This document shows, in pieces, positions 1-60,938 of a DNA stretch of 60,938 nucleotides. The number at the start of each line of letters is the position of its first letter. The stretch's first letter is position 1. The position numbers and the translations under genes are program-made. Origin of the DNA: an uncultured Eubacterium sp. GTDB taxonomy: Bacteria; Bacillota; Clostridia; Lachnospirales; Lachnospiraceae. The notes below the pieces were generated by a model. It ran no database searches. It was given only the letters and a program-made list of their open reading frames with translations, and was not told the origin of the DNA. The DNA lies in the NCBI GenBank assembly GCA_945910225.1, contig CAMDYG010000011.1, positions 1 to 60,938 of the forward strand. Reading direction: 5' to 3'.

Positions 1-236
1 TCAGATCTTTTTATTTATAAATGAAGATACATGGTCTGTGGGATGGACTATTATGAAAACACAATAAATTGTGTACTGAAATTATATAAAACGGAAAATA
101 TTGTATTTTTTATTGAAAAAAATAATGTTTAGGGGTAAACTTTATAAAGAATATTTCGATATAATATAATAGATGTTAGTTTATTTGTCTGCTTGAATAT
201 AACTTATGATTTATATAGTAAAAGTGAGGGGAATAT
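1..236. other. Upstream intergenic region of the Ig-like protein gene
   Basis: No coding sequence is visible in these 236 bases. The stretch is very AT-rich. A short inverted repeat ACACAA/TTGTGT with a 4-base spacer lies at 59-74. Overlapping TATAAT-like hexamers at 160-170 could be a -10 element for the gene starting at 237, but no convincing -35 hexamer is present. A GTGAGGGG ribosome site at about 226-233 precedes the start codon. Confidence 0.4.
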
Positions 237-3200
237 ATGAAGAATCTCAGAAAGATAAAAAAGCTTACAATGGGCTTGAAGCTTCAATGGAAGATATTGA
301 TTGCTGTTATAGCGGTTATGATGGCTGGTGGAGGGGTACTGATATTTGCTAATGCAGATTCAAGCGTATCACTTGCGCTTACACCAGCACAGTCAAGTGT
401 TGCACAAGGTTCAACAACAACAGTTATCCACGCTAATCTGTCAGGAACGGATGATGAATTTTATGATGAAAGCAATCCTGCCAATAATGGAATTGCAAGT
501 CCTGTAAGACTTGAATGGACAATATCAGATGAGGATTATGATGTTGTTAAGTTTGTTAATCCAAGTTCGGGTGGTGATGCATATCTTCAGAATATTTCAG
601 GAACAACTAATCCTACAATATATGGAAACAGAGCAGGTGCAGCAACAATTACAGCAGCTTATCATTCTAAGAAGTTTGGTGAGGGAGGAGCTGTTGTATA
701 TGATAATGTCCTTGCAACATCTACTGCAGCAGTATATGTTCCTATTAATGTTAATGTTGAAAGAAAAAGAGGAAACCAGACACTTGAGGAGGCTGATCTT
801 CTAAAAGAAGGAGACCTTATCACAATAACAGCCAATACATGTGAGAGTAATAAGCTTTTTGTTGAAACATCTAATGATCCATCAGGTGAAGTTAATTCAG
901 ATGGAATTGTTGAAATGTATTATCGTGATTCATCTAAGGTTATACTTAAAGTTATTGGTGGTGGTTCTACAGTCATAACAGCAAGAACTGCTGATGGAAG
1001 TGGAATTAATCCTCTTACATATACATTTACAGTAAGAGCAGAGGTTAAGTTTAAAGAAAATGTACAGAATGCGCAGGGACATTTTATAACACACCTGCCA
1101 GGTGATTCATCTGTTAAATATATGGTGTTATCAGATAAAGATTATGAAGAGTTTTCATATGAGACAATACCATCCAACGTTGTATATCCAGCTAAGTCTA
1201 ATGTTGTATACAGAACAGATGATACAGATATAGCTGCAGTAGCAGCAGGAACAGTATGTGGAGTACATGCAGGTGTTACAACAGTAAGCGCAGGACTTAC
1301 TACGATTGATATAGGTGGCAACGAGTCATGGTATACAAGAGATACTGTTAATATAGTTGTTCCATTTAAAAAGATGGGCAACGAAGTAAGCAATATGAAT
1401 GTCGGAGATGAGCTTCAGCTATCTACATCTGCTAAAGCATCAGAGGTGACGTGGTCAACATCTGATAATTCAGTCCTGCAGGTTGATTCCACAACAGGTC
1501 TCGTTAAGGCAGTAGGAGCAGGAACAGCCACTATATATGCAACAAGAGTACAGGATGAACTCTTTACTGTATATAATATGCCTTATCAGCTTGTTTATAA
1601 GATAACTGTTATAGATGGGTTCGGACTTAGTTCAGTAACAGCTTCAGTTAATATTGGAAGTACAATAGATATAACTGCACTTGTTACTAATAATCCGACT
1701 AAGGATCAGATTACTTATACTGTTACTAATCAGCCGGATGCGGCAGGTGTTGTTCCGACATATGATTTGATTACAGTTTCTCAGTCAGATGATGGAACTA
1801 TATTTACTATAACAGGTGTTGCATCTGGTATAGCGCATTTGACAGTTTCGCAGAATATCAATGGTGTAATCAAATCAGAAACATGTGTTATATATGTAAC
1901 AACACCAGTTGGAGAAGTAACAATTAATCCTTCTTCAATAACAATTGACAGAGGAAGCACAGGAACAGTCCAGCTGTTATTTAATCCATCAGGTCCTACA
2001 AACAGCAATGTTTTGTGGTCATCATCTGATACAACTGTTGCAACAGTTGAGGGAGACAGCTATACAGCTACTATTACAGGTGTATCTGGTGGTAATACAA
2101 CTATCACAGTAATTACAGAAGACGGACTGAAAGTGGCAACATGTGATGTATATATAAGAGAGCCGGTAACGGGAGTAACTCTTAATGCAACAACTGTAGA
2201 GTCTACAATGGCAATCGGGCAGTATCAGCTTGTTGCAACAGTTAAACCATCAGGAAATGGTGTTAACAGAAACGTAACCTGGTCATCATCTAATGAGAAT
2301 GTGTGTAAGGTGGATGAAAATGGTCTTGTAACATATGTTGCACCTGGATATTGTACGATTGTGTGTAAAACAGAAGATGGAGCATTTCTTGCAACATGTA
2401 ATTTTATAATAAGCATACCTGTAGAAACAATAAAGCTTGATTATACAGATGAAATAATGTCAATAGGACAGACGCTAAGAATTACAGCAGAAGTTCTTCC
2501 ACTTACAGCAACTAACAGAACAGTAAGCTGGGAATCATCTAATACTAATGTATGTATTGTTGATTCTAATGGACTTGTTGAAGCTGTCGGAACAGGAAGT
2601 GCTACTATTCTTTGTAAGTCGCTAGATGGTGGCGTTACGGCAATGTGTAATATATATGTCAAGCAGCCGGTAACATCTATTGTACTTAGTACAACTGATA
2701 TAACAGTAAGAAAGGGACAGGTATTCTGGCTGAATGCAACATGTCTTCCTGAGAATGCTGACAATAAAATTGTATCCTGGGAGAGCCGTGATACTGATGT
2801 GTGTACAGTAGAAAGTGATGGTAAGGTTACAGCAACAGGTGCAGGAACTACTTCTATCATATGTACTAATGTTGATACGGGACTTACAGCGTACTGCGTT
2901 GTAACAGTTACACAGCCAGTAACAGGAATTACTCTTAATTCAGATTATCAGGAATTATGGGTTGGCGCTAAATACGCGATTATACCATCAATTGAGCCTA
3001 TAGATGCAGAAAATAAAAATGTTACATATTTTTCAAGTGATACATCAGTTGCAACTGTTGATGAATATGGTGTTGTAACAGCTTTGAAAGGTGGAAGCTG
3101 TGTAATAGAGGTTACAACCGAAGAGTGTCATCTTACAGCAGCGTGTACAATAGTTGTTAAGGAATATGTTTCAAGCATTACGCTGAGTGAGACAGATAAG

Positions 3201-4139
3201 TTCATGAATGTTGGTTCAACTGGAACACTGGTTGCTACAGTAGGAACGTCAACAGCAACTAATAAGAATATAGTCTGGTCGTCATCAGATAATAGCATAT
3301 GTTATGTTGATACTAATGGAAATCTTAGTGCGGAATCGGTTGGAAACGCAGTAATTACTGCAACAGCAGCAGATGGAAGCGGAGTTAGTGCAACGTGTAT
3401 AGTAAGAGTTGTTAATCCTGTTACAAGCATAGAAGTAGTGCCAAGTACAGTAAGGATACTTGTTGGTGATTCCTACAAGTTAAGAGCAAATGTTTATCCT
3501 GATAATGCAACGATTAAGGATGTTGCATGGTCATCATCTAATGAATCTATTGCGACAGTTGATGAGGATGGTGAAGTATTTGCTTTAAGCACAGGAAAGG
3601 TTAAGATAACAGCTACGTCACAGGATGGTAACAATATTAAAGGAATATGCTGGGTGTATGTTACACCTGTGGTTAATATAACTTCATTAAGGATTAATTC
3701 TAAAGATATATATATGCTTTCGGGAAGAACCAGAAAGCTGTCTGTTATTGTAAGACCAGCAGTTAATACTGATTCATATGAATGGTATTCATCAGATACT
3801 GGAATAGTTACAGTTGATCAGAATGGTGTAATTACAACAGTAGGACCTGGTACTGCAGATGTTTATGTAATAAGTGATGCTGCAGGAGTTGAATCAACAT
3901 GTACTGTCCATTCACTTGCAATAAGCAAATCTAATATCACACTGGAGCAATATGACAGATTTAATCTTGATGTTATAGGAACTACCAGCAATGTGACATG
4001 GAGAAGCAGCAATCCACGAGTATGTACAGTATCTTCATCAGGTGAAGTAATTGCAAGAAAGGCAGGAGTTACAACAGTCACAGCTGTTGTTAATGATAAG
4101 ACTCTCACATGTACAGTAAGAGTTACAAGCCTTAGATAA
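237..4139 (+). CDS. Exported bacterial Ig-like (Big_2) repeat surface protein
   Basis: A 1300-aa exported protein built almost wholly of Big_2-type immunoglobulin-like modules, which in known proteins act as adhesins or rigid cell-surface spacers. Residues 1-42 form a basic N-terminus, a hydrophobic segment and a likely signal peptidase site after FANA. From about residue 555 the modules repeat every 84 residues or so, each opening with a phrase like PVTGVTLN or PVTSIVLS and containing W(S/E)SS(N/D) and a VD.NG.V turn. More divergent modules fill residues 45-550. There is no LPXTG, choline-binding, SLH or other C-terminal anchor, so it is either secreted or held by an uncleaved signal segment. 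Several modules carry two to four cysteines. The ligand cannot be predicted. It is followed by a strong terminator and appears monocistronic. Confidence 0.9.
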   Translation: MKNLRKIKKLTMGLKLQWKILIAVIAVMMAGGGVLIFANADSSVSLALTPAQSSVAQGSTTTVIHANLSGTDDEFYDESNPANNGIASPVRLEWTISDEDYDVVKFVNPSSGGDAYLQNISGTTNPTIYGNRAGAATITAAYHSKKFGEGGAVVYDNVLATSTAAVYVPINVNVERKRGNQTLEEADLLKEGDLITITANTCESNKLFVETSNDPSGEVNSDGIVEMYYRDSSKVILKVIGGGSTVITARTADGSGINPLTYTFTVRAEVKFKENVQNAQGHFITHLPGDSSVKYMVLSDKDYEEFSYETIPSNVVYPAKSNVVYRTDDTDIAAVAAGTVCGVHAGVTTVSAGLTTIDIGGNESWYTRDTVNIVVPFKKMGNEVSNMNVGDELQLSTSAKASEVTWSTSDNSVLQVDSTTGLVKAVGAGTATIYATRVQDELFTVYNMPYQLVYKITVIDGFGLSSVTASVNIGSTIDITALVTNNPTKDQITYTVTNQPDAAGVVPTYDLITVSQSDDGTIFTITGVASGIAHLTVSQNINGVIKSETCVIYVTTPVGEVTINPSSITIDRGSTGTVQLLFNPSGPTNSNVLWSSSDTTVATVEGDSYTATITGVSGGNTTITVITEDGLKVATCDVYIREPVTGVTLNATTVESTMAIGQYQLVATVKPSGNGVNRNVTWSSSNENVCKVDENGLVTYVAPGYCTIVCKTEDGAFLATCNFIISIPVETIKLDYTDEIMSIGQTLRITAEVLPLTATNRTVSWESSNTNVCIVDSNGLVEAVGTGSATILCKSLDGGVTAMCNIYVKQPVTSIVLSTTDITVRKGQVFWLNATCLPENADNKIVSWESRDTDVCTVESDGKVTATGAGTTSIICTNVDTGLTAYCVVTVTQPVTGITLNSDYQELWVGAKYAIIPSIEPIDAENKNVTYFSSDTSVATVDEYGVVTALKGGSCVIEVTTEECHLTAACTIVVKEYVSSITLSETDKFMNVGSTGTLVATVGTSTATNKNIVWSSSDNSICYVDTNGNLSAESVGNAVITATAADGSGVSATCIVRVVNPVTSIEVVPSTVRILVGDSYKLRANVYPDNATIKDVAWSSSNESIATVDEDGEVFALSTGKVKITATSQDGNNIKGICWVYVTPVVNITSLRINSKDIYMLSGRTRKLSVIVRPAVNTDSYEWYSSDTGIVTVDQNGVITTVGPGTADVYVISDAAGVESTCTVHSLAISKSNITLEQYDRFNLDVIGTTSNVTWRSSNPRVCTVSSSGEVIARKAGVTTVTAVVNDKTLTCTVRVTSLR

Positions 4140-4152
4140 CTGAATAAAATGA

Positions 4153-4188
4153 AAAAAGGAGATGCGGTCAGACATCTCCTTTTTAAAT
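4153..4188 (+). terminator. Rho-independent terminator of the Ig-like protein gene
   Basis: A 12-bp stem pairs 4153-4164 with 4173-4184 around an 8-base loop. The right arm ends in a run of five T. It lies 13 bases after the stop codon of the Ig-like gene. Confidence 0.9.
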
Positions 4189-4197
4189 ATGAGGGGG

Positions 4198-4222
4198 AGA
4201 TAGAAAGATTTAATTTCTATCT
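4198..4222. repeat. Small inverted repeat between two envelope genes
   Basis: AGATAGAAA at 4198-4206 is perfectly repeated in inverse as TTTCTATCT at 4214-4222, with a 7-base spacer. It sits just after a GAGGGGGA sequence and has no T-tract, so it is not an obvious terminator. It lies upstream of the promoter for the next gene, so an operator role is possible but unproven. Confidence 0.4.
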
Positions 4223-4303
4223 GTTATGTAATATACATATTAAATGTGAGCAAAATGTGTACAATTAATAAAACAAAAATAAAAATCATTAAAATCTATT
4301 TTG

Positions 4304-4332
4304 TTGATAAAAATGCTTTAATATGTTAATAT
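4304..4332 (+). promoter_or_regulatory. Predicted sigma-A promoter for the TPR/CHB_HEX protein gene
   Basis: TTGATA at 4304-4309 and TAATAT at 4327-4332 are separated by 17 bases. Transcription would start near 4339, a short distance before the start codon at 4363. Confidence 0.6.
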
Positions 4333-4362
4333 CAAAATGTTATTTTTGCATGGAGGTCTAAT

Positions 4363-5916
4363 ATGCCAGACGATTATAAGAATGATACAAGCATAGAGGA
4401 TGAAGTTGAAAAGTCACTTCAAAGAATTATAGAAGAAGAAACTAATGTTGCAAAAGCGCTGGTTGGTAACCAGGACGAAAAGCCGGTTATCAATAATAGT
4501 GCTGAATATGGCAAAACACAGGTTATCCCTACAATATCAAAGGAGATGCTTGAGGAGCCACAGGAAGAAAAAGAAGATGATGATGAACAGTCTTTAGATG
4601 ATATATTATTGGATGATACAGATGATGAGGATGAAGATGAAGAGCTTTATGGTGTAACATCTGATAAGAAAAAGAATAATAAGGAAAAGAAGCCAATGCC
4701 TAAAAAGACCAAGCTCATAATAGCTGGTGTTGCAGCGGGCGTGGCAGTTGTTATAGCAGTTATTATAATAGTTGCAGTATCTCTTAATAAGAAGAATACG
4801 CATGGTTATAAGTATTATTATGACGAGGGTATGAAGCTGTATGAGAATGGCAATTATGGTGATGCTGTGAATATGTTAGAGAAGGCAGCTAAAGAGTCAG
4901 AAGGAAAGAAGAATCTTGAACTTAAGTATGTTCTTTATCAGGCTTATAAGAATACAGGAAATGATAAGCAGGCAGTGAGTGAATTGAAAGATATTCTTTC
5001 ATATGATGAGAACTATTCAGATGCTGTAAAGGCGCTTGCTGAGTATTATTATGACAATGAAGATGGCGATAATCTGACAAAGCTTATAAGAAAATATCAG
5101 GATAGCAAATGTAAAGATGCTGTGGCAAAATATATCGTAAAAGATCCACAGCCATCCAAGGATGCCGGATCATATGATGATTCTGTAGAGATAAAGCTTA
5201 CATGTGATACAGGAGATGTGGTTTATTATACTACTGATGGCTCTGAACCAGATACTAAGAGTGAAATATTTGATGGTAAGGCATTTAAGCTGGAGACAGG
5301 AACTACTAAGATTAAGGCAGTTGCTGTTAATAATATTGGTGTTATGAGTAACGTGGTTGAGCTGGAATACGTTATTGAATATGGAGCACCTGAAGCACCG
5401 GATGTAACACCGGCATCAGGCAAATATTCAAAGGGCGAGAAGGTAAAGATTAATAATATACCTGATAAATGCAAGGCGTATTACACAACTGATGGAAAGA
5501 CACCAACAGAAAATTCAACAGAATATACAGGTGAATTTGATATGCCTGAAGGAAATAATGTCCTGTCGTTCATTATTATTAATGAACATTCACAAAGCAG
5601 TACTGTTGTAAAGAGAAATTATAATGTAGAGGTAAAGAATACTTATACATATAGTCAGGCAGAGACACAGCTTAAGAACACACTTATTGCAAGAAATGTT
5701 CTTAAATCAGATGGCTCAGCAGCAGATGGTTCAAAGGTTAATCTTGTATATGATACCAAGACTACGATTAATGGGACTGAAATGTATGTTATAAGGTATG
5801 ATGTCATTAAGAATGGAAGTACAACTACTGCAGGATACTACGGGGTAGATACTTCAACAGGAAAGATATACACAGTTACAGAATCTAATGGCAGTTATTC
5901 TGCAAATGCTTACTAA
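4363..5916 (+). CDS. Single-pass membrane protein with TPR and chitobiase-C-like repeats
   Basis: A 517-aa protein with four visible parts. Residues 1-112 are a very acidic, presumably cytoplasmic region with runs of D and E. Residues 117-141 form one transmembrane helix flanked by lysines, giving an N-in, C-out topology. Residues 148-245 are helical with TPR-like spacing (YYDEGMKLYENGNYGDAV). Residues about 262-340 and 345-425 are two copies of a CHB_HEX_C-type module, each with the hallmark YYTTDG(S/K).P. A C-terminal domain from 427 onward is unrecognised. The chitobiase C-terminal module is usually an accessory sugar-enzyme or cell-surface domain; no catalytic domain is present. It probably works at the cell wall, perhaps as a scaffold. 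The start is supported by GGAGG at 4351. Confidence 0.8.
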   Translation: MPDDYKNDTSIEDEVEKSLQRIIEEETNVAKALVGNQDEKPVINNSAEYGKTQVIPTISKEMLEEPQEEKEDDDEQSLDDILLDDTDDEDEDEELYGVTSDKKKNNKEKKPMPKKTKLIIAGVAAGVAVVIAVIIIVAVSLNKKNTHGYKYYYDEGMKLYENGNYGDAVNMLEKAAKESEGKKNLELKYVLYQAYKNTGNDKQAVSELKDILSYDENYSDAVKALAEYYYDNEDGDNLTKLIRKYQDSKCKDAVAKYIVKDPQPSKDAGSYDDSVEIKLTCDTGDVVYYTTDGSEPDTKSEIFDGKAFKLETGTTKIKAVAVNNIGVMSNVVELEYVIEYGAPEAPDVTPASGKYSKGEKVKINNIPDKCKAYYTTDGKTPTENSTEYTGEFDMPEGNNVLSFIIINEHSQSSTVVKRNYNVEVKNTYTYSQAETQLKNTLIARNVLKSDGSAADGSKVNLVYDTKTTINGTEMYVIRYDVIKNGSTTTAGYYGVDTSTGKIYTVTESNGSYSANAY

Positions 5917-5968
5917 GGTTGAAAGTGTTTAGGCACTTCATAATATAATATTTGAAAGGAGAATTATA

Positions 5969-6847
5969 ATGTATAAAATTCTTAAGGCTGAGAAGTTAGC
6001 AGAGAAGATATTCCTTATGGATGTTGAAGCTCCTAGAGTTGCTAAACATTGTGAACCTGGCCAGTTCGTTATTGTAAAGATGGATGATTTGGGCGAAAGA
6101 ATTCCACTTACTATTTGTGATTATGACAGAGAAGCAGGAACTATTACAATAGTTGTTCAGATAGTTGGAGCGTCTACTGAGAAGATGTCACATCTTAAAG
6201 CAGGAGATGCATTTGAAGATTTTGTTGGACCTCTTGGATGTCCATCAGAACTTATAAGCAAGGATATTGAGGAACTTAAGAAGATGAATATCGTATTCAT
6301 TGCCGGAGGTCTTGGAACAGCTCCTGTATATCCACAGGTTAAATGGATGCATGAGCATGGCGTTGATGTAGATGTTATTGTTGGTGCCAAGAATAAGGAA
6401 CTTATAATCTTAGAAGAAGAGATGAAGGCTGTAGCTGGTAATCTTTACATAACAACAGATGATGGAAGCTATGTGAGAAAAGGTATGGGTACAGATGTAC
6501 TTAAGGATCTTGTTGCAGAGGGAAAACATTATGATTTATGTGTAGCAATCGGACCTATGATTATGATGAAATTCGTATGTCTTCTTACAAAGGAACTTGG
6601 AATTCCTACAATTGTCAGCATGAATCCTATTATGGTTGATGGAACAGGTATGTGCGGAGCATGTCGTCTTAAGGTTGGTGACGAGATTAAGTTCGCATGT
6701 GTTGACGGACCAGAATTTGACGGACATCTTGTAGATTTTGACCAGGCTATGAAGAGAAGTGCTATGTACAGAACTGAAGAGGGAAGAGCTATGCTTGCGC
6801 TTCAGGAAGGTGATACACATCACGGTGGTTGTGGACAGTGTAATTAG
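5969..6847 (+). CDS. nfnA: NADH-dependent ferredoxin:NADP oxidoreductase small subunit (NfnA)
   Basis: A 292-aa subunit of the cytoplasmic electron-bifurcating transhydrogenase NfnAB, which couples NADH and reduced ferredoxin oxidation to NADP+ reduction. The layout is that of the dihydroorotate dehydrogenase electron-transfer family: an FAD domain with the RIPLT motif (44-48), an NAD-binding segment GGLGTAPVYP (about 113-122), and a C-terminal [2Fe-2S] site with Asp224, Cys229, Cys232 and Cys244. In this family an aspartate plus three cysteines hold the cluster, and that pattern is present. A terminal GGCGQC tail adds further cysteines. It is 17 bases before nfnB, so the pair is an operon. 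The alternative label sulfide dehydrogenase subunit beta describes the same family. Confidence 0.92.
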   Translation: MYKILKAEKLAEKIFLMDVEAPRVAKHCEPGQFVIVKMDDLGERIPLTICDYDREAGTITIVVQIVGASTEKMSHLKAGDAFEDFVGPLGCPSELISKDIEELKKMNIVFIAGGLGTAPVYPQVKWMHEHGVDVDVIVGAKNKELIILEEEMKAVAGNLYITTDDGSYVRKGMGTDVLKDLVAEGKHYDLCVAIGPMIMMKFVCLLTKELGIPTIVSMNPIMVDGTGMCGACRLKVGDEIKFACVDGPEFDGHLVDFDQAMKRSAMYRTEEGRAMLALQEGDTHHGGCGQCN

Positions 6848-6864
6848 AAAGGAAGGATTTCAAA

Positions 6865-8250
6865 ATGGACGTAATGAAGAAAGTGCCAGTCAGAGAGCAG
6901 GCTCCTGACGTAAGAAATAAGAATTTTGATGAAGTATGTCTTGGATATAACAAGGAAGAAGCTATGGAAGAGGCAGCAAGATGCCTTAACTGCAAGAATG
7001 CAAGATGCGTTCAGGGTTGTCCTGTTTCTATCGATATTCCAGCATTTGTTCATCAGGTAAAAGAAGGAAATATTGAGGAAGCATATAAGATTATTGGAAA
7101 GTCAAGTGCACTTCCTGCTGTATGTGGTCGTGTATGTCCACAGGAGACACAGTGTGAGGGTCAGTGTATCAGAGGAATCAAGGGCGAATCAGTATCAATT
7201 GGTAAGCTTGAAAGATTCGTAGCTGACTGGGCAAGAGAGAATAATGTTGAGCCAGAAAAGCCAACAGAGAAGAAAGGCAAGAAAGTTGCAGTTATCGGTT
7301 CAGGTCCTTCAGGACTTACATGTGCCGGAGACCTTGCCAAGATGGGATATGATGTAACTATATTCGAGGCATTACATGAGGCTGGTGGTGTATTAGTATA
7401 TGGTATTCCTGAATTCCGTCTTCCTAAGTCAACAGTAGTTGCACATGAAGTTGAGAACGTTAAGAAGTTAGGTGTTAAGATTGAGACTAACGTTGTTATT
7501 GGTAAGTCAATGACAATTGACCAGTTACTTGAAGATGAAGGCTTTGATGCAGTATTTATCGGTTCTGGTGCAGGTCTTCCAAGATTCATGGGCATCCCAG
7601 GTGAGAATGCTAACGAAGTATTCTCAGCTAATGAGTACCTTACAAGAAGCAATCTTATGAAAGCTTTCAAGGATGAGTATGATACTCCAATAGCAAGATT
7701 TAAGAAAGTTGCTATCGTTGGTGGTGGTAATGTTGCTATGGATGCTGCTAGAACAGCGTTAAGACTTGGAGCAGAGACTCATATAGTATACAGAAGAAGT
7801 GAAGAGGAACTTCCGGCAAGAGCTGAGGAAGTACATCACGCTAAGGAAGAAGGAATTATATTTGACCTTCTTACTAATCCAACAGAGATTCTTACAGACG
7901 ATAAGGGTAATGTTACAGGAATGAAGTGCATTAAGATGGAACTTGGTGAACCTGATGCTTCTGGAAGAAGAAAGCCTGTAGAGATTCCTGGTTCAGAGTT
8001 TGTTATGGAATTAGATGCAGTTATCATGTCACTTGGTACTTCACCTAACCCACTTATCTCTTCAACAACTAAGGGGCTTGATATCAATAAGAGAAAATGT
8101 ATCGTAGCAGAGGAAGAAAATGGTAAGACATCTAAGGAAGGTGTATATGCCGGTGGAGATGCTGTTACAGGTGCTGCTACAGTTATTCTTGCAATGGGTG
8201 CAGGTAAGGCTGGAGCTAAGGGAATTGATGAGTTCCTCTCTAATAAGTAA
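6865..8250 (+). CDS. nfnB: NfnB / glutamate synthase small-chain-like flavoprotein
   Basis: A 461-aa large subunit of NfnAB. The N-terminal domain carries two [4Fe-4S] cysteine sets: Cys40, 43, 48, 52 and Cys87, 91, 97, 101. It is followed by an FAD Rossmann motif GSGPSG (145-150) and a second nucleotide motif GGGNVAMDAA for NADP(H). This architecture is shared with the small subunit of glutamate synthase (GltD/GltA), and databases often use that name. The adjacent nfnA and the absence of a large glutamate synthase subunit favour NfnB. In known Nfn enzymes this subunit holds the bifurcating FAD. It is expected to act with the Rnf complex encoded at 24908-29968. Confidence 0.9.
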   Translation: MDVMKKVPVREQAPDVRNKNFDEVCLGYNKEEAMEEAARCLNCKNARCVQGCPVSIDIPAFVHQVKEGNIEEAYKIIGKSSALPAVCGRVCPQETQCEGQCIRGIKGESVSIGKLERFVADWARENNVEPEKPTEKKGKKVAVIGSGPSGLTCAGDLAKMGYDVTIFEALHEAGGVLVYGIPEFRLPKSTVVAHEVENVKKLGVKIETNVVIGKSMTIDQLLEDEGFDAVFIGSGAGLPRFMGIPGENANEVFSANEYLTRSNLMKAFKDEYDTPIARFKKVAIVGGGNVAMDAARTALRLGAETHIVYRRSEEELPARAEEVHHAKEEGIIFDLLTNPTEILTDDKGNVTGMKCIKMELGEPDASGRRKPVEIPGSEFVMELDAVIMSLGTSPNPLISSTTKGLDINKRKCIVAEEENGKTSKEGVYAGGDAVTGAATVILAMGAGKAGAKGIDEFLSNK

Positions 8251-8289
8251 TCTGAATTGTAAAGATAAAGATTTACAGATAATAAAAAT

Positions 8290-8326
8290 GAGGATGCCGC
8301 ACTAAGAAAATTAGTGCGGCATCCTC
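8290..8326. terminator. Bidirectional terminator between nfnB and the DUF2007-like gene
   Basis: A perfect 16-bp stem pairs 8290-8305 with 8311-8326 around loop GAAAA. It lies between two convergent genes. A short T-rich tail follows on the + strand, and AAAAAT before the stem supplies a U-tract on the - strand. Confidence 0.9.
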
Positions 8327-8329
8327 TCT

Positions 8330-9067
8330 TTAGTTGAATAATTTTTCTATATATGAATCACTGATTGATTCTTTTAATTCTTCCTGACAATCCGGGAAGT
8401 TAGAGCTGATCTGGTCTTTTACATATGAACTTCTGCTGAAATACTTCATTTCTTCAGGAATATCATTGTTGTATGATGCTTCAATATCACCTGCTGTTAT
8501 GTTGTTCTCAAGCCAGTCAAATATTTCCTTGGAAACCTTATTGTCGTTATCGGCTGAAGCTTTAATGTTTTTAGAGTATTTTAATGACCATAAACCAATT
8601 GCAATAAATGCAATAAACAAAAGTGCAAGAATGACATTAATAAGGATAAATGATGAAGATGATTTATCAACTAAATGAATAATTCCAAAGTAATTAAGCA
8701 GTAAAATGACGATTCCAATTCCACCACATACAAAAAATGTTATTGCAGATGAAAGATTATCTTTATATTTGTCAGAACTGCTTTCATAAAGGTTGCCACC
8801 AGAAGATATAAAATCATCAGAAAGATCTGATGAAGAGCTGTCATCATTATTATTTTCCAGTTCGTTTTCACAAAATACATGATACAGATTAGAAGCTTTT
8901 TCAAAGTCATTGCTTGGAATTCCTACTGAATATGTATCGTTGTCGGGATTCTTTTTTGTTGAGACATCTTTAATGCCTGAATAAATCAGAAACTCCTTAA
9001 AACGCTCTGCTGCATCAGCTTCAAGATAGGCAACAGCTTCATAGCTGTCAGATTTAGTTTCGGACAT
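8330..9067 (-). CDS. Membrane protein with N-terminal DUF2007-like domain
   Basis: A 245-aa protein of unknown function. Residues 9-70 (EAVAYLEADAAERFKEFLIY and following) resemble the small DUF2007 fold, which handles cytosolic signal or metal-related roles that are poorly defined. Residues 71-104 are a low-complexity D/S/N linker. Two transmembrane helices follow at about 105-128 and 139-162. The remaining 80 residues are cytoplasmic and helical. Both soluble parts are expected on the cytoplasmic side. It is transcribed alone, divergently from the C39-like lipoprotein gene, and ends at a shared bidirectional terminator. GGAGG at 9075-9079 supports the start. The DUF2007 assignment is by pattern only. 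Confidence 0.65.
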   Translation of the reverse strand: MSETKSDSYEAVAYLEADAAERFKEFLIYSGIKDVSTKKNPDNDTYSVGIPSNDFEKASNLYHVFCENELENNNDDSSSSDLSDDFISSGGNLYESSSDKYKDNLSSAITFFVCGGIGIVILLLNYFGIIHLVDKSSSSFILINVILALLFIAFIAIGLWSLKYSKNIKASADNDNKVSKEIFDWLENNITAGDIEASYNNDIPEEMKYFSRSSYVKDQISSNFPDCQEELKESISDSYIEKLFN

Positions 9068-9275
9068 ATAATTCCCTCCTGTTATTGAATTGTTTTCATA
9101 TTATAAAATATAATTGTGAAAAAATAAAGAACAACACTGTCAATGTGGAAAAAAAGCCCATATTAATATATAATTATTATAATTACAGGCTTTCATGTCT
9201 ATATATGAGCCAGGAAAGGCATCATGGATATGATTGCCGTTTATATTAACTGATGGATGAGGATAGAATTAACAT

Positions 9276-10121
9276 ATGAAAATAAGAGTATTAGTGGTGG
9301 ATATATTAGCCGGAGTATTATTGCTTGCAAGCGGATGCACACTGCCATTTGAGGAGAAAAGATCAACTGATGGTGGTGCTGCTATTGTGATTGAAGTGGC
9401 AGATATAGAGGTGCCATCTGGTAATGCTGTGGAGAATGACATTGATATATATTTTCCGGACAGGCAGAGCGAAGATATAGAATGGGTAAGTCTTGCAGGA
9501 ACAGCTGTTTATAGTGAGGATGAGTATAACAGTGCAGTGATTAATGCAAAGAATTGTTATATAGAAGGTGTTAAGCCAATAAAGCAATTCCCTGAACTGC
9601 CAACCGGATGTGAGGTAACTGCGCTGGAGATTGCCATGAATTATAAAGATTATAATGTTAATCGTTTTACATTGTGTGATAAATATCTGAAAAAAGGTAA
9701 TTCAGGGCAGTCTAATCCATACGTGGCATTTATAGGTAATCCTTATAACAAGAATGGATATGGGTGTTATGCACCTGTAATAGCAGAATGTGCCAGAAGA
9801 GCCGGGGCAGATGCAGTTAATGTGTCTTATTGCCAGTTTGGGGAAATACTTAATTATCTTCAGACAGGCAATCCTGTTATTGTATGGGCGACGATCTCGA
9901 TGAATAAAAGTTATGAAGGAAGTACAGGCTGGAAAGATGCTAACAACAAGCTTGTGAAATTCAAGGCACAGGAACATTGTATGGTATTGATAGGCGTAGA
10001 TGTTAATAAAGCTATTGCATATATAGCAGATCCTTATTATGGAACTGTTAAAGAATATAATCTTAAAACATTTTATACAAGATGGGTTGAACAGGATAAA
10101 CAGGCTGTAGTGATTAAATAG
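9276..10121 (+). CDS. C39-like cysteine peptidase lipoprotein
   Basis: A 281-aa exported lipoprotein. The N-terminus has a hydrophobic segment and a lipobox LASGC with Cys21 as the likely lipidated residue. Residues about 100-275 match the Peptidase_C39-like (papain-fold) family: catalytic Cys112 in LPTGCEVTAL, a histidine in EHCMVLIG (His234) and an aspartate in ADPYYG (Asp252). Related proteins are common in Firmicutes as surface cysteine peptidases or bacteriocin-type processing domains; the substrate is unknown. Unlike ABC-exporter C39 domains there is no transporter part. The thiamine pyrophosphokinase gene starts 26 bases later and may be co-transcribed, without an obvious functional link. 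Confidence 0.82.
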   Translation: MKIRVLVVDILAGVLLLASGCTLPFEEKRSTDGGAAIVIEVADIEVPSGNAVENDIDIYFPDRQSEDIEWVSLAGTAVYSEDEYNSAVINAKNCYIEGVKPIKQFPELPTGCEVTALEIAMNYKDYNVNRFTLCDKYLKKGNSGQSNPYVAFIGNPYNKNGYGCYAPVIAECARRAGADAVNVSYCQFGEILNYLQTGNPVIVWATISMNKSYEGSTGWKDANNKLVKFKAQEHCMVLIGVDVNKAIAYIADPYYGTVKEYNLKTFYTRWVEQDKQAVVIK

Positions 10122-10147
10122 TTATGCAGAAAAAGAGGTAATTTATA

Positions 10148-10792
10148 GTGAATACATTGATAATTACAGGTGGATATATTAATACCGGGTGGGCAGAATC
10201 ATTTCTTAAAACGATAGATTATGATTATGTGATTGCAGCGGACAGCGGACTTTCATATGCAGACAGAATAGGCGTTACACCAGATCTTATACTTGGTGAT
10301 TATGACTCTGTTGATCATGGACTGCTTGATAAATATAAGAATATACATATTGAAACATATCCTAAAGAAAAGGATTATACAGATACTCATATAGCGATAA
10401 TAAGTGCAATAAAAAATGGTGCTGATAAAATACATATACTTGGAGCAACAGGCACAAGGATGGATCACACATTTACAAATGTATGTAATATGAAAGCGGC
10501 ATATGATGGCAATGTTGAGTGCTATATATATGATGAACATAATAAAATATATATAGCAGGGGAGAAACAGGGGAGTGTTGAACTTGTCAGCAGCAGACAA
10601 TATGGAAGATATGTGTCGATTGTTCCAATGTCTGATATGGCAAAAATAAGTCTGACGGGATTTAAATATTCTCTTGATAATTATGAACTTTTACAAGGCT
10701 TAAGCATATGCCAGAGTAACGAAATTAAAGCAGAAAAAGCATATATCAGAATATATAAAGGACTTGTTATTGTATTTGAAACTAAGGACTAA
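10148..10792 (+). CDS. thiN: Thiamine pyrophosphokinase
   Basis: A 214-aa cytoplasmic enzyme that transfers pyrophosphate from ATP to thiamine to give thiamine diphosphate. Family motifs are visible: GDYDSVD (50-56), the KEKDYTDTH segment that follows, and LGATGTRMDHTF. The length fits ThiN/TPK of Firmicutes. The chosen start is a GTG with AGAGG about 10 bases upstream; no ATG gives the full conserved N-terminus. In many Firmicutes this gene sits after rpe and rsgA; here it follows a peptidase gene instead. Confidence 0.93.
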   Translation: MNTLIITGGYINTGWAESFLKTIDYDYVIAADSGLSYADRIGVTPDLILGDYDSVDHGLLDKYKNIHIETYPKEKDYTDTHIAIISAIKNGADKIHILGATGTRMDHTFTNVCNMKAAYDGNVECYIYDEHNKIYIAGEKQGSVELVSSRQYGRYVSIVPMSDMAKISLTGFKYSLDNYELLQGLSICQSNEIKAEKAYIRIYKGLVIVFETKD

Positions 10793-10798
10793 AAATGC

Positions 10799-10827
10799 TT
10801 GTATTTATTTCCACATTGTATTAAAAT
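10799..10827 (+). promoter_or_regulatory. Predicted promoter of the decarboxylase operon
   Basis: TTGTAT at 10799-10804 and TAAAAT at 10822-10827 have a 17-base spacer. A short hairpin GTTGC/GCAAC follows near the expected transcript start (10838-10853), just before the ribosome site. Confidence 0.55.
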
Positions 10828-10875
10828 TAACAAAGAGTTGCGTATTTGCAACATAAAAACAAGGGAGGTCTCGTA

Positions 10876-12321
10876 ATGAGTAATACAACACAGGCATTAT
10901 CAAGGATTGAAGCAATACTTGATGATAGCAGCTTTGTTGAAATCGGTGCTGGTGTGACTGCCAGATCTACAGATTTTAACATTCAGGAAAAGAAGGCTCC
11001 ATCCGATGGCGTTATTACAGGATACGGAGTTATTAATGGCAATCTTGTGTATGTATACAGCCAGGATGCAACTGTTCTTAATGGTTCTATCGGCGAGATG
11101 CATGCTAAGAAGATTTCAGCACTTTATGATTATGCTATGAAGATGGGAGCTCCTGTGATTGGTCTTATTGACTGCGCAGGTTTAAGACTTCAGGAAGCAA
11201 CAGATGCGCTTGAAGGATTTGGTACAATTTATAAGAAAATGTCTATAGCATCAGGCGTTATTCCACAGATTACAGCAGTTTATGGTAACTGTGGCGGAGG
11301 TCTTGCAGTTCTTTCTGCTTTATCTGATTTTACATTTATGGAAGATAGTAAGGCTAAGTTCTTTGTTAACAGTCCTAATGCATTAGATGGTAATAATGAA
11401 TCCAAGCTTGATACAGCATCAGCTAAGTTCCAGGCAGAAGCTGGTGTGGTTGATTTTACAGGTGATGAGGAAACTATTGCTAATGGAATCAGACAGTTGG
11501 TTTCTATGCTTCCTGCTAATAACGAGGAAGATGCTGCTGTTTCAGCTACAACAGATGATCTTAACAGAGCATGCCCGGATATGGCAGCAGAGATTGCAGA
11601 TCCAGCATTAGCTCTTGCAGATATTGCTGATGATAATGTATTTGTTGAAGTTAAGGCTTCATATGCTAAAGAAATGGTTACGGGATTTATTCAGGTAGAT
11701 GGAATTACTATTGGTGCCGTAGCTAACAGAACAGCCCTTTATGATGAAGAGGGTGAGGCAGCTGAAAAGTTTGAGCCTGTACTTACAGTTAAGGGTGCTT
11801 ATAAAGCAGAAAGCTTTGTTAATTTCTGTAATGCATTTGAGATACCAGTGCTTACACTAACTAATGTTAAAGGATTTGAAGCTACAGTTGCAGCAGAGAA
11901 AGGAATCGCTATTGCAAGTGCCAAGCTTACATATGCATTTGCTAATGCAGATGTACCTAAGGTTAATGTTATTACAGGAGAGGCTTATGGAAGTGCATAT
12001 GTTTCTATGAACTCTAAGTCATTAGGCGCTGATCTCGTATATGCATGGCCAACAGCTTCTATCGGTATGATGGATTCACAGCTTGCAGCTAAGATTATGT
12101 ATGCTGATGAGATAGCTGCCGCTTCTGACGTTACAGCAACTGTTTCAGAGAAAGCAGCTGAATATGCTAAGTTACAGTCAAGTGTTGAGTCTGCAGCAGC
12201 AAGAGGATATGTTGATGCTGTAATTGATCCTGAGAATACAAGACAGTATGTAGCAGCTGCATTTGAAATGTTATTTTCAAAAAGAGAGGTTCGTCCTGAT
12301 AAGAAACATGGAACAGTATAA
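10876..12321 (+). CDS. Acyl-CoA carboxyltransferase-like subunit (12S type)
   Basis: A 481-aa protein with the two-crotonase-fold layout of acyl-CoA carboxyltransferases such as MmdA, PccB and GcdA, which move CO2 between biotin and an acyl-CoA. The first half contains the segment around DCAGLRLQEATDALEGFG, then SGVIPQITAVYGNCGGG; the second half has GAVANRTALYDEEGE. It is somewhat shorter than the usual 510-520 aa, and glycine-rich motifs differ: CAGLR replaces the common SGGAR, and GNCGGG replaces GPCAGG. The substrate is therefore uncertain. The ATG at 10876 follows GGGAGG; an upstream in-frame TTG lacks a ribosome site. It heads an operon with an OadG-like protein, biotin carrier, OadB and a 5S-type subunit. 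Confidence 0.85.
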   Translation: MSNTTQALSRIEAILDDSSFVEIGAGVTARSTDFNIQEKKAPSDGVITGYGVINGNLVYVYSQDATVLNGSIGEMHAKKISALYDYAMKMGAPVIGLIDCAGLRLQEATDALEGFGTIYKKMSIASGVIPQITAVYGNCGGGLAVLSALSDFTFMEDSKAKFFVNSPNALDGNNESKLDTASAKFQAEAGVVDFTGDEETIANGIRQLVSMLPANNEEDAAVSATTDDLNRACPDMAAEIADPALALADIADDNVFVEVKASYAKEMVTGFIQVDGITIGAVANRTALYDEEGEAAEKFEPVLTVKGAYKAESFVNFCNAFEIPVLTLTNVKGFEATVAAEKGIAIASAKLTYAFANADVPKVNVITGEAYGSAYVSMNSKSLGADLVYAWPTASIGMMDSQLAAKIMYADEIAAASDVTATVSEKAAEYAKLQSSVESAAARGYVDAVIDPENTRQYVAAAFEMLFSKREVRPDKKHGTV

Positions 12322-12336
12322 TTAAGAGGTGACAAT

Positions 12337-13203
12337 ATGAAAAAGACTAATTTTAAAAAGTTCTTATTGTTATTTAGCATGTTAGTCTGCATATTCACAA
12401 TGACAGCCTGCGGCAATACACAGATTGATTCTGATTCAGCCAAGGAATCTGTAAAGGATAAGGAAGTTGCTGTTGTTGAGGATAATCTTAAGCAGTGGGC
12501 AAAAGACATGATTCTTTACCTTGACAGCAATTCAGGGGAATCAGGAACAGATGCTCTTGTTGCAGATGCAGAATCAGGAAAGACTCTTGATGAGATTAAT
12601 AATAAGGTATATGTTGTTAATCCTAAGGGAATGAATGTTAAAACAATAGGATTATATAATAGCTGGAATAGTACTAAGGATGAACTTGGAAAGCTTAAAC
12701 AGGATATTGATTTAAAGAACATTAATGTTAAGGTCAGCGATGATACTGATGAATTGTGTACAATTTCAGTTAAGCTTGCTTATGAAAAGAGAAAATGTTC
12801 TTTTGAATTCGTAATCAATACAGATTACACACTGGAAAGTGGAGCTATTAACCCATCATACACAATAGGTGAGAAGATGGGTAAGGCAGGAATGAATACA
12901 CTTATTGGTATGGGAACTGTATTTGTAGTTCTTATATTCATTTCATTTATTATTTCTCTGTTCAAGTATATAAGCGTATTTGAAAACAGAAAGAAAAAAA
13001 AGAAAGAAGACACAACTTCTGTTGGAGTTGACAATGCTATTGCGCAGATTGTTTCAAGTGAAGAAGAGAACTCTTCAGAGAGTGAAATTAATGATCTTGA
13101 ACTTGTTGCGGTTATTACAGCTGCAATTGCAGCATCAGAAGGAACATCAACAGATGGTTTGGTTGTACGTTCAATCAGAAAGGTTAATAATAGGAGGAAA
13201 TAA
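12337..13203 (+). CDS. Lipoprotein-OadG fusion, decarboxylase gamma/delta-like subunit
   Basis: A 288-aa membrane protein with an unusual layout. A lipoprotein signal ends at MTAC (Cys25). Residues 30-180 form an extracytoplasmic domain with alternating helices and strands that I do not recognise with confidence. One transmembrane helix spans 188-213, followed by KKKKKE and an acidic linker. The C-terminus (about 255-285: LVAVITAAIAASEG, then VVRSIRK) resembles the C-terminus of OadG/GcdD subunits, which assemble sodium-pump decarboxylases and bind metal or the alpha subunit. It lies between the 12S-type gene and the biotin carrier, as expected for the gamma/delta subunit. The exported domain is the odd part. 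Confidence 0.75.
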   Translation: MKKTNFKKFLLLFSMLVCIFTMTACGNTQIDSDSAKESVKDKEVAVVEDNLKQWAKDMILYLDSNSGESGTDALVADAESGKTLDEINNKVYVVNPKGMNVKTIGLYNSWNSTKDELGKLKQDIDLKNINVKVSDDTDELCTISVKLAYEKRKCSFEFVINTDYTLESGAINPSYTIGEKMGKAGMNTLIGMGTVFVVLIFISFIISLFKYISVFENRKKKKKEDTTSVGVDNAIAQIVSSEEENSSESEINDLELVAVITAAIAASEGTSTDGLVVRSIRKVNNRRK

Positions 13204-13205
13204 TC

Positions 13206-13571
13206 ATGAAGAACTATACAATTACAGTTAATGGTAACGTATATGATGTTACTGTAGAAGAAGGAACAGGCAGCGCAGCTCCAGCAGCTAAGGCAGCCGC
13301 TCCTAAAGCAGCTCCAAAGGCTGCAGCTAAGGCAGCAGCACCAGCAGGTGCTCAGGGAGCAGTTAAGGTTAATGCTCCAATGCCAGGAAAGATTCTTAAA
13401 GTTAATGCTGCAGCAGGTTCTGCTGTAAAGAAGGGCGATGTTTTAGTTGTCCTTGAAGCTATGAAGATGGAGAATGAAATCTGTGCTCCTCAGGATGGCA
13501 CAATTGCAACTGTTGAGTGTGCAGCTGGTGATTCTGTAGAGTCAGGTAAGGTATTAGTTTCATTAAATTAA
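13206..13571 (+). CDS. Biotin carboxyl carrier protein of the decarboxylase
   Basis: A 121-aa biotin carrier (1.3S/GcdC/MmdC type). Residues 1-20 are the conserved N-terminal segment that contacts the carboxyltransferase. Residues 21-52 are an Ala/Pro/Lys-rich flexible linker. Residues 53-121 are a biotinyl domain with EAMKMEN; Lys87 is the biotinylation site. It shuttles CO2 between the carboxyltransferase active site and the membrane OadB subunit. The start is 3 bases after the preceding stop and has AGGAGG upstream. A biotin protein ligase would be needed but is not encoded in this window. Confidence 0.95.
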   Translation: MKNYTITVNGNVYDVTVEEGTGSAAPAAKAAAPKAAPKAAAKAAAPAGAQGAVKVNAPMPGKILKVNAAAGSAVKKGDVLVVLEAMKMENEICAPQDGTIATVECAAGDSVESGKVLVSLN

Positions 13572-13609
13572 TTATGATACTGATATAAAGTGACTTACGG
13601 AGGTATAAG

Positions 13610-14761
13610 ATGAGTTATATTATAACAACTTTAGGAAACCTCGTTCACCAGAGTGCATTCTTCGGACTTACATGGGGTAATTACCTTATGGTTCTGGTTG
13701 CGTTTGTTTTCCTTTATCTTGCAATTAAAGAAGAATATGAACCTCTGCTCTTAGTACCTATTTCTTTTGGTATGCTTCTTGTAAACCTTTATCCTGACAT
13801 TATGTTAGCAATAGAGGATTCAAGTAACGGTGTAGGTGGTTTGTTACATTATTTCTATTTACTTGATGAATGGAGTATTTTACCATCACTTATTTTCTTA
13901 GGTGTTGGTGCCATGACTGATTTTGGTCCATTGATTGCTAACCCGGCAAGTTTCCTGCTTGGTGCAGCAGCACAGTTTGGTATCTTTGCAGCATACCTTA
14001 TGGCTGTTCTTATGGGATTCCCAGACAAGGCAGCAGCAGCTATATCAATCATTGGTGGTGCTGATGGTCCTACATCAATATTCCTTGCAGGTAAACTTGG
14101 TCAGACTAAGTATATGGGACCTATTGCAGTAGCTGCATATTCATATATGTCACTGGTTCCAATTATCCAGCCACCAATTATGAAGCTTTTAACAACTAAG
14201 AAGGAAAGAGAAGTTAAGATGGAACAGTTAAGACCTGTTTCTAAGCTTGAAAAGATTCTCTTCCCTATAGTAGTTACAGTAGTTGTAGTGCTTATTCTTC
14301 CTACAACAGCACCACTTGTTGGTATGCTTATGTTAGGTAATCTTTTCAAGGAGAGCGGAGTTGTTAAGCAGCTTGCAGAGACTGCATCTAACGCACTTAT
14401 GTATATTGTAGTTATTATCCTTGGAACATCAGTAGGTGCTACTACAAGTGCAGAAGCATTCCTTAACCTTGATACATTAAAGATTGTTGCTCTGGGTCTT
14501 ATTGCATTTGCATTTGGTACGGCAGCAGGTGTATTGTTTGGTAAGATTATGTGTCTTGTTACACATGGCAAGGTTAATCCACTTATTGGTTCAGCAGGTG
14601 TATCTGCGGTTCCTATGGCAGCCAGAGTTTCACAGAAGGTTGGTTCTAAGGCAGATCCTTCTAACTTCCTTCTTATGCATGCTATGGGACCTAATGTTGC
14701 CGGTGTTATTGGTACAGCGGTTGCAGCTGGTACATTTATGGCCATGTTTGGTGTTATGTAA
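13610..14761 (+). CDS. oadB: Sodium ion-translocating decarboxylase beta subunit
   Basis: A 383-aa polytopic membrane protein of the OadB/GcdB/MmdB family. It decarboxylates carboxybiotin and couples this to export of Na+. The sequence has about nine or more hydrophobic segments and the family hallmark GGADGPTSIF near residue 148, within the region carrying conserved acidic residues for Na+ and proton transfer. Length fits the family (about 375-430 aa). It follows the biotin carrier by 38 bases with a GGAGG site and precedes the 5S-type gene by 82 bases. Confidence 0.95.
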   Translation: MSYIITTLGNLVHQSAFFGLTWGNYLMVLVAFVFLYLAIKEEYEPLLLVPISFGMLLVNLYPDIMLAIEDSSNGVGGLLHYFYLLDEWSILPSLIFLGVGAMTDFGPLIANPASFLLGAAAQFGIFAAYLMAVLMGFPDKAAAAISIIGGADGPTSIFLAGKLGQTKYMGPIAVAAYSYMSLVPIIQPPIMKLLTTKKEREVKMEQLRPVSKLEKILFPIVVTVVVVLILPTTAPLVGMLMLGNLFKESGVVKQLAETASNALMYIVVIILGTSVGATTSAEAFLNLDTLKIVALGLIAFAFGTAAGVLFGKIMCLVTHGKVNPLIGSAGVSAVPMAARVSQKVGSKADPSNFLLMHAMGPNVAGVIGTAVAAGTFMAMFGVM

Positions 14762-14843
14762 TTTTGCAGATAACAGATCGCACATGCAGGGTTACATGAG
14801 CATCAGACAGAAATCATTAGATGATAATTTATAGGAGGATATT

Positions 14844-16262
14844 ATGGCAGAACAGGTTAAAAAACCTTTAAAGATTACAGAGACAGTATTGCGTGATGCA
14901 CATCAGTCTCTTATAGCTACAAGAATGACAACAGAGCAGATGCTTCCTATCGTAGATAAGATGGATAAGGTTGGTTATCATTCAGTAGAGTGCTGGGGAG
15001 GCGCTACATTTGATGCTTCACTCAGATTCCTTAAGGAAGATCCATGGGAAAGACTTCGTAAGCTTAGAGATGGATTCAAGAATACTAAGCTTCAGATGCT
15101 TTTCAGAGGACAGAATATTTTAGGTTATAATCATTATGCAGATGATGTAGTTGAATACTTTGTACAGAAGTCAATTGCTAATGGTATTGATATTATCCGT
15201 ATCTTTGACTGCTTCAATGATTTAAGAAACTTAGAGACAGCTGTTAAGGCTGCTAAGAAAGAAAAAGGACATGCCCAGATTGCTCTTTCTTACACATTAG
15301 GTGATGCATATACACTTGATTACTGGAAAGAGACAGCTAAGAGAATTGAAGATATGGGTGCAGATTCTATCTGTATCAAGGATATGGCTGGACTTTTACT
15401 TCCATACAAGGCTACAGAGCTTGTACAGGCATTAAAGGATGGTTCATCACTTCCTATCCAGATGCATACACATTATACATCTGGTGTTGCTTCAATGACT
15501 TACTTAAAGGCAGTAGAAGCTGGTGCTGACATTATTGATACAGCTATGTCACCATTCTCAATGGGAACATCACAGCCTGCTACAGAGGTTATGGTTGAGA
15601 CATTCAAGGGTACACAGTATGATACTGGTCTTGATCAGAATCTTCTTGCAGAAATAGCTGATTACTTCCAGCCAATGCGTGAGGAAGCATTAAAGAGCGG
15701 ACTTATGAATACTAAGGTTCTTGGTGTTAATATCAAGACATTACTTTATCAGGTTCCAGGAGGAATGCTTTCTAACCTTGTATCACAGCTTAAGGAGGCT
15801 GGTGCAGAAGATAAGTACAGAGATGTATTAGAGGAAATTCCAAGAGTTCGTAAGGACTATGGTGAACCACCTCTTGTTACTCCTTCATCACAGATTGTTG
15901 GTACTCAGGCTGTTCTTAATGTATTACAGGGTGAGAGATACAAGATGATTACTAAGGAGTCTAAGAAGGTTCTTGCTGGTGAATTTGGTCAGACAATCAA
16001 GCCGTTTAATCCGGAAGTCCAGAAGAAGGCTATTGGTGATACAAAGCCTATCACATGCCGTCCAGCAGACTTAATTGAGCCACAGCTTGAGAAATTCAAG
16101 AATGATCCAGTTGTACAGCAGTACAAGCAGCAGGATGAGGATGTGCTTTCATATGCATTATTCCCACAGGTTGCTACAGAGTTCTTTAAGTATAGAGAAG
16201 CTCAGCAGACAAAGGTTGATCCTGCTAAGGCTGATACAGCTAATAAGGCTTATCCAGTTTAA
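14844..16262 (+). CDS. oadA: Oxaloacetate decarboxylase alpha / 5S-type carboxyltransferase
   Basis: A 472-aa pyruvate/oxaloacetate carboxyltransferase. It has an HMGL-like TIM barrel with metal and catalytic residues visible: RDAHQS (17-22), the lysine in CIKDMAG (Lys179, carbamylated in the family) and HTHYTSG (His208, His210), followed by the conserved carboxylase domain. It stops at about residue 472 with no biotinyl domain, so it depends on the separate carrier encoded at 13206. It would carboxylate biotin from oxaloacetate, releasing pyruvate, or run in reverse. It closes the operon; a strong terminator follows. Confidence 0.93.
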   Translation: MAEQVKKPLKITETVLRDAHQSLIATRMTTEQMLPIVDKMDKVGYHSVECWGGATFDASLRFLKEDPWERLRKLRDGFKNTKLQMLFRGQNILGYNHYADDVVEYFVQKSIANGIDIIRIFDCFNDLRNLETAVKAAKKEKGHAQIALSYTLGDAYTLDYWKETAKRIEDMGADSICIKDMAGLLLPYKATELVQALKDGSSLPIQMHTHYTSGVASMTYLKAVEAGADIIDTAMSPFSMGTSQPATEVMVETFKGTQYDTGLDQNLLAEIADYFQPMREEALKSGLMNTKVLGVNIKTLLYQVPGGMLSNLVSQLKEAGAEDKYRDVLEEIPRVRKDYGEPPLVTPSSQIVGTQAVLNVLQGERYKMITKESKKVLAGEFGQTIKPFNPEVQKKAIGDTKPITCRPADLIEPQLEKFKNDPVVQQYKQQDEDVLSYALFPQVATEFFKYREAQQTKVDPAKADTANKAYPV

Positions 16263-16277
16263 TAAGTAATAATAGCC

Positions 16278-16319
16278 AGACCGTCATGTATGTGAAAACA
16301 TATGTGGCGGTCTTCTTTA
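16278..16319 (+). terminator. Terminator of the decarboxylase operon
   Basis: A 16-bp stem, with three G-U pairs, pairs 16278-16293 with 16298-16313 around a GAAA loop and is followed by TCTTTAT. It lies 16 bases after the oadA stop codon. Confidence 0.88.
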
Positions 16320-16468
16320 TGCGGGCAGAAAGCCTGTAATCCAGAATGTGCCTGCACAAATTATTCATTATATGGCGGATGCAGATAATGAACGATGATG
16401 TTCCCCTTGATATAAATGCATTTTGCATGTAAAATTAAAAAGTATAATTAAATCAAAGGAGCACAATT

Positions 16469-17089
16469 GTGATTAAGTTAGAACGATTTGAAGTTATGAA
16501 TATGAATAATGCCATCAGAGGGGCAAGAAATCCATTGAACAGCTGGGCAAGAATGGATAGCGGTTTTGATGAGAATGGAAATTTTGTTTTTGGTCCTAAC
16601 GACCTTGATCTTGCCAAGAGATTATGCAAAGCGGGTTCGGATCATAGAAAGTTCATAAGACAGATATTTGTTACAGTGGATATTACAGCACCACTTTACT
16701 GGTGGAAGGAATATGATACATATAAGGTTGGAACAGTTGCTAATTCAACGAGTACAATGCATAAGATTCATAGCAAGCCTTTTGAAATGTCTGATTTTAG
16801 TACAGATCATATGACAGATGCAGCACTCGGAATGATGCAGAAGAATATTGATTTTCTTGAAGGTATCAGAACAGAGTTTGTGGAGACTAAGGATAAGAAC
16901 TTGTGGTACAGTATGATACAGCTTCTCCCAGAAAGCTATAACCAGATGAGAACATGTACTCTCAATTATGAGAATCTTGTTGGGATATATTATTCCAGAA
17001 AGGGTCATAAGCTTGCTGAATGGCATGAATTCTGTGATTGGATAAAGGAATTGCCATATTTTAGCGAACTTTTTATAGAAAATGAGTGA
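16469..17089 (+). CDS. Conserved hypothetical protein, upstream of an RpiR regulator
   Basis: A 206-aa soluble protein that I cannot assign to a function. Notable stretches are WARMDSGFDENGNFVFGPND (28-47), DHRKFIRQIFVTVDITAP, YWWKEYDTYKVGT and LNYENLVGIYYSRKGHKLAEW near the C-terminus. The many conserved-looking W, Y, H and R residues suggest an enzyme or nucleotide-binding fold rather than a structural protein. A distant similarity to ThyX-type flavin enzymes is conceivable from the RQ(I/F)..D...YWW pattern, but I could not confirm it. The GTG start is favoured because AAAGGAG lies 8-13 bases upstream. It overlaps the next gene by 8 bases, so the two are translationally coupled. Confidence 0.7.
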   Translation: MIKLERFEVMNMNNAIRGARNPLNSWARMDSGFDENGNFVFGPNDLDLAKRLCKAGSDHRKFIRQIFVTVDITAPLYWWKEYDTYKVGTVANSTSTMHKIHSKPFEMSDFSTDHMTDAALGMMQKNIDFLEGIRTEFVETKDKNLWYSMIQLLPESYNQMRTCTLNYENLVGIYYSRKGHKLAEWHEFCDWIKELPYFSELFIENE

Positions 17090-18032
17090 TATGGAAGATA
17101 GTGCAGATGTATTAAGCCTTATTCGTGGCAGAATGAAGGACCTTAGCAAGGGACATAAAAAGATTGCAGAATATATACTTTCAAACTATGAAAAATGTGC
17201 TTTTCTCACAGCATCAGGTCTTGGAAAAGAAGTTGGCGTAAGTGAATCAACAGTAGTAAGATTTCCGGCTGCATTAGGTTTTAAGGGGTATCCGGAATTT
17301 CAGAGATCATTGGAGAATATTGTCCAGGAAAAGATACATTCGTTTGAAAAGATTGATGTCCTGGGAAAGGACATGTCTACCAATATGGTTCTTAGCAACG
17401 TTATGATGATGGATGCAAGAAAGATAGAACATACACTCGAACATATGGATTTTAAGGCGTTTGATATGGCGGTGGAAGATATCCTTAATGCGGACAACAT
17501 ATATGTTATAGGGGTACGCACCTGTGAGCCTCTTGCGGATTTTCTGGGATATTATCTTAAGATGATCAAGAAAAATGTGAATGTGGTAAGAGCAAGTAAT
17601 TCAAACGAACTGTTTGAGCAGATGATGTACGTGGGAGAGAAGGATGTTGTTATTGGAATAAGCTTTCCGAGGTATTCCATGAGGACATTAAAAGCGATGG
17701 AATTTGCAAATAACAGAAAAGCAAGAGTTATATCAATTACTGATTCAGTACATTCACCTATGAATATGTATTCATCATGTAATCTGTTTGCAAGAAGTGA
17801 TATGGCTTCAATAGTGGATTCTATGGTTGCACCAATGAGTCTTATTAATGCTTTGATAGTTTCTTTATGCATTAGAAAGAGCGATGAAGTAGTAAAAAAT
17901 ATTGAGTTGCTTAATTCAGTAATTGATAATTTCCAGTATACAGGAAATGACGAGATTAATATGCTTGATGAAGATGTTGTTGCTGAATTGAAGAATATGG
18001 ATAATACGGCACAATACAAAAGTGTCAGATAA
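17082..18032 (+). CDS. MurR/RpiR family transcriptional regulator
   Basis: A 316-aa transcription factor. Residues 10-85 are the RpiR-type helix-turn-helix (SESTVVRFPAALGFKGYPEF is characteristic). Residues about 125-260 are a SIS domain that binds phosphosugars, with GISFPRYS as the typical loop. Members usually control sugar-phosphate or cell-wall sugar genes. No sugar operon is adjacent, so the target is unclear. The start at 17082 overlaps the stop of the upstream gene; a second in-frame ATG at 17091 is possible. The gene for an HI0933-type flavoprotein begins 12 bases after its stop. Confidence 0.9.
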   Translation: MSDMEDSADVLSLIRGRMKDLSKGHKKIAEYILSNYEKCAFLTASGLGKEVGVSESTVVRFPAALGFKGYPEFQRSLENIVQEKIHSFEKIDVLGKDMSTNMVLSNVMMMDARKIEHTLEHMDFKAFDMAVEDILNADNIYVIGVRTCEPLADFLGYYLKMIKKNVNVVRASNSNELFEQMMYVGEKDVVIGISFPRYSMRTLKAMEFANNRKARVISITDSVHSPMNMYSSCNLFARSDMASIVDSMVAPMSLINALIVSLCIRKSDEVVKNIELLNSVIDNFQYTGNDEINMLDEDVVAELKNMDNTAQYKSVR

Positions 18033-18043
18033 GAGAGAACAGA

Positions 18044-19279
18044 ATGAGCAGTGTTTTAATAATTGGCGGCGGTGCGGCAGGAATGATGGCGGCGATTATT
18101 GCCGCAAGAAATAATAATGAAGTTACATTGATTGAGAAAAATGAAAAGCTTGGCAAGAAACTGTTTATTACAGGCAAAGGAAGATGTAATTTTACCAATG
18201 CTGGAGATGAGGAAGATATATTTAACAGCATTGTCACAAATAAAAAGTTTATGTACAGTTCGTTACGGGGATTCAGTAATTATGACTGCATGGGGTTCTT
18301 TGATGAGCTTGGATTAAGATTTAAAATAGAACGGGGAAACAGGGTCTTTCCTGAATCGGATCATTCCTCAGATGTAATATCTGCATTGTCAAGACAGATG
18401 AAAAAGCTTGGAGTAAGAGTACTGCTTGACACACAGGTGGTTTCAGTGGAACAGGCAGATGGAAAGTTTGATTCCGTTACAGTTAAGGATGTGTCACATA
18501 CATATACCATAAAAGCGGATGCATGTATAATCACAACGGGCGGTAACTCTTATGCATCAACTGGTTCAACTGGAGATGGATACAGATTTGCAAAATCTCT
18601 GGGACACAGTGTTGAGCAGATTCTTCCAGCTCTTGTTCCTCTTAATGTAAGGGAGGAATGGGAAGAGCTTCTTATGGGACTTAGCCTGAAAAATGTTTCA
18701 GTTACATTTTTTGATGGTAACAAAGAAGTGTTTTCGGATTTTGGAGAAATGCTTTTTACTCATTTTGGTGTCAGCGGACCTGTTATTCTTAGTGCAAGCA
18801 GTGTTATAACGGGTATTTTAAAAGACAGACCTCTGCGGCTTAGTATTGATTTGAAGCCGGCAATAACACAGGAACAGCTTGATGAGAGAATACTTCGCGA
18901 TTTCTCTAAAGAACAGAATAAGGCATTTAAGAATTCTCTGGACGAACTTCTTCCTAAGAAACTTATTCCGGTTGTTGTTATGTTATCTGAAATAAAACCT
19001 GATAAAAAAGTTAATGAAGTGACCAGGGAAGAAAGACAGAGACTTGTAAGACTGTTAAAGAATTTTGATATGACAGTAACATCAACAAGAGGTTTTAATG
19101 AGGCAATCATTACACATGGCGGGGTTAATGTTAAAGAAATTAATCCTACAACTATGGAATCAAAGCTTGTTAAAAATGTGTATTTTGCAGGTGAGGTGCT
19201 GGACGTTGATGCTGTAACGGGCGGATTTAATCTGCAGGTTGCATGGTCAACAGCCTATGCTGCAGCCAGCCACATTTGA
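18044..19279 (+). CDS. HI0933/YhiN family FAD-dependent oxidoreductase
   Basis: A 411-aa flavoprotein of the HI0933 (BaiN-like, aminoacetone oxidase) family. An N-terminal FAD Rossmann motif IIGGGAAGMMAA lies at residues 5-16, followed by GKKLFITGKGRCNFTN, the family signature. The C-terminus has the second FAD contact VDAVTGGFNLQVAWSTAYAA. The physiological reaction of this family is poorly established. It lies in a run with cmk-ispH-rpsA, 27 bases before cmk, an order often seen in Clostridia. Confidence 0.9.
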   Translation: MSSVLIIGGGAAGMMAAIIAARNNNEVTLIEKNEKLGKKLFITGKGRCNFTNAGDEEDIFNSIVTNKKFMYSSLRGFSNYDCMGFFDELGLRFKIERGNRVFPESDHSSDVISALSRQMKKLGVRVLLDTQVVSVEQADGKFDSVTVKDVSHTYTIKADACIITTGGNSYASTGSTGDGYRFAKSLGHSVEQILPALVPLNVREEWEELLMGLSLKNVSVTFFDGNKEVFSDFGEMLFTHFGVSGPVILSASSVITGILKDRPLRLSIDLKPAITQEQLDERILRDFSKEQNKAFKNSLDELLPKKLIPVVVMLSEIKPDKKVNEVTREERQRLVRLLKNFDMTVTSTRGFNEAIITHGGVNVKEINPTTMESKLVKNVYFAGEVLDVDAVTGGFNLQVAWSTAYAAASHI

Positions 19280-19306
19280 TATATATTAATAAAAGGAGAT
19301 TAGGAT

Positions 19307-19978
19307 ATGGGATCAATAGCAATTGACGGACCTGCAGGAGCAGGAAAAAGCACAATAGCAAAATTACTGGCAAAGGAGCTGGGATATGTTTATGTGGATA
19401 CAGGGGCAATGTACAGAGCAATGGCTGTATACTTTTCACAGAAAGGAATAGATCCTCTTGACGAGAACGCAATTAACAATTCAGTTAATGATATTGACAT
19501 AAGCATCGAATATATAGATGGCGTACAGCAGGTTATTCTTAATGGAGAAAATGTAACATCACTCTTAAGAACTGAGGAAACAGGAAAGATGGCATCAAAG
19601 ACATCTAAGTATGCTGCGGTAAGAAGCAAGCTCCTTACATTACAAAGAGGACTGGCAAAGAAGACAGATGTTATTATGGATGGAAGAGATATAGGGACAA
19701 CAGTACTTCCAGATGCATTTGCAAAGATATATCTTACAGCAAGTTCAGATGCAAGAGCTAAGAGAAGATATGATGAACTTGTTGAAAAGGGCGAGAAGTG
19801 TGATTATGAAGCTATAAAGGAAGATATAGAAAAAAGAGACTATGAAGATATGAACAGAGAAATATCTCCTTTAAAACAGGCTGATGACGCAGTTCTTGTT
19901 GATACATCAGATATGAATATTGAACAGGTTGTTGAAACGTTGAGAAAAATAATTGATGATAAAAAGGCGGGAAAGTAA
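19307..19978 (+). CDS. cmk: Cytidylate kinase
   Basis: A 223-aa (d)CMP kinase that phosphorylates CMP and dCMP with ATP. The P-loop IDGPAGAGKST is at residues 5-15, followed by the family sequence YVYVDTGAMYRA. DGRDIGTTVLPDA supplies the substrate-binding arginine and aspartate. Length is standard. AAAGGAG lies upstream of the start. The next gene, ispH, starts immediately after the stop codon. Confidence 0.96.
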   Translation: MGSIAIDGPAGAGKSTIAKLLAKELGYVYVDTGAMYRAMAVYFSQKGIDPLDENAINNSVNDIDISIEYIDGVQQVILNGENVTSLLRTEETGKMASKTSKYAAVRSKLLTLQRGLAKKTDVIMDGRDIGTTVLPDAFAKIYLTASSDARAKRRYDELVEKGEKCDYEAIKEDIEKRDYEDMNREISPLKQADDAVLVDTSDMNIEQVVETLRKIIDDKKAGK

Positions 19979-20842
19979 TTGAAAGAGGTAATACTTGCCA
20001 AGTCGGCGGGATTCTGTTTTGGAGTTCAGCGTGCCATGAATACAGTGTATTCAGAAGCTGATAATAAAAATGTATATACTTATGGTCCAATTATTCACAA
20101 TACAGAGGTTGTGAAGGATCTGGAGGCTAAAGGTATTAAAGCAATTAATGATATATCAGAAATGGAGTTACCGGATGATTCAACTGTGATAATAAGATCA
20201 CACGGAGTGTCAAAAGCGGTATATGAATCTATTAAATCGAGCGGTGCTTCTATTGTGGATGCAACATGTCCGTTTGTGTTGAAAATTCACAAGATTGTTA
20301 AAGATGCAAGTAAGGCAGGAGACCAGATAGTTATAATTGGAAATGAAAATCATCCAGAGGTTGAGGGAATAATGGGATGGTCTGAAACACCTGTATATGT
20401 TATTGATTCAGTAGAGAAAGCAGAAGAATTGAAACTGGACAGTACTAAAAAGGTGTGTGTAGTATCGCAGACGACATTTAATTACAAGAAATTTCAAGAT
20501 TTAGTTGAAATTATACAGAAAAAAGGTTACAATATTAACATTAGTAATACGATTTGTAATGCGACTGAGGAGCGTCAGAGTGAGGCGAGACAGATAGCCC
20601 AGAGAGCTGATGCTATGATTGTTATAGGGGACAGCAGTAGTTCAAACACTCGTAAACTGTATGAGATCTGCAAGATGGAATGTCAGAACACCTTTTACAT
20701 TCAGACTCTTAGCGGCCTTGAGCTGGATAAGCTTGAATCGTCAGACTGCATAGGTATTACAGCAGGGGCATCAACCCCAAACAATATCATTGAGGAGGTT
20801 TATACTAATGTCAGAAGAAAGCTTTGCACAGATGTTAGATAA
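19979..20842 (+). CDS. ispH: 4-hydroxy-3-methylbut-2-enyl diphosphate reductase
   Basis: A 287-aa iron-sulfur enzyme of the MEP pathway that makes IPP and DMAPP. The three cluster cysteines are visible: Cys13 in GFCFGV, Cys97 in ATCPFV and Cys193 in TICNAT. Substrate histidines are in IIHN (His40), SHG (His75) and HPE (His125). The start is a TTG that abuts the cmk stop codon, chosen because it gives the exact family N-terminus KEVILAKSAGFCFGV. The last 35 bases overlap rpsA in another frame. In many other Clostridia IspH and S1 are fused in one polypeptide; here they are separate. Confidence 0.95.
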   Translation: MKEVILAKSAGFCFGVQRAMNTVYSEADNKNVYTYGPIIHNTEVVKDLEAKGIKAINDISEMELPDDSTVIIRSHGVSKAVYESIKSSGASIVDATCPFVLKIHKIVKDASKAGDQIVIIGNENHPEVEGIMGWSETPVYVIDSVEKAEELKLDSTKKVCVVSQTTFNYKKFQDLVEIIQKKGYNINISNTICNATEERQSEARQIAQRADAMIVIGDSSSSNTRKLYEICKMECQNTFYIQTLSGLELDKLESSDCIGITAGASTPNNIIEEVYTNVRRKLCTDVR

Positions 20843-21899
20843 CGAAGAATGGAAGGAAATTCATACAGGTGAAGTTGTAGACGGCACTGTTATTGATGTT
20901 AAGGAAGATATGATAGTCCTTAATATTGGTTATAAGGCTGATGGAATTATCACTCGTTCAGAGTACACTTCAACTCCAGGAGTTGATCTTACTACTGTAG
21001 TCTCAGTTGGAGATGAGATGAAGGCTAAAGTGCTCAAACTTAATGATGGAGAGGGACAGGTTCTTCTTACATATAGAAAGCTTGTTGCTGATAACGGCAA
21101 TAAGAAACTTGAGGAAGCTTATAACAATAAGGAAGAGCTCACAGGAACAGCTAAGACTATCAAGGGTGGTCTTGAAGTTATTGTTGATGAGGCAAGAGTA
21201 TTTATTCCTGCAAGTCTTGTGTCAGATACATTTGTTAAAGATTTATCTGTATACAATGGCAAGGAAGTTACATTTGTTATAACAGAGTATGATCCTAAGA
21301 ACAGAAAGATCATTGGTGACTGCAAGCAGCTTATCGTTGCTAAGAAGAAAGCAGCAGCAGAAGAGATTCTTTCTAAGATTCATGAGGGAGATACAATTGA
21401 AGGAACAGTTAAGAATGTTACAGATTTCGGTGCATTCATTGACTTAGGAGGAGTAGATGGACTTCTTCATATTTCTGAGATGTCTTGGGGCAGAACAGAG
21501 AATCCTAAGAAAGTATACAAGGTTGGAGATTCTGTTAAGTGCTTTATTAAAGAGATTAATGGAGATAAGATTGCACTTTCAGTTAAGTATCCAGATCTTA
21601 ACCCATGGAACAATGCAGCAGAGAAGTATGCTGTAGGTAATGTTGTTAAGGGTGTAGTTGCCAGAATGACAGATTTTGGTGCATTTGTTCAGTTAGAGGA
21701 TGGAATTGATGCATTACTTCATGTTTCACAGATTTCAAGAGAGCATATTGAAAAGCCATCAGATGTACTTTCTATTGGACAGGAAATCGAAGCTAAGGTA
21801 GTTGACTTTAATGAAGCTGATAAGAAGATCAGCTTAAGTATTAAGGCATTACTTAACGACAACGAAGCTCAGGAAGAAGCTCCAGCAGAAGAAGAGTAA
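20808..21899 (+). CDS. rpsA: Ribosomal protein S1-like RNA-binding protein (four S1 domains)
   Basis: A 363-aa protein with four S1 OB-fold domains at about residues 15-85, 100-170, 185-255 and 270-340, and an acidic C-terminal tail. Domains three and four show the classic VTDFGAFIDLGGVDGLLHIS pattern. Firmicute S1-like proteins have three to four such domains rather than the six of E. coli. They bind mRNA, though their role in translation initiation is less clear. The ATG at 20808 has GAGGAGG about 10 bases upstream inside ispH. An in-frame upstream TTG lacks a ribosome site. A terminator follows at 21911. Confidence 0.93.
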   Translation: MSEESFAQMLDNEEWKEIHTGEVVDGTVIDVKEDMIVLNIGYKADGIITRSEYTSTPGVDLTTVVSVGDEMKAKVLKLNDGEGQVLLTYRKLVADNGNKKLEEAYNNKEELTGTAKTIKGGLEVIVDEARVFIPASLVSDTFVKDLSVYNGKEVTFVITEYDPKNRKIIGDCKQLIVAKKKAAAEEILSKIHEGDTIEGTVKNVTDFGAFIDLGGVDGLLHISEMSWGRTENPKKVYKVGDSVKCFIKEINGDKIALSVKYPDLNPWNNAAEKYAVGNVVKGVVARMTDFGAFVQLEDGIDALLHVSQISREHIEKPSDVLSIGQEIEAKVVDFNEADKKISLSIKALLNDNEAQEEAPAEEE

Positions 21900-21910
21900 T
21901 TAAAGATATT

Positions 21911-21941
21911 ATAGGGGTTGTTTTCACAGCCCCTATTTTTA
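21911..21941 (+). terminator. Terminator of the cmk-ispH-rpsA operon
   Basis: An 11-bp stem pairs 21911-21921 with 21926-21936 around loop TTTC, followed by five T. The T-run overlaps the stop codon of the convergent - strand gene at 21939. Confidence 0.9.
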
Positions 21942-22694
21942 AATGTATTTTTTGAATGAAAGATAGACACGGCCTTTTTTGGTTTCTTTACCGCAACCCT
22001 GATATATGAACTTGCCTGTTCCACGGATAACAAGTATATCATCAGCCTTTAATTGATAGCTGTTGTTTTCCATCTGCCGGCTGTTAATGAATATCTTTCG
22101 TGAACGGAATAATTCTACTGCCTGACTACGGCTTAGCTTTGTAAGGCTTGCAACAGCAGCATCAATTCTTTCACTGGCAGCGAGAACTTCAATATCTTCA
22201 AGCTCAGGAGAACATTCTATATCATTAATATCAGTTTTTATGCATTGTATATGAGTATGCTTTACTGTTGATAGATTATCAAGTATAAAATCAGCAATAT
22301 GAGATACACAGTACAGATAAGCACATTTTTCTTTAATTATTATATCACCAAGCATTTCACGCTTGATGCCAAGATTCATAAGGGCACCAAGATAATCCCT
22401 GTGAGAGAGCGTTTCGGCATATTTTTCTATAAGAGGAGATATTTTTATAAGAGTTATTGGGAAATTGTCTTCATAACCCAGAGTTTCATAAGAACCGAAC
22501 TGAATCATCTGGCGTTCACATGCGTCACTTCCTCCGTATAATTTAAAAGCTACGAAGTTAAGTGAGCTTTTCATCTGGGCAAAAACAGCCTGTTCATTAA
22601 TATCCAGAAAGTTAGTATATGTATATATGTTCTGCCTGAAAGAGCGGTTGGCAGCATCCATTATTTTATTTTTTAAAAGAGATTCATTATCCAT
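21939..22694 (-). CDS. YlmH-type S4-domain RNA-binding protein
   Basis: A 251-aa protein of the YlmH family. The N-terminal two thirds hold a conserved RNA-binding-like region (TLSHRDYLGALMNLGIKREM is the family hallmark, with a GDI motif after it). The C-terminal 65 residues (ASERIDAAVASLTKLSRSQA and following) are an S4 RNA-binding domain. In Gram-positive bacteria ylmH lies in the division/cell-wall cluster and has been linked to division and to rescue of stalled ribosomes by tRNA-peptide handling. Here it stands alone on the - strand and converges on rpsA. Confidence 0.85.
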   Translation of the reverse strand: MDNESLLKNKIMDAANRSFRQNIYTYTNFLDINEQAVFAQMKSSLNFVAFKLYGGSDACERQMIQFGSYETLGYEDNFPITLIKISPLIEKYAETLSHRDYLGALMNLGIKREMLGDIIIKEKCAYLYCVSHIADFILDNLSTVKHTHIQCIKTDINDIECSPELEDIEVLAASERIDAAVASLTKLSRSQAVELFRSRKIFINSRQMENNSYQLKADDILVIRGTGKFIYQGCGKETKKGRVYLSFKKYI

Positions 22695-22805
22695 GTATGT
22701 TTAAATTGTCCTTTCATGTTTTAAAAAAGTATGATAGAATTATAACAGAGTTTAGAATATTTTACATTACATTTGTTTCGTGGGACAATGTAGAAAAGAG
22801 GAGTT

Positions 22806-23588
22806 ATGATTAAGGATTACGAAGAGTTCAAGAAGTTTGTTCTGAATCTTACAACAATTGACCTTAATGCTTATAAGGAAAAGCAGATGAAGAGGCGTAT
22901 TGACACGCTTATTGCAAGACATAAGTATGATGGTTATGACAGCTATTGCAAGGCAATAAAAGAAGATGCGAACTTACGGGATGAGTTTGTTAATTACCTT
23001 ACTATTAATGTATCGGAGTTTTACAGGAATCCGGCTTTGTGGAAGACATTGGAAGATGTTATTCTACCAGATCTTATAAGCAAGTTTGGAACGAAGCTGA
23101 AAATATGGAGCGCAGCATGTTCTACAGGTGATGAACCATATTCGCTTGCCATGGTACTTGCTAAGAAGATACCTATGAGAGATATTAAGATAATTGCTAC
23201 TGATATTGATGATCAGGTACTGGAAAAGGCGAAAGATGGAGTTTATGGAGCTAACAGCATAAAGGGACTTCCTAAGGAGTTTCAGGACAAATATTTTGAT
23301 AAAATGGGAGACCGCTTTTATAAGATATCTGATGATATTAAAAAATGCGTTGAATTTAAAAAGGGCAACCTTCTTAAAGATGCATATCCAACAGGCTGTC
23401 ATCTGATTTTGTGCAGGAATGTTCTTATATATTTTACTGAAGAAGCTAAAAGAGATGTGTATGCTAAGTTTAACAAGTCTCTTGTGACAGATGGATGTCT
23501 GTTTGTGGGAAATACTGAGCAGATAATAGGTTATAAGGAACTGGGATATAGTTATCAGCATCTGTTCTTTTACAGAAAAACTAATTAA
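22806..23588 (+). CDS. cheR: CheR-type chemoreceptor glutamate methyltransferase
   Basis: A 260-aa SAM-dependent methyltransferase that adds methyl groups to glutamates of chemoreceptors. Both CheR parts are visible: the small N-terminal helical domain (YKEKQMKRRIDTLIARH) and the catalytic domain with the SAM-binding segment IWSAACSTGDEPYSLAM, then CRNVLIYFTEEAK. Length is close to the usual 255-285 aa. GAGGAG lies before the start. No other chemotaxis gene is nearby, so it is either a stand-alone cheR of a motile strain or a variant serving another signalling protein. Confidence 0.9.
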   Translation: MIKDYEEFKKFVLNLTTIDLNAYKEKQMKRRIDTLIARHKYDGYDSYCKAIKEDANLRDEFVNYLTINVSEFYRNPALWKTLEDVILPDLISKFGTKLKIWSAACSTGDEPYSLAMVLAKKIPMRDIKIIATDIDDQVLEKAKDGVYGANSIKGLPKEFQDKYFDKMGDRFYKISDDIKKCVEFKKGNLLKDAYPTGCHLILCRNVLIYFTEEAKRDVYAKFNKSLVTDGCLFVGNTEQIIGYKELGYSYQHLFFYRKTN

Positions 23589-23590
23589 TA

Positions 23591-23637
23591 AAATGTGCAG
23601 CCAGAGACGGATTTGTTCTGGCTGCACATTTTTTTAT
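23591..23637. terminator. Terminator between cheR and the exonuclease gene
   Basis: A perfect 15-bp stem pairs 23591-23605 with 23617-23631, loop 11 bases, with a T-run at its 3' side. The A-rich left flank suggests it also works for the convergent - strand gene. Confidence 0.92.
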
Positions 23638-24746
23638 GAAAGAATATGGTTTATAACAGAATGTATGTATTTGCTGGTGCTGTCTGAGTTATTTAACAGT
23701 ACATCATCTGCATTGCAGTAATTTGCAGATGATGAATAATCCTTTTTAAAAACATTTAAATCACAATTATCATAAAGAGGAAGAAAAATACCGCTCTTTT
23801 TGGTGTAACAGTTGGAAACACTGCATTTCACACGGCTGTTATTGTCTACATACTGTGCAATGCTTTTGTGTACAGCTTCATCTTCTGATGGAAGGTAATA
23901 ATAATTCTTATAGTCTTTAAAGAAATATTTCATGGTATCTGATATAACAGGAATCATAATGGATAACGTGCTGTTCTTAATCATGAGGTGTATATCGTCA
24001 AGACATATATGTCTGTCAACAGGGACATTTACCGGTAGTGAACACTCGGAAATTAACCTGAGAATTGCGTTGCCATAGGAGTCTGTATCCTTATCTATGA
24101 CAGCACTGTCAACTGTGTAAGAATTCATTATTACTGCGTAATAGGAGATGAGTGGCAGCAGGCTTAACATTCCTTCTATATCATCATGATTATGAAGGAG
24201 CAGGAGCTTCTTATAATCACTGGATGCTGTACTGGAAGGATTTGCAGCAAATTTCTTGTATATTTCAATAAGTTCACCGCCTGAATACATATCTTCACGT
24301 TCTATTCCGAGAAAATGTTCAATGGTTTTCTGTTTATAATCTGGAAGAGACAGAAGAGATTTACATTTTCTGGCAGTCTTGTATAAATCAAGGCTTTCGA
24401 GCTGTGAAAGGTCAAGCTTAACATTCAGATGAGCTGCGCGTTCAGTAATGAAAGGAATATCGAACGCATCTCCGTTAAAATGTATCAGAGTATGAAAGTC
24501 TTTAAGAAAATCATTAAATGCAGACAGAACATATGCTTCATCTGAATCGGACTCAGCAAGCCATTGTGAATAGCAGGATATTCCATCGCGGAAATATACA
24601 GCGCCTATAAGATAGACTATATTATAATTTCTTGAAAAACCTGTGGTTTCTATATCAAAGAAGCAGATATGGTCAGTATCCGGACATATTGTTTTAAGAA
24701 TAGCAGTGTCTGCAGCTGTTTGCAGAGTATCGTTAATATTTATCAT
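23634..24746 (-). CDS. YprB-like ribonuclease H-fold exonuclease domain protein
   Basis: A 370-aa protein. Residues about 25-195 form a DnaQ/RNase H-like 3'-5' exonuclease domain: DIETTG (Asp31, Glu33) is the first acidic motif, HFNGDAFDIPFI the second, and HNHDDIEGM the third with the HxxxD acid. This combination is the YprB family, called ribonuclease H-like in many genomes. The C-terminal 170 residues are unrecognised. It probably degrades or trims nucleic acid in the cytoplasm; the substrate is not known. It is a single - strand gene, divergent from rnfC with a 161-base gap. Confidence 0.83.
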   Translation of the reverse strand: MININDTLQTAADTAILKTICPDTDHICFFDIETTGFSRNYNIVYLIGAVYFRDGISCYSQWLAESDSDEAYVLSAFNDFLKDFHTLIHFNGDAFDIPFITERAAHLNVKLDLSQLESLDLYKTARKCKSLLSLPDYKQKTIEHFLGIEREDMYSGGELIEIYKKFAANPSSTASSDYKKLLLLHNHDDIEGMLSLLPLISYYAVIMNSYTVDSAVIDKDTDSYGNAILRLISECSLPVNVPVDRHICLDDIHLMIKNSTLSIMIPVISDTMKYFFKDYKNYYYLPSEDEAVHKSIAQYVDNNSRVKCSVSNCYTKKSGIFLPLYDNCDLNVFKKDYSSSANYCNADDVLLNNSDSTSKYIHSVINHILS

Positions 24747-24907
24747 GTAATATCCTCACTGTAATAGTTTGACCAGCCAAACTGATTGTTAAAAAAGTAC
24801 TCATTTTCTCTTATTATATAGGAATGTATACGCAAAAAAAAGTAGATTTTTGGCATTTATTGAGATAAAATGTTATTTAATAAAAACTTTATAAGGAGAA
24901 ATATGTC

Positions 24908-26227
24908 ATGGGAAAGTGTACATTTAAAGGTGGATGTCATCCATATGACGGTAAAGAGTTTTCAAAAGATAAGCCAATCAAAGAACTCTTTCCAGCCGTA
25001 GGTGAGATGGTATTCCCACTTTCACAGCACATCGGCGCACCTGCTAAACCAGTTGTTGCTAAGGGCGACTACGTTCTTGCAGGTCAGTTGATTGCCGAAG
25101 CAGGTGGATTTGTTTCAGCTAATATTCATTCATCTGTGTCGGGTACTGTTAAAGCAATTGAACCTAGAACATTAGCTACAGGCGGTAAATGTAATTCCAT
25201 CATCATAGAAAATGATGGTGAATTCAAGGAAGTTGAATATACACCAATGAAGTTTGAAGAACTTACAAAGAATGTTATATTAGACAGAATTAAGGCAGCA
25301 GGTGTAGTAGGAATGGGAGGAGCTGGTTTCCCAACTAATGTTAAGCTCTCTCCAAAGAATCCTGAGGCTATAGATTACATTATCGTTAATGGTGCAGAGT
25401 GTGAACCTTATCTTACATCCGATTACAGAAGATTATTAGAAGAGTCAGATAAGATTGTTTTAGGGTTAAAGGTTGCACTTAAGATTTTTGATCATGCTAA
25501 AGGTATTATCGGAATTGAAGATAATAAGCCAGAGGCAATAAGAATCATGCAGGAAGCAGTAGCATCTGAACCTGATATTGAGGTTAAGCCATTAAAGACT
25601 AAGTATCCACAGGGAGGAGAACGTAGTCTTATATATGCAACAACAGGAAGAGCTATTAATTCAAGCATGCTTCCAGCTGATGCAGGATGTATCGTACATA
25701 ATGTTGATACTATATTCTCAATCTATCTTTCAGTTATAGAGGGTAAGCCACTTACTAAGAGAATATGTACAGTTACAGGTGACGGAGTCAAGGAACCTGG
25801 TAACTTCTATGTTTGGTTAGGTACTAATTACAGACAGCTTCTTGAGGCTGCAGGAGGTCCTGTCGGAGAGCCTGAGAAATATATTTCAGGTGGTCCTATG
25901 ATGGGATTTGCGATGTATAGTCTTGATGTACCTGTTGTTAAAGGAAGTTCATCACTTCTTGTATTCCAGAATGATATCGTATCTAAGATTGAGTCATCTG
26001 CATGTATAAGATGTGGCAAATGTGGTGAAGCATGTCCAGAACATCTTCTTCCAGCAAAGCTTGCAGGTTTTGCATCACGTAATGATGAAGAAGGCTTTAC
26101 TAAGTTTGATGGTATGGAATGTGTAATGTGCGGAAGCTGTTCATATGTCTGTCCAGCTAAGAGACCTTTGACACAGCAGATCAAGGCAATGAGAAGTACA
26201 GTACTTGCTAATAGAAGAAAGAAGTAG
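24908..26227 (+). CDS. rnfC: Rnf complex subunit C (RnfC), NADH-binding side
   Basis: A 439-aa subunit of the membrane ferredoxin:NAD+ oxidoreductase Rnf. It has the Rnf barrel/biotinyl-like N-terminus, the nucleotide/FMN-binding region beginning GMGGAGFPT, an SLBB segment, and two C-terminal [4Fe-4S] motifs CIRCGKCGEACP and CVMCGSCSYVCP. In the complex it sits on the cytoplasmic face and passes electrons to NAD+. The gene order rnfCDGEAB is that of Clostridia and Acetobacterium. AAGGAG precedes the ATG at 24908. Confidence 0.96.
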   Translation: MGKCTFKGGCHPYDGKEFSKDKPIKELFPAVGEMVFPLSQHIGAPAKPVVAKGDYVLAGQLIAEAGGFVSANIHSSVSGTVKAIEPRTLATGGKCNSIIIENDGEFKEVEYTPMKFEELTKNVILDRIKAAGVVGMGGAGFPTNVKLSPKNPEAIDYIIVNGAECEPYLTSDYRRLLEESDKIVLGLKVALKIFDHAKGIIGIEDNKPEAIRIMQEAVASEPDIEVKPLKTKYPQGGERSLIYATTGRAINSSMLPADAGCIVHNVDTIFSIYLSVIEGKPLTKRICTVTGDGVKEPGNFYVWLGTNYRQLLEAAGGPVGEPEKYISGGPMMGFAMYSLDVPVVKGSSSLLVFQNDIVSKIESSACIRCGKCGEACPEHLLPAKLAGFASRNDEEGFTKFDGMECVMCGSCSYVCPAKRPLTQQIKAMRSTVLANRRKK

Positions 26228-26244
26228 AAAGGTGGGCAATCAAA

Positions 26245-27225
26245 GTGAGTGAGATTTTTAATGTATCAACTAATCCTCATGTGCGAAGCGGGAATACTAC
26301 TCAGACTATAATGAGAGATGTTCTTATAGCTTTAACTCCTGCCAGCATATTTGGTATAGTTAATTTCGGTCTCGATGCACTGCTTCGTATAGTAATTGGT
26401 ATTGTTACTTGTGTAGCGTGTGAGGCATTATATCAGTATTTTATGCATAAGAAAGTTACTGTTTCAGATTTAAGTGCGGCAGTAACAGGTCTTCTTATTG
26501 CATTAAATATTCCATCAACATTAAATGTTGGTTTTGAAATCGTAGGATGTGTATTCGCAATTATCGTAGTTAAGCAGCTTTTCGGAGGACTTGGACAGAA
26601 CTTTATGAACCCAGCTCTTGCAGCAAGATGCTTCCTTCTTATTGCATATACAGGTCCAATGACTAATTTCGTTACATCTAACGGATTTTTAGATGCATAT
26701 TCAGGAGCAACACCTCTTGCACTCCTTAAGCCGGGTGCAGAATCAACAGGAGTTGTTTCATTAGCTAAGATGTTTATTGGTACAACTGGTGGTGTTATCG
26801 GTGAGACTTCAGCAATCTGCCTTCTTTTAGGTGGTATTTACCTTCTTGCTAGAAAGGTTATTAACTGGAGAATACCTGTAACATATATAGGTGTATTTGC
26901 AGTGCTTATATTCCTTTTTGCACCAGGACATCATTTCGATGTGATCTACATGCTTGAGGAAGTATGCGGTGGCGGACTTTTACTTGGCGCTATATTTATG
27001 GCAACAGATTATGTAACTTCACCAATTACACCTAATGGTAAAATCGTATTCGGATGCTGCTTAGGACTTCTTACATTCATTTTCAGAATGTTTGGTGGTT
27101 CTGCAGAGGGTGTTTCTTACGCAATTATATTCTGCAACCTCTTAGTTCCTCTTATTGAGAGAGTGACAGTTCCTAAGTCATTTGGTAAGAAGAAGCCAGA
27201 GAAGAAAGCAAAGGAGGCTGCATAA
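26245..27225 (+). CDS. rnfD: Rnf complex subunit D (RnfD)
   Basis: A 326-aa polytopic membrane subunit of Rnf, homologous to NqrB. About nine hydrophobic helices are visible. The FMN attachment motif SGATPL, whose threonine carries a covalent flavin in this family, is present in AYSGATPLALLK. It contributes to the ion channel. The GTG start at 26245 follows an AAAGGTGGG sequence. The C-terminal lysine-rich tail overlaps nothing; rnfG starts one base after its stop. Confidence 0.95.
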   Translation: MSEIFNVSTNPHVRSGNTTQTIMRDVLIALTPASIFGIVNFGLDALLRIVIGIVTCVACEALYQYFMHKKVTVSDLSAAVTGLLIALNIPSTLNVGFEIVGCVFAIIVVKQLFGGLGQNFMNPALAARCFLLIAYTGPMTNFVTSNGFLDAYSGATPLALLKPGAESTGVVSLAKMFIGTTGGVIGETSAICLLLGGIYLLARKVINWRIPVTYIGVFAVLIFLFAPGHHFDVIYMLEEVCGGGLLLGAIFMATDYVTSPITPNGKIVFGCCLGLLTFIFRMFGGSAEGVSYAIIFCNLLVPLIERVTVPKSFGKKKPEKKAKEAA

Positions 27226-27226
27226 T

Positions 27227-27841
27227 ATGAAGAAAATAGTTAAAGACGCATTAATATTATTTGCAATAACTCTTGTTGCCGGAATTCTCCTTGGTGTTGT
27301 ATATCAGATAACACTTGATCCTATTGCCAAGGCTAATGAGAATGCCAAGGAAAAAGCTTATATGGCAGTTCTTGCAGATGCTGACAGCTTTGAGACAATT
27401 GATACACTGCCTTCTGATGATGAGATCAATGCTTCATCAGATATTGACTTTTCTAAGGATAAGGTCAATGAAGTTGCTATAGGAAAGAAAGGTAGCGAGA
27501 CAGCAGGTTACGTTGTAACAGTTACAGACAGTGATGGTTACGGCGGAGATATTAAGTTTACAGTAGGTATCTCAACAGATGGAAAGGTACTTGGTGTATC
27601 ATTCCTTTCAATCAGCGAAACTGCCGGACTTGGTATGAGAGCTAAACAGGACCCATCATTTACATCACAGTTTACAGCTAAGTCTGATGCGGTTGCATCA
27701 TTCTCAGTAGTAACAGATGGTTCAGCATCAGAAAGCAATGCTAATATTGATGCAATCGGTGGTTCTACAATTACTTCTAAAGCAGTCACAAAGGGCGTAA
27801 ATTATGCACTTGCAGTTTATAAGCTTGTGTCAGGAAACTAG
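27227..27841 (+). CDS. rnfG: Rnf complex subunit G (RnfG)
   Basis: A 204-aa subunit of Rnf, homologous to NqrC. There is one N-terminal transmembrane helix (residues 6-27) and an extracytoplasmic FMN-binding domain. The covalent FMN site is in IDAIGGSTITSKAV, where the usual SGAT is GGST; the acceptor threonine context is otherwise kept. The ATG at 27227 follows AAGGAGG; an upstream in-frame start within rnfD has no ribosome site and would give a highly basic extension. Confidence 0.94.
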   Translation: MKKIVKDALILFAITLVAGILLGVVYQITLDPIAKANENAKEKAYMAVLADADSFETIDTLPSDDEINASSDIDFSKDKVNEVAIGKKGSETAGYVVTVTDSDGYGGDIKFTVGISTDGKVLGVSFLSISETAGLGMRAKQDPSFTSQFTAKSDAVASFSVVTDGSASESNANIDAIGGSTITSKAVTKGVNYALAVYKLVSGN

Positions 27842-27854
27842 GGAGGTGTGAACG

Positions 27855-28538
27855 TTGAATAAATGTATAGAAAGACTTTATAATGGTATTATTAAAGAGA
27901 ATCCTACCCTGGTACTTACACTTGGTATGTGTCCAACACTTGCGGTTACTACATCAGCAATCAATGGTATAGGTATGGGACTTTCTTCTACAGTAGTACT
28001 TGCTTTATCCAATCTTATGATTTCATTACTTCGTAAGGTTATTCCAGATGGTGTGAGAATGCCAGCGTTTATCGTTGTAGTTGCATCATTTGTTACAATG
28101 GTACAGTTCCTTATGCAGGGATTCCTGCCAAGTCTGTACGATTCACTTGGAATTTATATTCCTCTGATAGTTGTTAACTGTATTATTCTTGGACGTGCAG
28201 AAGCATATGCATCTAAGAATCCTCCAATTCCTTCTTTCTTTGATGGAATAGGTATGGGACTTGGATTTACATTTGCAATTACAATCCTTGGAGCAATAAG
28301 AGAACTTATTGGTGGCGGTACAATTCTTTCAGATGGTACTAACGCATTATTTGATCTCTCAACAATTGGCTATACACCAGCAAGCATCTTTATTCTTGCG
28401 CCTGGAGCATTCTTTGTTCTTGCATTCATGATTGCACTTATGAACAGAATTAAGAGAAAGAAAGGCATGAAGCCAGCAGAAGTTCCAGATTATACAGAAG
28501 AGATTGAAGAAGCTAAGGCTGAGGCTAAGAATAACTAA
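27855..28538 (+). CDS. rnfE: Rnf complex subunit E (RnfE)
   Basis: A 227-aa polytopic membrane subunit of Rnf, homologous to NqrD. Six hydrophobic helices are visible; NPTLVLTLGMCPTLAVTTSA contains the conserved cysteine that, with RnfA, holds an intramembrane iron centre. The start is a TTG preceded by GGGAGGTG at an 8-base spacing. The C-terminus is a charged Glu/Lys-rich tail. rnfA follows after 11 bases. Confidence 0.95.
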   Translation: MNKCIERLYNGIIKENPTLVLTLGMCPTLAVTTSAINGIGMGLSSTVVLALSNLMISLLRKVIPDGVRMPAFIVVVASFVTMVQFLMQGFLPSLYDSLGIYIPLIVVNCIILGRAEAYASKNPPIPSFFDGIGMGLGFTFAITILGAIRELIGGGTILSDGTNALFDLSTIGYTPASIFILAPGAFFVLAFMIALMNRIKRKKGMKPAEVPDYTEEIEEAKAEAKNN

Positions 28539-28549
28539 GGGAGGTAAAT

Positions 28550-29161
28550 ATGGGATATTTTTCACAGTTATTATTGATAGCTGTAAGTACAGCGATTGTC
28601 AATAATGTAGTTTTGAGCCAGTTCCTCGGTTTGTGTCCTTTCCTTGGAGTTTCTAAGAAGATAAACACAGCAGCAGGAATGGGAGGCGCTGTTATAGGCG
28701 TTATCACAATTTCATCAGCTGTCTGCAGTCTTATATATGACTGTATACTTACACCACTTAAGCTTACATATCTGAATACAATCGTATTCATTCTTGTAAT
28801 TGCAGCATTGGTTCAGTTTGTTGAAATGTTTTTAAAGAAGACATCACCATCTCTTTACGAAGCACTTGGTGTGTACCTTCCACTTATTACAACTAACTGT
28901 GCAGTACTTGGTATTGCACTTACTAATGTACAGAATTACAATACAGCAGCAGGACTTAATATTGCCCAGAAGCTTGGTGATTCTGTAGTCAGCGGATTAG
29001 GAACTGCTATTGGTTTTACAGTAGCAATAATAATTATGGCTGGTATTAGAGAAAGAAACGAATTCAATGATGTTCCGGAAAGCTTTAAGGGAATGCCAAT
29101 TGTATTACTTACAGCAGGACTTATGGCTATCGCATTCTTTGGATTTTCAGGTATTATTTAA
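28550..29161 (+). CDS. rnfA: Rnf complex subunit A (RnfA)
   Basis: A 203-aa polytopic membrane subunit of Rnf, homologous to NqrE and paralogous to RnfE with inverted topology. NNVVLSQFLGLCPFLGVSKK carries the conserved cysteine near the N-terminus, and TTNCAVLG the second. It is expected to form the ion path and the buried iron centre with RnfE. GGGAGG precedes the start. Confidence 0.96.
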   Translation: MGYFSQLLLIAVSTAIVNNVVLSQFLGLCPFLGVSKKINTAAGMGGAVIGVITISSAVCSLIYDCILTPLKLTYLNTIVFILVIAALVQFVEMFLKKTSPSLYEALGVYLPLITTNCAVLGIALTNVQNYNTAAGLNIAQKLGDSVVSGLGTAIGFTVAIIIMAGIRERNEFNDVPESFKGMPIVLLTAGLMAIAFFGFSGII

Positions 29162-29176
29162 GAGGAGGAAGACAAG

Positions 29177-29968
29177 ATGTCAGGAATAATTATTGCTGCA
29201 GTTGTTGTAAGCTGCACAGGTTTACTTCTTGGACTTTTCCTCGGAGTAATGGGTAAGAAGTTCTACGTTGAAGTAGATCAGAAAGAAATTGATGTAAGAG
29301 CAGAACTTCCAGGTAACAATTGTGGTGGCTGCGGATATGCCGGATGTGATGCACTTGCTAAAGCAATTGCTGCAGGAGAAGCTCCAGCTAATGCATGTCC
29401 AGTTGGTGGTGCACCAGTTGCAGCCCAAATTGGTGCAATCATGGGCGAGGAAGTTGGAGAGTCAGTAAGAATGACAGCATTTGTAAAATGTGCTGGTGAC
29501 TGTGACAAGGCTAAAGAGAATTATGTATATTCAGGAGCTATGGATTGTACAGCAATGAACGTTGTTCCTAATGGTGGTTCTAAGGCATGTACATATGGAT
29601 GTATGGGATATGGTTCATGTGTTAAGGCATGTCCGTTTGATGCAATTCATGTTATCAATGGTATAGCAGTAGTAGATAAGGGCAAATGTAAAGCTTGTGG
29701 CAAATGTGTTGCTACATGTCCAAGACACCTTATTGAAATCATTCCATACAAGAGTAACTATACAGTTAACTGTTCATCTAACGACAAGGGTAAAGATGTT
29801 ATGTCAGCATGTTCTGTTGGATGTATCGGATGTATGTTATGTACAAAGCAGTGTGAGTTCGGCGCTATCACAGTAGAAAACAACATTGCACATATTGATT
29901 ATTCAAAGTGTACAGGTTGTGGAAAGTGTGCTGAGAAGTGCCCTAAGAAGATAATACATCTTCATTGA
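29177..29968 (+). CDS. rnfB: Rnf complex subunit B (RnfB), ferredoxin-accepting side
   Basis: A 263-aa iron-sulfur subunit that takes electrons from reduced ferredoxin. An N-terminal transmembrane helix is followed by an Fe4S4 domain (NNCGGCGYAGCDALAKAI). The rest carries at least four further cysteine sets: YGCMGYGSCVKACPF, CKACGKCVATCP, CSVGCIGCMLCTKQC and CTGCGKCAEKCP. It thus has a multi-cluster chain, as in clostridial RnfB. It ends the rnf operon. Confidence 0.95.
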   Translation: MSGIIIAAVVVSCTGLLLGLFLGVMGKKFYVEVDQKEIDVRAELPGNNCGGCGYAGCDALAKAIAAGEAPANACPVGGAPVAAQIGAIMGEEVGESVRMTAFVKCAGDCDKAKENYVYSGAMDCTAMNVVPNGGSKACTYGCMGYGSCVKACPFDAIHVINGIAVVDKGKCKACGKCVATCPRHLIEIIPYKSNYTVNCSSNDKGKDVMSACSVGCIGCMLCTKQCEFGAITVENNIAHIDYSKCTGCGKCAEKCPKKIIHLH

Positions 29969-29994
29969 TAATTTAATCACAATAAGTTATAATA

Positions 29995-30029
29995 AGAAAC
30001 TGCCATAGGCTATGCTTATGGCAGTTTCT
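29995..30029 (+). terminator. Terminator-like hairpin after rnfB
   Basis: A perfect 13-bp stem pairs 29995-30007 with 30017-30029 around a 9-base loop. The following sequence, CTAAGTTT, is a weak T-tract, so termination may be partial and allow read-through into the YfhO-like gene. Confidence 0.65.
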
Positions 30030-30056
30030 AAGTTTATGAAAAGAGAAGATACACTT

Positions 30057-32879
30057 ATGGCGAAAACTAAAATACAGTTATCAAAGTTATATAATTGTCT
30101 GAATTCCAGAAAATCCATATATTTTCTGGTTTATTCGGTTATTTTTGTGGTTGTTGCTATAGGTGTGTTTTCTTTTTATTTTTTTGCAGGGAAAACATTT
30201 ATATGGGAAGTCGATGGCTGGGAACAGCATTATAAGGCACTCATATACTATTCCCAGTATTTAAGGGATTTCTTTAAGAACATATTCATTAATCATCAGT
30301 TTGCGGTGTCACAGTGGGATTTTGCAATTGGAGAGGGAAGTGATATTCTTGGAACTTTCCATTACTATGTCATAGGAGATCCATTTGCATTTTTCTGTTT
30401 TCTTTTCCCTGCAAAATATATGTATGTCTTTTATGAGGCAATGATAATTTTAAGGATATATCTGTCAGGTATAGTATTTTCAGAATTATGTTTTTATATG
30501 GGACATGAGAGAAAATATGTATTGCCAGGTGCTGTCAGTTATACATTCTGTTACTGGGCAATTTATAATGCAGTAAGACATCCTTTTTTCCTTAATCCAT
30601 TGTTATATTTTCCAATGCTTGTTCTTGGGGTGGAGAAGATTATAAGAGAGAAAAAATCAATATTATTTACAGTTACAGTAACACTTGCAGCTGTAAGTAA
30701 TTTTTATTTCTTCTATATGCTTGTTCTTACGACGATAATATATGTTGTAATCAGATTTGTTTTCATGTATGGAAAGAATATAAGAGATTGGGGTAAAGGA
30801 ATTTTAAGGCTTGCAGTGTCATCAATAACAGGTTTATGTATGGCAGGTGTTATATTTCTTCCAGTGTTATATTTCTTTATGTCTGACAGCAGATTTAATT
30901 CATCTAATAAACTTAACCTGTTGTATCCATTCTCTTATTATGTAAAATTACCAGGATTTTTCACTATAGAGGGTGATAATTTCTGGACATGCATGGGCTT
31001 TGCAATACCTGTTCTTCTGGCAGTATTTCTTATGTTTAAGGAACGCAGGAACAACAGGCAGTTAAAAACATATTTTATTACATGTGTTGTTATAATGCTT
31101 ATTCCACTATTTGGACAGATACTGAATGGATTATCATATATGTGTAACAGATGGATATATGCATTTGCATTATTATGTGCATATATTCTTGTGAAATTAA
31201 TGCCACGGCTCATAGCTCTTGGACGTAAAGATATTAAATTCCTGTCTATAGCACTGGCTGTTTATTTTGCTGTATGTATGTGTGTAAAGTATTCAAGAAA
31301 CTGGAAACTTGTATGCGTTATAGTTATAGGGACGTTGCTTCTTGTTGTACTTTCTTGCAGAAAGGCTGCTGATGAATTAAAGATTACAGCCGTTGTAGCT
31401 GCGGTTATGCTGGCCTGCATTTCTAATGGAATATGGAAAAATGCACCATTTGGTGATAATTATGCTGCTGAATGTATCAGCATTAAGCAGGCGCAGGAAG
31501 AGGTTTACGGAAATGACTACCAGCTTATAAAGGAAAGTGATGGAAGCAAAACATCAAGATATTCAGGAAGCGCTCTTACATATAATGCTAACAGTATTAA
31601 TGGAATATCGTCATCTAATCTTTACTGGACACTTACTAATTCGTATGTGTCAAAGTTCAGATATGACTGTGCAATAAGACTGGATACATTACTGCCTCAC
31701 AAATATACAGGATATGATGACAGAACGTATCTTCTGACACTTGCTTCGACATCAGGATATATTATTCCTAAAAGTGGAGGTGTAGTTCCATATGGATTTA
31801 CTTATGAAACAGAGAATGATAAGTATGTCCTGTATAAGAATGATAATGCACTGCCTCTTGGATATACATATGATAAAGCAGTTAACAAGTCGCAATGGGA
31901 AACACTTAACTATGCTGACCGGCAGAAGGCCATGCTTGAAGCTGTTGTTATTTCAAGGGGAGATGGAAAAGATACACAAGATATGCTTGCTAACCGGGTG
32001 GATACATCAGACCTGTTATATGACAGTAAGGAACAGCCGTACACTTTATCATATAATGATGATGATATACAGATTGGTGATGGTTCATTTGCAGTTACTA
32101 GAGCAGGTGCAGAAGTTACATTTAACTTTGATGGAGTTAAGAATAGCGAAACATATTTTAATATTAACGGGTTAGAGTATGAAGGCGCATCTGAATTCCA
32201 GCTGTATTATGGTAATAAAAAATATGATCCACAGGATGTATATTCTAAGGACAGATGGAAGAGCCTTTCCGCGGCGCAAAAAAGGCGTATATTCAAGAAT
32301 TTTATATACTGGACACAGTCAACAAGCAGTGTTACACTTGATTTTACGACCGACACCGGAATATCAAAATCAATGAATTATTTTACCCGTGATTACAGCT
32401 ATTATAGTAACCAGCATGATTTTGTTGTGAACATGGGATATTCAACAGGAAATGTAAGCTCAATAACAGTGAGGTTCCAGAAAATAGGCGTATATTCATA
32501 TGACGACATTAATATAATTTCACAGCCAATGGACAGGTTTCTGGATGAGGTGGCAGAATTAAAGAAGAATACTCTTGAAGATGTTAAGACTGGTAATAAC
32601 AGCGTCACTGGAAACATTGAGATTGACACAGATAAGTACCTGTGCCTGACGATACCATATTCAAAGGGATGGAAGGTATATGTTGATGGTGTTAAGGATA
32701 AGCTGTATAATGCCAATGGGCAGTATATGGCGGTATATCTTACGAGTGGAAAACATGATATACGATTGGAGTATTCTACGCCACTTTTAAAAGAAGGTGC
32801 ATATGTTTCTTTAATTGGCATCATAATGTTTGCTGTCGGAATAATAATTGATAAATACAGAAAGAAGAGGAATGTGTAA
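30057..32879 (+). CDS. YfhO-like polytopic membrane protein
   Basis: A membrane protein of about 940 aa in the YfhO/GT-C-like superfamily. The N-terminal half has around twelve hydrophobic helices with an early acidic WEVDGWEQHYK segment in the first exterior loop, typical of lipid-linked sugar transferases. The second half is a large soluble domain, followed by a last transmembrane helix and a basic tail. Related YfhO proteins help glycosylate lipoteichoic acid or other envelope polymers. The ATG at 30057 is preferred because AGAGAAG precedes it. Two upstream in-frame ATGs lie in or right after the terminator hairpin and lack ribosome sites. The stop overlaps the next start by one base. Confidence 0.82.
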   Translation: MAKTKIQLSKLYNCLNSRKSIYFLVYSVIFVVVAIGVFSFYFFAGKTFIWEVDGWEQHYKALIYYSQYLRDFFKNIFINHQFAVSQWDFAIGEGSDILGTFHYYVIGDPFAFFCFLFPAKYMYVFYEAMIILRIYLSGIVFSELCFYMGHERKYVLPGAVSYTFCYWAIYNAVRHPFFLNPLLYFPMLVLGVEKIIREKKSILFTVTVTLAAVSNFYFFYMLVLTTIIYVVIRFVFMYGKNIRDWGKGILRLAVSSITGLCMAGVIFLPVLYFFMSDSRFNSSNKLNLLYPFSYYVKLPGFFTIEGDNFWTCMGFAIPVLLAVFLMFKERRNNRQLKTYFITCVVIMLIPLFGQILNGLSYMCNRWIYAFALLCAYILVKLMPRLIALGRKDIKFLSIALAVYFAVCMCVKYSRNWKLVCVIVIGTLLLVVLSCRKAADELKITAVVAAVMLACISNGIWKNAPFGDNYAAECISIKQAQEEVYGNDYQLIKESDGSKTSRYSGSALTYNANSINGISSSNLYWTLTNSYVSKFRYDCAIRLDTLLPHKYTGYDDRTYLLTLASTSGYIIPKSGGVVPYGFTYETENDKYVLYKNDNALPLGYTYDKAVNKSQWETLNYADRQKAMLEAVVISRGDGKDTQDMLANRVDTSDLLYDSKEQPYTLSYNDDDIQIGDGSFAVTRAGAEVTFNFDGVKNSETYFNINGLEYEGASEFQLYYGNKKYDPQDVYSKDRWKSLSAAQKRRIFKNFIYWTQSTSSVTLDFTTDTGISKSMNYFTRDYSYYSNQHDFVVNMGYSTGNVSSITVRFQKIGVYSYDDINIISQPMDRFLDEVAELKKNTLEDVKTGNNSVTGNIEIDTDKYLCLTIPYSKGWKVYVDGVKDKLYNANGQYMAVYLTSGKHDIRLEYSTPLLKEGAYVSLIGIIMFAVGIIIDKYRKKRNV

Positions 32880-34174
32880 TGTATAGAGAAGTTGCTAAGC
32901 TTATAATATATGGTAATCATGAGGATACGATTCTTATGAAAATGTCCGAAATATTCAAAAAGTTTGACAGGGATGAGGAAACGTCGGATAAACTTATAAG
33001 TGATATATATGAGCAGATAAAGAGAATACTTGAGGTTGCAACAGATTATGGATTTGATAAGAATTTGTGGCACAATTATCTTACATTTTATCTTATAACT
33101 AATGAGAATCCATTCAGTCTTACATGTGAGAAAGTCGGAGCCAATGATGGAAGTGTTAATGAATTTGCAAAGAATGATTTTAAAGTATTTATGAATCTTT
33201 TTAATTATGATTTCAGACCTATTGAGGAAGCACTTGGAATTAACTGTTTTTCATTAATATCTGATTATAAGGCTATTGTTAAGAAAGAACTTATGTATAA
33301 CAAGAATGTAAGTGAGAAGGTTCAGGCATTAAGCCTTAAACTCGAAACAGCAAAGAATGAGGATGAGTTCTTTAATTATGTTACAGATTTCTATAAGGCA
33401 TATGGTGTAGGAATGTTTGGACTTAACAAGGCATTCAGGGTAATTGGTGGAGATAATGGCGTTACATTTACACCAATCAATAATATGGATAAGGTTATGT
33501 TAGATGACCTTATCGGATATGAAATCCAGAAGAAGAAGCTTGTGGAGAATACAGAAGCTTTCGTTCAGGGAAGAAAAGCCAACAATGCACTTCTTTTTGG
33601 TGACAGCGGAACAGGTAAGTCTACATCTATCAAGGCTATTGTCAATGAATACTACGATCAGGGACTCAGAATGATAGAGATATATAAGCATCAGTTCAAG
33701 GATTTATCTAATGTTATTGCAAGTATTAAGAACAGAAATTATAAGTTCATAATATATATGGATGACTTGTCTTTTGAGGAATTCGAGATAGAGTACAAGT
33801 TCTTAAAAGCTGTAATTGAAGGCGGTGTAGAGACTAAACCAGATAATATTCTTATATATGCTACATCTAACAGAAGACATCTTATCAAGGAAACATGGAA
33901 TGACAGAAATGATATGGAGAACAATAACGGACTTCACAGATCAGATACTATTGAAGAGAAACTTTCATTAGTTAACAGATTTGGATGCCAGATAAGCTAC
34001 TCTAAGCCATCACAGAAGGAATTCTTTGATATTGTTATAGGTCTTGCAAAGAAGAATAATGTTAATATGACTGATGAAGAACTTATGGCAGAAGCTAATA
34101 AGTGGGAACTTTCACATGGTGGAATATCAGGAAGAACTGCACAGCAGTTTATTAATTACTGCCTGGGTAAGTAA
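32879..34174 (+). CDS. DUF815 AAA-type ATPase
   Basis: A 431-aa cytoplasmic protein of the DUF815 family. Residues 1-185 are helical and unassigned. Residues 205-425 form an AAA+ module: Walker A GDSGTGKST (241-249), Walker B IIYMDDLSF, a sensor-like ILIYATSNRRHL, and the C-terminal SGRTAQQF segment. The role of this family is not established. It shares one base with the upstream YfhO-like gene and precedes ruvA by about 30 bases, but a joint function is not evident. Confidence 0.85.
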   Translation: MYREVAKLIIYGNHEDTILMKMSEIFKKFDRDEETSDKLISDIYEQIKRILEVATDYGFDKNLWHNYLTFYLITNENPFSLTCEKVGANDGSVNEFAKNDFKVFMNLFNYDFRPIEEALGINCFSLISDYKAIVKKELMYNKNVSEKVQALSLKLETAKNEDEFFNYVTDFYKAYGVGMFGLNKAFRVIGGDNGVTFTPINNMDKVMLDDLIGYEIQKKKLVENTEAFVQGRKANNALLFGDSGTGKSTSIKAIVNEYYDQGLRMIEIYKHQFKDLSNVIASIKNRNYKFIIYMDDLSFEEFEIEYKFLKAVIEGGVETKPDNILIYATSNRRHLIKETWNDRNDMENNNGLHRSDTIEEKLSLVNRFGCQISYSKPSQKEFFDIVIGLAKKNNVNMTDEELMAEANKWELSHGGISGRTAQQFINYCLGK

Positions 34175-34204
34175 TACATATAACGTGAAAGAATGGAGAT
34201 TAAT

Positions 34205-34831
34205 ATGATTTCTTATATTAAAGGTGAACTTACTGAAATCTTTAATGATATGATTGTTGTGGAAAGTAATGGGATTGGATATAATATCAATGTCCCGGTA
34301 TCAGTTATTGAGCAGATATCATCCATAGGAAATAAAGTTAAGATATATACTTATCTTAATGTTAAGGAAGATGAATGCAGCCTGTTTGGATTTCTTACAA
34401 GAGATGACCTTAATATGTTTAAAATGCTTATAAGTGTCAATGGAATTGGACCAAAGGTTGCAGTCGGAGCACTCTCCAATATTTCTTCAGATGATTTAAG
34501 GTTTGCAGTATTATCTGATGATGTTGCAGCAATCAAAGCTCTTCCGGGAATAGGACCTAAGACTGCACAGAAACTTATAATAGAATTAAAGGATAAGTTA
34601 AAGCTTGATGATGTATTTGAAGCTGCTCTTGCAAGAAATACCCAGGGCAGTGCTACCCAAACGGGTAGTAGTAATGTTGTGATGATCAGGAATGATGCTG
34701 TGGAAGCACTGGTTTCATTAGGCTATTCAGGAAAAGATGCACTTAACGCTGTTAAAGCAGTCGAAGATATAGAGAATAAGGATTCAGAGACAGTCCTTAA
34801 GGAAGCGCTGAAGAATCTTGCTATTTTATAA
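34205..34831 (+). CDS. ruvA: Holliday junction branch migration protein RuvA
   Basis: A 208-aa DNA-binding protein that holds Holliday junctions for the RuvB motor. The OB-fold N-terminus (MISYIKGELTEI), the HhH motifs (ISVNGIGPKVAVGAL and IKALPGIGPKTAQKLIIELK) and the C-terminal RuvB-contact domain (VEALVSLGYSGKDA) are all present. The start is the ATG at 34205, six bases after GGAG and matching the family N-terminus; an upstream ATG at 34193 has no ribosome site. ruvB follows at 34859. Confidence 0.96.
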   Translation: MISYIKGELTEIFNDMIVVESNGIGYNINVPVSVIEQISSIGNKVKIYTYLNVKEDECSLFGFLTRDDLNMFKMLISVNGIGPKVAVGALSNISSDDLRFAVLSDDVAAIKALPGIGPKTAQKLIIELKDKLKLDDVFEAALARNTQGSATQTGSSNVVMIRNDAVEALVSLGYSGKDALNAVKAVEDIENKDSETVLKEALKNLAIL

Positions 34832-34858
34832 TTACGAATATATTGAAAGAGAGCAGAT

Positions 34859-35869
34859 ATGGAAAAGAGGATTATTTCAACACAGATAACTGAAGAGGAT
34901 TATGGTATTGAGAATTCTTTAAGACCATTAACACTAGATGATTATGTCGGACAGGATAAGGTAAAGAGAAATCTTAAAGTATACATAGAGGCTGCTAAGG
35001 AAAGAGGAGAGGCTCTGGATCATGTGTTGTTTTATGGACCTCCGGGACTTGGAAAGACAACACTTGCTGGAATTATATCCAATGAAATGGGCGTTAATAT
35101 AAAGGTAACATCAGGACCGGCAATAGAAAAACCGGGAGATATGGCAGCAATACTTAGTAATCTCAATGAGGGCGATATTCTGTTTGTAGATGAAATCCAC
35201 AGGCTCAACAGACAGGTTGAGGAAGTTTTATACCCTGCCATGGAAGATTATAAGATAGATATAATGATTGGAAAAGGTGCAACTGCAAGATCAATAAGGC
35301 TTGACCTGCCACAATTTACACTGATAGGAGCAACAACAAGAGCCGGACTTTTATCAGCACCATTGAGAGACAGATTCGGAGTTGTCAGTCATATGGAATT
35401 CTATACTGTTCCTGAGCTTGAGAAGATAATCATACGTTCAGCTTCAGTTCTTAATGTTGATATAGATTCACAGGGTGCACATGAGCTTGCACGGCGTTCA
35501 AGGGGAACTCCAAGACTTGCTAACAGGCTTTTAAAAAGAGTCAGGGATTTTGCACAGATCAAGTATAACGGACATATAACAAAGGAAGTTGCTGATTATG
35601 CACTTAATCTGCTTGATGTTGACAGGGATGGACTTGACAGGAACGACAGAATAATATTATCTACTATAATAGATAAGTTTGATGGAGGACCTGTAGGAAT
35701 TGAAACTCTTGCCGCAGCAATTGGAGAAGATTCAGGAACTCTTGAGGATGTATATGAACCATATCTTATACAGAATGGATACATAAACAGAACGCCAAGA
35801 GGAAGAGTGGCAACTAAAGCAGCTTATGATAATCTTGGATGTATATTTAATCAGGATGATCAGGAATGA
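34859..35869 (+). CDS. ruvB: Holliday junction branch migration ATPase RuvB
   Basis: A 336-aa AAA+ motor that drives branch migration with RuvA. Walker [12 protein letters not shown], Walker B VDEIHRL, sensor [19 protein letters not shown], and the C-terminal winged-helix domain with [16 protein letters not shown] are all visible. Length is standard. ruvC is not in this window. Confidence 0.97.
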
Positions 35870-35954
35870 ATATAATATTTGAACTTTTAAGTTGAATAAG
35901 ACATGTTATTATTATATACTTAATATGTTTATTTATATACAATGGAGGGGACTT

Positions 35955-36362
35955 ATGTCATCAAAGAATACAACAGAAGTGATTCTTGGAGGAAAAGTAA
36001 TAAGGCTTAGCGGATATGAAAGCGAAGAGTATCTTCAGAGAGTTGCATCATATATTAATAATAAGCTTGCAGAATTTAATAAAGATGAAGCATACAGACG
36101 CATGTCTGGGGAGTTCAGAACTAATTTGATGTATCTTAATATTGCAGATGATTATTTTAAAGCCAAAAAGCTTGGGGATGGTCTTTCTCTCGAAATAGAA
36201 AGCAAGGATAAGGAAATATATGATCTTAAGCATGAACTTATAGCAGCCCAGATAAAGGCTGAGAGTTCTGCTAAAGAGATTAAGGAACTCAAAAGTGAGA
36301 TATCAAAGTACCAGAAGAATATTGTTAAGCTTGAAACAGAGCTTAATGATTCAAAGAAATAA
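35955..36362 (+). CDS. zapA: Cell division protein ZapA
   Basis: A 135-aa FtsZ-ring stabilising protein. The N-terminal ZapA domain reads TTEVILGGKVIRLSGYESEE, then YLQRVASYINNKLAEF; a long coiled coil occupies residues 75-135. It is longer than the E. coli protein at the C-terminal coil, as usual for Clostridia. The ATG at 35955 follows GGAGGGG; an upstream in-frame TTG has no ribosome site. A terminator lies just after the stop. Confidence 0.88.
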   Translation: MSSKNTTEVILGGKVIRLSGYESEEYLQRVASYINNKLAEFNKDEAYRRMSGEFRTNLMYLNIADDYFKAKKLGDGLSLEIESKDKEIYDLKHELIAAQIKAESSAKEIKELKSEISKYQKNIVKLETELNDSKK

Positions 36363-36368
36363 TAACAG

Positions 36369-36401
36369 GCTGTTGCAATTTGATTTTGCAACAGCTTTTT
36401 T
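36369..36401 (+). terminator. Terminator of the ruvAB-zapA operon
   Basis: A perfect 10-bp stem pairs 36369-36378 with 36386-36395, loop 7 bases, followed by six T. Confidence 0.92.
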
Positions 36402-36431
36402 ATACAGACTCCGGAAAAGGTGGTTATATAT

Positions 36432-38831
36432 ATGACTGTTAATGAGAAAAAATGTCCTGTTGAGGTACTCGCACCAGCAGGCTCTTTTGATATTATGAAA
36501 GCAGTTATTGCTGCAGGGGCAGATGCTGTTTATCTTGGCGGTAACATGTTTGGGGCAAGGGCATTTGCTAATAATTTCAGTAAAGAAGAATTGATTGAGG
36601 CAATAGAGTATGCTCATATATTTGGAAGAAAGATATACCTTACAGTTAATACGCTTGTAAAACAAAAAGAAATAAATAATAGTCTTATTAGTTATCTGAC
36701 ACCTTTTTATGAGGCTGGGTTAGATGCGGTTATTGTTCAGGATATGGGAGTATTCAGACTTGTAAAAGAGAATTTTCCGGATATGGATATTCATGCAAGT
36801 ACACAGATGACACAGACTGGAATATATGGAAGCAGGCTGTTAAAGGAAGCAGGGGCGTCAAGAATAGTTACTTCCAGAGAGATGTCTCTTAAAGAAATAA
36901 AAAGTCTCCATGATGAAGTAGATGTTGAAATAGAAAGCTTTGTACATGGTGCATTATGTTACTGTTACTCAGGACAATGCCTGCTTAGCAGTTTTAATGG
37001 AACCAGAAGTGGAAACAGGGGACGATGTGCACAGCCGTGCAGGATGCCTTTTGATGTATATGACAAAGGCAGGCTTATTAATGACAAGAAGCATCAGTAT
37101 GCGTTGAGTCCTAAAGATATGTGTGCACTTGAAATACTTCCTGATGTAATAGAGAGTGGCGTGTATTCTCTTAAAATTGAGGGAAGAATGAAAAATGTTA
37201 CATATGCAGCGGGGGTAACTGCTCTTTATAGAAAATATGTAGACATGTATCTGGCTAAAGGAAGAAAGGGATACAGAGTTGATGAAAAGGATATCCAGGA
37301 TCTGATGGATATATATAACAGAGGTGCTTTCACAACAGGATATTACAATTCATCCAAAGGCAGCTCAATGATGTCATTAACAAGACCTAATCATATGGGA
37401 ACAGAATGTCTTAAGGTTGTGTCTAACAAGGATGGAAGAGTCACATTTACAGCATTAAAGGATATTAACAAGAATGATGTGTTTGAGGTTGATAGTGAAC
37501 ATTCCTTTGAAAGTGGCTGTGATCTTAAGAAAAATGAGAAGATGGTTGTTAATCTTCCAAGGAAATATCCCTTATATCCTGGACGGATCATAAACAGGAT
37601 GAATAATGCAAGGATAAGGAATAAGGTTGAGAACATTTATGTAAAAGAAATTCCTAAGATCAATATCTCGATGTATCTTGAGGCAGAACTTGACAAGCCA
37701 ATTACACTTTGCGTACATTATCAGGATAATGATATTACAGAGTATGGTGAAAATGTTGGAAGAGCACTTAAGGCACCGGCTAAAGCAGAAGATCTTATTA
37801 AGAATTTAAAGAAGACTGGAGATACATATTTTACTGCGTCAGAAGTTGATGTAAAGCTTGATGATAATGTATTTGTTCCGGTAGGCTGGATAAAAGATAT
37901 AAGAAGAAGGGCACTTGAAAAACTGGAGAATGTGCTAAGACATAGCAATGCAAGGAATACATTGTTAAAGGAAAATGCCAGTCATGAGTGCATATCAAAA
38001 GCTTGTGCAACTGAATTCCGAAATACAGGTGGAAAAGCTGTTCATGTACATAAGATTGACAGCATAGCTTATATTCTGAATAGAGAAGATGTACAAGAAA
38101 TATATCCTGATTATGAAATGTTTTTCAGATATGATAATAATAAGATGAAGTCTGTTATAAAGCAGATTAAGCAGACGGATAAGAGCGTATATATAATGCT
38201 TCCTCACATATTAAGGCTTGCTGATTATAATAAGTTTGAAAATCTTATAAGAATTACCGCAGACAGTGATATTGACGGATATATATGCAGAAATCTTGAG
38301 GAAATAGGGTTCCTTGCTGATTTAAGAAGCAAGGGGAAACTTTCGGATAAGCTGCATATTATTACTGACAGTTCGCTATATATATTTAATACATATGCAA
38401 AAGAACAGCTTATGGATATTACAACCGGCACGGGATTAAAGCTTGACATGATGACACTTCCGTATGAGCTTACATCAGGAGAACTTCAGGATATTGATAT
38501 GAGTGGCATGCAGCTTATTGTATATGGTAATATTCCACTTATGATATCAACACAATGTGTGCGGAAAACATATGACAGATGTGATAACAGCTGGAATGAA
38601 GCTGTGTTAAAAGGTGCGAGACAGACGGAATATACTGTGAAAAGCAGATGTGCGTTCTGTTATTCAGAGATGACAAAAGAAAAGCTTAATATTTCGGGAG
38701 AAGATTTAGGCAGGCTTGGGAAATGCAGCTTAAGATATGAATTTGACGAAGAGAATGAATATGAGATACAATCAGTTCTGGATGGACAGAGCAAAGGATA
38801 TACAGGACATTTTTACCAGGGAATAGACTGA
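36432..38831 (+). CDS. U32 family peptidase / RNA hydroxylation protein
   Basis: A protein of about 799 aa in the U32 family. The N-terminal 300 residues contain the signature ESFVHGALCYCYSGQCLLSS with the family cysteines, followed by GNRGRCAQPCRMPF. Members include collagenase-like PrtC and the RNA modification proteins RlhA and TrhP, which hydroxylate 23S rRNA or tRNA uridine with a [4Fe-4S] cluster. Large clostridial homologues like this one more probably modify RNA than cleave collagen. A C-terminal extension carries extra cysteines (SRCAFCYSEMTKEKL, then LGKCSL). The ATG at 36432 is chosen with AAGGTGG about 8 bases upstream; a GTG at 36420 lacks a ribosome site. Confidence 0.88.
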   Translation: MTVNEKKCPVEVLAPAGSFDIMKAVIAAGADAVYLGGNMFGARAFANNFSKEELIEAIEYAHIFGRKIYLTVNTLVKQKEINNSLISYLTPFYEAGLDAVIVQDMGVFRLVKENFPDMDIHASTQMTQTGIYGSRLLKEAGASRIVTSREMSLKEIKSLHDEVDVEIESFVHGALCYCYSGQCLLSSFNGTRSGNRGRCAQPCRMPFDVYDKGRLINDKKHQYALSPKDMCALEILPDVIESGVYSLKIEGRMKNVTYAAGVTALYRKYVDMYLAKGRKGYRVDEKDIQDLMDIYNRGAFTTGYYNSSKGSSMMSLTRPNHMGTECLKVVSNKDGRVTFTALKDINKNDVFEVDSEHSFESGCDLKKNEKMVVNLPRKYPLYPGRIINRMNNARIRNKVENIYVKEIPKINISMYLEAELDKPITLCVHYQDNDITEYGENVGRALKAPAKAEDLIKNLKKTGDTYFTASEVDVKLDDNVFVPVGWIKDIRRRALEKLENVLRHSNARNTLLKENASHECISKACATEFRNTGGKAVHVHKIDSIAYILNREDVQEIYPDYEMFFRYDNNKMKSVIKQIKQTDKSVYIMLPHILRLADYNKFENLIRITADSDIDGYICRNLEEIGFLADLRSKGKLSDKLHIITDSSLYIFNTYAKEQLMDITTGTGLKLDMMTLPYELTSGELQDIDMSGMQLIVYGNIPLMISTQCVRKTYDRCDNSWNEAVLKGARQTEYTVKSRCAFCYSEMTKEKLNISGEDLGRLGKCSLRYEFDEENEYEIQSVLDGQSKGYTGHFYQGID

Positions 38832-38860
38832 TTAAAACATATGATTAAAAGGAGATTGCT

Positions 38861-40234
38861 ATGCAGTCAATATTAATTGGGTTAACAAAATATATATTTG
38901 CATTTCTTATGGCATTTTATGTTCTGTCAGCATATCGTGGCGCAGTAATACATAAAGAGGAAAGAAGAAAAAATATATATTTACAACAGTATATACTTAT
39001 ATTTGTGATTCATTTTCTTGGATATTTTGTTATGTATATACTGAAAGAAGATATAAGGTATGTGGGATTTTATTTTGTACAGCTTATATATCTTGTTGTG
39101 TTCATAGCATTTTATTATATTTTATATCCAAAGGCATCCAGACTGCTTGTTAACAATATGTGTATGCTTATGGCAGTTGGATTTATAATGATTGCAAGGC
39201 TGAATTTTGACAAATGCATAAAGCAGTTTGTTATAGCGGTGTTTGGAACGATTATAATGTTCATGGTTCCGTGGCTATTAAAGACAGTCAGAAGTTTCAG
39301 AAACTTTGGGTGGATATATTGTATTACAGGACTTGTGCTGCTTACGGCTGTTCTTCTTGGCAATAAGGTATACGGAGCTAATCTTACTCTCAGCCTTGGA
39401 CCAGTATCTGTGCAGCCGGCAGAGTTTGTTAAGATTCTATATGTTATGTTTGTTGCCTCAATGTTCAATAAGTCAACATCATTTAAGCAGACATGCATAG
39501 TTACAGTGTTTGCGGCACTGCATGTAATCATTCTTGTGCTGTCTACAGATCTTGGTGCTGCATTGATTTTTTTTATTGTGTATATTGCAATGCTGTATAT
39601 TGCGACAAGAAAGCTTGCATATGCCGGAGCGGGGCTTCTGGCAGGAGCAGGAGCGTCTGTTATTGCGTATAAGCTGTTTTCACATGTAAGAGCAAGGGTA
39701 GTTGTCTGGAGAAATCCATGGAAATATATAGATAACAGCGGATATCAGATATGCCAGTCACTGTTTGCTATTGGAATGGGATCCTGGTTTGGCTGTGGAC
39801 TGTGTCAGGGAATGCCGGACAAAATACCGGTTGCTGAGAAAGATTTTATGTTCTCTGCAATAACGGAGGAGTTTGGATTAATATTTTCAATATCGTTATT
39901 TTTAATATGCCTGAATAATCTTATTCTTATGATGAATATAGCTTCAAGGTGTAAGACACTTTTTTACAGGCTTGTTGCAGTAGGACTTGGAGTTACATAT
40001 GGTGTTCAGGTATTTCTTACAGTTGGTGGAGCGATAAAGTTTATTCCTATGACGGGAGTTACCCTTCCTTTTGTAAGTTATGGAGGAAGTTCGATACTTA
40101 GTTCGCTGATAATGTTTGCTTTAATTAATGGTATGTATACCATGAGACAGGACGAAGGTGAGAAAAAGGATGGAAAAAAACAAAAAGAACCACAGCCAAA
40201 GAGGAAAGAAAAGAATACAGAGCGATATCGTTGA
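38861..40234 (+). CDS. FtsW/RodA/SpoVE family lipid II polymerase
   Basis: A 457-aa SEDS-family peptidoglycan glycosyltransferase. About ten transmembrane helices are visible. The hallmark region SVQPAEFVKILYVMFVA is present, and the C-terminal half has FMFSAITEEFGLI and GVTLPFVSYGGSSILSSL, the family signature near the end. The basic C-terminal tail (rich in K, E and Q) overlaps the next gene by 65 bases. SEDS proteins act with a class B PBP, here the downstream gene, so the pair likely polymerises and cross-links wall at the septum, side wall or spore. Confidence 0.93.
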   Translation: MQSILIGLTKYIFAFLMAFYVLSAYRGAVIHKEERRKNIYLQQYILIFVIHFLGYFVMYILKEDIRYVGFYFVQLIYLVVFIAFYYILYPKASRLLVNNMCMLMAVGFIMIARLNFDKCIKQFVIAVFGTIIMFMVPWLLKTVRSFRNFGWIYCITGLVLLTAVLLGNKVYGANLTLSLGPVSVQPAEFVKILYVMFVASMFNKSTSFKQTCIVTVFAALHVIILVLSTDLGAALIFFIVYIAMLYIATRKLAYAGAGLLAGAGASVIAYKLFSHVRARVVVWRNPWKYIDNSGYQICQSLFAIGMGSWFGCGLCQGMPDKIPVAEKDFMFSAITEEFGLIFSISLFLICLNNLILMMNIASRCKTLFYRLVAVGLGVTYGVQVFLTVGGAIKFIPMTGVTLPFVSYGGSSILSSLIMFALINGMYTMRQDEGEKKDGKKQKEPQPKRKEKNTERYR

Positions 40235-41654
40235 TACAGAAAAGAAAGATCTTAGAAATAAAGAAACTAATATAATTGCTTTCTTTTTTGCGGGACTTTT
40301 TGTACTTACAATAGTGTATCTGTGTATATTTAATATTAAAGATGCCCAGAAGGTTGTTAATAATCCATATAATAAAAGGATCGATAATCAGGCAGATAAA
40401 GTTGTGAGAGGTGACATCATGTCAAGTGACGGCACTGTGCTTGCAACTACAGTGACGGATGATGATGGCAATGAACAAAGATATTATCCATTTTCCAATC
40501 TGTTCTGCCATTCTATTGGATATTCAGCCAAAAATGGAATGAAGACAGGAGTTGAGCAGTCAGAGAATTACTATCTGTTAAGTGAAACTGATAATATTCT
40601 TGACCAGATAGGAAGTGACCTGACAGGACAGAAAGCGAAGGGACACAATGTAACAACTACACTGGATGTTTCACTGACACAGACGGCTTATCAGGCACTT
40701 GGCAATAACAAAGGAGCTGTTATTGCAATGGAACCTTCTACTGGAAAGATACTTGCTATGGTTTCTAATCCGTCTTTTGATGCTAATGACGTTGATACAG
40801 ATTATGATGAATGGATAACCTATGATAGCTCAGATTCTGTATTATTAAACAGGGCTACACAGGGATTGTATCCTCCAGGATCTACATTTAAGATCATAAC
40901 TGCACTTGAATATATAAGAGAAAATAAAAATTACGATAATTATGAATATAATTGTACTGGCAGTGCATATATATCAGGGGGGACAACAATTGCGTGCTTT
41001 GACCATAATGCCCATGGAGTGCAGACTTTAAAAAATGCATTTGCCAATTCTTGCAATTCAGCATTTTCAACCATTGGGGCAGGACTTAACAAGACGTCAT
41101 TTATTAACCTGTGCAATACTTTTCTTTTTAATTCAAATCTTCCTGTAGGATTTGAGTATTCAAAGAGTACAATGAGCGTCACTGAACAATCTTCAATAAG
41201 TGAAATGCAGGAAACTGCTATTGGACAGGGAAAGACAATGATGACACCTCTGCATAATCTTATGATAGCTTCTGCTATCGCTAATGATGGAGTAATGATG
41301 ACTCCTTACATAGTTGATAAGGTTGAAGATTATCAGGGACGTATTGTTAAACAGACAAGTCCTGTGGCAGCAGCTACAGTTATGACAGAAGATGAAGCAG
41401 AGTATCTTACTGAATGTATGCGTGAGGTTATAACGGATGGTACAGGTAATTCAATGAGATATGCATCAGATATTAATGCAGCGGGAAAGACTGGTTCGGC
41501 GCAGTATGATGATACAGATAATTACCATAGCTGGTTTGTAGGCTTTGCACCATATGACAATCCGCAGATTGCAGTATGTGTTATCCTTGAAGGCGGATAT
41601 TCCGGACAGGCAGCACAATATGTGGCAAAGAAAGTATTTGAGGCTTATCTGTGA
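40170..41654 (+). CDS. Class B penicillin-binding protein transpeptidase
   Basis: A 494-aa transpeptidase. One transmembrane helix (about 33-53) follows a lysine-rich cytoplasmic tail. A short dimerisation/pedestal region precedes the transpeptidase domain, whose motifs are Ser238 in PPGSTFK, Ser294-Cys-Asn, and KTG at 440-442 in AAGKTGSAQ. The length and the RodA-partner arrangement resemble PbpA/PBP2-type proteins. The start at 40170 lies inside the upstream SEDS gene; no later start would keep the membrane helix, so the overlap is probably real. GAAGGTGAG about 9-11 bases upstream is the candidate ribosome site. Confidence 0.92.
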   Translation: MEKNKKNHSQRGKKRIQSDIVDTEKKDLRNKETNIIAFFFAGLFVLTIVYLCIFNIKDAQKVVNNPYNKRIDNQADKVVRGDIMSSDGTVLATTVTDDDGNEQRYYPFSNLFCHSIGYSAKNGMKTGVEQSENYYLLSETDNILDQIGSDLTGQKAKGHNVTTTLDVSLTQTAYQALGNNKGAVIAMEPSTGKILAMVSNPSFDANDVDTDYDEWITYDSSDSVLLNRATQGLYPPGSTFKIITALEYIRENKNYDNYEYNCTGSAYISGGTTIACFDHNAHGVQTLKNAFANSCNSAFSTIGAGLNKTSFINLCNTFLFNSNLPVGFEYSKSTMSVTEQSSISEMQETAIGQGKTMMTPLHNLMIASAIANDGVMMTPYIVDKVEDYQGRIVKQTSPVAAATVMTEDEAEYLTECMREVITDGTGNSMRYASDINAAGKTGSAQYDDTDNYHSWFVGFAPYDNPQIAVCVILEGGYSGQAAQYVAKKVFEAYL

Positions 41655-41710
41655 TAGTATTATAATATAAATATCAGAGGTACCACAAATGTTCAGAAAA
41701 GAGGATGAGT

Positions 41711-42646
41711 ATGAATTTAGTAAATAATATCAATCCATTAGATGGAGATTCTTATCTTGTTAGTGGCAGCAACAGTGTCACATCATCTGGAACTGATTTT
41801 GATAAAATATATAACGATATAGCGGTTGATGATTCTCTGGAAAGCATATTTGGACAGGCAGCGGCTAAGTTTGGAATTAATGAGAATTTCCTTAAGGCTG
41901 TGGCAAAGGCAGAGTCTGGATTTGATACTAATGCAGAATCGTATTGTGGAGCACAGGGAATAATGCAGCTTATGCCATTTACATCAGAAAGCTATGGAGT
42001 AACAGACCCATTTGATGCCAGACAGAATATATATGCAGGAGCACAGCTTTTATCAGAACTCCTTGATCAATATAATGGTAACGCAACACTTGCGCTGGCT
42101 GCATATAATGCTGGAAGCGGCTCTGTAAGCAAATATGGTGGTGTTCCTCCATATGATGAGACAGTTGGTTATATTAACAGGATCAATGATTATCTTGGAG
42201 GAGCGTTATCAGAAGATTCAAGAACTGTGGATAACGCAGAGGCAACAGATTTTTCGTCATCTGGCAGGATAGATGTGCCTGCTGAAGATTCACAGCCAGC
42301 CAGCAAAGCATCTGCTAAAGTAATTGATTCACAGTATGTATCAGAAGAAAGCACAGAGAGTACTAATGATTCTAATATATTAAGCTATGAGGATTATATG
42401 TATGTCATTAATACATATAAGGATATTCTTGAAAAATTATTTTCTGCAATTTCGACGGATAAGGATGACAATTCATCTGTACAATTGTATAATATGGTTA
42501 CAGGTAACACATCAGGAAGTGTTAAGAGCAATGTGGCAGATAATGATATTCTGGACGGCAAAGTGTATGGAAATGATCCGCAGTCTCTATATCAGGTCCA
42601 GGCTTCAGTTGTGAGTCCGCTTATACTTAAACTTCGTGATATTTAA
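41711..42646 (+). CDS. SLT-type lytic transglycosylase
   Basis: A 311-aa protein with a transglycosylase SLT domain at residues about 43-160: Glu68 in AKAESGFD is the likely catalytic acid, followed by GAQGIMQLMP and TLALAAYNAGSGSV. No classical signal peptide is visible, so export may be non-classical or the protein may be flagellar or spore-related. The C-terminal 140 residues are low-complexity and helical. It would cut glycan strands of peptidoglycan. The ATG at 41711 is preferred over 41705 because it leaves the right distance to AGAGG. It follows the SEDS-PBP pair, fitting a wall-assembly cluster. Confidence 0.85.
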   Translation: MNLVNNINPLDGDSYLVSGSNSVTSSGTDFDKIYNDIAVDDSLESIFGQAAAKFGINENFLKAVAKAESGFDTNAESYCGAQGIMQLMPFTSESYGVTDPFDARQNIYAGAQLLSELLDQYNGNATLALAAYNAGSGSVSKYGGVPPYDETVGYINRINDYLGGALSEDSRTVDNAEATDFSSSGRIDVPAEDSQPASKASAKVIDSQYVSEESTESTNDSNILSYEDYMYVINTYKDILEKLFSAISTDKDDNSSVQLYNMVTGNTSGSVKSNVADNDILDGKVYGNDPQSLYQVQASVVSPLILKLRDI

Positions 42647-42675
42647 CCAGAACTGAAAGGAAAAGAGGGGTGGAT

Positions 42676-42996
42676 ATGACAGTTAATCGTATCAGAGTGA
42701 CATTATACAACAGGACATACAAAGAAATTGACATGACAGATTTCACTAGAATACCAGAAGATATGTTCTCTAACAGGGATGATATTGTTGCAATTACATT
42801 TCCTGAAGGTGTACAGGTTATATCGGCTAATGCATTTGAAAATTGCGGAAGGCTTGAGGAAGTGGAGTTCCCAGCAAGTCTTAAGTCGATAGAATCGGAA
42901 GCATTTATTAATTGTGTGAGTCTTAAAAAGGCGGAGTATTCTAAGGATGTTAAGATTGCACCAGATGCATTTAAAGGATGCATTAATCTTTATTAA
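42676..42996 (+). CDS. Small leucine-rich repeat (BspA-type) protein
   Basis: A 106-aa protein with LRR_5/BspA-like repeats: ITFPEGVQVISANAFENCG and then VEFPASLKSIESEAFINCVS are the two recognisable units, with the start of another at the end (APDAFKGCINLY). BspA proteins are usually large surface proteins; this one is short and has no signal peptide, so it is probably a small cytoplasmic or partial relative. GAGGGG before the ATG at 42676 supports the start. A palindromic terminator follows. Confidence 0.72.
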   Translation: MTVNRIRVTLYNRTYKEIDMTDFTRIPEDMFSNRDDIVAITFPEGVQVISANAFENCGRLEEVEFPASLKSIESEAFINCVSLKKAEYSKDVKIAPDAFKGCINLY

Positions 42997-42998
42997 TC

Positions 42999-43187
42999 AC
43001 TGGCATGACTATGCAGAGTATATAAGGAGCCTTAAGGCTCCTTATATTTGTATAAGCAGCAATATAAGAACTTGACAAATATTTCTTCATAATATAGGAT
43101 TTCTTACAGTGGCCTGACTATGCGTTGGTGCTGTGTACGTGGGCTTGCAAAAGATTTTATAAATTCAGCACAGAAACGAGGAAGATA
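42999..43187. promoter_or_regulatory. lysA upstream region: terminator, promoter and repeated motif
   Basis: This 190-base gap holds three signals. A perfect 11-bp inverted repeat at 43021-43046 (TATAAGGAGCC and its complement) ends the LRR gene. A promoter follows, TTGACA at 43072-43077 and TAGGAT at 43095-43100, spacing 17. The motif TGGC(A/C)TGACTATGC occurs at 43001-43014 before the promoter and again at 43110-43123 after it. The leader RNA can pair GTGCTG (43128-43133) with CAGCAC (43166-43171) just before the ribosome site of lysA. No known lysine riboswitch pattern is visible. Confidence 0.6.
43021..43049 (+). terminator. Terminator of the wall/LRR operon
   Basis: A perfect 11-bp stem pairs 43021-43031 with 43036-43046 around loop TTAA, followed by a short TTTG tail. 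Confidence 0.75.
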
Positions 43188-44468
43188 ATGAGTAAGAAAA
43201 AGACATTTGTTACACTTGAACAGCTTAAGGAAATCGACAAGACATATCCGACTCCTTATCATCTTTATGATGAGAAGGGAATCAGAGAGAATGCTAAGAG
43301 ATTAAAAGAAGCATTCTCATGGAATAAAGGGTATAGAGAATATTTTGCTGTGAAGGCTACTCCTAATCCATATATTTTAAAGATATTAAAAGATTATGGA
43401 TGTGGTGTTGACTGTGCATCTATGGCAGAGCTTATGATGGGTTATGCCCTTGATTATAAGCCAGAAGAGATTATGTTCTCATCTAATGATACTCCTGCAG
43501 AAGAGTATGCATATGCCAATAAGATAGGTGCTACTATTAACCTTGATGATATTACTCATATTGAGTTTCTTGATAAGATATTAGACGGAAAGTTCCCAGA
43601 AACAATGAGCTGCCGTTATAATCCGGGCGGATATTTCCAGCTTGGAACATCTATTATGGATAATCCTGGTGATGCCAAGTATGGTATGACACATGACCAG
43701 ATCATTGAAGCATTTAAGATATTAAAGAGCAAGGGCGTTAAGCATTTTGGAATTCATTCATTCCTTGCAAGTAATACTGTATCTAATGAGTATTACCCAA
43801 CACTTGCCAAGATTTTATTTGAGCTTGCTGTTGAGTTAAGAGACAAGACTGGTGCAGATATTAAGTTCGTAAATCTTTCAGGCGGCGTTGGTGTTGCTTA
43901 TAAGCCAGATCAGGAACCTAATGATATAGCAGTTATTGGCGAGGGTGTTCATAAGGTATATGACGAGGTTCTTGGCGCTGCCGGAATGGGTGATGTTGCA
44001 ATCTACACAGAGCTTGGAAGATTCATGCTTGCTCCATATGGCTGCCTTGTAACTAAGGCTATTCATGAGAAGCATATTTATAAGGAATACATCGGAGTTG
44101 ATGCGTGTGCATCTAACCTTATGCGTCCAGCAATCTATGGTGCATATCATCATATTACTGTTGCAGGTAAGGAGGATGCTCCTTGTGACCACAAGTATGA
44201 TGTTACAGGTTCTTTATGCGAGAACAGTGATAAGTTCGCAATTGACAGAATGCTTCCTAAGATTGATATGGGAGATTATCTTATTATCCATGATACAGGA
44301 GCACATGGTTTTTCTATGGGATACCAGTATAACGGAAAGTTAAGATCAGCAGAGCTTCTTCTTAAGGAAGATGGCAGTGTACAGATGATCAGACGAGCAG
44401 AGACAATCAAGGATTACTATGCTACATTTGATTTCTGTGATGCATTAGATAAGTTGAATTTAAAATAA
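43188..44468 (+). CDS. lysA: Diaminopimelate decarboxylase
   Basis: A 426-aa PLP-dependent decarboxylase of the alanine racemase-like fold III group. YFAVKATPNPYILKIL carries the PLP-binding lysine. Later segments include HFGIHSFLAS and VNLSGGVGVAYKP (phosphate-binding glycines), YTELGRFM, and GSLCENSDKFAIDR, where the cysteine of the partner subunit closes the active site. It makes lysine from meso-diaminopimelate, the last step of the pathway. The start at 43188 has CGAGGAAG upstream. Confusion with carboxynorspermidine decarboxylase is possible but the sequence fits LysA better. Confidence 0.88.
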   Translation: MSKKKTFVTLEQLKEIDKTYPTPYHLYDEKGIRENAKRLKEAFSWNKGYREYFAVKATPNPYILKILKDYGCGVDCASMAELMMGYALDYKPEEIMFSSNDTPAEEYAYANKIGATINLDDITHIEFLDKILDGKFPETMSCRYNPGGYFQLGTSIMDNPGDAKYGMTHDQIIEAFKILKSKGVKHFGIHSFLASNTVSNEYYPTLAKILFELAVELRDKTGADIKFVNLSGGVGVAYKPDQEPNDIAVIGEGVHKVYDEVLGAAGMGDVAIYTELGRFMLAPYGCLVTKAIHEKHIYKEYIGVDACASNLMRPAIYGAYHHITVAGKEDAPCDHKYDVTGSLCENSDKFAIDRMLPKIDMGDYLIIHDTGAHGFSMGYQYNGKLRSAELLLKEDGSVQMIRRAETIKDYYATFDFCDALDKLNLK

Positions 44469-44483
44469 ACGAGGTTTGATACA

Positions 44484-45872
44484 TTGAAGAATTTAGGTTA
44501 TATAGCAGGCGAGATTACAAAAGGAAAGAATCTTTCAGAGAATCTTTTGAAATATGGCAATGGGATGTGTTCTATGTATAATGGACTTGGATTTATCAAG
44601 ATGTCCATGAATTATTATACTGTACTTGATATTGCAAGAGATTTACAGAATGATAAAGATCTGCTTAATATGGTAGACAAGCTTAATAGTCTTGTGGAAC
44701 AGTATGTTGAGAATGATGAATGTGATGATTATGAAGCGTTTAATGAATTCAATACATTCCGTGAACAGACTATTGAAATCATGGAAGTTATAACAGCATA
44801 TGTAGACAGATTAAGAATATATGAGCATGTCCTTAACAGAGTGGAATACAGATTCAATGAAGGAGAACTTGATTACGACTACTATAATACCTATATGACT
44901 AATGAGATTATGCATTATATATTATCTGATAAGGATAATGTCGTTATTAATGGAAAGATTTCAGAGATAGTAGGACAGCTGCCTGTAAGAATGTTAAAGA
45001 ACAGATTTTTTGAGCATATCAGAGATGCATTCACACTGTATCATGGCGCAGGAAAGGATTCTATAGATGATTTCTATTATACTTTAAGCACAAGTGCCAT
45101 GCTATCAGGGGAGGCTGGATTTGATAAGTTCCCGGATGTGTATGATATATATAACACGCTTGCAGGGGCTGACTACAAGAATATTGATAAAGACGAATAT
45201 GTAAGACTTAAGGGTGCACTTGATATTGCAACTGAGAAGATGACAGATTATGCGGATGTATATGTTCTTCTTACACAGGTTATCAATGATGCACTTACTG
45301 TTGTGCTTACAAGAAGAAATACGCTTGACAGAATAGAAGAGATAGAGAATGCCAAGAATGTTTTAAGTAAGACAAGAAATGCTTATATTACAGGCGAAAG
45401 GTTTGAAGATATTTCAGAAGATTTCGCTGCATTTGAGGGAAAACAGGAAAGAATACTTGAGGCGGTATCCTCTGGTGATTATGCGATTGAGTACAGCCTT
45501 GCCAATTTTGTGGACGAACTTAAAGAATACGAGCTTTTATCTGCTTATAATGCATTATCCAAAACTCTTAAGCTACAGTCAGGCAGTGATTTTGTAAAGC
45601 TTGAGTCAGAGGTGTTTGCAGAGATTCCGGATGATTCTTATGCTGATGAGACAGCCGAAAAGCTTATTATGGAACTTGATGACAGCTTTAAGAGCATGAA
45701 TGTCATGGTTAAGAGGGCTGTTATGGCGTCAGTACTTTCAAGTCTTCCGGTATTCTTTAATAATACAGAAGAGATACAGGCATATATTAATAATTCTCTT
45801 ATGCAGTGCAATGATGAAGCGGAGCAGAAGGCTGTTGTCGAGATTATTAAGATGATGATAAGTGATAATTAA
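44484..45872 (+). CDS. Conserved hypothetical helical protein
   Basis: A 462-aa acidic, mostly helical, soluble protein with no recognised domain, signal peptide or transmembrane segment. It lies 15 bases after lysA and 47 bases before a small hypothetical gene, and this run ends in the DUF2953-gerW pair, so a role in the same transcript is likely. Repeated E/D-rich segments with aromatic residues (EFNTFREQTIEIMEVITAYV) suggest a scaffold rather than an enzyme. The start is a TTG with CGAGG 9-10 bases upstream. Confidence 0.7.
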   Translation: MKNLGYIAGEITKGKNLSENLLKYGNGMCSMYNGLGFIKMSMNYYTVLDIARDLQNDKDLLNMVDKLNSLVEQYVENDECDDYEAFNEFNTFREQTIEIMEVITAYVDRLRIYEHVLNRVEYRFNEGELDYDYYNTYMTNEIMHYILSDKDNVVINGKISEIVGQLPVRMLKNRFFEHIRDAFTLYHGAGKDSIDDFYYTLSTSAMLSGEAGFDKFPDVYDIYNTLAGADYKNIDKDEYVRLKGALDIATEKMTDYADVYVLLTQVINDALTVVLTRRNTLDRIEEIENAKNVLSKTRNAYITGERFEDISEDFAAFEGKQERILEAVSSGDYAIEYSLANFVDELKEYELLSAYNALSKTLKLQSGSDFVKLESEVFAEIPDDSYADETAEKLIMELDDSFKSMNVMVKRAVMASVLSSLPVFFNNTEEIQAYINNSLMQCNDEAEQKAVVEIIKMMISDN

Positions 45873-45919
45873 TGTAAGTTAATGTAACATGCAGATTTTG
45901 TTTTCGGGGGATGTTTAAG

Positions 45920-46261
45920 TTGAAGTGGTATAGATATCTTTATCTTGGGGATAATGCCAGAAAAGCTAAATACAAGACATTTGGTCTTATCAGAAAGAAC
46001 AGATTTACCATTGATACTTATATTGTTGCGATTTCTGATAATCCTGACAATATTCTTGAAATATATTCGGCAAATCTTTTGAAACAGCCACATTTCCGTA
46101 AGAAGGAATTCAGGGACAGGGTCTATGTTGTAGGTCTTGCCAAGGGGAAAAATGAGGCTTATGAACTGGTGAGGGATATAGTGGATGAAACATATTCACA
46201 TACTGGTGCAGTAGATGTCGCCGGTTATCTTAAATTCGGTGAAAGATTAAGAAAAGGATGA
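45920..46261 (+). CDS. Small conserved hypothetical protein
   Basis: A 113-aa soluble protein beginning LKWYRYLYLGDNARKAKYK. It has no recognised domain. An in-frame ATG at 45911 directly abuts GGGGG, which is too close for initiation; the TTG at 45920 leaves a 9-base gap and is preferred, giving a first residue read as Met. The sequence is rich in basic and aromatic residues and looks compact. It lies between the helical 462-aa protein and the DUF2953 gene. Confidence 0.6.
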   Translation: MKWYRYLYLGDNARKAKYKTFGLIRKNRFTIDTYIVAISDNPDNILEIYSANLLKQPHFRKKEFRDRVYVVGLAKGKNEAYELVRDIVDETYSHTGAVDVAGYLKFGERLRKG

Positions 46262-46295
46262 TTGTTACTATTGATTGAAATGTAGAGGAGGGACT

Positions 46296-47276
46296 ATGCT
46301 ATCTGTTTTTTTGCTTATACTTAAGATATCAGGCATAGTTATTGCCAGCATTCTTGGCCTTGCATTACTTATTGTGGCAGCAGTCCTTTTTGTGCCGGTA
46401 AGGTATAAAGTTAGTGCTGATTATCATGAAAAAGCAAAAGCGAGAGTAAATGTTTCGTGGCTTGGAATATTAAGATTTATTGTTTTATATAACGATAAGC
46501 TTGCTATGAGGGCAAAGGTATTATTTGTTACTGTATATAGCAATGATAAGAAAGCTTCTTCAAAAGATAAGAAACATAAAAAGCGAAAAAAACATGAAAA
46601 GAAAAATGAAACCAGCAGCGCGGAAGAAAATGTCTTTTCTATCAGTGAAGAAGATGCAAGAAAGCTTACGGAAGAGGAAAAACCAGAAATCAGAATGGCA
46701 GAACATGATACACAGGCTCATGAAGATGATGGAGATACAGATGAACGTGCAGGTCAGCCAGGTGATGAAATACATGGAAGGGATGGTACATCATGGAACT
46801 CATCTGAAAGAAAGTTTTTTAAGAAAATCAGAACTTTTGTGAGTTCGGTATATTCTAAGGTTAAGGACATAATAAGGCTTATCTTAGATACAATAAAGAA
46901 AGTGAAAGGTGCGTCTGACCGGCTTAAAGAAAAGTTTGAGAAAGCCAGGACGTTTGTTACAGATGAGGATAATAAGAAGTTATTACACTTTATAATTGCA
47001 CAGATAAAAGCACTTATTAAAGTTATCAGACCGAAAAAGTATAAGATTGAAGCGAAAATAGGCTTTGAAGATCCTGCTGTAATGGGAAAAGTTCTTGCCT
47101 ATGTTTCAATTTTTTATGGAATATCAGGGGTTGATCTTTCTTTAGAACCAGTGTTTGGCGAGAATGTTAAAGAGGGAAGCATGTCATTAAAGGGCAGCAT
47201 CCGCATATTTTCACTGCTTGTTATAGCACTGAGAGTATATAGAAATGAACAGCTCAAAAAGTTTATTTCCAGATAG
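46296..47276 (+). CDS. DUF2953 membrane protein (YtfI-like)
   Basis: A 326-aa protein. An N-terminal transmembrane helix (about 4-28) and the VPVRYKVSADYHEKAKARV segment are typical of DUF2953. A charged linker of K and E follows at about 85-175, then the C-terminal part of the domain (residues about 245-320, YKIEAKIGFEDPAVMGKVLA). In Bacillus subtilis the DUF2953 protein YtfI is encoded next to YtfJ (GerW), and the same order is seen here, so a role in sporulation or germination is inferred. GAGGAGGG precedes the ATG at 46296. Confidence 0.82.
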   Translation: MLSVFLLILKISGIVIASILGLALLIVAAVLFVPVRYKVSADYHEKAKARVNVSWLGILRFIVLYNDKLAMRAKVLFVTVYSNDKKASSKDKKHKKRKKHEKKNETSSAEENVFSISEEDARKLTEEEKPEIRMAEHDTQAHEDDGDTDERAGQPGDEIHGRDGTSWNSSERKFFKKIRTFVSSVYSKVKDIIRLILDTIKKVKGASDRLKEKFEKARTFVTDEDNKKLLHFIIAQIKALIKVIRPKKYKIEAKIGFEDPAVMGKVLAYVSIFYGISGVDLSLEPVFGENVKEGSMSLKGSIRIFSLLVIALRVYRNEQLKKFISR

Positions 47277-47326
47277 AAAATGTTATGTTATAATATATCA
47301 TATTGCAGAAAAGGAGAAGGATTTTT

Positions 47327-47716
47327 ATGGCAGAGAATAATTTTGATTCTACAGTAGCTTCACTTTTTAAGGGGATGGATTCATTTATATCAGCTAAAAC
47401 TGTTGTTGGAGATGCAGTTACAGTTAAGGATACAATCATCCTTCCACTTGTTGATGTATCATTCGGTGTCGGAGCCGGAGCATTTGCAGGAGATAAGAAG
47501 AATAATGCAGGTGGAGGCATGACTGGAAAAGTTACACCAAGTGCTGTGTTAGTAATTCAGAATGGTGCTACCAAGCTGGTTAATATTAAGAATCAGGATA
47601 CAGTAACTAAGATTCTTGACATGATACCTGATATCATAGACAAGTTTAAGAATAAAGATGATAAAGTCGTAACAGATGCAGATATAGATGCAGCAATAGA
47701 AGATGCTGCAGAGTAG
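47327..47716 (+). CDS. gerW: GerW family sporulation protein (YtfJ)
   Basis: A 129-aa protein of the GerW family. The pattern VKDTIILPLVDVSFGVGAGA, then GGGMTGKVTPSAVLVIQNG, is the family core. In Bacillus GerW is a spore protein needed for normal germination; the present gene is also paired with a DUF2953 gene. AAAGGAGAAGG before the ATG at 47327 supports the start; an upstream in-frame start lacks a site. Confidence 0.9.
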   Translation: MAENNFDSTVASLFKGMDSFISAKTVVGDAVTVKDTIILPLVDVSFGVGAGAFAGDKKNNAGGGMTGKVTPSAVLVIQNGATKLVNIKNQDTVTKILDMIPDIIDKFKNKDDKVVTDADIDAAIEDAAE

Positions 47717-47776
47717 TTTTTCATAACTTGTAATAATCGGCATATTATATAACATACTTATTAAGGATGTATATAT

Positions 47777-47917
47777 ATGTGCAGATTACTTGGATTTATA
47801 TTTTTCTGGATTGCTGTTGGAATGATAATTACATTGTTTATAATGGACAATGTGTTCCTATGTGTATGCATAATAATTACATTGATTGTTGTGGGATATA
47901 ACATGTTTTGTCAGTAA
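47777..47917 (+). CDS. 46-aa membrane peptide
   Basis: A short open reading frame encoding 46 residues, starting MCRLLGFIFFWIAVGM and ending in NMFCQ. Two hydrophobic segments (about 4-23 and 27-42) separated by an MDN turn could form a hairpin in the membrane. AAGGA lies about 10 bases upstream of the ATG. It follows gerW by 60 bases and may be in the same transcript. Clostridial genomes often carry similar small proteins near this locus, but that is from memory and not checked. Its function is unknown. Confidence 0.6.
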   Translation: MCRLLGFIFFWIAVGMIITLFIMDNVFLCVCIIITLIVVGYNMFCQ

Positions 47918-47974
47918 CCAGACCTATATATTGTGTTTTTGTGAAATTTTTAAAGAAATTTATTGAAAAATATG

Positions 47975-48003
47975 TTGCAAAACATTTTTTTATCTGATAC
48001 AAT
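47975..48003 (+). promoter_or_regulatory. Predicted promoter of rpmB
   Basis: TTGCAA at 47975-47980 and TACAAT at 47998-48003, spacing 17. The short leader contains a TGGGTAA/TTACCCA inverted repeat at 48015-48029 shortly before the ribosome site AAGGAGG. Confidence 0.7.
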
Positions 48004-48054
48004 AATTTCTGTTGTGGGTAAATTACCCAATACCGGTAAGGAGGTGTTATTGAA

Positions 48055-48240
48055 ATGGCTAAATGTGCAATTTGCGAAAAAGGTCCTCACTTTGGTAATG
48101 CAGTGAGTCATTCTCATAGAAGATCTAATAAAGTTTGGAATGCTAATGTTAAGTCTGTTAAAGTAAAGGTTAACGGAGCTGCTAAGAAGATGTATGTTTG
48201 TACTTCATGCTTACGTTCAGGTTTAGTTGAGCGTGCATAA
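48055..48240 (+). CDS. rpmB: 50S ribosomal protein L28
   Basis: A 61-aa ribosomal protein of the large subunit. It starts MAKCAICEKGP and ends with CTSCLRSGLVERA. Two CxxC pairs show the zinc-binding form of L28. It has its own promoter and terminator. The downstream order yloU, yloV, recG mirrors Bacillus subtilis, where rpmB is divergent from or adjacent to these genes. Confidence 0.97.
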   Translation: MAKCAICEKGPHFGNAVSHSHRRSNKVWNANVKSVKVKVNGAAKKMYVCTSCLRSGLVERA

Positions 48241-48273
48241 TCTATGAGCTTTTAAAGTTAATACCAGTATATT

Positions 48274-48311
48274 AAGGTGAATTGCGCAAAACGTGATTCA
48301 CTTTATTTTTT
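48274..48311 (+). terminator. Terminator of rpmB
   Basis: A roughly 13-bp stem with a few G-U pairs joins 48274-48286 with 48292-48304, loop CAAAA, followed by ATTTTTT. Confidence 0.85.
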
Positions 48312-48381
48312 GGAGTTTCATTTGATAATCAAAGCTTAATAAAGAATGTGAAAATGTATTTATTTTTCTTTAGAAAGATAG

Positions 48382-48480
48382 TATAATATTTGTGCTATTT
48401 ATATACATATTTTTATGTAAAGTTTGACTGCGCGAAACTTGCACCCTGTAAAAGGGGTGTTAACAAATACAAGACGCAGT
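48382..48480 (+). promoter_or_regulatory. Promoter -10 and structured leader of the asp23/yloU operon
   Basis: TATAAT at 48382-48387 is a good -10 element; the -35 hexamer is weak (TTTATT at 48359). The leader that follows can form a nested structure: ACTGCG (48427-48432) pairs with CGCAGT (48475-48480), enclosing CACCC (48442-48446) paired with GGGTG (48555-style arm at 48455-48459). The ribosome site TGGAGG begins 3-4 bases after the outer stem. No known riboswitch class is recognised. Confidence 0.5.
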
Positions 48481-48495
48481 ATTGGAGGACTATCT

Positions 48496-48855
48496 ATGAA
48501 GGGAACTTTGGAGAATAAACTTGGAAAAGTTTCGATTGATTCAGAAGTTATTGCACAGTATGCAGGTTCTACAGCAGTTGAGTGCTTTGGAATCGTAGGT
48601 ATGGCTGCTGTCAGTATGAAAGACGGACTTGTAAAGCTTCTTAAAGGAGACAGCCTTACAAGAGGAATCAGTGTAGTTATAGATGAGGATAATCTTATTG
48701 AGATTGATTTTCATGTTATTATTTCTTATGGTGTAAGTATTGCTGCTGTAGCAGATAATCTTATTGAGAATGTTAAGTATAAAGTGTCAGAATTTACCGG
48801 CCTTGAAATTAAGAAAATCAACATTTATGTTGAAGGCGTAAGAGTAATTGATTAA
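48496..48855 (+). CDS. Asp23/Gls24 family envelope stress protein (YloU)
   Basis: A 119-aa protein of the Asp23/Gls24 family. The core segments GKVSIDSEVIAQYAGSTAVE and IDFHVIISYGVSIAAVADNL are typical. In Firmicutes this protein is adjacent to the DAK2 fatty-acid kinase and is linked to the cell envelope, possibly as a membrane-associated partner. GGAGG precedes the ATG at 48496; an upstream in-frame reading frame crosses the structured leader and lacks a ribosome site. Confidence 0.92.
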   Translation: MKGTLENKLGKVSIDSEVIAQYAGSTAVECFGIVGMAAVSMKDGLVKLLKGDSLTRGISVVIDEDNLIEIDFHVIISYGVSIAAVADNLIENVKYKVSEFTGLEIKKINIYVEGVRVID

Positions 48856-48899
48856 TTAGAATATTGTTATAATGTTTAATTGCAGAATGGAGGATAATC

Positions 48900-50603
48900 G
48901 TGGCAACTAATACAATAGATGCAGCACTTGTGCAGAAGATGTTTCTTGCAGGAGCTAAAAACCTTGAGTCTAAGAAAGAATGGATTAATGATCTTAATGT
49001 TTTCCCTGTACCAGATGGTGATACAGGAACTAATATGACACTTACTATTATGTCAGCTGCTAAGGAAGTAAGTTCTATAGCTAATCCTAATATGGAGAAT
49101 CTTTCTAAGGCTATTTCATCAGGATCTTTAAGAGGAGCAAGAGGTAATTCTGGTGTTATTTTATCACAGCTCTTAAGAGGATTTACTAAGGAGATGAAAG
49201 GTGTTTCAGAGATTACTGTAGAAACACTTGCTCTCGCAACAAGCAGAGCTACAGAGACAGCATATAAGGCAGTTATGAAACCAAAAGAAGGAACAATTCT
49301 TACAGTTGCTAAGGGAGTTTCAGATAAGGCTGCTGAGATTGCATCACAGACAGATGATATTGAAGAAGCTATGCGCATTATTATAGAACATGCAGAATAT
49401 GTACTTTCTAAGACACCAGATATGCTTCCGGTACTTAAAGAAGCAGGGGTTGTTGATTCAGGTGGACAGGGACTCGTGGTTGTACTTAAAGGAATGTACG
49501 ATGCTCTTACTGGAAAAGTTACTGATTTTACTTTAACTGAGAATAAACCAGCAGCTGATAATGCTGAGGCTGGAGCAGGAAAAGGTGCTGCAATTGAGAA
49601 TGTAGATATTAAGTTTGGATATTGCACCGAGTTCATTATCATGCTTGATAAAGAGTTTGATGAAAAGACTGAGGCAGATTTCAAGGCATTCCTTACATCT
49701 ATAGGTGATTCTATAGTGTGTGTTGCACTTGATGATATTGTTAAGGTTCATGTTCATACTAACCATCCGGGTCAGGCATTCGAGAAGGCATTAGAGTATG
49801 GTCAGCTTACTAAGATGAAAGTTGATAACATGAGAGAGGAGCATAACCAGAAGGTTATTGCACAGTCAGAACTTCAGGCAGCTGCAGCTAAGCAGGCTAT
49901 GGAAAAGAATGTGGCAGCTGAAGAGAAGAAGGCAGAGCCAGCTAAGGACTTTGGATTCATTACTATTGCACCTGGAAGCGGAATTGCAGAGATTTTCAAG
50001 GGACTTGGTGTTGATGAGGTTATCGAAGGTGGTCAGACAATGAACCCTTCAACAGAGGATATCCTTAATGCAGCAGACAAGATTAATGCCAAGACAATAT
50101 ATGTTCTTCCTAATAACAGCAATATCATTCTTGCAGCTAATCAGGCAGCATCAATAGTTGAAGACAAGGAACTTATAGTTATCCCTACTAAGACAGTACC
50201 ACAGGGAATTACAGCTATGATTAACTTTGAAACAACACGCAATGCCAAGGACAACGGCGATGCAATGACAGAGAGTCTTTCAACAGTTAAGTCAGGACAG
50301 CTTACTTATGCTGTAAGAGATACATCAATTGATGGCAAGGAGATTAAGAAAGATAATTATCTTGGATTAGGTGATAATGGACTTGCTGCAGTTGGAACTG
50401 ATATGGATGCAACTCTTCTTGAGATGATTGAATCAATGATGTCAGATGAAGCTGAACTTATCAGTGTATATTATGGAGCTGATGTTGAGGAAGCTGCTGC
50501 CGAGGCGGTTGTTTCCAAGATTGAAGAAAAGTTCCCTGATGTAGATGTAGAGCTTCAGTTTGGCGGACAGCCAGTTTACTATTATATTGTATCTGTTGAG
50601 TAA
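48900..50603 (+). CDS. fakA: DAK2 domain fatty acid kinase subunit (FakA/YloV-like)
   Basis: A 567-aa protein. Residues 1-200 are a DAK2/DhaL-type nucleotide-binding domain with PDGDTGTNMT (38-47), the metal/ATP motif. The middle domain and a C-terminal DegV-like/FakA-C region (GFITIAPGSGIAEIFKGLG, GGQTMNPSTEDI) follow. FakA phosphorylates fatty acids bound by a FakB (DegV) partner, feeding phospholipid synthesis; no fakB gene is in the window. The start is a GTG with TGGAGG upstream. recG begins 5 bases after its stop. Confidence 0.92.
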   Translation: MATNTIDAALVQKMFLAGAKNLESKKEWINDLNVFPVPDGDTGTNMTLTIMSAAKEVSSIANPNMENLSKAISSGSLRGARGNSGVILSQLLRGFTKEMKGVSEITVETLALATSRATETAYKAVMKPKEGTILTVAKGVSDKAAEIASQTDDIEEAMRIIIEHAEYVLSKTPDMLPVLKEAGVVDSGGQGLVVVLKGMYDALTGKVTDFTLTENKPAADNAEAGAGKGAAIENVDIKFGYCTEFIIMLDKEFDEKTEADFKAFLTSIGDSIVCVALDDIVKVHVHTNHPGQAFEKALEYGQLTKMKVDNMREEHNQKVIAQSELQAAAAKQAMEKNVAAEEKKAEPAKDFGFITIAPGSGIAEIFKGLGVDEVIEGGQTMNPSTEDILNAADKINAKTIYVLPNNSNIILAANQAASIVEDKELIVIPTKTVPQGITAMINFETTRNAKDNGDAMTESLSTVKSGQLTYAVRDTSIDGKEIKKDNYLGLGDNGLAAVGTDMDATLLEMIESMMSDEAELISVYYGADVEEAAAEAVVSKIEEKFPDVDVELQFGGQPVYYYIVSVE

Positions 50604-50608
50604 GGATT

Positions 50609-52666
50609 ATGAATATAACAGAATTAAAGGGAATCGGCGCTAAGACAGCTGAGAATTTTAACAGGCTTTCGGTATACACAGTATCGGATCTCGTGGGGTT
50701 ATACCCACGGGATTACGATGTATACCATGAGCCTGTTTTTGTTAAAGATATAAGCAGTGAATCAGAACATACTGAGATTGCAATAGAAGGACAGGTGTGT
50801 AAAAGCCCTGACATATACGGAAATGGCAGACTTAAGATATTAACTGTAACCATAAAGGATTATAATGGTGACTCCATAAAATGCAGCTGGTATAACATGC
50901 CATTTTTAAAGAATACATTAAGACTTGGAACAAGATATGTATTCAGGGGACGGCTTGTTAATAAAAGAGGATGGCTGTTAGAGCAGCCTAAAATGTATAC
51001 ACTTGCCCAGTATAAGGAACTGCAGGGAACATTGCAGCCTATATATCCGCTTACAAAGGGTCTTACTAATAATACAGTTACTAAAGCGGTTGCACAGGCA
51101 CTTGAGAAATACAGTGCCGGATTGGAAAAGGAGTATATTCCTGATTGTATAAGAAAGAGATATTCACTTGCTGAGCATAATTTCAGTGTTGTTAATATAC
51201 ATTTTCCAAAGACTATGGAAGAATATATACAGGCAAGACACAGACTTGCATTTGAGGAATTTTTCCTTTTTACGCTGGCTACACTTTCATTAAAAAGTTC
51301 TAATGAACGAATACCTAACAGCTACGTTATACCTGAGTGTAAAGAAAAAAACAAGTTCCTTGAAAGTCTGTCATATTCGCTTACTAATGCACAGAAAAGA
51401 ACTGTTGCAGAGGTTGCGGCAGATATGTCAGGAGAGCATCTGTGCAGCCGTCTTATACAGGGAGATGTGGGTTCAGGAAAGACAGTGGTTGCTACACTGG
51501 CACTTATCAATACTGTTATGGCAGGGTATCAGGGAGCATTGATGGCTCCGACAGAAGTACTTGCAAGACAGCATTATGAATCGCTTACAAAGGGCTTTGA
51601 AAATGCAGGACTGGATATTAAAGTTGAACTGCTTGTTGGTTCGATGACAGCAAAACAGAAAAGAGAAGCATATTCAAGGATTGCTGATGGAAGTGCCGGA
51701 ATAATAGTTGGAACACATGCTCTTATACAGGAAAAGGTTGAATATAAAGAGCTTGCACTTGTTATAACGGATGAACAGCACAGATTCGGAGTTAATCAGA
51801 GACGGGACCTTTCACAGAAAGGAAAGAGTCCCCATATTCTTGTTATGAGTGCAACACCTATACCAAGAACACTGGCAATTATTCTGTATGGAGATCTTGA
51901 TATATCAATAATAGATGAGATGCCGGCTGACAGACTTCCTATAAAGAACTGTGTGGTGGATGAAAGCTACCGGCCAAAAGCATATGCATTTATACAGAAA
52001 CAGGTTGCCAGCGGCCGCCAGTGCTATATAATCTGTCCGATGGTTGAGGACAGTGAGGCGGTAGAGGCTGAAAATGTAGTTGATTATACCGCCATGTTAA
52101 AAAAAGAGCTTCCGGATTTGAGGATAGAATACCTTCATGGCAAAATGCGTCCGTCATTGAAAAATGAGGTTATGGAAAGATTTGCAGCACATGAGACAGA
52201 TGTACTTGTATCTACAACTGTTATTGAAGTAGGTGTAAATGTGCCTAACAGTACAGTTATGATGGTTGAAAATTCTGAGCGATTCGGACTTGCACAGCTT
52301 CATCAGTTAAGAGGCCGTGTCGGACGTGGAAAACATCAGTCATACTGTATATTTGTCACTGGAAATAAGTCAGAGAAGATAAGAAAGCGTCTGGAAATTC
52401 TTAATAAATACAATGATGGCTTTAAAATTGCAGAGGAAGATTTAAGGCTGCGAGGTCCGGGAGACTTCTTTGGGGTAAGACAAAGTGGAGATTTTGATTT
52501 TGGGATTGCGGATATATTTACGGATGCAAAGACACTTAAAGAAGCGTCGGATGCAGCGAAAGATATGCTGAAGAATGATCCCGAATTGAAGCTTGAAGAT
52601 AATGCATACCTGAAGAAAAAAGTTAATGAGTACACAGTTAAATGTCTGGAAAAGATTAATTTGTAA
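50609..52666 (+). CDS. recG: ATP-dependent DNA helicase RecG
   Basis: A 685-aa helicase that remodels stalled forks and recombination intermediates. It has an N-terminal wedge/OB domain (IKCSWYNMPFLKNTLRLGTR), Walker A GDVGSGKTVVA near residue 285, the DEQH box TDEQHRFGVNQR, the motif MSATPIPRTLA, and the C-terminal helicase half with HQLRGRVGRG and RGPGDFFGVRQSG. Length is standard. It lies in the same order as in other Firmicutes (yloV-recG). Confidence 0.97.
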   Translation: MNITELKGIGAKTAENFNRLSVYTVSDLVGLYPRDYDVYHEPVFVKDISSESEHTEIAIEGQVCKSPDIYGNGRLKILTVTIKDYNGDSIKCSWYNMPFLKNTLRLGTRYVFRGRLVNKRGWLLEQPKMYTLAQYKELQGTLQPIYPLTKGLTNNTVTKAVAQALEKYSAGLEKEYIPDCIRKRYSLAEHNFSVVNIHFPKTMEEYIQARHRLAFEEFFLFTLATLSLKSSNERIPNSYVIPECKEKNKFLESLSYSLTNAQKRTVAEVAADMSGEHLCSRLIQGDVGSGKTVVATLALINTVMAGYQGALMAPTEVLARQHYESLTKGFENAGLDIKVELLVGSMTAKQKREAYSRIADGSAGIIVGTHALIQEKVEYKELALVITDEQHRFGVNQRRDLSQKGKSPHILVMSATPIPRTLAIILYGDLDISIIDEMPADRLPIKNCVVDESYRPKAYAFIQKQVASGRQCYIICPMVEDSEAVEAENVVDYTAMLKKELPDLRIEYLHGKMRPSLKNEVMERFAAHETDVLVSTTVIEVGVNVPNSTVMMVENSERFGLAQLHQLRGRVGRGKHQSYCIFVTGNKSEKIRKRLEILNKYNDGFKIAEEDLRLRGPGDFFGVRQSGDFDFGIADIFTDAKTLKEASDAAKDMLKNDPELKLEDNAYLKKKVNEYTVKCLEKINL

Positions 52667-52681
52667 AGGAGATGCTGTACA

Positions 52682-52912
52682 ATGAGACAGATGGAATTCA
52701 CAATGAGCAGACCTAATCTGGTAAAGCCAGGAGATGAGGTTGAGATTACAGAAGGAAAGCTGCCAAGCAGTTATTATTATACAATAGAGCCGGCAGTTGC
52801 AATGTCGGGTAATTATTCAACTCCAGACAGACTGAAATCTAAAAAAGGTATAGTTAAAGAGGTTGGAGAGACGAGCAGGGGCTATTATGTGCTTGCAGAA
52901 TTTGACGAGTGA
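52682..52912 (+). CDS. Small conserved hypothetical protein after recG
   Basis: A 76-aa soluble protein with no recognised domain. It contains NLVKPGDEVEITEGKLPSSY and ends SRGYYVLAEFDE, a beta-rich style like a small SH3-fold domain. AAGGAGATG upstream supports the ATG at 52682. It lies 15 bases after recG and is followed by a terminator, so it belongs to the recG transcript. Confidence 0.7.
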   Translation: MRQMEFTMSRPNLVKPGDEVEITEGKLPSSYYYTIEPAVAMSGNYSTPDRLKSKKGIVKEVGETSRGYYVLAEFDE

Positions 52913-52937
52913 TCGTAACCATTCAGAATAAAAATTG

Positions 52938-52987
52938 TGCCTTCTGCATATATTTTTTACAAGTATATGCGGGAGGCATAATCTTTT
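52938..52987 (+). terminator. Terminator of the yloU-yloV-recG operon
   Basis: A 15-bp stem with two G-U pairs joins 52938-52952 with 52964-52978, 11-base loop, followed by a T-rich tail ATCTTTTT. Confidence 0.85.
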
Positions 52988-53027
52988 TATTGGATTATGA
53001 AGACTGCCTGATTGCCAGGAGGATACA

Positions 53028-54515
53028 ATGTCTGACGTAAATGAAAAAGCTAGTTTTAACCTTTATGAGGATATAAAAGAACGTACTAATGGGGAAATAT
53101 ATCTTGGTGTTGTTGGTCCGGTCCGTACTGGAAAATCCACGTTTGTTAAAAGATTCATGGATTTGTGTGTTATTCCTGAGATTGTTGATGAAAATGAAAA
53201 GAGAAGGGCTATAGATGAACTGCCTCAAAGCAGTGCAGGAAGCACAATAATGACAACTGAACCTAAGTTTATTCCGGGAGAAGGTGCAGCTGTATGTATG
53301 TCAGATGACATAAGAATAAAAGTGCGTGCAATTGATTGCGTGGGATTCATGGTTAATGGAGCAATGGGGTCGCAGGAGAATGGAAAAGAAAGAATGGTAA
53401 ACACACCATGGTCTAATGAACCTATTCCTTTTTCAAAGGCTGCTGAAATAGGTACACGCAAAGTTATAGAAGAACATTCAACAATAGGTGTTGTTGTTAC
53501 AACAGACGGATCATTTACGGGAATAGAAAGAGATAATTACATACCTGCTGAGGAGATGGCAGTTAGCAGGCTGAAAGAAATGAAAAAACCATTTGTGATA
53601 ATTCTTAATTGTGTCAAACCATATTCAAAAGAATCAGTTCGGCTGGCAGAAGCTTTAGAGGGGAAATATAATGTTAATGTGTATCCGGTAAACTGTGAAC
53701 AGTTAAGAAAAGAAGATGTTAACAACATAATATCAGGAGTTCTGAAGGAATTTCCTGTTGCACAGCTTGAATTTTATGTTCCTGCGTGGATTGAGATATT
53801 AAAGGATGAGCACTGGCTTAAAGAGTGTATAATTAAAAAAGCTATGGATATATTGGATGACATTGATGTTATGAAAGATGCATATGAGGATATAGACTGC
53901 AGTGATGATTACATAGATAACATAAAAGTCAGAAGAATTGATATGTCAACAGGAAAGGTTGAGATAGAATTTGTTATGCGGAAGGATCTGTATTATACAA
54001 TACTCAGTGAGCTTACAGGAGCAGATATTAATAATGAATATGAACTTATTAATATGATAAAATCTCTGTCTGATAAGAAAAAAGAGCTTGGAAGCTTTGA
54101 TAAGGCATTAAGTGATGTGGGAGTAAACGGATTTGGTGTAGTTACTCCGCCTAAAGAGGATATACTGCTTGAGGAGCCTGTTGTTATAAAGAATGGGAAT
54201 AAATATGGTGTGAGGCTTAAGGCAAAGGTTCCTTCAATCAATCTGCTGAAAACAGAGATTATGGTAGAAATTGCACCTATTGTAGGCAATAAGAATCAGG
54301 CTGAGGACCTTATAGAGTATATAAAGGCTAATACAAAAGATAATCCGGATGGAATATGGACTACTAATATATTTGGAAAAACTGTTGAACAGATAGTTGA
54401 TGATGGAATATATGAAAAAACGCATAATATCACATCGGAGAGCATGACTAAGATAAGTGATACACTTGAAAAAGTGATGAACGAAAATTCAGGTCTTGTC
54501 TGCCTGATTGTATAA
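53028..54515 (+). CDS. spoIVA: Stage IV sporulation protein A
   Basis: A 495-aa ATPase that polymerises on the forespore surface to form the base of the spore coat. The N-terminal nucleotide-binding domain carries GPVRTGKST (30-38) and resembles TRAFAC GTPases; it hydrolyses ATP in Bacillus. The C-terminal segment ends in a hydrophobic LVCLIV, as in the family, which binds SpoVM and the membrane. Length (about 492) is standard. It is strong evidence for the ability to form spores. It is expected to be expressed from a mother-cell sigma factor, but I could not identify a clear sigma-E promoter. Confidence 0.97.
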   Translation: MSDVNEKASFNLYEDIKERTNGEIYLGVVGPVRTGKSTFVKRFMDLCVIPEIVDENEKRRAIDELPQSSAGSTIMTTEPKFIPGEGAAVCMSDDIRIKVRAIDCVGFMVNGAMGSQENGKERMVNTPWSNEPIPFSKAAEIGTRKVIEEHSTIGVVVTTDGSFTGIERDNYIPAEEMAVSRLKEMKKPFVIILNCVKPYSKESVRLAEALEGKYNVNVYPVNCEQLRKEDVNNIISGVLKEFPVAQLEFYVPAWIEILKDEHWLKECIIKKAMDILDDIDVMKDAYEDIDCSDDYIDNIKVRRIDMSTGKVEIEFVMRKDLYYTILSELTGADINNEYELINMIKSLSDKKKELGSFDKALSDVGVNGFGVVTPPKEDILLEEPVVIKNGNKYGVRLKAKVPSINLLKTEIMVEIAPIVGNKNQAEDLIEYIKANTKDNPDGIWTTNIFGKTVEQIVDDGIYEKTHNITSESMTKISDTLEKVMNENSGLVCLIV

Positions 54516-54641
54516 TATGGGGATTTTAAAAATCTTTAGTATGCTTTTTTATATAAAAGTGATATAATACATTTAAATTTTCAAATACGTGGCATATGAA
54601 TAATACATTTATATGCGATGAACGCAGGAGGATACATTTTT

Positions 54642-55166
54642 ATGAGTAAAGTAGAAGATTTTGTGAGAAGTATACCAGATTTTCCAAAGCCAGGAATTAT
54701 ATTCAGGGATGTGACAAGTGTAATACAGAGCCCTGAGGGACTTAAGCTTGCTGTTGACGGACTTACAGATCTTTTGAAGGATACTGAATTTGATGTTGTT
54801 GTAGGACCAGAATCAAGAGGATTTATATTCGGAGTTCCAGTTGCATATAATACAGGAAAAGGATTTGTTCCTGTAAGAAAGAAAGGAAAGCTCCCTTGTG
54901 AGACTGTTTCAGCAGATTACAAGCTTGAGTATGGTACAGCTACAATTGAGATGCATAAGGATGCAATTACACCAGGACAGAGAGTTGTTATTGTTGACGA
55001 TCTTATTGCAACAGGAGGAACTACAGAAGCTATTATTAAGCTTGTTGAAGAGCTTGGTGGAGAAGTTGTCAAAGTGCTTTTTCTTATGGAACTTGAAGGG
55101 CTTAAGGGAAGAGACAAAATCGCAGGATATGATGTTGAATCAGTAATTAAATACCCAGGTAAATAA
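54642..55166 (+). CDS. apt: Adenine phosphoribosyltransferase
   Basis: A 174-aa purine salvage enzyme that makes AMP from adenine and PRPP. DYPKPGI-like N-terminus (IPDFPKPGIIFRDVT), VVGPESRGFIFG and the PRPP motif VVIVDDLIATGGTT are present. The ATG at 54642 has AGGAGG upstream; an earlier in-frame start would add an atypical N-terminus. A likely -10 TATAAT lies at 54563-54568. The gene is followed by a terminator and then deoD. Confidence 0.96.
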   Translation: MSKVEDFVRSIPDFPKPGIIFRDVTSVIQSPEGLKLAVDGLTDLLKDTEFDVVVGPESRGFIFGVPVAYNTGKGFVPVRKKGKLPCETVSADYKLEYGTATIEMHKDAITPGQRVVIVDDLIATGGTTEAIIKLVEELGGEVVKVLFLMELEGLKGRDKIAGYDVESVIKYPGK

Positions 55167-55173
55167 TTATTCG

Positions 55174-55204
55174 GGCTGCTTTAGATGATAAAGCAGCCTT
55201 TTTT
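55174..55204 (+). terminator. Terminator of apt
   Basis: A perfect 10-bp stem pairs 55174-55183 with 55189-55198 around loop GATGA, followed by six T. Confidence 0.93.
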
Positions 55205-55235
55205 AGAATATTTAATAGTGTATAAGGAGGAATTT

Positions 55236-55973
55236 ATGGCTACACCACATAATGCAGCACAAACAGGAGATATAGCAAAGACAGTTCTTATGCCGGGAGA
55301 TCCATTAAGGGCAGAATATATCGCAGATAATTATCTTACAGATGTCAAGCGCTTTAATACTGTCCGTAATATGCTTGGATTTACAGGGATGTATAAGGAT
55401 TGCAGGGTATCCGTGATGGGAAGCGGCATGGGAATGCCTTCAATGGGTATATATTCATATGAGCTATATAATGTTTATGATGTGGATAATATTATAAGAA
55501 TAGGTTCAGCTGGAGCGTTTGATGATGAACTGCAGCTTATGGATATTGTACTGGGAATGGGATCTTGTACGGATTCTAATTTTGCAGCACAGTATAATCT
55601 GCCAGGCACATATGCACCAATAGCTGATTTTACACTTTTAAAGACAGCATATGATGTTACTAAAGAAAAAAAGTTACATGTTAAGGTTGGGAATGTGCTT
55701 GCATCTGATGTATTTTATAACGATGATGAATCTGTTAATGACAGATGGAAGAAAATGGGCGTGCTGGCTGTTGATATGGAATCAGCTGCATTGTATATGA
55801 CTGCTGCCAGATGCAGGAAACGTGCACTTACAATACTTACAATAAGTGATCATCTTTACAGGGGCGAAAAGCTGTCGGCACAGGAAAGACAGACTGGATT
55901 TGCCAATATGATGGAAACAGCTCTTGAAACTACAGTCAGATTACAAAATAACAGGAAAATGGAGGCGTTATGA
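55236..55973 (+). CDS. deoD: DeoD-type purine-nucleoside phosphorylase
   Basis: A 245-aa purine nucleoside phosphorylase that splits ribonucleosides and deoxyribonucleosides to bases plus sugar phosphate. The N-terminus MATPHNAAQ, PGDPLRAEYIA, and the later MGSGMGMPSMGIYSYEL and DMESAALYMTA segments are typical of the hexameric DeoD type. TAAGGAGG precedes the ATG at 55236. The stop overlaps the next start by 4 bases (ATGA). Confidence 0.96.
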   Translation: MATPHNAAQTGDIAKTVLMPGDPLRAEYIADNYLTDVKRFNTVRNMLGFTGMYKDCRVSVMGSGMGMPSMGIYSYELYNVYDVDNIIRIGSAGAFDDELQLMDIVLGMGSCTDSNFAAQYNLPGTYAPIADFTLLKTAYDVTKEKKLHVKVGNVLASDVFYNDDESVNDRWKKMGVLAVDMESAALYMTAARCRKRALTILTISDHLYRGEKLSAQERQTGFANMMETALETTVRLQNNRKMEAL

Positions 55974-57649
55974 CTGATACAGATTTAGAAATTATTGTTT
56001 TTGTGTTGCTTATTGTGGCAGCAGGTGTTTATGTCTGTGTAAGCAGCAGCATTAAGCGCAGGAAAGCAGCAGAGAATGCAATTAGAAAATCATGGGGGAA
56101 ACGTGCGAGGTACAATGGTACGGATGAGAGTTTTAACTATATATCACATTATGCAAAGATGAATCTGGCAGAATCAGCAATAGATGACATTACCTGGAAT
56201 GATCTTGGAATGGATGAAGTGTTTAAAGCAATTAACAATACTAATTCATCTGTAGGACAGGAATATCTTTATAAGATGTTAAGAGAACCTGTGGCAGATA
56301 ATGATAAGCTTCATGAACTGGACAGGCTTGCAGATGAATTCACTGCCAATGAGAAAGAAAGAATTACAATCCAGAAGATATTCCGATGCATGGGGAAAAG
56401 CCGCAAGGTTGCAGTTACAGATTATATCAGCTATATAATGGATATAAAGCAGGGAAGCAATGCAGTACATTTTATTGCATGGATATTCCTGATAGCATCG
56501 GTTCTTGTTACAATATTTGTTACGCCTGTTCTTGGAATATGGCTTATCATTGCATCAGTTGCGTTTTCAATAATCACATATTATAAGTATAAAGCCAGAA
56601 TTGAGAATTATTTCAAATGTATCAATGTGATAGTTAAGATGGCATCAGCATCTGAGGATATATGTGACAGTAATATTGGATTTCTTGCACCAGAGTGTGA
56701 CAGGCTGAAAAATATATTAAAGAATTTTGCAAAGATCACTAAAGGTTCATGGATGATAGAATCAGGTAATGTTGATGGTTCTCTTGCAGAGGTTGTGCTT
56801 GATTATCTCAGAATGATAACACACATGGATATTGTAAAGTTTAATAAAATGACAAAGCTTATAACTGCAAGAAGCGAAGACGCATATGATCTTATTGATA
56901 CGCTGGGGTTTATAGAATCTTCAATTGCGGTTGCATCTTTCAGGGAAAGCCTGCCATTTTACTGCAAGCCGGAATTTAGAGATGGCAATGGTATGAGTGT
57001 AAAGGATGTATATCATCCGCTTATTGATAATCCGGTATGCAATTCAATATTAACTAATAGAAATGTGCTTCTTACAGGTTCCAATGCATCGGGCAAGTCA
57101 ACATTTTTAAAGACAATAGCAATTAACAGTATTCTGGCACAGACTATAGGGACAAGCCTTTCAAAGGAGTATAAGGCACCTGTGTATAGAATATATTCAT
57201 CAATGGCATTAAGGGATGATCTGGCTAATTCTGACAGTTATTATATTGTTGAGATCAAGTCATTAAAGAGGATTCTTGATGCAGTAAACAGAACCGGACA
57301 GCCTGTATTATGCTTTATTGATGAGGTCCTTCGTGGAACTAATACAGTTGAACGAATTGCAGCATCATCTGAGATACTTAAAAACCTTAATACAGACAGG
57401 GCGTTATGCTTTGCAGCTACACATGATGTTGAGCTTACAACAATTCTTAAGGACTGTTATGATAATTACCATTTTCAGGAAGAAGTTACAGAAGATGAGG
57501 TTAAGTTCGATTATAAGCTGTATGATGGACCGGCTACTACAAGAAATGCTATTAAGCTTCTTAATGTTATAGGGTATGACAAGAATATTATCAAAGGGGC
57601 AGAACAGCGTGCGATGCATTTCCTGACGGAAGGAAACTGGAAATCTTGA
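55970..57649 (+). CDS. MutS-like ATPase with membrane segments
   Basis: A 559-aa protein with the C-terminal ATPase module of MutS-type proteins: Walker A GSNASGKST (370-378), and the Walker B/signature region DEVLRGTNTVERIAAS near 451. It lacks the mismatch recognition and connector domains. Unusually, hydrophobic helices occur at about 6-27 and 163-210, so it is likely membrane anchored. Similar proteins in Clostridia are named MutS-family DNA mismatch repair protein, but a role in mismatch repair is doubtful. It is translationally coupled to deoD through an ATGA overlap. Confidence 0.8.
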   Translation: MTDTDLEIIVFVLLIVAAGVYVCVSSSIKRRKAAENAIRKSWGKRARYNGTDESFNYISHYAKMNLAESAIDDITWNDLGMDEVFKAINNTNSSVGQEYLYKMLREPVADNDKLHELDRLADEFTANEKERITIQKIFRCMGKSRKVAVTDYISYIMDIKQGSNAVHFIAWIFLIASVLVTIFVTPVLGIWLIIASVAFSIITYYKYKARIENYFKCINVIVKMASASEDICDSNIGFLAPECDRLKNILKNFAKITKGSWMIESGNVDGSLAEVVLDYLRMITHMDIVKFNKMTKLITARSEDAYDLIDTLGFIESSIAVASFRESLPFYCKPEFRDGNGMSVKDVYHPLIDNPVCNSILTNRNVLLTGSNASGKSTFLKTIAINSILAQTIGTSLSKEYKAPVYRIYSSMALRDDLANSDSYYIVEIKSLKRILDAVNRTGQPVLCFIDEVLRGTNTVERIAASSEILKNLNTDRALCFAATHDVELTTILKDCYDNYHFQEEVTEDEVKFDYKLYDGPATTRNAIKLLNVIGYDKNIIKGAEQRAMHFLTEGNWKS

Positions 57650-57674
57650 TAAATGTTGTTTCTTGTGATATTAT
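57646..57674 (+). promoter_or_regulatory. Predicted promoter for the small membrane protein and alaS
   Basis: TTGATA at 57646-57651 and TATTAT at 57669-57674, spacing 17. The -35 hexamer overlaps the end of the upstream MutS-like gene. Confidence 0.65.
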
Positions 57675-57718
57675 AAATTATTGCGAAGACTTATATTATA
57701 TTCGTGGAGGTAATAAGT

Positions 57719-57898
57719 ATGGTTGGGTTAGTAAGTACGCTTGTAGGCGAAATCGCATACGAAGCAGTAAGGTTTGTTATAATGCTTGCGTTGCTGGTAC
57801 TTGCAGTATTCGTAGGTGGTAAACTCCGTAAGGCATCAGATGCAAAAAAGGCAGCAAAAGCTGATATGGAGAATAAAGAAAAAGAGATTACTGAATAA
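57719..57898 (+). CDS. Small single-pass membrane protein upstream of alaS
   Basis: A 59-aa protein with one transmembrane helix at about residues 12-36 (ALLVLAVFVGGK) and a lysine/glutamate-rich cytoplasmic tail. GGAGG precedes the ATG at 57719. It is followed 16 bases later by alaS and shares its promoter. The function is unknown. Confidence 0.7.
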   Translation: MVGLVSTLVGEIAYEAVRFVIMLALLVLAVFVGGKLRKASDAKKAAKADMENKEKEITE

Positions 57899-57914
57899 TC
57901 AGGAGGAAGTAAAA

Positions 57915-60557
57915 GTGCAGTACAGAGGTGTGAATGAATTAAGAAGATTATACCTTGATTTCTTTGAAAGCAAGGGACATTTGAAGATGAAGAGTTTCTC
58001 TTTAGTTCCGCACAATGATAACAGTCTGCTTATCATTAATTCAGGTATGGCTCCACTTAAGCCATATTTTACAGGACAGGAGATTCCACCAAGAAGAAGA
58101 GTTACAACTTGTCAGAAGTGTATAAGAACAGGTGACATAGAGAATGTAGGTAAGACAGCAAGACATGGTACATTCTTTGAAATGCTTGGTAACTTCTCAT
58201 TTGGTGATTATTTTAAGGATGAAGCTATTCATTGGTCATGGGAATTCTTAACAGAAACTGTCGGACTTGATCCAGACAGATTATATCCATCTATATATCA
58301 GGATGATGATGAAGCATTTGATATATGGAATAAGGAAATTGGTATTGCACCTGAAAGAATATTCAGATTTGGTAAGGAAGATAACTTCTGGGAGCATGGT
58401 GCTGGTCCTTGTGGTCCATGTTCTGAGATATATTATGATCGTGGTGAGAAGTATGGCTGTGGTAAGCCGGGATGTACAGTAGGCTGCGACTGTGACAGAT
58501 ATATGGAAGTATGGAACAATGTATTCTCTCAGTTTAACAATGACGGACATGGTAATTACACAGATCTTATCCAGAAGAACATTGATACTGGTATGGGACT
58601 TGAAAGACTTGCTGTTGTTGTTCAGGATGTTGATTCTATCTTTGATGTTGATACATTACAGGCGCTTCGTAACAAGGTATGTGAGATGGCAGGAGTTAGC
58701 TATAAAGAAGATGAGAAACAGGATGTATCTATCCGTGTTATCACAGATCATATCCGTTCAGTAACATTTATGGTAAGTGACGGAATTATGCCATCTAATG
58801 AAGGCAGAGGCTATGTTTTAAGAAGACTTTTAAGAAGGGCTGCAAGACATGGAAGACTTCTTGGAATTGAAGGAAAGTTCTTATCTAAGCTCTGTGAAAC
58901 TGTAATTGAAGGCTCTAAGGATGGATATCCTGAATTAGAGGAAAAGAAAACATTTATTACTAAGGTTATCTCAGAGGAAGAGGATAAGTTTAATAAGACT
59001 ATTGATCAGGGATTAAGCATTCTTAATGATATGGAAGCTGAACTTGCTTCTAAGGGCGAGAATGTATTACCAGGAGCAGATGCATTTAAGCTCTATGATA
59101 CTTATGGATTCCCTATTGATCTTACTAAGGAAATTCTTGAAGAAAAGAATATTACAATTGATGAAGCCGGCTTCAATGCAGCTATGGAAGAGCAGAGAGT
59201 TAAGGCAAGAAATGCACGTAAGGTAACTAATTATATGGGTGCAGATGCAACTGTATATGATGAGATAGATCCTGCTATAACAAGCGCATTTGTTGGATAT
59301 GACAAGCTCACTAATGAATCTAAGATTACAGTTCTTACAACTGAGGAAGAGGTTGTTGATGCTTTATCTGAAGGCGATAAGGGAACTGTTATCGTAGATG
59401 AGACTGTATTCTATGCTACTATGGGTGGTCAGGAAGGCGATAAGGGTGTTATTAAGACATCTGAAGGCGAATTTGCTGTTGAGACTACTATCAAGTTAAA
59501 AGGCGGCAAGATCGGTCATGTCGGAACTATGACTAAGGGAATGATGAAGGTTGGAGATTCAGCTACAATGTCAGTAGATCCTGCTTACAGAGCAGATACA
59601 TGCAAGAACCACAGCGCAACTCACATTCTTCAGAAAGCATTAAGAATCGTTCTTGGAGACCATGTTGAGCAGAAGGGCTCTTATGTTGATCCTGACAGAT
59701 TAAGATTTGACTTTACACATTTTCAGAGCATGACTAAGGAAGAGCTTGCTAAGGTTGAAAATATTGTTAATGAAAATATTGCTGCGGCTATTCCTGTTGT
59801 TACTGATGTGATGACAATTGAGGAAGCTAAGAAAACAGGAGCCATGGCACTTTTTGGTGAGAAGTATGGTGAAAAGGTAAGAGTAGTATCTATTGGAGAT
59901 TTCTCTAAGGAGTTCTGTGGAGGAACTCATGTTACTAATACTGCTAATATCAGACTTTTCAAGATTGTATCTGAAGCTGGTGTTGCAGCAGGTGTAAGAA
60001 GAATAGAGGCTCTTACTGATAAGGGCGTTATGAAGTATTATGCAGAGCTTGAGAAGACTATTGAGGATGCTTCTAAGGCAGCCAAGGCAGAGCCTGTACA
60101 GCTTGTTAAGAAGATTACAGCCATGAATGATGAGATTAAGTCACTTATGAGCGAGAATGAGAAGCTTAAGGCAGAGCTTGCTAATAATGCACTTGGAGAT
60201 ACAGCAGGAGATATTAAGGAAGTTAACGGAGTTAAGTATATTGCAACTAAGGTTGACGGAGTTGATATGAATGAATTAAGAAATCTTGGTGACAAGTTAA
60301 AGAGCGAGATTGGTTCAGGTGTTGTTGTTATCGTCAGTGCACATGGTGCTGACAAAGTTAGCGTTATTGCAATGGCAACAGATGATGTTATTGCCAAGGG
60401 CGCTCATGCCGGTAACCTTATCAAGGCTCTTGCTCCTATTGTTGGCGGTGGCGGTGGCGGCCGTCCTAATATGGCTCAGGCTGGTGGTAAGAATCCAGCT
60501 GGCATTGATGAGCTTATTGCCAAAGTACCTGATACAATTCTTTCACAGATTGGATAA
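57915..60557 (+). CDS. alaS: Alanyl-tRNA synthetase
   Basis: An 880-aa class II synthetase that charges tRNA-Ala and edits mischarged serine and glycine. The N-terminal aminoacylation domain starts VNELRRLYLDFF and contains GNFSFGDYFK. The editing domain has HSATH at residues 566-570 and CGGTH at 668-672, the zinc/editing ligands. A C-terminal C-Ala region with a glycine-rich GGGGGGRP segment closes the protein. The start is a GTG with AGGAGG at 57901-57906; an upstream in-frame ATG would add about 33 residues inside the small membrane gene and lacks a site. Confidence 0.97.
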   Translation: MQYRGVNELRRLYLDFFESKGHLKMKSFSLVPHNDNSLLIINSGMAPLKPYFTGQEIPPRRRVTTCQKCIRTGDIENVGKTARHGTFFEMLGNFSFGDYFKDEAIHWSWEFLTETVGLDPDRLYPSIYQDDDEAFDIWNKEIGIAPERIFRFGKEDNFWEHGAGPCGPCSEIYYDRGEKYGCGKPGCTVGCDCDRYMEVWNNVFSQFNNDGHGNYTDLIQKNIDTGMGLERLAVVVQDVDSIFDVDTLQALRNKVCEMAGVSYKEDEKQDVSIRVITDHIRSVTFMVSDGIMPSNEGRGYVLRRLLRRAARHGRLLGIEGKFLSKLCETVIEGSKDGYPELEEKKTFITKVISEEEDKFNKTIDQGLSILNDMEAELASKGENVLPGADAFKLYDTYGFPIDLTKEILEEKNITIDEAGFNAAMEEQRVKARNARKVTNYMGADATVYDEIDPAITSAFVGYDKLTNESKITVLTTEEEVVDALSEGDKGTVIVDETVFYATMGGQEGDKGVIKTSEGEFAVETTIKLKGGKIGHVGTMTKGMMKVGDSATMSVDPAYRADTCKNHSATHILQKALRIVLGDHVEQKGSYVDPDRLRFDFTHFQSMTKEELAKVENIVNENIAAAIPVVTDVMTIEEAKKTGAMALFGEKYGEKVRVVSIGDFSKEFCGGTHVTNTANIRLFKIVSEAGVAAGVRRIEALTDKGVMKYYAELEKTIEDASKAAKAEPVQLVKKITAMNDEIKSLMSENEKLKAELANNALGDTAGDIKEVNGVKYIATKVDGVDMNELRNLGDKLKSEIGSGVVVIVSAHGADKVSVIAMATDDVIAKGAHAGNLIKALAPIVGGGGGGRPNMAQAGGKNPAGIDELIAKVPDTILSQIG

Positions 60558-60560
60558 TTT

Positions 60561-60701
60561 GTTACTGTTCAGAGCTATGCAAAATCTGAGAGATACACAT
60601 AAAAATGCTGGCATTTTTATGTGTGTTTATCAGATTTTATATGGCGGATACGCCACATCTCGAAAATACACAGTATTTTCGAGACAGCTCTGAACAGTAA
60701 C
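60561..60701. repeat. 141-bp nested inverted-repeat element (cruciform or structured RNA)
   Basis: This element starts 3 bases after the alaS stop. Its ends are a perfect 16-bp inverted repeat: 60561-60576 and 60686-60701 (GTTACTGTTCAGAGCT and its complement). Inside lie three more perfect stems: 60581-60589 with 60630-60638, itself enclosing a 13-14-bp stem 60595-60608/60611-60624; 60642-60646 with 60651-60655; and 60658-60668 with 60674-60684. Almost every base is paired, giving a four-way-junction or cloverleaf form. No T-run follows, so it is not an ordinary terminator. It contains no convincing coding sequence. Confidence 0.75.
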
Positions 60702-60730
60702 GATAATATGCAAGATTAGATAATTGGGGG

Positions 60731-60758
60731 TTGACGATTTCAGAAAATATGATATAAT
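60731..60758 (+). promoter_or_regulatory. Predicted sigma-A promoter of rpsU
   Basis: TTGACG at 60731-60736 and TATAAT at 60753-60758, spacing 16. Near the expected transcript start the leader can pair TTGTGCG (60764-60770) with CGCACAA (60801-60807). Confidence 0.75.
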
Positions 60759-60837
60759 GTTTTTTGTGCGATTAGTAAATACCCTATTTATGTAGTTTGG
60801 CGCACAATTTGCAACAGAAGGGTGGTCAGGAAGTAGT

Positions 60838-60938
60838 ATGTCAAATGTCATCGTTAAAGAAAACGAGTCTTTAGATAGCGCATTACGCAGATTCAAGAGA
60901 AACTGTGCTAAGGCAGGCATTCAGCAGGAAATTCGTAA
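60838..60938 (+). CDS. rpsU: 30S ribosomal protein S21, 5' part
   Basis: Partial gene running off the window end; 33 complete codons are visible. The sequence [20 protein letters not shown], then [13 protein letters not shown], matches the N-terminus of S21. Only the start is present. A GGTGG/AGGAAG sequence lies upstream. The rest of the gene and any rpsU-linked genes (such as yqeY or dnaG in other Firmicutes) are outside the window. Confidence 0.93.

Follow-up and report, generated by a model that had tools for sequence, protein, structure and literature searches.

The window, by which we mean the whole stretch of 60,938 nucleotides analysed here (an uncultured Eubacterium sp. of the Lachnospiraceae), closes with alaS and the beginning of rpsU, and an element of 141 bases lies between these two genes. 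The features of the region are as follows.

57816-60557, forward strand: alaS (alanyl-tRNA synthetase), the upstream host gene, with the Pfam domains tRNA-synt_2c, tRNA_SAD and DHHA1; its start codon is uncertain.
60553-60560, no strand: left target-site duplication GATAATTT, overlapping the alaS stop codon and identical at 7/8 positions to 60702-60709.
60561-60576, forward strand: left terminal inverted repeat GTTACTGTTCAGAGCT, which doubles as the 5' arm of the closing stem.
60581-60638, forward strand: hairpin 1, 9 + 17 bp with one mismatch and a 4-nt loop, CTGG, closed by G-C.
60642-60655, forward strand: hairpin 2 TGGCGGATACGCCA, 5 bp with a GATA loop.
60658-60684, forward strand: hairpin 3, 12 bp with the loop ACA.
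60686-60701, forward strand: right terminal inverted repeat AGCTCTGAACAGTAAC, the 3' arm of the closing stem.
60702-60709, no strand: right target-site duplication GATAATAT, paired with GATAATTT at 7/8.
60731-60758, forward strand: promoter-like TTGACG-16-TATAAT before rpsU, also present in the empty site of the relative L129.
ATG at 60838, forward strand: rpsU, cut by the window end; the L129 orthologue is ribosomal protein S21.

With DNA parameters, 60561-60701 folds into a 16-bp closing stem, formed by the perfect terminal inverted repeat (60561-60576 with 60686-60701), and three hairpins, at -50 kcal/mol compared with -12.85 ± 2.86 for shuffled sequences (z = -12.99), none of 200 shuffles being as stable. 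An earlier note, made from the letters of the window, had placed a 141-bp element with perfect 16-bp ends at exactly these coordinates. Its 5-bp hairpin is recovered here, while the compound hairpin that it gave as 9 + 13-14 bp measures 9 + 17 and its 11-bp hairpin measures 12. No plausible ORF was found within 60561-60701, where the overlapping ORFs of at least 80 residues exit alaS in another frame or run antisense, and the element does not look coding, in agreement with the same note. No Rfam family reached its gathering score anywhere in the window; the best of 15 weak matches to other families in a search of 261 bases (E ≤ 10), MIR6140 with 30.5 bits against a gathering score of 140, was rejected as a chance long hairpin.

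The junction was compared within the genus, where the C-terminus of alaS could be located in 21 of 22 genomes and the stretch downstream examined in all 21. The start of rpsU lies within 700 bases of alaS in 18 of these loci, window included, one of the other three being a contig edge, and the covariance model described below places the element in a single locus, that of the window. The three nearest relatives, G018, G002 and G012 (98%, 98% and 97% amino-acid identity, respectively, to the window's alaS C-terminus over 139 residues), carry the empty site CAGATTGGATAATTGGGG without the element, where the TTGACG of the rpsU promoter follows the alaS stop codon after only 7 bases. The window junction reads CAGATTG-GATAATTT-element-GATAATAT-GCAAGATTAGATAATTGGGGG, and about 17 extra bases of near-repeat are found to the right of the insertion compared with these relatives, which may have been gained in the window or lost in the relatives. 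Very stable hairpins immediately 3' of a stop codon might be taken for an element that terminates or attenuates transcription between the two genes, and the earlier note had the element replacing the expected terminator. However, in the empty junctions just 7 bases lie ahead of the promoter, and the junction of L129, the one relative scanned, contains no terminator pattern. The element itself also lacks the pattern of a hairpin followed by a T-run, as had been pointed out, and copies elsewhere occur in all four gene arrangements, which makes a terminator function extremely improbable. With regard to the rpsU leader (window 60757-60837), it is strongly conserved over the genus loci (GTGCGATTAG..ATACCCTA..GCACAATTTGCAACAGAAGGGTGGTCAGGAA), reaches the gathering score of no Rfam family, and could be the leader RNA of a ribosomal-protein gene.

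The sequences bordering the element, GATAATTT and GATAATAT, agree at 7/8 positions and are a decayed 8-bp target duplication. At 14 loci carrying copies, flanks agree at a width of 8 and not at neighbouring widths (0.76 versus 0.40 when mispaired, the set comprising 16 rows with L056 counted three times in the means), and flank identity is at least 7/8 in 10 of the 14. In named genomes, 69 of 96 matches were used, leaving out 24 opposite-strand repeats, one match that was cut off and two with low scores; among the 68 with flanks, a set which overlaps the 14 loci in G045, G047 and G018, 42 showed flank identity of at least 7/8, and 29 of these were perfect, against 1.3% at 7/8 or better in the mispaired control. 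Read in the orientation of the element, the 29 perfect duplications end with T in 25 cases but start with the matching A in only 10, so the target preference looks asymmetric. A relative's copy on a viral contig (L126) follows genes for a phage holin and a glycosyl hydrolase 25 and is bordered by GATAATAT at either end.

In the window's own genome (G000), the window copy is the only full copy found: 21 end matches with up to three mismatches were counted against 15 with the reversed pattern, which is no clear excess, and three of the candidates (L015, L016 and L019) showed no element on inspection by eye. In relatives, a DNA search gave a match at E ≤ 0.01 in 15 of 98 genomes, own included. 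Coprococcus catus harbours dozens of copies; in its genome G045, all eight scored candidates of this search were matches, and end sequences with at most one mismatch occurred 41 times in forward and 48 times in reverse orientation, against 0 and 1 for the reversed-pattern control. An exact-pattern scan of named genomes returned 67 stretches, in hosts including C. catus, [Ruminococcus] faecis, Roseburia faecis, Anaerobutyricum hallii, Hominisplanchenecus faecis, Frisingicoccus, Tyzzerella, Eubacterium sp. AF22-9 and, in many cases, Lachnospiraceae or Clostridiales MAGs. Finally, a covariance model (R1) built from 14 copies finds the element in 10 of 22 genus genomes (E ≤ 1e-3) and in 72 of 299 family genomes (E ≤ 1e-5, with up to 10 candidates scored per genome), counts that include the genomes used to build the model.

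Taken together, the length of 141 bp, the noncoding character, the terminal repeats, the 8-bp duplication, the dispersed copies and the empty site are those of a miniature inverted-repeat transposable element (MITE), one of the identities that the earlier note had put forward; the genome search that it recommended uncovers many dispersed copies in relatives, with target-site duplications. The same note would have regarded a single genomic copy devoid of covariation and transcript as an incidental structure; the window's genome does hold one full copy, but the relatives are multicopy and covarying. Its alternative of a REP-like repeat does not fit: the element resembles REP palindromes in being a palindromic intergenic repeat, whereas REPs are given as 20-40 bp long in the available text (PMC3733652), compared with 141 bp and target duplications here.

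Transposons of the IS66 family typically start with GTAA and generate 8-bp duplications. Of the family genomes, 57 of 150 have matches to PF03050 (IS66), as do 4 of 22 in the genus; no match was found in the window's genome (an assembly 93.8% complete in 100 contigs) or in the copy-rich G045. A first set of 33 locus identifiers, of which L064 and L096 designate the same element and in which only ends starting with GTA or GTT were sought, yielded eight distinct IS66 elements with ends matching at 16 or more of 18 positions. Five of them have GTAAGCGTC- or GTAACCGTC-type ends, with perfect 8-bp duplications at L179 and L189, in agreement with the pattern typical of the family; L061 and L181 have other ends, and L096/L064 (G034, 1824 bp) carries the end class of the MITE, GTATCTGTTCAGAACCCC / GTAACTGTTCAGAACCCC. 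In a second set of 12 loci, chosen as mostly divergent, lower-scoring matches and not at random, the same end class is present on both sides in L272 (G162), L274 (G127) and L276 (G027). L272 measures 2358 bp, with the ends GTTACTGTTCACACCCTA / GTTACTGTTCAGACGCTA and the perfect 8-bp duplication GCCGGAAT. A single correctly facing end with at most two mismatches was seen in L271, L277, L278 and L282, a related end, GTTACTTTTCAC, in L275, and no MITE-type ends in the remaining four of the 12. Among the four elements with the MITE's end class, L272 alone has a duplication; flanks match at 2/8 in L096 and L276, and L274 begins at a contig end. Their proteins all match IS66 transposase models. The score of L096 exceeds the NCBIfam cut-off, and those of the other three (161.9, 162.8 and 171.7) fall short of its 180 but pass that of Pfam. 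This divergent branch is ISBst12-like. No pair of MITE-type ends was found in the window's genus at L353, L354, L356, L199 or L359 (L355 and L357 being left out), with one weak end match each at L199 and L359.

The MITE thus shares with these transposons ends of the class GTWACTGTTCA and, as in L272, an 8-bp duplication, but it carries no transposase, and no interior sequence common to the two was seen by eye. Since some IS66 transposons of relatives bear the end class of the MITE, an IS66 transposase is the likely mover of the window copy; the shared ends are the point in common, and, as no IS66 transposase was found in G000 or G045, the partner is one that we infer. The small mobile element would probably borrow the enzyme of another element. 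Two loci tried as autonomous elements, L095 (G045) and L358 (G252), were rejected, as other genes lie between the two repeat ends by eye. In L095 (541-4063, G045:C15), left and right MITE ends stand 3.5 kb apart around genes that appear by eye to code for an AAA-ATPase-like and an adenylation-domain protein; the flanks form no duplication, and this end pair is therefore probably a rearrangement.

The conservation of the interior was assessed on 60 matches, one strand each and 58 of them distinct (E ≤ 7e-8), in an alignment fitted to the structure of the model: 94.8% of the cells pair, both sides have changed in 47 of 49 pairs, and covariation reaches 0.523, against 0.147 when shuffled and at most 0.075 when slid. 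A previous count of 84 matches, including 19 opposite-strand repeats, had given 95.1% paired cells, again 47/49 pairs, and 0.441 versus 0.114. The covariation that the earlier note had named as support for an RNA is thus present, in an alignment fitted to the structure. Without any alignment, unguided folding yields three hairpins in 52 of 62 copies, two hairpins in 8 and four in the other 2, and 29 representatives at a 75% identity cutoff have a mean fold z of -10.2, the weakest being -4.6. Hairpin 2 is strongly conserved in the close family, and its pairs covary in the wider one. The loop homologous to that of hairpin 1 is CTTG in 37 of 62 relatives, and 40 of 62 retain a GA/GA internal loop in hairpin 3; among the 29 divergent representatives, a G(CTTG)C loop is found in 20, a GNA triloop in 18 and the GA/GA internal loop in 16. 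The window copy departs from all three features, with Watson-Crick pairs in hairpin 3 where relatives keep the GA/GA loop, no GNA triloop, and CTGG instead of the exact CTTG. With RNA parameters, 58 of 62 copies fold better as the named strand than as its complement (one tie, three opposite), and with DNA parameters all 62 of 62 do, a preference somewhat favoured by the selection of these copies with a model of the named strand. Among known motifs, d(GCGAAGC) forms a DNA mini-hairpin of unusual stability and CUUG a stable RNA tetraloop, so that the motifs fit DNA as well as RNA.

Selection, palindrome repair, or the two together maintain the interior fold. Covariation could be purely mutational if template switching at quasi-palindromes repaired mismatches between the arms, keeping perfect stems that have no function. 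A role of template switching in the origin and upkeep of hairpins has been proposed (PMC8794818, in the part available), the perfectly paired hairpin 3 of the window stands where relatives retain mismatches, and derivatives with deletions inside the hairpins exist, all of which would suit such a process. Yet repair should erase mismatches, and the GA/GA loop is kept in 40/62 copies and in 16/29 divergent ones, together with the terminal loops; repair of arms also predicts no strand preference, in contrast with the 58/62 and 62/62 reported above. Some selection is favoured by the mismatches and loops that have been kept and by the strand preference, and we regard an exclusively mutational origin as possible but rather doubtful. 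Most likely, the fold is kept by selection on the folded single strand, aided by template-switch repair.

Whether the fold serves movement was approached through shortened copies. Eight C. catus copies of 33-105 bp have lost hairpins, and seven of them still have flanks that agree at 7/8 or better. Movement may therefore not depend on the full fold, although deletion after insertion would look identical. Four derivatives of 80-81 bp in G045 (L099, L100, L101 and L106), three of which have duplications of at least 7/8, share an identical deletion junction, as if the 80-bp form had itself moved or the deletion recurred after insertion.

On this basis, we consider it very probable that the window element is a non-autonomous MITE, for which a DDE transposase of the IS66 type is the most likely mover, and a member of an old Lachnospiraceae fold family. 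The MITE inserted downstream of the alaS stop codon and ahead of the rpsU promoter, duplicating 8 bp of target, and its ends, of a class found in a divergent branch of the IS66 family, would have been recognised by a transposase of this type acting in trans. Its interior is no random remnant, the old family keeping the closing stem and three hairpins by compensatory change. Selection may act on the folded single strand, either as single-stranded DNA during replication or transposition or as a read-through transcript in which the structure shields the insertion, and template-switch repair of palindromes could help to preserve perfect pairing in the stems.

The fold would also be accounted for if the element were transcribed into a structured RNA that has a function of its own, such as an sRNA or a stabiliser of mRNA in 3' or 5' UTRs, mobility then being incidental. 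The CTTG and GAGA loops and the tandem GA resemble RNA motifs, and the strand asymmetry of folding also points in this direction. About half of the B. cereus bcr repeat copies, some of which belong to MITE-like families, are expressed according to the available text (PMC3446304), and four relatives of the window element overlap matches to RF01699, a family scored as a probable RNA by its authors in the part of their article available (PMC2864571). Nevertheless, among 56 copies whose neighbouring genes were placed by a crude ORF caller, those between genes of the same direction run 18 with and 22 against them, the other two arrangements accounting for 8 and 8; orientation relative to genes is unbiased, and only weak promoter-like matches (9/12) touch the element. 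For the structured RNA considered in the earlier note, covariation, strand asymmetry and the Rfam matches of some relatives thus speak in favour and the unbiased orientation against, and we hold it to be unlikely that the element is primarily an RNA gene.

The matches to RF01699 raise the question of a wider kinship. Clostridiales-1 is an Rfam-named family whose role is unknown. It was catalogued as RF01699 by Weinberg et al. in 2010 and scored as a probable RNA, as stated in the available part of the article (PMC2864571). Window positions 60500-60760 gave no match to it at E ≤ 10, hence none above the gathering threshold. When 31 loci were put to Rfam in three sets (at gathering, at E ≤ 1 and at E ≤ 0.01), four R1 members overlapped RF01699, namely L175 (51.7 bits), L162 (44.1), L170 (35.0) and L113 (32.4), for a gathering score of 48; in L116 and L115 the match lies beside the R1 element and not on it. 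RF01699 is found in 142 of 299 family genomes (E ≤ 1e-6, 130 of them over the cut-off) and in none of 14 control genomes. The window's own genome contains one match (E 2.2e-18), and the same-genus G014 has seven among nine scored candidates.

In a non-random sample of 70 Clostridiales-1 copies, made up of the 30 loci that the search gave and 40 others chosen for their high scores, 56 had ends that differ from GATRCCAGGGTCAAAAG and TTTTGACCCYAACATC by three mismatches at most, the TTTTGACCCYAACATC end falling outside the Rfam model. Among the 55 copies with flanks, perfect duplications of 7 bp border 30 and perfect duplications of 8 bp 9, against 1.25% and 0.07%, respectively, in mispaired controls. 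Given these terminal repeats and duplications, Clostridiales-1, at least as regards its well-conserved copies, is a MITE. It resembles the window element's family in its layout, where a closing stem encloses three hairpins that follow each other in the same order, in having a CTTG loop in hairpin 1 and GNA in hairpin 3, in being multicopy in Lachnospiraceae, and in its terminal repeats and target duplications. The ends differ, being GTTACTGTTCAGAGC with 8 bp for the window element and GATGCCAGGGTCAAAAGG with 7-8 bp for Clostridiales-1, and a search for the mover of such GATG-type ends, which covered L358, found none. R1 gave three weak matches (E 0.02-0.9) on Clostridiales-1 cores from 30 loci; the kinship consequently rests on shared architecture, loops and bridging members, and convergence is possible. 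Furthermore, in a comparison of 39 loci (L113 left out), members lacking GTWAC at both ends have an 8-bp duplication at the model ends in 1 of 27 cases, against 9 of 12 for those with GTWAC at both ends, so that mobility is shown for the core family and Clostridiales-1 and not for every architectural relative.

More tentatively, and with the balance leaning against it, one can propose a 'clover' transposon superfamily in Lachnospiraceae, including Clostridiales-1, in which the mobile unit would be a selected single-stranded fold riding on the ends of unrelated transposases. Its fold would combine the CTTG loop of hairpin 1 with a GNA loop and tandem GA mismatches in hairpin 3, its ends would be of the IS66 type with 8 bp or of the GATG type with 7-8 bp, and the module, as ssDNA or RNA, might help the element to spread or to be tolerated.

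Comparable elements have been described in other bacteria. QMITE2 of Coxiella resembles the window element in its terminal repeats, direct repeats of 7-9 bp and interior of 113-145 bp, and its transcripts are predicted to fold into stable stem-loops, such folding being typical of MITEs (PMC10969869, available part); the comparison is by description, and this part of the source mentions no covarying three-hairpin layout across genera for QMITE2 or prokaryotic MITEs. The bcr1-bcr3 repeats of B. cereus are likewise dispersed, intergenic and MITE-like, but belong to another host group, and are likened here by description from the available text (PMC3446304). In the literature covered, which had most subscription journals and preprints outside its reach, we found no description of the window element, nor of Clostridiales-1 as mobile. 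MITEs are commonly regarded as transposon remnants that keep shrinking, whereas a large and old family that keeps one elaborate fold while its sequence turns over asks for a function. Once an Rfam family that has a name but no known function is read as a transposable element, such 'RNAs' would also be annotated and counted differently in gut genomes and metagenomes.

Some further arrangements of the element were noticed. Tandem or overlapping matches occur in L056 (1465-1719, G034), G224:C23:296390-296663 and G241:C20:6952-7213, suggesting nested insertion or amplification. Structured relatives at about 1501-1643 in L158, L159 and L160, from three genera, have near-identical left flanks and adjoin a GMP-synthase-like gene, with a phage-type integrase in L158 and L159 (both genes identified by eye); these copies probably hitchhike at the end of an integrative element. 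In L114, a DUF3800-XI RNA (RF02975, 62.6 bits, 742-789) lies at the same locus as a divergent structured element.
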